From: a virus
Reading direction: 5' to 3' (one strand)
Length of the DNA: 22,065 nt
Virus record (IMG/VR): IMGVR_UViG_3300033153_011402
Location: 1-22,065 of that record
Shown: in pieces, positions 1 to 22,065 of the stretch
Numbering within the stretch: the first letter of the stretch is position 1
Layout: every line of letters starts with the position of its first letter
Program-made: the position numbers and the translations under genes
The notes under the pieces: generated by a model
Database searches by the model: none
The model's input: only the letters and a program-made list of their open reading frames with translations
Told to the model about the DNA's origin: nothing

Positions 1-82
1 ATCGATCTGTCCAGATTACCGATTCGAAGTTTTCAACGATACCAATACGTTCCAGATTAGTATTAAGCACATATATCTCCAT
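1..82 (-). CDS. Tail protein, N-terminal fragment (Gp37-like), cut by window edge
   Basis: An ATG at 82 follows the stop of the distal tail gene by two bases and has an AAGGAG ribosome binding site seven bases upstream. Only 27 codons are visible, beginning MEIYVLNTNLERIGIVENFE and continuing to WTDR. This opening resembles the start of the siphovirus ReqiPepy6 Gp37-like family of tail proteins, which follows the distal tail protein in many Gram-positive phages and is thought to belong to the baseplate hub. The position, directly after the distal tail gene, agrees. The rest lies outside the window, so the family call rests on a short stretch plus gene order. Confidence 0.6.
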   Translation of the reverse strand, partial: MEIYVLNTNLERIGIVENFESVIWTDR

Positions 83-84
83 GA

Positions 85-996
85 CTAAACTCCTTCGTAC
101 AACGTGCTGTGTATCACTTGGAATTGCAAATAACTTGCACCAACCTCAGCTGCGTATACAAAGACATTGTCACCAGGAGTTAACTCGAACCAATCGGAAT
201 CAACATCTAAACAACTTAAAATATTAACGTAGTTACCAGCTCGAAGTAAATATATAAACTTCTCGCCCTTTATCGTGGAAATGATTATGTCATCGCCTGC
301 AATAATAACATCTCCAGTTAAGGTTTCTAGTTTGTCTGTATCTATGGTCATCGATTCAGATGTTAATGCGTTATGAATCGTTACTCCTTCTACGGATCCA
401 ATAGCATGAATATAGATAAGGATGACAACATTAGCATCACCAGTATATATAATAGACTTTTCTTCATCAACTTCAATGATGCCAAATTCTATAGCCTTTA
501 CCGTAAGTGATTCATTAGAAAATGGAAATTCAAACTGTGAATCAACTCCACTAAATAAGGTCAAGGTTTGCGTGTTAGCATAGAAATATGCGTCCGGACA
601 CATTACTGAGATATATGTCGTTACGGCTTTACTAAAAATGTCTAGACTGTTTGATTCAACGTATCCATACGTGCGACAAGTTCTATGATCAGCTTCAATC
701 AATATGTCGATTCTCTTCTTTATAGGAAAATATGTATACGTATCATGTCGAAGTTCTTCTGCACTTTTAGTCGGAGTATCCAGCATCTGCAATGAAAATA
801 CAATGTTCCTAGATAGCACTCGTGCAGAATTATATAAAGCGCCATCCTTTGAAGCCAACTCAGTTGCGTTTATTGTAGCTGGATTTGGGCCTAGACCGTC
901 GATCCGTTTGATGAGGAACCCAGAAAGTTCTGGATTCCTCAACACCATTTCTACGGATTGACCCAATGGATTTGTAATTGTTATAGAATTAATCAT
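85..996 (-). CDS. Distal tail protein (Dit), siphovirus tail component
   Basis: This 303-residue protein is the likely distal tail protein, forming the ring that joins the end of the tail tube to the baseplate. The N-terminal part (about 1-145) has the family pattern: an opening on the theme SITITNPLGQSVEM, then GFLIKRIDGLGPNPATIN, a stretch with NSARVLSRNIVFSL, YFPIKKRI followed by TCRTYGYVESN, and CPDAYFYA near residue 135. The C-terminal half is a second beta-rich domain ending in a galectin-like strand pattern with FVYAAEVGA. The ATG lies in an ATGA overlap with the tape measure stop, with AAAGG ten bases upstream, so the two are probably translationally coupled. Position between tape measure and a Gp37-like gene is the usual one. 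Confidence 0.85.
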   Translation of the reverse strand: MINSITITNPLGQSVEMVLRNPELSGFLIKRIDGLGPNPATINATELASKDGALYNSARVLSRNIVFSLQMLDTPTKSAEELRHDTYTYFPIKKRIDILIEADHRTCRTYGYVESNSLDIFSKAVTTYISVMCPDAYFYANTQTLTLFSGVDSQFEFPFSNESLTVKAIEFGIIEVDEEKSIIYTGDANVVILIYIHAIGSVEGVTIHNALTSESMTIDTDKLETLTGDVIIAGDDIIISTIKGEKFIYLLRAGNYVNILSCLDVDSDWFELTPGDNVFVYAAEVGASYLQFQVIHSTLYEGV

Positions 997-3900
997 GTTT
1001 TCAAACCTTTCAGGGTCAATAATTGAATCCTTGTTTGTCTATAGATTTCTAAACGATCTAATGCTTTTGGTGAATTATTGATTTGTGTTAGACTAATTGC
1101 TGGTTCAGATGTTAACGGTTGTGTATCTTTAACCTCGCTACTAGCTGATGGTTTATCAAATCCTCGAGCAGCTACTTCAGCTTGTGCGGCGGATGCCGAC
1201 ATGTTTAGACCTATCTCAGGTGTCAATATGCCAGCAATATCCTTTTTACCCGTTTCAATCTCAGATAAATCAAGTACTGGACGAATCACCGGGGATAACG
1301 TATCATCTAATCCAAACACATCAAGGGCGCTGCCCATTGAATTATCAAACTCGTCCGTGACAGTTTTAGCTAGTTCTTTTATTACGGCTACTATACCTGG
1401 AATACCCTCTTTTATACCAACAGCTAACCCTGCATCGGTCATCAAACCAAAAGCTTTCGTTACTTTGGATGGTGATTCAATACCCAAAATAGATTTCATC
1501 ATATTCATGGCCTCAGATGCAAGCTGTCTTACAGCTTCAACCACTATACCAACGCCAGCAGTAATACCGTCCGCAAATCCTTGAATCATATTTGCTGCCA
1601 TGCTAGCTATAGCTATCATCAATTCGGGTAAATTTTCATCAAGTCCGTCCGATATACCATCAATAAATGCTATTGCCAGATCAAACGCCGAATCAATTAA
1701 AGCCGGAAGTCGTTCCTCAATCGCGATATGGATGCCGTCAAATAAATTGGTCATCAATACCATAGCACCTTCAAGCAGTATTGGGGCGTTTACAGATATC
1801 GCTTCCATGAAGGCCAGCAATATTTCAACGACAATTGCTACAATAGCTGGTATGTTATCACGAATTCCAGTAAGAAACTGCAATATAAGATCATAACCAG
1901 CCTGCAGTATTAAAGGATATAACGTAACTATGGTGTCCAACATTGTAGTTACAAATAATGATATAGCACTCATAAGCGGCGGAATAATCTCAACTACCGC
2001 CTCTAATATACCAACAAACAATGCTTTGATAACGTCAATCAGTATTGGTATAGCTTCAACTAAGGTCTTTAATAAAACCAATAACGCTAAACCAATTTGT
2101 TCCTGAATCATCGGTAGAAGACCAGCCACAGTAGTTATAAGCAGCGCTAATGTAGCTATACCCGCGGTTCCTCCTGCAGCTATGGCCGTTAAACCCACAG
2201 CAAATAACATCATACCAGCGCCAACAGCTAATGCCGCCACGCCAAATAAGAACATCGCCGCAGATAGACCTAATAAAACTGGAATAACTGGACCCATAAC
2301 CAACCCTGCGATACCTAGAACTACCAATACTCCTACCAAAGCTAATAAAGCCAAACCAATTTCTTCAAGGGACATTGAACCAAGCGTTTTCAATGCTGGT
2401 GCCAATAATGCTATCGCTCCTGCGGCAATTAATAATGCCGCACTTCCTGCAATTGTACCAGACATTAAATATAACCCTACGGCTAGAATAACCAAGGACC
2501 CAGCTAAAGTAGCTAACCCACGTCCTATCTCATCCCAACTCATACTTCCCATTTGGGCCAGAGCTTGACCTAATATAACCAAAGCTGCAGAAACACCAAT
2601 AAGAGCCGCGCTCTTAACTAGCATATCAGCAGGCATAAGATACATAGCTGCGATTAAGACCGTTAACGCTCCGCCAATTCCAATCAAACCTCTTTTAATT
2701 TCTTCAAGAGATAAAGACCCCATGGCAGTCATAGCTATAGCTAAGAGATTAACGGCTCCAGCCATAATACCTAAACCAACTGCAGTTACAATAACCTTCT
2801 TAGCACTACCCGTAATATTTACAAAAGCAGAGAGTTCAGCTAATAATATCCCTATGGCAATAAGACCTTTCTCAATAACTGAAGCATCTAAATTACCTAA
2901 CTTCTCAACCGCTATAGCTAGAATATTTAAAGCTATAGCCAATAAACCAACACCAATGGCCGTACTTATAACGCGTTTGCCACCACCCATTAACTGTAGA
3001 AAGGCTATGATTCCGGCAATAAGAATACCTATACCAACTAAGCCCTGCTCCATTTTATCGGGGTCCATATCCGCAACTTGTTTTACGGCCAACACTAAAA
3101 TATTAATACCAATCGAAAAGGCTATAAGTCCAACTGCGCCTTTAATCATTGAGCCACTACCACTAGATAACGTCTTCGCTGTGATGACTAGCATTGCAGC
3201 TAAAGCGCCAACTCCAACCAACCCTCGAGTTAAAGCGTCCCACTCAAGTTTAGCTAATATAGATACAGCAACTGCCAACAAAAGAACAGCAACCGACATA
3301 GCTAGTACACCAATAACAACTGTAGTCATTGTGCCAATACCAGCTGAAACTTTACTAAATAAACCCATAGCCGTTACTAATTCGGCAAACAATATAGATA
3401 TTGCAGTTATCGCTTGTGTTAATTTTGCTGAATCAATAAGAGACAATGCTACAATAGATATAGTCAATAAGGCCAGTGCACCTGCAAGTTTTAATAGTGT
3501 CTCTGCTTTTAAATTCTGTTGCCAAGCCTGAAGAGAGTCCCCAACTTCCTCTACAATATCAGCTACTCCTTCGAAAATATCCGCACCACCATCTACAAAC
3601 CGTTTCATTCCCAACACTAACGCAGCTAAAAGCCCACTATTAAATACATCGACTATACTATTAAATTCTAAATCTCGAATATGTTCCGCGATAAAGCCGC
3701 CAATAGATCCAATAGCATCACCTACACTTGCGCCTAATTCCCAAAATCCAGGTGCGAGTTTGGCCACCATGTCCATGATTCCGCCAAAAACAGATTTCAA
3801 AAGATCTCTCAACGCCGTAAAAGGCTCGAATCTTATGGCCATCTTTTCGCCTAAACCATCAAACATACTAAAATCAACACCACTAAAAGAGTCAAACCAC

Positions 3901-5546
3901 GTGCCAATCATAGCAATGGCTGGTGCAAAAGCTTCCAAAACTGACGATCCAAACGACTTTACTTTATTAATTATAGAAGCAAATTGAGACTTTGCACTCA
4001 GTAAATATCCACCCAATGTGCCTATAGCCCGTCCGAAGAAATCTGTTTCTTTTATAGAGTCTCTTAAATTTACTAAGAAATCGCCTATTCCGGCTGTGAA
4101 ATTCAATATAGAGTCTAACGATGGAACAAAGGGCTTTATTGCATCCCAAACCACCTTGGCTAGAACCTTAAAGGCTTCAAGACCAATATCGACAAGGGCA
4201 AATAATCCCTTGAACGTCCGCTTTAATTTATCAGCAGCAGGTCCACTTAATACTAAATTATCAGCTAATTTTCGTATATGATAAGCTATTTCAATCAACT
4301 GTCTGGCAGTTACTGGCGGAAATATCTCTTTAAATGCCTCTTTTATTGGATCCATAACGCTTAATAGAAACTTAAATGCTATAGCAATAGATTCAATAGT
4401 AAGTCTGCGACCACCCTCATCGTGCCATTCCTGAAGTACCGCGTTTCTTGCATCTGCTGACGCACCAATTAAGCCGCTAAGAGTATCACTTATGTTAGTA
4501 AATAAGATCTTAGCTTCATCGAAATCGCCAAGTACTAACTCCCAACTTCTAGTCCAACCAGACTGAGCTGATTCTTTCAACACATCAATAAGTTGGGTAT
4601 AAGTCTTTACCTTTGTTGCTGCATCTAAAGCAGTTTTTCCCATCTTCTGTATCGCAGCAGTTTCCTCGGCAGTATAGCCCATATTTAATAATTCGGCGTC
4701 AGTTAAGTCGCCAGTGAATTTAGCTAATGAATCAAGCAGAATTTCTTTAGTTAACCATCCCTTTTGCAATGAATTTCTAAATCCGTTCTCTTGCTCCATA
4801 ATATCATCAATAGCTACACCATGAACTCGAGCTGAATCCTTCAATGCTTTCTGGAATACTTCACCACCCATACCAGCATTGACCACAGAATTCCAGTCCA
4901 TTAAACGAACGGTTCCTGTAGATATAGCCTGTGATAACTGATACATAGCCGTGGAAGCTTGTTGTGAGTTTGAACCAGATACAGCCGCTAAGTTGGCAAT
5001 ACCTTTAATGCCTTCAACCGATGTATCTAGATCTATACCAGCAGCTGTAAATGTACCGATATTTCTCGTCATCTCAGTAAAGTTATAAATCGTTAAATCT
5101 GCATACTCATTCAATTCAGCTAACGCGTCCTTAACTTGTTCCAGGGTTGTTCCTTTTGCGTCCGTATTAGCTAAAATAGTTTGAATAGCATTAATTTGAG
5201 TTTCATATTCGGCCATACCAGATTTAATCGCTGCTAAACCCGTGACATTTTCAAATATCTGCTTCCCCATGTTAATTAAAGCGCCGGTGATTTTTCGTAC
5301 TGCCTCGAATCCTATAATACCTAATACAGAAAATCGGGAACCTAAAAGAGAAACTCCAGAAGCAAGACTGCCAAAAGGCATACTAGCTGCAGCTCGACCT
5401 AAATTAAATAAACCTCTAGAGGCACCATCAAAATTTAATCCACGTTTAAGGACATCTAAGGACTTAGTTGATGTACCAACTCCTTTTTCGAATTGAGCAT
5501 TATTGAACTCCATATCAACAATACGCTTGTCTATGCTTCTAGTCAT
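993..5546 (-). CDS. Tail tape measure protein
   Basis: At 1517 residues this is the longest gene and sets tail length; a rule of thumb of about 0.15 nm per residue gives a tail near 230 nm (inference). The N terminus (1-60) has the usual tape measure pattern, with VDMEFNNAQFEKGV and SLDVLKRGLNFDGA. Residues 100-330 form the alpha-helical conserved region. Residues about 680-1250 are strongly hydrophobic and contain seven degenerate repeats of 56-63 residues. Near 1356 there is GIESPSKVTKAFGLM, a typical C-terminal element, and the last 30 residues contain NNSPKALDRLEIYRQTR, seen at the end of many tape measures. An AAGGAGG site precedes ATG 5546, and start and stop overlap the neighbours by ATGA on both sides. 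Confidence 0.95.
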   Translation of the reverse strand: MTRSIDKRIVDMEFNNAQFEKGVGTSTKSLDVLKRGLNFDGASRGLFNLGRAAASMPFGSLASGVSLLGSRFSVLGIIGFEAVRKITGALINMGKQIFENVTGLAAIKSGMAEYETQINAIQTILANTDAKGTTLEQVKDALAELNEYADLTIYNFTEMTRNIGTFTAAGIDLDTSVEGIKGIANLAAVSGSNSQQASTAMYQLSQAISTGTVRLMDWNSVVNAGMGGEVFQKALKDSARVHGVAIDDIMEQENGFRNSLQKGWLTKEILLDSLAKFTGDLTDAELLNMGYTAEETAAIQKMGKTALDAATKVKTYTQLIDVLKESAQSGWTRSWELVLGDFDEAKILFTNISDTLSGLIGASADARNAVLQEWHDEGGRRLTIESIAIAFKFLLSVMDPIKEAFKEIFPPVTARQLIEIAYHIRKLADNLVLSGPAADKLKRTFKGLFALVDIGLEAFKVLAKVVWDAIKPFVPSLDSILNFTAGIGDFLVNLRDSIKETDFFGRAIGTLGGYLLSAKSQFASIINKVKSFGSSVLEAFAPAIAMIGTWFDSFSGVDFSMFDGLGEKMAIRFEPFTALRDLLKSVFGGIMDMVAKLAPGFWELGASVGDAIGSIGGFIAEHIRDLEFNSIVDVFNSGLLAALVLGMKRFVDGGADIFEGVADIVEEVGDSLQAWQQNLKAETLLKLAGALALLTISIVALSLIDSAKLTQAITAISILFAELVTAMGLFSKVSAGIGTMTTVVIGVLAMSVAVLLLAVAVSILAKLEWDALTRGLVGVGALAAMLVITAKTLSSGSGSMIKGAVGLIAFSIGINILVLAVKQVADMDPDKMEQGLVGIGILIAGIIAFLQLMGGGKRVISTAIGVGLLAIALNILAIAVEKLGNLDASVIEKGLIAIGILLAELSAFVNITGSAKKVIVTAVGLGIMAGAVNLLAIAMTAMGSLSLEEIKRGLIGIGGALTVLIAAMYLMPADMLVKSAALIGVSAALVILGQALAQMGSMSWDEIGRGLATLAGSLVILAVGLYLMSGTIAGSAALLIAAGAIALLAPALKTLGSMSLEEIGLALLALVGVLVVLGIAGLVMGPVIPVLLGLSAAMFLFGVAALAVGAGMMLFAVGLTAIAAGGTAGIATLALLITTVAGLLPMIQEQIGLALLVLLKTLVEAIPILIDVIKALFVGILEAVVEIIPPLMSAISLFVTTMLDTIVTLYPLILQAGYDLILQFLTGIRDNIPAIVAIVVEILLAFMEAISVNAPILLEGAMVLMTNLFDGIHIAIEERLPALIDSAFDLAIAFIDGISDGLDENLPELMIAIASMAANMIQGFADGITAGVGIVVEAVRQLASEAMNMMKSILGIESPSKVTKAFGLMTDAGLAVGIKEGIPGIVAVIKELAKTVTDEFDNSMGSALDVFGLDDTLSPVIRPVLDLSEIETGKKDIAGILTPEIGLNMSASAAQAEVAARGFDKPSASSEVKDTQPLTSEPAISLTQINNSPKALDRLEIYRQTRIQLLTLKGLKT
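2307..3437 (-). repeat. Seven degenerate hydrophobic repeats within the tape measure
   Basis: Residues 704-1080 of the tape measure carry seven related units starting near 704, 767, 827, 886, 945, 1002 and 1058. Each has a short polar cap (for example MDPDKMEQGL, LSLEEIKRGL, MSWDEIGRGL) followed by a long run of A, L, I, V and G. Spacing shrinks from 63 to 56 residues along the series. The units are similar at protein level only, which suggests old duplications. Confidence 0.75.
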
Positions 5547-5923
5547 TTAGTTACCTCCTTCCACGCTTTTTCAGCTATCTGATCAAATATAGGTCTAATT
5601 GCAGGATTAATAAAATCTCGACCTTGAACGTATCCACCACCCTTAGTGGCATGCCCATATTGTAATAATATAACAATGGGTACACCACCCTCGATACTAC
5701 TATTTGTCCATGAGATGATATACCCTTTAGAATCTGAAGAAATTTCATAGGCCCATGCCATAGCTGTCGCTCCAGTGTCAACCGGTGTAACAGCAGCTAA
5801 AGCACTTACGCCCATCTGGGCATACTGAAGTAATATAGCGTTTATTTTAGCAGATACTGTTCTAGCGTTACGAAAAAATCGTTCTGTATTTCTAAAACTT
5901 CCTCGATGAGTAAATTTAATCAT
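5543..5923 (-). CDS. HK97 gp10-like tail/neck completion protein
   Basis: The 126-residue product looks like the HK97 gp10-like family of minor head-tail joining proteins. Visible pattern: a basic N terminus (MIKFTHRGSFRNTERFF), a helix to about residue 45, then TPVDTGATAMAWAYEI, a beta section with ISWTNSS, ILLQYGHATKGGGYVQGRDF, and the C-terminal INPAIRPIFDQIAEKAWKEV. TPVDTG and the closing helix are family hallmarks. The gene sits just before the tape measure and its TGA overlaps the tape measure ATG. In many phages the homologue lies between head closure and tail terminator, so its place here is shifted. I chose the ATG at 5923; no strong ribosome binding site is obvious and it follows the previous stop by 15 bases. 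Confidence 0.8.
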   Translation of the reverse strand: MIKFTHRGSFRNTERFFRNARTVSAKINAILLQYAQMGVSALAAVTPVDTGATAMAWAYEISSDSKGYIISWTNSSIEGGVPIVILLQYGHATKGGGYVQGRDFINPAIRPIFDQIAEKAWKEVTK

Positions 5924-5938
5924 AGACGCTCCTAACGG

Positions 5939-6934
5939 TTAATCTCTATCTACGCACCAGTGGTAAATCGCTTCAACCATTTGATCCATGGTCTTCTCTA
6001 CCATTCGTCCTTTACACCAATTGTAAATATGATCCATCATCTCTTCTAGAGATACTTCTTCCTCTGGTGGCTCTTCTGGCTCTTCCGACTTATAAAAATC
6101 TTTACCTTCCATTATAGCCGTCCAAATTTCATCAATTGATACGGCATGATACATTGACCACCAAGCAATTCCTGAAGCACCTAATAACCAGGATATACTT
6201 TCAATTTCTTTCATCTCCTCATAATCAACAGTATCACCTTCACCATTATATGCGCGAGCGCCCATCACAATTGGCTTATCTGTAATATCTCTCCACTGCT
6301 GCCAGGTCTGTTCAAATAACTGAGTGTATGAGGATGCGTATGGTAATCGATTATAGGCCATAGGAATACCGAAATCGGCATTACCATATTGTGGTGCCAT
6401 TGCAGCCCACAATACACTTTTTGGATGCCATGTAGATGACTTTATAGGGTCCTGATATCTTGCCCACCAACACCAGCCAATCAAACTTCCACGATTAGCT
6501 CGTTCTCGACAAGCTTGAAGCATCTTTACAGTTCGAGTGTCGGATGCTGGAGCATCATCCCAAGACTGTTCCGCATCAAATATAACCCCTTCCAGATCAA
6601 ATTCATTTACCAGATTGGCCGCCAAACTACCTAAATGTACTGGATCATCCTCTTTATATACAGCAGCACAAACGTACACATTGATACCAACGTCTGGAAG
6701 CATTTTAGCTAACCGCGTGTTTAGCTCGTAGTGTTTCCATCGCTGAAAATGTGTGCTATGCAAAATAACAGTTTCAATCCCAGCATTTTGAAGTTTAGCG
6801 ATAATTTCATGTACGGCGTCTTCAATAGACATCGATGTGACCTGAGGAAGATCTAAAGCCATTTGAATAGCACCATTATTAATTTCCCAAACAAATAACG
6901 TCTTTCCAGGAATTTTATACTGTCTTTCCGTCAT
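5939..6934 (-). CDS. TIM-barrel glycoside-hydrolase-like tail protein
   Basis: I place the start at ATG 6934 (331 residues, MTERQYKIPG...), just past the stop of the preceding gene and with AGGTG a few bases upstream. A longer form would begin at a GTG at 6988, inside that gene, with no ribosome binding site. Residues about 10-280 read as an alternating beta/alpha barrel: LFVWEINNG, a helix, VILHSTHF, INVYVCAAVY, GVIFDAEQSW (D120 and E122 as candidate acidic catalytic residues), LIGWCWWARY, FGIPMAYNR, PIVMGARAY, and ASGIAWWSMYH near the end. Such strands are typical of putative glycoside hydrolases. An E/P-rich linker (about 283-294) leads to two copies of a 16-residue motif ending IYxWCxxR. 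It may cut cell wall or surface glycan as part of the tail; substrate and activity are unknown. Its place between chaperones and tape measure is unusual. Confidence 0.6.
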   Translation of the reverse strand: MTERQYKIPGKTLFVWEINNGAIQMALDLPQVTSMSIEDAVHEIIAKLQNAGIETVILHSTHFQRWKHYELNTRLAKMLPDVGINVYVCAAVYKEDDPVHLGSLAANLVNEFDLEGVIFDAEQSWDDAPASDTRTVKMLQACRERANRGSLIGWCWWARYQDPIKSSTWHPKSVLWAAMAPQYGNADFGIPMAYNRLPYASSYTQLFEQTWQQWRDITDKPIVMGARAYNGEGDTVDYEEMKEIESISWLLGASGIAWWSMYHAVSIDEIWTAIMEGKDFYKSEEPEEPPEEEVSLEEMMDHIYNWCKGRMVEKTMDQMVEAIYHWCVDRD

Positions 6935-6941
6935 ACAACAC

Positions 6942-7484
6942 CTAGCCTTTCGTATTATACTTCGCTCTTCTTGCAGCATTAAGTTCACGATTACGTTTAT
7001 GCATTTCAGCCTTGGTCATCTTTTTTGGTGGTTGATTCTGAATATTACATACATTAATCAATGTAAGCAACCGATTTAAATGCCATTTTTGACATTCAAA
7101 TGGAATATTTAAAACTACCATCCAAGAATATATAACCTCAGATGTAATTATTCTATTATTAGTAACTTTATTATGTCGATCGGAAAAGGTAGTGGCTGTC
7201 ATTGGCGCTTCAATATAGTCCGTTACACAATTTAATAATTCCCTAGTAACTCCTTCATATACACGTACCGGAATGTTTTGTGTTAAAGTCATATACCGAA
7301 TATAATCAATAGTTTCGATAACGGTCTTCCCACTTTTTGTAAGAAACGGTTTATGCCATTTAGCTTCCCATTTCGATAAAGAGACTAAAGAATGCTCAAG
7401 AGTGAGAGAATATGATTTAATATTAAAAAACTCACTTGTCGTCTCATCATAATATTCTTTTGAAGGGATGACTATCTTAAGCAT
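6942..7484 (-). CDS. Second tail assembly chaperone-type protein
   Basis: A 180-residue protein of a family I know from Gram-positive siphophages, always just after the first tail chaperone. Visible signs are the opening MLKIVIPSKEYYDETTSEFF, the block LEHSLVSLSKWEAKWHKPFL, the C-terminal block SWMVVLNIPFECQKWHLNRL, and a basic tail ending RNRELNAARRAKYNTKG. By position it fills the place of the gpGT-like extension that in other phages is made by frameshifting. Here it has its own ATG with GGAGG seven bases upstream, and I see no slippery sequence at the end of the previous gene, so it is probably translated independently. The role in guiding tail tube assembly on the tape measure is inferred from position and family. 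Confidence 0.65.
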   Translation of the reverse strand: MLKIVIPSKEYYDETTSEFFNIKSYSLTLEHSLVSLSKWEAKWHKPFLTKSGKTVIETIDYIRYMTLTQNIPVRVYEGVTRELLNCVTDYIEAPMTATTFSDRHNKVTNNRIITSEVIYSWMVVLNIPFECQKWHLNRLLTLINVCNIQNQPPKKMTKAEMHKRNRELNAARRAKYNTKG

Positions 7485-7503
7485 CTTTAGCCTCCAGAAA
7501 TAA

Positions 7504-7881
7504 CTAATTCAAGTTCGGTTTCAAGTCCTTCGGAAGAATACCGTTCACAAACGCTGCAGCAGCATTATCACTATCAAGTAATTCCATAAATAACTCGGAA
7601 TAAGCCCCAGTCTGTATAAAAGCCGTTGAGAGATCTTCACTTTTAACGAAGCGTTTTCCGTCTCCAGTTTTCTCTCCATACGCTCTCGTGATTAACTCTT
7701 TGAAAAGCGTAAACAACTTTGTATTATCCTGCTCAGCGACAACTTTCTCAATAAATGCAGTTAAACCGCCGGTCATAGATAATTCCCATTCGGCGAGTTC
7801 AGCTTTTGAAAGGTTGAAATAAAAATCTTCAGTCCTCTCATTGTCTTTATAGTCAACGTACGTAATAGTCTTTTTTAACAT
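7504..7881 (-). CDS. Tail assembly chaperone (gpG-like)
   Basis: The 125-residue product has the usual size and order for the first tail assembly chaperone, lying between tail tube and tape measure. The N terminus, KTITYVDYKDNERTEDFYFN, followed by LSKAELAEWELSMTGGLTAF, is typical of the family, as is the middle block with LITRAYGEKTGDGKRF and the C-terminal part ending FVNGILPKDL. It is expected to bind the tape measure protein and recruit tail tube subunits without being part of the virion. ATG 7881 follows AAAAGGAG with good spacing. A hairpin lies in the 116-base gap upstream and may lower its expression relative to the tail tube gene. Confidence 0.75.
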   Translation of the reverse strand: MLKKTITYVDYKDNERTEDFYFNLSKAELAEWELSMTGGLTAFIEKVVAEQDNTKLFTLFKELITRAYGEKTGDGKRFVKSEDLSTAFIQTGAYSELFMELLDSDNAAAAFVNGILPKDLKPNLN

Positions 7882-7908
7882 TATAAATCTCCTTTTAAGA
7901 TAAAGTGT

Positions 7909-7941
7909 GAGGAGCCCCCTCCAAACGGCAGAGGACTCCTC
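7909..7941 (-). terminator. Hairpin between tail tube and chaperone genes, possible attenuator
   Basis: GAGGAG at 7909-7914 pairs with CTCCTC at 7936-7941, and an inner CCTC/GAGG (7918-7921 with 7931-7934) can extend the stem across a small asymmetric bulge, leaving a 9-base loop. On the transcribed strand it is followed only by a weakly T-rich stretch, not a clear T run. It may be a leaky terminator or an RNA processing/stability structure that separates high tail tube expression from low chaperone and tape measure expression. Confidence 0.45.
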
Positions 7942-7997
7942 TATTCAATTGTACCCGATTAACCTAACCTATCTCTATACATCACCAGATATATATC

Positions 7998-8663
7998 TTA
8001 CGGCGGGGTCAATAACGCTATTACCTCATCGGGGGTAGGTAAAGTAGGATCTGTTGGGTCATCCGTACCCCACAGTTCGGCCTCAAGTAAGGCCAACTCT
8101 TGCGCAGCTGGAGTATTCGAATCAACGACCAACAGCGACATAGGTTTAAACCCTGTGATCAAAGCCGGAATACTGGATACTTCCCAGCTGAATGTGATTG
8201 CTTCAGGGCTTTCATTGATTGTGCTATAAGCTTTCTCACTAGGTGCGGCGGTCAAACCGTACAACATGTGCAATTTATAGCCAAAATCATTACCATCAAC
8301 CGCATTACCATAAACAGTGCGATAACTCAAACCGAACTGAACACGCGTTTGCTGTCCAACCAACAACCCAGGTGCAGCGGCTACAACGAGCGAACCGTCG
8401 CAAGCCATGAACTCATCCGGGAAGGTAAATGCTTCTATGGTTGCAGCTAATTCTTCTGCGGAAATCAAATTCAAATACTTAATATTGTCTGCGTAATGGG
8501 GCTGGGGCTCCGCTCCTGATGGGCTCTCGTTAATACTTACAATACCATTCCAAGCAACACCAAGAGGATATTCGCCAGCACCATCCATAGGATATAGAAC
8601 ACACCGATCAATACCGGTTTCAAATGTTCTTGCAGCTAAAACATCCCAAACTAATAAAGCCAT
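7998..8663 (-). CDS. Major tail tube protein
   Basis: The 221-residue protein has the size and position of the major tail tube subunit, the protein that stacks in rings to form the tail. It begins MALLVWDVLAARTFETGIDR and continues with VLYPMDGAGEYPLGVAWNGI; the middle holds LNLISAEELAATIEAFTFPD and FGLSYRTVYGNAVDG; near 165 there is ITGFKPMSLLVVDS. The end has ALLEAELWGTDD and the proline-rich LPTPDEVIALLTPP, a tail seen in this family of Firmicutes phage tube proteins. ATG 8663 follows AAGGAG. It lies directly after the tail terminator and is followed by the hairpin and chaperone, as expected. Confidence 0.85.
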   Translation of the reverse strand: MALLVWDVLAARTFETGIDRCVLYPMDGAGEYPLGVAWNGIVSINESPSGAEPQPHYADNIKYLNLISAEELAATIEAFTFPDEFMACDGSLVVAAAPGLLVGQQTRVQFGLSYRTVYGNAVDGNDFGYKLHMLYGLTAAPSEKAYSTINESPEAITFSWEVSSIPALITGFKPMSLLVVDSNTPAAQELALLEAELWGTDDPTDPTLPTPDEVIALLTPP

Positions 8664-8674
8664 ATTTTAACTCC

Positions 8675-8980
8675 TTAAAAAAACATATTAAACACATCGT
8701 GGTTTAAACCTGCTGATGTGTAATGACGATCAAATTGACAAGTAGATAATGCCGCAACTTGATCTGGAATAAGACTGTCTGGATCTTCATCAATCACGGT
8801 AATCATATAGTGTTTCTCGTGACGATAGGGTTTATTATCAGCATGGAAAGTAGATATGCGTGTTCGCTCGTAACGAATGCAAGGATACCGCATGTTCATA
8901 CTAGCTGGAGGCTGAAAATATACATTATCCGACCCTAAAAGTGCAGTCAAAACGTCATGTAAATCCAACCTATCACCCAT
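8675..8980 (-). CDS. Tail terminator-like protein
   Basis: A 101-residue protein expected to cap the head-proximal end of the tail. It shows a family pattern I know from Clostridia phages: LHDVLTALLGSDNVYFQPP, then MRYPCIRYERTR, ADNKPYRHEKHYMITVIDED, PDSLIPDQV and finally CQFDRHYTSAGLNHDVF. Length and position, just before the tail tube gene, fit a tail terminator (gpU or HK97 gp11-like role). The start at 8980 has AGGAGAGG upstream and overlaps the end of the head closure gene by eight bases, so the two are probably coupled. Function is inferred from family and synteny. Confidence 0.65.
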   Translation of the reverse strand: MGDRLDLHDVLTALLGSDNVYFQPPASMNMRYPCIRYERTRISTFHADNKPYRHEKHYMITVIDEDPDSLIPDQVAALSTCQFDRHYTSAGLNHDVFNMFF

Positions 8981-9287
8981 TATAGACCTCTCCTAATGCT
9001 AATACTAGACGAGGCCGCTGAACAGTTACACTTCTAACACTCCAGCGAACCCCCATCCAGGTTACATATCTTATCTTGAAGAAATTTTCAGTTGCAAAAG
9101 GATTCGAAATAATACTGACGCGATTGGTAATCACCAAATTATCATTAAGGTTTTCCGATTTCTGCGCATTAACAGACGTTCGCAGAATATCCCCACGATG
9201 ATTATGCTCGATTATCTGCTCCTCCCAAACTCCGGGCGAAGTTTCAATCTCAGTCGCGAATCCAATTGCGCCGTAGTATTTCAACAT
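8973..9287 (-). CDS. Head closure / head-tail connector protein
   Basis: The 104-residue product begins MLKYYGAIGFATEIETSPGV and continues with WEEQIIEHNHRGDI, SENLNDNLVITNRVSIIS, an aromatic segment with FKIRYVTWMGVRW, and ends QRPRLVLALGEVYNG. This is a recognisable small beta-barrel family following the capsid gene in Gram-positive siphophages, assigned to head closure (head-tail stopper) proteins. It would sit between the connector below the portal and the tail terminator. ATG 9287 has AAAGGAG seven bases upstream; the gap from the capsid stop is 21 bases. Confidence 0.7.
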   Translation of the reverse strand: MLKYYGAIGFATEIETSPGVWEEQIIEHNHRGDILRTSVNAQKSENLNDNLVITNRVSIISNPFATENFFKIRYVTWMGVRWSVRSVTVQRPRLVLALGEVYNG

Positions 9288-9308
9288 AGATTACTCCTTT
9301 ACCGAAGG

Positions 9309-11066
9309 TTAGGCAGCAACTTCTTGCTCAATAACGATCGCCGAATACAACCGGGTCAAACAACCGGAGATACGAGTTTCCAACAGATATTTGTACTGGT
9401 TATAATCGATGTCAAAGTCATCGAACATAGTCGTTTGGCCACCCTTATCGGCACCAATGGTATAATCTTTCAAGTTCACAACGATGGCCTTCAGGGTGTA
9501 CTCAGTTGCGTCTGGAGTACGAGAAAGACCTTCCATCAAAGGAACCTCAATCACTCTCGAAACACGCAGAGCTGCAGCCAGTTCACCAACCGTCTTATAC
9601 AAACGATGGCCAAGAGTGTCTTTTTGCAGAAGTAGTTCGGTGAGTGTCGTTGGTGCCACAAAAGCTACTGGGTTACCAGATCCTTTGTATGTGGCTCGAG
9701 CTTCGATGAAGGCATCCGTGAGATCTTCGACATCATCGGTCGGACCCAATTGATGCTTGATCGTATAAGCATCATCATCTGTATAGATGGGGCGCACATT
9801 GGTTTCAACGATCTTATAGTCTGAACTAACCAGACGACCATCCGAAATGAGTACTGCACGGGCAATTTCTTCATCCAGCATCATTCGCATTTCCATCTTG
9901 AGCCAAGCAACGACATCCATCGTAGTGACATCAATGATGTCATCGCGATCCAGTTTCTGCTTCTTATAGATGGTCTGCGGGGTAGTAACACGCTTAGCAA
10001 GGGCGATTACTTCTTCGACCTTGAGATCGCCAGTCACATAACCCAGGGCACGAGCCTCTTCTGTGGTGAGATCCACCGACATACTTTTAATCCGGGAAAA
10101 TGGTGAGTGATGCGTACCACTCATAACAGAGCCCACCCATTCAGTATCACGTTTGTACAGATCTGGGGTTGGTCGAATTGCCTTTGCATCCGGGAACAGA
10201 TAATCCATGTTATCAATACCGTACGTGCCAGCGTGAGCCACAAACGCATCCATGGCATCATGGGCAATCACGGACTGCTTGAGTGAACCGTACTTGTTCA
10301 TAGCATCATCGATGATGATTTTAAAATCATCATGGCTCAAAGTCGGTTCCTCAGTCTCCAGTGTGGACTGATCAAATACATTTTGTTTCATAATTCTATT
10401 ATTACCTCCAAGGTCAGAGTGTTCTGCATCGTCATCGCCGCCCGACATAAGTTCGGCGATCATAGCATAAACTACGTTCTTCTGTTCTTCAGTCATGCTG
10501 TCAAAAATTCCACCAACGGTTGCATCGTCATCGGCATGCACAATGTCATCATCGTCATCGTCGTCTGCATGCTCGAGGTCATCATCGTTAGATGATGAAT
10601 CCAGATTGAGACCTGAATAAATTATAGCTTCATCTTCAAGATCAGTCTGCGTTCCATCGGAATGCACAATTGATACATTATCGATCAATGCTCCAGGATT
10701 AGCTCCGGAAAGGACCAAACTAATTTCCTTGATGACGCCATGAACAACATCCTTTCCTTTCTGAACTAATTTATTTGCATAAATCGATAAATCGGTTATA
10801 TCGCCATGAGTAACCAACGTTTTTGCATTCGTTCCAGCTGGAGAATCATTTAGATAACAATACACATATACACCATCTTTACGGTTCTCCAAAAGAGCAT
10901 GTCCAAGAACATTATCTGGAGTATCATGCATATGCTGCCATACCAATGGCACTTTTTGACCATCATTATCTTTAAATGCATCACGACGAATAACTCGACC
11001 GTCACCGCATTTTAGATTGTTCTTAGTGGCATAACCACTAAAATCGGCTTTTTTACGTTTTGCCAT
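9309..11066 (-). CDS. Fused prohead protease and HK97-fold major capsid protein
   Basis: One 585-residue frame joins two normally separate genes. Residues 1-150 match an HK97-type prohead protease (peptidase U35): VPLVWQHMHDTPDNVLGHAL with H45 as likely catalytic histidine, DITDLSIYANKL with S94 as likely nucleophile, and VIKEISLVLSGANPGA. Residues about 156-220 are an acidic linker with a run of aspartates and a helix (MTEEQKNVVYAMIAEL). Residues about 226-585 are the capsid protein: N-terminal scaffold-like arm, then WVGSVMSGTHHSPFSRIKSM, LTTEEARALGYVTG, YKKQKLDRDDIIDVTT, and the C-terminal P-domain-like part with VAFVAPTTLTELLLQ. Protease-capsid fusions are known in other phages. ATG 11066 has AAAGG upstream. 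An internal ATG with GGAGGT upstream may also yield capsid alone. Confidence 0.9.
   Translation of the reverse strand: MAKRKKADFSGYATKNNLKCGDGRVIRRDAFKDNDGQKVPLVWQHMHDTPDNVLGHALLENRKDGVYVYCYLNDSPAGTNAKTLVTHGDITDLSIYANKLVQKGKDVVHGVIKEISLVLSGANPGALIDNVSIVHSDGTQTDLEDEAIIYSGLNLDSSSNDDDLEHADDDDDDDIVHADDDATVGGIFDSMTEEQKNVVYAMIAELMSGGDDDAEHSDLGGNNRIMKQNVFDQSTLETEEPTLSHDDFKIIIDDAMNKYGSLKQSVIAHDAMDAFVAHAGTYGIDNMDYLFPDAKAIRPTPDLYKRDTEWVGSVMSGTHHSPFSRIKSMSVDLTTEEARALGYVTGDLKVEEVIALAKRVTTPQTIYKKQKLDRDDIIDVTTMDVVAWLKMEMRMMLDEEIARAVLISDGRLVSSDYKIVETNVRPIYTDDDAYTIKHQLGPTDDVEDLTDAFIEARATYKGSGNPVAFVAPTTLTELLLQKDTLGHRLYKTVGELAAALRVSRVIEVPLMEGLSRTPDATEYTLKAIVVNLKDYTIGADKGGQTTMFDDFDIDYNQYKYLLETRISGCLTRLYSAIVIEQEVAA
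10389..10409 (-). promoter_or_regulatory. Possible internal ribosome binding site and start for capsid protein alone
   Basis: Within the fused frame, GGAGGT at 10404-10409 is followed after 12 bases by an in-frame ATG at 10391 (residue 226, reading MKQNVFDQSTLETEE). This falls exactly at the junction between the protease linker and the capsid domain. The spacing is longer than ideal, so initiation may be weak. If used, it would give a 360-residue capsid subunit without protease. Confidence 0.45.
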
Positions 11067-11096
11067 ATTTTATGTTTCCTTTCTCAAATATAGATT

Positions 11097-12317
11097 TCAC
11101 TCTTCTTTATCAACCGGAACGGGGTCTGTCTTTTCCTCTTCTTCTGGCTGATTAAGATTTTTATTGACAAGTTCATCTGAACGAGGATCCTTATTGGGTT
11201 TATAACCAACAACAGCTCTTAATTCGTTTGAACTGAGTATCTCATTACGAGTGAATTTATCTGCAATCTCGGCCAAATCTGAAGCCGGTACAAGCTTAAA
11301 CGGGTTACGAAAATAACCAATCGATTGTCCTTGCGTTCGTCCTGTCCGTGTAAGAAATGTTCTTCTAAAACTATCAGCAATAGAATCTAATATCGGTTCT
11401 ATTGTCCGACTATAGTAATTTAGCATTTCTTGTTCGCCCGCTGTTCCATCAAATACGCCTTCTGTCATACCTAACTGGCTATATAGCATTCTAGTTAGAA
11501 ATTCGATTTGACCCATTAGATTGTTTTCTACAGGACGATTAAGTTGTGTGATCTTTTCAGTACCATCCGCATAGGCGATACCATATTTAGATCCTGCTAA
11601 TTGCTCAGCAATTTCTGTTCGACGCAAATTGGCTTGTTCTAAACGTCGAGTAGACTTCACAACGTAAGGTAACTGAATAATTAAATCCAATTTTCCCGAA
11701 CCGGATTGTGTATCTATAGCATCCAAAAGATTAAGCTTATAAATTAATCGTTTCAAGGTAGAGTTTGGTGTATTCATTATAGCATATAATGGATTCTCTA
11801 TAATCGCCACCATTTTCTTCTCTAATGTTATCTCTTCTGGGATGCCTCGCTTTTCATTATATAACGAAAGACGAACGTGTTTCGGATACCATTCTATAAC
11901 TTTAGCTGTCCGCATTGATAAAATATCGTACGAAGCAGACTTGCTAGGATTTATCGAAGTCTCTACCGGTACAACTGCTATGACGCCCTCATCACACATA
12001 GACATGACTATATCTTGTAAAAAAGCCCGTCCGGTTTGATCGATATTTGCAGATAAAGTTAAACATCGATGTAGACCTGACAGAATAACGTCTTCAAATC
12101 TATTATTCTCGTCTACTCTAATGTGCTTAACATTAACCGCTGCTACATCAATAGCTATCCTGTTATATATAGAAGCGATAATAGATTGCTCATTACCCAC
12201 CTCTAAAACTACACGATCTGGCCGGGAACTATAACTTGGACCTATATTATATGGAAGATATTTGTCAGCACCACTAAAAGCACTCCATGCGTGACGAAGT
12301 CTATCCGTAATTCGCAT
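11097..12317 (-). CDS. Portal protein (HK97-type)
   Basis: The 406-residue product is the likely portal, the twelve-subunit ring at one vertex through which DNA enters and leaves. Residues 1-70 contain ITDRLRHAWSAFSG and SIYNRIAIDVAAVNVKHIRV; 200-320 hold the helical wing/stem section with LEQANLRRTEIAEQLAGSKY, GIAYADGTEKITQLNRPVEN, RMLYSQLGMTEGVFDGTAGE and YYSRTIEPILDSIADSFRRT. The crown section has FTRNEILSSNELRAVVGYKP followed by NKDPRSDELVNKNLNQ, a standard portal ending, and then an acidic tail. It lies directly before the protease-capsid gene, with a strong AAAGGAGG site before ATG 12317. Two HYG-motif genes separate it from the accessory cassette. Confidence 0.9.
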   Translation of the reverse strand: MRITDRLRHAWSAFSGADKYLPYNIGPSYSSRPDRVVLEVGNEQSIIASIYNRIAIDVAAVNVKHIRVDENNRFEDVILSGLHRCLTLSANIDQTGRAFLQDIVMSMCDEGVIAVVPVETSINPSKSASYDILSMRTAKVIEWYPKHVRLSLYNEKRGIPEEITLEKKMVAIIENPLYAIMNTPNSTLKRLIYKLNLLDAIDTQSGSGKLDLIIQLPYVVKSTRRLEQANLRRTEIAEQLAGSKYGIAYADGTEKITQLNRPVENNLMGQIEFLTRMLYSQLGMTEGVFDGTAGEQEMLNYYSRTIEPILDSIADSFRRTFLTRTGRTQGQSIGYFRNPFKLVPASDLAEIADKFTRNEILSSNELRAVVGYKPNKDPRSDELVNKNLNQPEEEEKTDPVPVDKEE

Positions 12318-12329
12318 GTAACCTCCTTT

Positions 12330-12893
12330 CTAAAGATTTATACGTAGTTTTCCGATCTCAACCATCATGTTATAAGATGGTTTTTTGTATGCTTGCTCTA
12401 ACGCGATTTGTGCCTTTTTAGATGCCGTTTCTGCTTTTTTTCTACTCGCTGTCGACTGTTTAGCAATATATGCGGCCGTTTTTTGCTTTCTGATATCCGA
12501 CCCCAATACCTTAGCCGCATCACTCGCGTAAGTTTTTATATGCTTTTTATACTCAGCCATAGCCTTAGCCGCCTTCGCAGTTTTACCTTTTTTAGCTAAT
12601 TTTACAGCTTCGGTTTTATATTCATTAGCTAACATATTCCATTCGTCAACAGACGCTTTTTGAAGCCGAACATTTCGACTAGCTCTTTTTTCTCCCTTTA
12701 TTGCTTTTCGTTCACTTCTTTTAGCTTTACTGAGCGCGGCACCGGTCGAAGAGGCTGTTCCTTCAGCGTTGTATTTCTCCTTAAAATTCTTTCTCAAAGT
12801 CGAACGTTTAGCCGATCTCACCCCCCACCTCATACCTTTGACTCCGTAATGAGCTAAATACTTCGCTATCGTTTCTTCTTGATATGTTCTCAT
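12330..12893 (-). CDS. Basic phage protein with N-terminal HYGxKGMxWGxR motif (copy 3)
   Basis: A 187-residue, strongly basic protein of unknown function. Residues 15-26 read HYGVKGMRWGVR, a motif I recognise from the N termini of many Firmicutes phage proteins in head gene clusters. The rest is rich in K, R and A with long predicted helices (for example ALSKAKRSERKAIKGEKRAS and ASRKKAETASKKAQIALEQA) and likely coiled-coil character. It ends EIGKLRINL. ATG 12893 has AAAGGA upstream. It follows another HYG-motif gene by ten bases and precedes the portal by twelve. Basic, helical and next to the portal fits an internal head protein, scaffold-associated cargo or ejected protein, but no enzymatic signature is visible. 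Confidence 0.7.
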   Translation of the reverse strand: MRTYQEETIAKYLAHYGVKGMRWGVRSAKRSTLRKNFKEKYNAEGTASSTGAALSKAKRSERKAIKGEKRASRNVRLQKASVDEWNMLANEYKTEAVKLAKKGKTAKAAKAMAEYKKHIKTYASDAAKVLGSDIRKQKTAAYIAKQSTASRKKAETASKKAQIALEQAYKKPSYNMMVEIGKLRINL

Positions 12894-12903
12894 ATGCAGT
12901 CCT

Positions 12904-13530
12904 TTACTCTTTAAATTTTAAATCGATAACTTTAGGATCCGATAAAATTCTATCACCGAAATCACGATACGCTTTTTCTGAATCCGTCCTTTTAACTATA
13001 CGGTTCGCCTTTAACAAAACAGCAGCAGTTGCCGCAGCTTTTACAGCCTTATCCGCAAATAATATTTTTTGCTCTGGAGAAATTCTATACTTTTTAATTC
13101 CCGTTTTTAATTCTCCTGATGCAGCATACCGCTTTGAAACATTTCTAGATAGTGCATCGTCTTTTAACGTCTTAATTATTGATGTAACTGCAATTTTGCC
13201 AACTTTTTTAGCAATTACTGGCGAAGGTGCCTTACGATATAAATATGCTAATTTCTTGGGATCCATTCCCGCCGTCACTAAATCCTTAAATATTGCTATA
13301 GCAACTTGGCCTCCTACTTTCGATCCTAATCGTGTAGCAAGACTTTGACTATGATATTTAGCTAAGGCTTTATCTTTTCTATGCTTAGCACCCGTTGAAA
13401 TGGCCTTAGCTTTCAATCTAGAAGACGCATATTTACTACGTTGTTGACCATATGTCTTTCTAATCCCCCATTTCATGCCTTTGGTACCGTAGTGACGAAG
13501 TCCTACTTTTTCCTCTATAATAATAGGCAT
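12904..13530 (-). CDS. Basic phage protein with N-terminal HYGxKGMxWGxR motif (copy 2)
   Basis: This 208-residue protein starts at ATG 13530 (MPIIIEEKVGLRHYGTKG...). A GTG twelve bases further upstream is in frame but overlaps the AAAGGAGGT ribosome binding site, so I reject it. Residues 13-24 read HYGTKGMKWGIR, followed by a long K/R-rich body with helices and a few hydrophobic stretches (GGQVAIAIFKDLVTAG, KIAVTSIIKTLKDD, AVKAAATAAVLLKANRI). It ends DPKVIDLKFKE, similar to the end of copy 1 (VMLKFK). Function is unknown; the charge and place beside the portal suggest an internal head or DNA-associated protein. No known domain beyond the motif is visible. Confidence 0.7.
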   Translation of the reverse strand: MPIIIEEKVGLRHYGTKGMKWGIRKTYGQQRSKYASSRLKAKAISTGAKHRKDKALAKYHSQSLATRLGSKVGGQVAIAIFKDLVTAGMDPKKLAYLYRKAPSPVIAKKVGKIAVTSIIKTLKDDALSRNVSKRYAASGELKTGIKKYRISPEQKILFADKAVKAAATAAVLLKANRIVKRTDSEKAYRDFGDRILSDPKVIDLKFKE

Positions 13531-13562
13531 AGAAGCAATCACCTCCTTTATTTATACAAATA

Positions 13563-14537
13563 TCAGAAGGCTGAACCGATAGTAATTCGTCTCCAGTTAG
13601 CATCAGCTATCGTGTTTACTGCCGTCAATAGATACAAATATGTATCGTCAATCAACAACTGATTCCGAATACCCACTGTGCCATCAATGCCACCAGCTAA
13701 AGCTTCAACTGCACCAGTATATGCACCATTGGTCAGCGTTTCTTCTACGGCAATATCGTTACCTGCAACTCCCGCTATATCAGCTGTCAAATCGACAGTA
13801 TCACCAGTACCATCTACTCCAGCAACACCTTGTGTATCTTCGGCGGCCATAGCAGTTGCTAATGCTGTGATTGCGTTAGCAGCTGTACAATCAGCACCTG
13901 ATCCAAGAGTTCCTGCAGCAAAGACGTTACCATCATCATCAAAAGTCTCTGTTGTAGCAATTGAATCCGCATCAGTACCCCCGACAAGAGCTGTAATCAC
14001 ACTATCGTCACCGCCAAAGGCAGCTGCGGAAACTGTTGGATGAGCGGTATTGAACTCATCATCGCCATTGATAGCATCTACCAGGTTTGCTTGCGCGCCC
14101 GCGGCATCTGCACCAATATCAACTTCACCATCAGCGGTAGCTGTTCCTACTGTCACAAAAGTATAAACCTTCGCATCTATCGTCAATGTATCCCCTGGAA
14201 TCGGTTGCGTAGCCATCGACAACGTTCCTGTCGAATGCGTCGTATCTGACTCGATATCAACTGGAATATTCGCTGGATCCGTTGGATCTTGACTCACTGT
14301 GGACAGAAACTCATACACATCAGTTAGTGCAATTAGAGGATTATCGAATGTAACTGTCTCTTCATGCAATACAACACCTGTAACTTCCAACACCGCAGCA
14401 GCATTAACTGCATTAACCGGCGTCCCAGTAGCTACACTCTCAATCAATTCACTAAACAACGTACCAAAACCCATTTGTATTGTTTTGTGGTTGAGTCTAT
14501 TAAGTGCAACAATTTCTTTCGTGGTCAAACTTCTCAT
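13563..14537 (-). CDS. Fibre- or decoration-type structural protein, modular, low complexity
   Basis: A 324-residue acidic protein rich in A, T, D, G and V, almost without cysteine. After a helical N terminus (about 1-35, with LTTKEIVALNRLNHKTIQMG) it shows related beta modules: around 44-85 (AAVLEVTGVVLHEETVTF then DVYEFL), around 100-190 (STGTLSMATQPIPGDTLTID then KVYTFV) and around 200-285 (GDTVDLTADIAGVAGNDIAV then ETL and LAGGIDGT). Similar modules occur in phage fibre and decoration proteins. The end, with IDDTYLYLLTAVNTIADANW and RRITIGSAF, resembles a short C-terminal element of some phage fibres. AAAGGA precedes ATG 14537. It is probably exposed on the virion; head or tail cannot be decided from sequence. 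Confidence 0.6.
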   Translation of the reverse strand: MRSLTTKEIVALNRLNHKTIQMGFGTLFSELIESVATGTPVNAVNAAAVLEVTGVVLHEETVTFDNPLIALTDVYEFLSTVSQDPTDPANIPVDIESDTTHSTGTLSMATQPIPGDTLTIDAKVYTFVTVGTATADGEVDIGADAAGAQANLVDAINGDDEFNTAHPTVSAAAFGGDDSVITALVGGTDADSIATTETFDDDGNVFAAGTLGSGADCTAANAITALATAMAAEDTQGVAGVDGTGDTVDLTADIAGVAGNDIAVEETLTNGAYTGAVEALAGGIDGTVGIRNQLLIDDTYLYLLTAVNTIADANWRRITIGSAF

Positions 14538-14572
14538 AGTTTATTCCTTTCTACTTCCATTTTGACTAGTTA

Positions 14573-14884
14573 CTACAGTTCATCCGTACGTATCTCGCAG
14601 ACAGTACTTTTCGTCTGATTCGCTATGCTGCCTGTTGCACGAAGGATGTATGTAGTATTTCTGGTTAGACCAATTACCAGTGGCGTTACTATCTTATCCC
14701 CATCTAATGAGGGTATACCATCTAATAGGGTACTTGAAAGATCGTTATCCGGATCCGATTTAAGATGTATGTCAACCAGAGGTGCTGCTGGTGTGCCCCA
14801 CCTAGCAAAGTTCATAGCATATTGAACTTTTTCATTCGGACCCTGAGACTTTGGACTTTCAACTACAACTCGTTCAGAACTCAT
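14573..14884 (-). CDS. Small Ig/Fn3-like phage structural protein
   Basis: A 103-residue protein of a family I have seen as unnamed in phage structural clusters. It begins MSSERVVVESPKSQGPNEKV and continues with YAMNFARWGTPAAPLVDI, then strands around STLLDGIPSLDGDKIVTPLV and GLTRNTTYILRATG and ends CEIRTDEL. The strand spacing and the xLTxxTxYxLxA pattern fit an Ig or fibronectin type III-like beta sandwich, a fold common in decoration and fibre proteins. AAAGGAGGT stands close upstream of ATG 14884. It lies between the 958-aa repeat protein and the fibre-type protein, so it may join or cap the same structure. The exact role is unknown. Confidence 0.6.
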   Translation of the reverse strand: MSSERVVVESPKSQGPNEKVQYAMNFARWGTPAAPLVDIHLKSDPDNDLSSTLLDGIPSLDGDKIVTPLVIGLTRNTTYILRATGSIANQTKSTVCEIRTDEL

Positions 14885-14900
14885 TAATTAACCTCCTTTA

Positions 14901-17777
14901 TTATCTATCATAAGGAACATCCAATTCGGTGTTACGTTCACGAACTACTAAATCAGTATCACGTTCACGAACTACTAATTCTGTTGAACGAGCTTTTACA
15001 GTCAAGGGCACTCTTCTAAAGTCTACAAACCAGTATAATGTAGTTTTATCTACAACGGGAATACCTAATTCAACATCTTCACCAAGTAGGTTGAATAATT
15101 GACCGATTACACCTTTATCAATTACTAGAATACCAAAATAGATAGATTGTCCAGACAATTGGTTAATAACTTGAGTGAGAGTACTTTTGTCTACTACAGG
15201 AACACCGTAGTTAACCTCGTCTCCTAGTAGTTCAAATACCTGTCCAAGCGTACTTTTATCTATTATAGGAATACCATAGTCAACATCATCCCCAAGTAGT
15301 TCAAATACCTGTCCAAGAGCGCCTTTATCAATTACAGGAACACCATAGTCAACATCGTCTCCGAATAATTCGAATACCTGCCCTAGCGCACTTTCATCTA
15401 TTACAGGTACACCGAAGTCAACGTCATCTCCAAGCATTTGATTTGGTGCCAGTTGATAGATCATCGGTTTGTCTATAACCGGTACACCGTAGTCAACATC
15501 GTCTCCGAATAACTCAAATACCTGTCCGAGAGTACTCTTGTCTATTACAGGCACACCGAAGTCAACATCGTCTCCGAGTAGTTCGAATCCCTGCCCTAGC
15601 GCACTTTCATCTACTACAGGTACACCAAAATCAACATCGTCTCCAAGTAATTCGAATACTTGTCCAAGAGCACCTTTATCAACTACAGGTACACCGAAAT
15701 CAACATCGTCTCCGAGTAACTCAAATATCTGACCAAGGGTACTTTCGTCTATAACAGGTACACCAAAATCGACATCATCTCCTAGTAACTCAAATATCTG
15801 ACCAAGGGTACTTTTATCGATTACAGGTACACCGAAGTCGACATCGTCTCCTAACATCTCATTTGGTGCTAATTGATAGATTGTTGTTTTATCCACCACA
15901 GGTACACCGAAGTCAACATCGTCTCCTAATAACTCAAATATCTGTCCAAGAGCCGTTTTGTCTACTACAGGTACACCGAAGTCGACGTCGTCTCCAAGTA
16001 ACTCAAATATCTGTCCAAGAGTGCTTTTGTCGATTACAGGTACACCAAAGTCGACGTCGTCTCCAAGTAACTCAAATATCTGTCCAAGAGTGCTTTTATC
16101 GATTACAGGTACGCCAAAATCGACATCATCTCCTAGTAACTCAAATATCTGTCCAAGAGCCGTTTTGTCTACTACAGGTACGCCAAAATCGACATCATCT
16201 CCTAGTAACTCAAATATCTGCCCAAGAGTACTCTTGTCTATTACCGGTACACCGAAGTCAACATCATCTCCTAGTAACTCAAATATCTGTCCAAGAGTGC
16301 TTTTATCGATTACAGGTACACCAAAATCGACATCATCTCCTAGTAATTGATTTTCAGATGATTGTCCTAACACAGCCTTATCGACTACCGGTACACCAAA
16401 GTCAATATCATCACCAAGTAATGTTCCTATTGGTCCTATATATGCATCGTCATCACGAATAATCGCCTCATCGATATAATATTCGCCGGTTGCACTCGCT
16501 GGCCATGCCCCCGCTATCCCGAAGTAATACCTATAACTTTCACGCACTCTATCACGGTTACCAATATCAGATACCACTTCTTGCGAAACGTCGCCAATCC
16601 ACCATTGACCGTAGCCATCATCAGCTCCAGGCGCACTTTCACGCACAATCAAAAATTCATACCATTTCGCTCCTACCAGATCTTTGTAGGTACCTACATG
16701 GGTTCCACTTTCATCGTCGTAAAATATAGGTCTGATTTGTAACACTCCACTATTATTGTATACCTGAATATAATACAGGTATCCTGATGGAGAGTAAATA
16801 TTTCCAAATGATGTGCCTTGGCCGACCGTTGCAATGGCAAAAGTATTGACATCCAAATACCATCGCAGTCTAACGGCATTACTGAGAACTAGGATATCCG
16901 CACCGACATATTGATTGCCTATATTAATTTCTAAACCGAAGCCCGTCCCACCTAAACCGGCATCCGCTAAAACGGGAGGGTCACCAACATCATAGTCCCA
17001 AGCTAATTTATCTCCACTGTCAAAACCATCAGAAAATAGCACTCCACTTGATTGACTTAAATCACTCTTGTCTATAATAGGTACACCGTAGTCAACGTCA
17101 TCTCCCAACAGAATGTTTAGAGCTCCTTGTCCTAAAACAGCCTGGTCTACTACGGGTACACCAAAGTCAACATCATCTCCGAATAACTCAAATATCTGTC
17201 CGAGAGCACTCTTGTCTATTACGGGTACGCCGTAGTCAACATCATCTCCGAGTAGTTGATTTGCGTCCGCCTCTGTTGTGAGATCAACTCCAAGCGTTCC
17301 TCTCGATGCGTCAGCTGTAACGTCCCACAATTCAAATCCAAATATGGTTTCTTTTGGTGCACCACTGTCAACTTGAATAGCAAACCATAGTTCAGTTTGA
17401 TACTCATCGGGTAAATTAACGGCATCACTGTTTGCGGTACCCTCAATTTGCTCACCGTCTTGCCTTGTGTCATCCCCTTGACTGTCACATATTTGGTCAC
17501 CGACTACTACTGGATCTCCGTTAACTAAGTCCGTAGCACCAAATTTGATATTACCTGTCGCGGCAATTGCACTAAATCCGCCACCATCTTGATTAAAATT
17601 TAATCGATATTGTGCGTTTAAAGTATCTTTGCCTCCAGAATTAATGTTGAGAGCTATAACATAATTAGTGCCAAGTACCACGTCGCTTAATCCGACATTA
17701 TCCGCTTGAGATAGATCGACTAAAACGGCACTTAATATCCTTGAACCACCTAAATTAACATAATAATCCTGAGCCAT
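14901..17777 (-). CDS. Large repeat fibre-like protein with inserted lectin-like domain
   Basis: The 958-residue acidic protein has four parts. Residues 1-172 form a beta-rich domain (YRLNFNQDGGGFSAIAAT, ELWFAIQVDS). Residues 175-245 hold three copies of a 23-residue repeat with consensus LLGDDVDFGVPVID followed by KSTLGQIFE. Residues 246-452 look like a concanavalin/LamG-type jelly roll, opening FSDGFDSGDKLAWDYDV and containing KWYEFLIVRE and YYIDEAIIRDD. Residues 453-914 carry 20 more repeats, and residues 924-958 form short charged repeats (TELVVRERD). Repeats of xxxFGxPxxDxxxLxQ type occur in other phage proteins, without a known role. AAGGAGG lies 10 bases before ATG 17777, which overlaps the upstream stop by one base. 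I infer a long virion fibre or surface adhesin with the lectin-like domain as possible glycan binder. Confidence 0.65.
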   Translation of the reverse strand: MAQDYYVNLGGSRILSAVLVDLSQADNVGLSDVVLGTNYVIALNINSGGKDTLNAQYRLNFNQDGGGFSAIAATGNIKFGATDLVNGDPVVVGDQICDSQGDDTRQDGEQIEGTANSDAVNLPDEYQTELWFAIQVDSGAPKETIFGFELWDVTADASRGTLGVDLTTEADANQLLGDDVDYGVPVIDKSALGQIFELFGDDVDFGVPVVDQAVLGQGALNILLGDDVDYGVPIIDKSDLSQSSGVLFSDGFDSGDKLAWDYDVGDPPVLADAGLGGTGFGLEINIGNQYVGADILVLSNAVRLRWYLDVNTFAIATVGQGTSFGNIYSPSGYLYYIQVYNNSGVLQIRPIFYDDESGTHVGTYKDLVGAKWYEFLIVRESAPGADDGYGQWWIGDVSQEVVSDIGNRDRVRESYRYYFGIAGAWPASATGEYYIDEAIIRDDDAYIGPIGTLLGDDIDFGVPVVDKAVLGQSSENQLLGDDVDFGVPVIDKSTLGQIFELLGDDVDFGVPVIDKSTLGQIFELLGDDVDFGVPVVDKTALGQIFELLGDDVDFGVPVIDKSTLGQIFELLGDDVDFGVPVIDKSTLGQIFELLGDDVDFGVPVVDKTALGQIFELLGDDVDFGVPVVDKTTIYQLAPNEMLGDDVDFGVPVIDKSTLGQIFELLGDDVDFGVPVIDESTLGQIFELLGDDVDFGVPVVDKGALGQVFELLGDDVDFGVPVVDESALGQGFELLGDDVDFGVPVIDKSTLGQVFELFGDDVDYGVPVIDKPMIYQLAPNQMLGDDVDFGVPVIDESALGQVFELFGDDVDYGVPVIDKGALGQVFELLGDDVDYGIPIIDKSTLGQVFELLGDEVNYGVPVVDKSTLTQVINQLSGQSIYFGILVIDKGVIGQLFNLLGEDVELGIPVVDKTTLYWFVDFRRVPLTVKARSTELVVRERDTDLVVRERNTELDVPYDR
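14904..15008 (-). repeat. Short 9-residue charged repeats at the end of the repeat protein
   Basis: The last 35 residues of the 958-aa protein read as four units of about nine residues: LTVKARS, TELVVRERD, TDLVVRERN, TELDVPYDR. At DNA level two 27-base units at about 14935-14990 are nearly identical. Arginine/acid alternation suggests an interchain salt-bridge or assembly tail. Confidence 0.7.
15036..16421 (-). repeat. Twenty tandem copies of a 69-base coding repeat, with nested triplets
   Basis: Units 4-23 of the 23-residue repeat in the 958-aa protein. Most units are 69 bases; four are longer by one to two codons (including two ending in IYQLAPN before an M-initial next unit). Units 5-7 and 8-10 repeat the same order of variants (VIDKST, VIDKST, VVDKTA), so a 207-base block has itself been duplicated. 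Central units are almost identical in DNA, while units 21-23 are diverged. Confidence 0.9.
17043..17255 (-). repeat. Three further copies of the 69-base repeat, before the lectin-like domain
   Basis: Units 1-3 (residues 175-245) share the LLGDDVDYGVPVID core with the main array but are separated from it by about 620 bases encoding the lectin-like domain. The array is thus split, either by insertion of the domain or by repeat expansion on both sides of it. Confidence 0.85.
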
Positions 17778-18091
17778 TAGGCATTAACCTCCTTATAGCT
17801 AATAGTGCAATTCGGTATTTGTCGCTGTTCCATTGATACGCAACAAAACCATGGACGTTCAACACCCAAGCTACACAAATTATGTTCATTTAGATGCGGA
17901 CATCCAACCTTTCTACAACAATCACCACATCTACTACATCTGGCAGTTTTCACTCTCCAAATATCATTCCAGGGTTGATACATAGCCATGTGTTCTCCGC
18001 CCCACATGATATGGATACCCTGTTCTTCATACCACTCGTCTGGAAGTTCAAACTCATGACGGTTTCCTCTGAACTCCACTGTGAATTTCAT
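17777..18091 (-). CDS. Small CxxCxxCC (YkgJ-like) metal-binding protein
   Basis: A 104-residue protein with nine cysteines, all in the C-terminal half: C52, C55, C58 and C59 (CSRCGDCC), C64, C73, C83, C84 and C95. The order CxxCGxCC, then CPHL, then CSLGVERP, then CC matches the putative zinc- or iron-chelating CxxCxxCC domain (YkgJ family, once named after the flagellin methylase FliB). The N-terminal 45 residues are strand-rich (MKFTVEFRGNRHEFELPDEW). No ribosome binding site is visible; the ATG follows the upstream stop by one base, and its own stop overlaps the start of the repeat protein by one base, so it is tightly coupled on both sides. Function is unknown; a metal site that modifies or stabilises a structural protein is possible. 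Confidence 0.7.
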   Translation of the reverse strand: MKFTVEFRGNRHEFELPDEWYEEQGIHIMWGGEHMAMYQPWNDIWRVKTARCSRCGDCCRKVGCPHLNEHNLCSLGVERPWFCCVSMEQRQIPNCTISYKEVNA

Positions 18092-18092
18092 G

Positions 18093-18467
18093 TTATGCTG
18101 CTGGATTCGGGAATTCGCAGTCCAAAGCGTCCAATGTAAACGGACTTCCGGTAACTATTGCCACTAAAGCCGTAAGCTCTTGTGCCACTTGTAATACGGA
18201 AAGACTATCATCTGCAAGACACCACCAGGTAGCATCACCAGCAGCATCCACAACACCATCCGTAATCGCTGAGACAATTAATTTACGCCCTGAAACGTCA
18301 CCAGCTTGGGGATTCGAAATGGTTGGCGTCGCCTTTGTACCTAATTTATAGGTCGCAATATCGGCAAACTCTGTCGGTTCAGCTGACAAAATATACAGGT
18401 TTTCATTATCATCTTTGATCGCTTGCAAAGATACATCTTGGTACTTATCGTCAAGATATGCTGCCAT
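18093..18467 (-). CDS. Small phage structural-type protein of unknown function
   Basis: The 124-residue product begins MAAYLDDKYQDVSLQAIKDD and carries the pattern LYILSAEPTEFADIATYKLG, TISNPQAGDVSGRKLIVSAI, TDGVVDAAGDATWWCLADDS and a C-terminal LDALDCEFPNPA. I recognise this as a widespread unnamed phage family, usually found next to fibre or decoration genes, predicted as a compact beta protein. It opens the cassette between large terminase and portal. AAGGAG lies ten bases before ATG 18467. Its stop is one base from the next start, so it is probably made together with the CxxCxxCC protein and the repeat fibre. A virion component is likely; more cannot be said. Confidence 0.55.
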   Translation of the reverse strand: MAAYLDDKYQDVSLQAIKDDNENLYILSAEPTEFADIATYKLGTKATPTISNPQAGDVSGRKLIVSAITDGVVDAAGDATWWCLADDSLSVLQVAQELTALVAIVTGSPFTLDALDCEFPNPAA

Positions 18468-18486
18468 AATATGTTTACTCCTTATA

Positions 18487-20229
18487 CTAAAGATAATGTT
18501 CTTTATTTAATTTATAAGCAACGAAAGCATCCATCAATGACGCGACATTATCAATCTTGGCTTCGTGTCTCTTTTTGAATAACTTTCGATTTCCGTTCGT
18601 ATCCTCTAAAGTTATGGCGTTACCCATAGCATACATCATGAGCGCTTCATCAAATCTAAGCATTCTCTCAGCTGCTAAAATCTTTATCTCTCCTAGAGGA
18701 ACTGACTCGGTTTTTGCACCTTGAATTACTTTTTCAAGTCCATATGGTCCATTTTCTAACTCCCATCGCTCCATGAATTCTCGAGCATTATAAGGATCGT
18801 AACCAAAACTTCTAACGTCATATCCTTTATCCTCAATATACGCATCTATGTCATCGTATACTTCCATCATGTCCAATATTGTCCCTTCTAGCACTTGTAA
18901 ACTACCTTCTGCCAGAAATTCTTCATATTTTAATCTAGACGCAACTGGTAACTTCATCAAAGTTAAATCTGTAATATACGACCGGTTTTTTACACCAAAT
19001 GTACCATCATTCAATGGAAATAAGAAAGTGAATGCACAGAAATCATCACCCTGAGAAAGGTCTGCTCCCAAACCACAAACCATATTCCAAAAATCTTGTT
19101 TACGATGGGGAATAGTCTCTTCATAAGTGAAGAAATACGTATAACCTTCCATTGGGATTCCGAATCTTTTCGCTAGAATATCGTTCCTTGTAGCTGGAGC
19201 ATTCTCTGCTCGCTCTACATCTAACTGATATGTTTCATATGTAACGGTTTTGCCAAGGTTCGGATTCGCTTTCACCCACATCTCAGGATCACCGACTTCC
19301 TGAACATCATCTAACTTATAATACCAAATAGAAACATGTGGATTAACATACTTGCCATTCAAAATATCCATTAATTCTAGCTTAATAGTATCCCCACTAC
19401 TGTTTCTAACTGTGCCTTCAGAACTCATCGCGACAATAAGATAATCTTCCATCTTAGATGCACCCTGTTCTATAGCGCCGACAACGTCCTCACGAATATC
19501 ACCAGATAACCATTCATCAACCGTACTAACTTTAGGCCTTAGTCCCTGTAACTTATCAATGGTCATAGGTCTAACTTCTAGTATAGAGCCAGTTAAAAAA
19601 TTCTCTATACCCTTTTTAGTTGATGCTAGTTTCACGCGTTTCGCGCGCGAGCCCGTAGTGTTTTGTAAAGATCCTTCGGTTAAAAATTTAAATAAAGGAC
19701 CTCTACTCCGCACTACAGCAGTTCTAATCGGGGACATAACTTCTTCGGCTTGCTTCATTGTTGGCGCAGTTGTAATCTGATGAGTTGTTGATGTGTCTAC
19801 ATTTAGAAAATAACTCTGAATGCAAGAGCCATACATAGACTTTGCCGCTCCTCGAGCAACAATTAAATATTGTTTGTTAGTTAGCCTCTTCCTTATGGTC
19901 TTCCGAATATAACGACCACCATGACCAGTATCTAAAGGCTCATAAACACTTCGTTCAACGAAGTAGTACCAGCCAAAAATATGTTCGGCCCATAACTTAA
20001 ACGAATCTAATAATGCTAAATCCGAACCATCGGTTAACGTTAATTCAGTCTCACAATATTTTATAAACCCTTCTACTGGCTTATCGTCATAATACATTGC
20101 TGGGTTGGCGATTAGATCATCAATTCGATTCATCTCTAATGAGATTTCTCTATTAATTGGAACCTCACCACGTACAACTGCGTCACGAAATATACCATAA
20201 TAAATTGGCGTTGCTTTGTTAGAAATCAT
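18487..20229 (-). CDS. terL: Terminase large subunit
   Basis: The 580-residue protein is the packaging motor, with ATPase and nuclease domains. The ATPase has a Walker A-like VARGAAKS at 124-131 (lacking the classical GxGKS form but usual for phage terminases), the adenine/arginine section ITTAPTMKQAEEVMSPIRTA, a Walker B with catalytic acid in STVDEW (D238, E239), and a coupling motif near YLIVAMSSEGT (263-273). The nuclease domain shows GADLSQGDDF (D390), RSFGYDPYNA (D478) and KIDNVASLMDA (D560, D567), the acidic residues expected to bind metal. Size and layout fit the Terminase_1 type. A GGGAG site precedes ATG 20229. It is separated from the putative small subunit by four genes, more than usual. 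Confidence 0.95.
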   Translation of the reverse strand: MISNKATPIYYGIFRDAVVRGEVPINREISLEMNRIDDLIANPAMYYDDKPVEGFIKYCETELTLTDGSDLALLDSFKLWAEHIFGWYYFVERSVYEPLDTGHGGRYIRKTIRKRLTNKQYLIVARGAAKSMYGSCIQSYFLNVDTSTTHQITTAPTMKQAEEVMSPIRTAVVRSRGPLFKFLTEGSLQNTTGSRAKRVKLASTKKGIENFLTGSILEVRPMTIDKLQGLRPKVSTVDEWLSGDIREDVVGAIEQGASKMEDYLIVAMSSEGTVRNSSGDTIKLELMDILNGKYVNPHVSIWYYKLDDVQEVGDPEMWVKANPNLGKTVTYETYQLDVERAENAPATRNDILAKRFGIPMEGYTYFFTYEETIPHRKQDFWNMVCGLGADLSQGDDFCAFTFLFPLNDGTFGVKNRSYITDLTLMKLPVASRLKYEEFLAEGSLQVLEGTILDMMEVYDDIDAYIEDKGYDVRSFGYDPYNAREFMERWELENGPYGLEKVIQGAKTESVPLGEIKILAAERMLRFDEALMMYAMGNAITLEDTNGNRKLFKKRHEAKIDNVASLMDAFVAYKLNKEHYL

Positions 20230-20243
20230 GACGCTCTCCCAAC

Positions 20244-20582
20244 TTACTTGAATTTAAGCATAACGTTAAGCAGGGCCGTTGAAATAGCCTTCACTTGCGT
20301 TGGAAATTGTTTCGTGGCATAGTTAATCGCTACTTTTGTAGCTATAGATGTCAACACCACATCAGCAAGTTTTTTTCCTTTTCTAATGCTTCCGCCTTTT
20401 AAAGCCTTATAATCTTTCTCCAATCGCATACGCTTAATTGCTGAAGTCAATTCTTTATCGGATAACTGTTTAGTTTTTTTTCCCTTCGCTCGAGAAAGAG
20501 GACGACGATCTGAACTCGAAGAGCTCTTACGAACTCCCCATTTCATGCCTTTGGTACCGTAATGTTTAACAATTTTAGCCAT
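20244..20582 (-). CDS. Small basic phage protein with N-terminal HYGxKGMxWGxR motif (copy 1)
   Basis: A 112-residue basic protein. Residues 7-18 read HYGTKGMKWGVR, followed by a serine/arginine/lysine-rich linker (KSSSSSDRRPLSRAKGKKTK), a helix (DKELTSAIKRMRLEKDYKAL), and a hydrophobic C-terminal helix region (LADVVLTSIATKVAINYATK) ending VMLKFK. AAGGAGAG stands six bases before ATG 20582. It lies between the gp6-like connector and large terminase, while its two relatives lie beside the portal. The body does not resemble theirs except in charge and in the ending. Function unknown; see the findings on this motif. Confidence 0.7.
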   Translation of the reverse strand: MAKIVKHYGTKGMKWGVRKSSSSSDRRPLSRAKGKKTKQLSDKELTSAIKRMRLEKDYKALKGGSIRKGKKLADVVLTSIATKVAINYATKQFPTQVKAISTALLNVMLKFK

Positions 20583-20585
20583 ACA

Positions 20586-20921
20586 TCACTCTCCTTCCGC
20601 AATGACATTTAACCGCCACTCCAGTTCTTTAATGACTTCTTGCAATGCATTGATACCGAAAGAAGTTGCTGGTGGATCAAATAGTAAACGAACCTTAGCC
20701 ACCATGTATGACTTTGCTGCGTTAAGATCGACATTGGTTTCCATGAATGTGGTCCACAGGTCCTGATTACTTGTTATAGTAACCGGAATGTTCGGCCCTA
20801 CATCAAGTTCGTGTAATGTCGAGAATACGGTATTAATGTGCATAACCAAATCGGCGTCAAAAGCAACTTCAAAAATATCAACTCCTAAAGCTTGTTTGAC
20901 ACTATCTAGTATGCTATCCAT
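20586..20921 (-). CDS. Head-tail connector (gp6-like)
   Basis: The 111-residue product has the all-helical pattern of gp6-like head-tail connectors that attach below the portal: MDSILDSVKQALGVDIFEVA, FDADLVMHINTVFSTLHELD, VGPNIPVTITSNQDLWTTFM, then LNAAKSYMVAKVRLLFDPPA, a proline break, and a last helix LQEVIKELEWRLNVIAEGE. The conserved FDxDLxMHINxVFxxLxxLxVGP block is the best identifier. It usually sits after the capsid gene; here it is upstream of the large terminase. The ATG follows the stop of the SH3-like gene by one base; AAAGGAC inside the end of that gene may act as ribosome binding site. Confidence 0.75.
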   Translation of the reverse strand: MDSILDSVKQALGVDIFEVAFDADLVMHINTVFSTLHELDVGPNIPVTITSNQDLWTTFMETNVDLNAAKSYMVAKVRLLFDPPATSFGINALQEVIKELEWRLNVIAEGE

Positions 20922-20922
20922 G

Positions 20923-21273
20923 TTATCGCAGGTCCTTTACAAATCTCTTCTGAATGTAACCTTCCTGTTTCCCATCATCAGTCATTACTCTGAGCCAACG
21001 ATAGTCAACATCGTAAAAAACTACGAGAATGTCTCCTTCTGATACCATCCTAACTGTATCTGCCGTATTGTGTGGCTTTGCATACAACCTAACTCGCTTG
21101 TATCCAGAAACCTCGACGCGTGGAAGTGGATGTTCCTCAACCGGCACGAGCAGGTCTTCCTCTTCTTCTGCCACCGATGAGAACGTCTCTTCCACAACTT
21201 CTTCAACAATTTTAACGGCTTCAACCGTTCCTTCAACAGCCTCTTCAACTTTTACTTTTTTCTTTCTAGCCAT
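20923..21273 (-). CDS. SH3-like domain protein with acidic N-terminal arm
   Basis: The 116-residue protein starts with a lysine patch (MARKKKVKV), then an acidic, valine-rich arm (about 10-47, for example EEAVEGTVEAVKIVEEVVEE), and ends with a bacterial SH3-like domain (about 52-115: VRLYAKPHNTADTVRMVSEG, WLRVMTDDGKQEGYIQKRFV). SH3b domains often bind peptidoglycan, but in a small protein without enzyme domain or signal peptide, amid packaging genes, protein binding is as likely. ATG 21273 has a strong AAGGAGG site. It is separated from the HNH gene by 20 bases and from the connector by one. I see no basis for a more exact role. Confidence 0.65.
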   Translation of the reverse strand: MARKKKVKVEEAVEGTVEAVKIVEEVVEETFSSVAEEEEDLLVPVEEHPLPRVEVSGYKRVRLYAKPHNTADTVRMVSEGDILVVFYDVDYRWLRVMTDDGKQEGYIQKRFVKDLR

Positions 21274-21293
21274 GATTAACCTCCTTCCATAAA

Positions 21294-21734
21294 TTAACTT
21301 CCATTTTGACTTCTTTTAGACAACGGGGTCCATAAGTTAGTGTCACCCGGACGCCGAACTACAAGGGGTTGGGGAAGCAGCGACCGATTACCAGAATGAA
21401 TCGCTAAGTGTGTATTCCTACAAGTTGTTATTAAGAACTCAGGATTAAACACCGTCGGGTCGCTTAACTCAACCTCTGATACAGACATCGGATTCATATG
21501 ATGTACTGTTACCTCCGCATAGATCGGATGTTCCTCCATACCAAGGTCACAACCTCCATCTCTAGCTATTACAATGTTTCTTGCTCTCTTCCATTCTCGT
21601 GATCGGTAGAGTCTTTGATTGAGGTACCTATCAAAACCGAATGTTGCCATTCCTATCTTACTAGGCATTCTTAAGTATTCATACCTAGCTTTAAACGTGT
21701 CGAACTTTATTAACTCTGAATAGGATCTAGTCAT
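21294..21734 (-). CDS. HNH endonuclease, packaging-associated
   Basis: I choose ATG 21734 (146 residues, MTRSYSELIKFDTF...), because family members usually open with this MTxSYSEL element; an ATG at 21746 would add four residues. Neither has a clear ribosome binding site, and both overlap the end of the preceding gene, so coupling is likely. The middle has FGFDRYLNQRLYRSREWKRA and RNIVIARDGGCDLG. The HNH core is VTVHHMNPMS, then FNPEFLITTCRNTHLAIHSG, with the paired histidines, the asparagine and the last histidine in place. HNH proteins next to terminase genes are known to take part in DNA cutting during packaging in cos-type phages (HK97 gp74), which fits the location. Confidence 0.85.
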   Translation of the reverse strand: MTRSYSELIKFDTFKARYEYLRMPSKIGMATFGFDRYLNQRLYRSREWKRARNIVIARDGGCDLGMEEHPIYAEVTVHHMNPMSVSEVELSDPTVFNPEFLITTCRNTHLAIHSGNRSLLPQPLVVRRPGDTNLWTPLSKRSQNGS

Positions 21735-22038
21735 TAGACTGTCCATTGTAAGACCGCATAGCTTCTAATGCATCTTGATACAACTTCTCTAGAGCCTTTG
21801 CACCAGTTAAAGATTCAGCTTTTGCTTTTAGCAATTCATTCTCCTGTTTAAGTTTTTCTTTCTCAAGATCTTCTCGAGTTGAACCCAACTTCAGAAAATG
21901 TGTTATGACTTGTGACGACGCAGTTCCTTCTTCAAGTTGTGTCTCCGCCAAGTCTATCGCTAAACTTATAAGCTGGTTTTCTCTTGACTCTGGTGTCTTA
22001 GCGGAGGCTCTACTACGTCTTTTCTTGTCAGTAGCCAT
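21727..22038 (-). CDS. Putative terminase small subunit
   Basis: The product (103 residues from ATG 22038; two more from ATG 22044) belongs to a family found just upstream of HNH and large terminase genes in Gram-positive phages. I choose 22038 because AAAGGAGG is nine bases away, while 22044 would leave only three. A basic N terminus (KKRRSRASAKTPESRENQLI) is followed by LAIDLAETQLEEGTASSQVI, THFLKLGST, and a coiled-coil type helix (REDLEKEKLKQENELLKAKA) ending EAMRSYNGQS. A helical DNA-binding start plus coiled coil suits a small terminase, but no explicit helix-turn-helix can be proven by eye; an alternative is an accessory packaging protein. Confidence 0.55.
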   Translation of the reverse strand: MATDKKRRSRASAKTPESRENQLISLAIDLAETQLEEGTASSQVITHFLKLGSTREDLEKEKLKQENELLKAKAESLTGAKALEKLYQDALEAMRSYNGQSND

Positions 22039-22065
22039 AAACATTCACCTCCTTTAAGACCTGAT

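Follow-up and report, generated by a model that had tools for sequence, protein, structure and literature searches.

An N-terminal tag on otherwise unrelated phage proteins: a probable prohead address with a built-in site for the phage's own prohead protease

Why should three proteins with different bodies, encoded among the head genes of one phage, open with nearly the same dozen residues? The question arises in a 22,065-base virus record (IMGVR_UViG_3300033153_011402), the whole of which was analysed and is here called the window. An earlier note on this DNA had described three K/R-rich proteins sharing a 12-residue motif and proposed an address or docking signal, for example for loading into the prohead or for binding the portal or capsid. 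All three copies were found where that note placed them, on the minus strand (Table 1), and the basic character of the proteins was borne out (pI 10.3-10.8). The motif common to the copies, HYGxKGM[KR]WG[VI]R, stands near each N terminus, and a six-frame scan of the window revealed no fourth copy. It corresponds to Pfam DUF7211 (PF23847), a 25-residue motif with a curated cut-off of 27 bits, which copy 3 (43.4 bits, E 2e-11) and copy 1 (33.7 bits, E 2e-8) exceed and copy 2 (24.1 bits, E 2e-5) narrowly misses. This sharing is far beyond chance. The head module runs in the order HNH endonuclease, connector, copy 1, large terminase, several accessory genes, copies 2 and 3, portal and protease-capsid fusion. 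For copy 2 the ATG at 13530 is the most likely start; a GTG lies upstream of it but coincides in part with the ribosome-binding site. A possible resemblance of the first residues of copy 3 to the T4 targeting sequence played no part in the argument.

Table 1 Tagged proteins, their tags and neighbouring head genes in the window
Feature	Coordinates	Strand	Remarks
Head-tail connector (context)	20586..20921	(-)	Pfam Phage_connect_2, PHROG 4247
Tagged protein copy 1, 112 aa	20244..20582	(-)	Between connector gene and large terminase gene; V-K-H directly before YG
Tag of copy 1, HYGTKGMKWGVR	20529-20564	(-)	
Large terminase (context)	18487..20229	(-)	Pfam TerL_nuclease, PHROG 9
Tagged protein copy 2, 208 aa from ATG	12904..13530	(-)	L-R-H directly before YG
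Tag of copy 2, HYGTKGMKWGIR	13459-13494	(-)	
Tagged protein copy 3, 187 aa	12330..12893	(-)	Adjoins portal; L-A-H directly before YG
Tag of copy 3, HYGVKGMRWGVR	12816-12851	(-)	
Portal protein (context)	11097..12317	(-)	Pfam Phage_portal, PHROG 12
Fused prohead protease (S78) and HK97-fold major capsid protein, 585 aa	9309..11066	(-)	Pfam S78, PHROG 3270, AlphaFold2 and Foldseek
Acidic low-confidence linker of the fusion, aa 151-278	10233..10616	(-)	Predicted protease sites (/, predicted cut) include LEH/ADD, IVH/ADD, AEH/SDL, LSH/DDF and IAH/DAM
Helical hairpin module TVGGIFDSMTEEQKNVVYAMIAELMS, aa 183-208	10443..10520	(-)	Candidate docking module; pLDDT rises there
Predicted capsid maturation site, V276-A277-H278 / A279-G-T-Y-G-I-D-N	10233..10241	(-)	

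The bodies behind the motif had been said not to align. This holds for copy 3, whose alignment with copies 1 and 2 is confined to the motif (pairwise BLASTP). The body of copy 1 is not unique: it is a member of a widespread family marked by the conserved helix LSxxELxxxxxRMxLExxY. Copy 1 represents the C-terminal part of this family, many members of which bear a 2H phosphoesterase ahead of the tag. As the family occurs with and without this N-terminal domain, tag and tail form a separable module. No relatives of the bodies of copies 2 and 3 were found in the sets searched. The earlier note would have counted a place in one shared globular domain of known non-structural function against its reading; the motif is not part of a shared globular domain, and in the AlphaFold2 model of copy 1 the tag is unstructured and helices follow it.

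The 12-residue motif is present as described, but the conserved unit begins two residues earlier, at an [LIV]-x-H triplet that is a likely protease site, and reads in full [LIV]-x-H-[YHF]-G-[VI]-K-G-M-K-W-G-V-R. Among 429 distinct copies in the loci gathered here, the position two before H (P3) is L or I in 94% and L/I/V/M/F in 98%, the next (P2) is free and P1 is H, rarely Q or E. There follow Y/H/F (P1', 91%), G, V/I, K, G, M, K/R, W, G, V and R.

Using tblastn over 50,697 phage records, the kind of motif search that the earlier note had suggested, we found the tag in 241 and the window-type protease-capsid fusion in 244. The host breakdown of the two sets is nearly identical (Arthrobacter 95, Gordonia 55, Streptomyces 54), with Lactococcus, Curtobacterium, Rhodococcus, Microbacterium and Faecalibacterium as further hosts. 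The fusion was present in 30 of 36 tag-bearing records. Of the other six, three belong to other head types, two are short (a 16 kb fragment and a 4 kb contig) and one is probably a chance match. A tagged gene was present in 22 of 22 annotated fusion phages. In loci picked by the fusion alone, all 123 tag copies lie upstream of it on the same strand. Five fusion loci first appeared tag-free; a search of whole records recovered the tag in both records longer than 30 kb and did not find it in three fusion records of 17-20 kb. Mapping of neighbouring genes in the fetched phages placed the tagged genes mostly between connector and portal; in a saliva phage (L130) they sit further downstream. Lactococcus phage 1706 gp07 carries two tags and is called a 'structural protein' by record annotation only. 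A literature search for DUF7211, PF23847 or GMKWG returned nothing relevant.

In the fusion, an acidic linker joins the protease domain to an HK97-fold capsid domain. It passes Pfam PF04586 (S78; 23.9 bits against a cut-off of 21), falls below the equivalog cut-off of NCBIfam TIGR01543 (30.8 against 59) and matches PHROG 3270 at E 4e-210. Its AlphaFold2 model matches HK97-fold capsids (Foldseek E 7e-9), with no close solved structure found; much of the linker is predicted at low confidence, and a helical hairpin within it is better predicted.

The linker is rich in the triplet that opens the tag. Across 141 distinct fusion linkers, [LI]xH[ASDG] was observed 515 times compared with 36 in shuffles (z 73), while the spacing controls were depleted ([LI]..H 0.44x, [LI]H 0.35x), as was [LI]xH in the mature capsid domain (0.65x). 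The residue after H at linker sites is A/S/G in 68%. At the capsid boundary, H precedes the conserved capsid start in 113 of 120 fusions, nearly always as [LIVM]xH and with a spacer of 0 or 4 residues, and H278 of the window's fusion is at least 90% conserved. The T4 prohead protease has the consensus L-x-E. That of Salmonella phage SPN3US recognises A-x-E (PMC10052503). Both consensuses follow one format, in which a small or aliphatic residue and then any residue precede a fixed acidic one. Given this format and the enrichment in the linker and at the capsid boundary, the simplest reading is that the fusion's protease would cut after [LIV]-x-H, the triplet with which the tag opens. On sequence grounds we consider it likely that the H or E of the tag is the P1 residue recognised by the protease.

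Covariation between the tag and the capsid pro-site is the best sequence-level test of the tag as a protease-read label. When the motif was searched with H replaced by K, Q or E, phages lacking the fusion came up. In a second head type, with terminase, portal, protease and capsid protein different from those of the fusion phages, capsid proteins begin with two conserved LRE sites, SFRRLRE/[SA]... and RLRE/ANAES. The tags there read LREFGVKGMKWG, LREYG, LQEHG and similar, and one of the proteases bears a tag itself. A third head type, found in one phage and T4-like in appearance, has another protease and capsid set (PHROG 207 and 138); its capsid protein reads VSLNE/QGVPQRLQE/D and its tags ALNE/YGVMGMKWG and GLNE/MGVKGMKWG, so that tag and capsid have the exact LNE triplet in common. 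Tag and capsid pro-site thus carry the same [LIV]xH or LxE triplet in all three head types. P1 of the tag is H or Q in 399 of 399 copies from fusion phages, a set partly biased by one search that required H, and E in 14 of 14 copies from the two other head types, which comprise 6 contigs with inferred capsid pro-sites; in both counts, copies within one lineage are not independent, so that p values exaggerate their weight. In loci picked by the fusion, P1 is H in 113 of 113 copies, and a family search that did not require H found no H copies on the six E-tag contigs. Strict H-to-Q covariation inside the fusion lineage was rejected, as Q-tag phages retain H at the capsid site.

The tag occurs on about 200 unrelated bodies, lies upstream of the fusion, co-occurs with it and covaries with the capsid pro-sites of three unrelated head types. 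Together these observations favour the earlier proposal of an address for prohead loading. We put at about 0.74 the probability that the head-assembly machinery reads the tag as a prohead address, one that includes a site recognised by the phage's own prohead protease.

The strongest alternative, which we regard as a real though minority possibility, is a genuine signal for packaging or docking that stays uncut, a substrate mimic binding the protease or a linker module and serving as a tether only. It would account for the Y, H or F after H in the tag where linker sites have A/S/G, and for conservation of the whole KGMKWG stretch beyond the needs of any cleavage consensus, but P1 tracks the capsid pro-site across head types, suggesting active recognition beyond tethering. 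Improbable, by comparison, is a cleavable leader and nothing more, with basic DNA-binding or coiled bodies driving head entry. The pI above 10 of the window bodies would suit it, as would the position of the tag within the first 40 residues of 85% of tagged proteins; a cleavage site alone, however, would need just L-x-H, whereas KGMKWG past the cut is nearly invariant and is retained on portals and enzymes. Equally improbable in our estimate is that H and E at P1 are lineage habits without a functional link to the protease, the resemblance to pro-sites being coincidental. Just three head types were compared and the copies within each are related, yet P3 and P1 agree in all three, down to the exact triplet in the third, and tag bodies within a type are mostly unrelated, each bearing the residue separately. 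Finally, binding of the motif to portal or terminase in aid of DNA packaging or motor assembly, part of which the earlier note had entertained, is very improbable: tagged genes do cluster among connector, terminase and portal, but the tag persists with different terminase and portal families, some portals are themselves tagged, and P1 tracks the capsid pro-site instead.

If the tag is a protease-linked prohead address, the proteins that bear it would be cargo inside the head, and the bodies behind it should tell what is loaded. Masking of the tag left 489 tagged proteins in 201 body clusters, of which 168 are singletons. Recognisable body domains include GNAT acetyltransferase, 2'-5' RNA ligase/2H phosphoesterase, papain-fold glutamine deamidase, ADP-ribosyltransferase, InPase joined to topoisomerase IB, and PI3/4-kinase. 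Since the bodies in relatives include enzymes suited to work in a newly infected cell, injection with the DNA is the likely purpose of loading, and we hold the chances that the cargo is in fact injected to be about even. The tagged portals carry the tag near the C terminus, which the usual portal orientation would put toward the head interior. Extra protease sites in long leaders showed a weak apparent enrichment, mainly from the 2H phosphoesterase family, and were dropped as evidence.

A possible receptor lies in the linker. A 26-residue helical module, TVxDVFDtLtEEQKNVVYxMIGxALE, is found in 138 of 141 fusions and lies in the linker in almost every case; the only other open reading frame with the module encodes a tagged protein. 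Across 22 annotated phages, the number of module copies (0-5) correlates with that of tagged genes (1-9; Spearman 0.82, among related phages and with no correction for kinship), which is suggestive only as evidence for a receptor. We propose the module as receptor of the tag tentatively, with the odds somewhat against it.

The following sequence of events would be consistent with these data. During prohead assembly, the tag would dock on the fusion, in its protease-scaffold part. Two docking sites are candidates: the protease domain itself, to which L-x-H would present itself like a substrate, and the helical module of the acidic linker. Docking would keep the basic cargo inside the shell. The protease would then free the shell by cutting behind L-x-H, both within the linker and ahead of the capsid domain; LAH/AGTYG and LAHYGVKGMKWG are candidate substrate peptides for the protease domain. 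Probably it would also cut the tag between H and Y, creating the new N terminus YG-x-KGMKWG, and the basic bodies would remain with the packaged DNA. That the tag is actually cut we judge an evenly balanced proposition: with Y/H/F at P1' in place of the A/S/G of linker sites, the protease may bind the tag yet cleave it slowly or leave it intact. Packaging, docking partner, tag cleavage and injection are all steps that we infer.

A wider and more doubtful idea is a general 'protease site plus address' code for head cargo. KGMKWG would then be interchangeable with further post-cleavage tags such as GTSEGAKKGWETRG and GHAGRPGxxGGS; in one T4-like phage these two also stand directly after or near L-x-E. 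Each phage would re-spell the protease residues only, the number of docking modules in the linker would set cargo diversity, and the cargo would be mostly unexplored injected enzymes of host takeover or counter-defence.

These findings give DUF7211, a family of unknown function, a concrete and testable role. As the tag is readable, internal head cargo could be listed from sequence alone, and the mature capsid N terminus and cleavage sites can be predicted for a large group of phages of Arthrobacter, Gordonia, Streptomyces, Lactococcus and gut bacteria. Many uncharacterised enzymes are marked out by the tag as possible companions of the DNA on injection, and the tag suggests a portable means of loading proteins into phage capsids. 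As far as our literature search reached, neither the L-x-H grammar nor its covariation with head type has been reported before, and a tag of this kind, with its putative protease consensus and apparent re-spelling across head types, is not described there.

Several known systems offer parallels. Encapsulin cargo-loading peptides are short peptides that load unrelated cargo into an HK97-fold shell; they are usually C-terminal and protease-free, and they act in a cellular compartment, not a phage head. The protease gp245 of SPN3US cuts after A-x-E, prefers serine at P1' and acts on repeated sites in the propeptides of capsid, portal and ejection proteins; it differs in its consensus, and the part of that paper drawn on here describes no common address tag of this kind (PMC10052503). 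Among polyvalent phage proteins, InPase and ADP-ribosyltransferase domains are predicted to be packaged and injected; the same kinds of domain carry the tag here, although most of our tagged proteins are small, and the KGMKWG tag is not named in that paper (PMC5512222). The closest parallel is T4, in which a short conserved N-terminal capsid-targeting sequence (CTS) on the highly diverse bodies of IPI-IPIII directs entry into the scaffolding core (PMC3012670), and the internal proteins are injected with the DNA, some of them blocking host defence (PMC12373910). Unlike in T4, the S78-type protease is here fused to the capsid protein, the predicted consensus is L-x-H and not L-x-E, most of the conservation lies after the cut and the bodies include large enzymes. 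Like the CTS, which is cut by the gp21 protease, the tag is a short conserved sequence on unrelated bodies that includes a likely prohead-protease site; likened by function and not by comparison with any T4 CTS sequence, it would belong to the same known class of mechanism.

The linker module, a 26-residue helical candidate docking site, was confined to protease-capsid fusions, with the sole exception of a tagged protein at locus L019, which carries the module at its own start. Within the linker of the window's own fusion, two direct repeats of 33 bp each encode the stretch DDDDDxVHADD, and the predicted protease sites may therefore multiply via DNA duplication. Among the related records, the match to the fusion crosses one or two stop codons in G018, G033, G034, G039, G040 and G042, suggesting that the gene is split or recoded in some relatives.

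The T4-like phage (L269) encodes further short tags, which lie after or near [LI]xE and are possibly additional address tags. The GTSEGAKKGWETRG type was found in three proteins, two of them with IHE and LHE at this place and the third with VFES. In an 850-aa protein LLE directly precedes YGTPESGNWGHAGRPNEVGGS. Tags of the GTSEGAxKGWETRR type are also present in many other viral contigs.

In the window, a 23-residue unit (LGDDVDFGVPVIDKSTLGQIFEL) is repeated in tandem ~17 times within a 958-aa protein. The small cysteine-rich protein (CSRCGDCC...C) returned zero matches in Pfam, PHROGs and NCBIfam.

Coordinates of the features in the window and at other loci
Locus	Coordinates	Strand	Feature	Location
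Window	10523-10588		33-bp direct repeats	
Window	14901-17777		958-aa repeat protein	
Window	15178-16346		69-bp DNA repeat encoding the 23-residue units	
Window	17777-18091		Cysteine-rich protein	Terminase-portal interval
L019	1359-2570	minus	Tagged protein with linker module	
L269	7508-10645, 14048-16600	minus	Further short tags	
L125	14111-15727		2H phosphoesterase/RNA-ligase-like enzyme ahead of tag	Connector-terminase interval
L132	2234-3799		As L125	Connector-terminase interval
L133	4095-5807		As L125	Connector-terminase interval
L134	5302-6366		Arthrobacter phage Sporto gp8	

The three 2H phosphoesterase/RNA-ligase-like enzymes of related phages might be injected and serve in RNA repair or counter-defence. 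Sporto gp8, annotated in its record as an amidase, also carries the tag and is papain-fold glutamine-deamidase-like.
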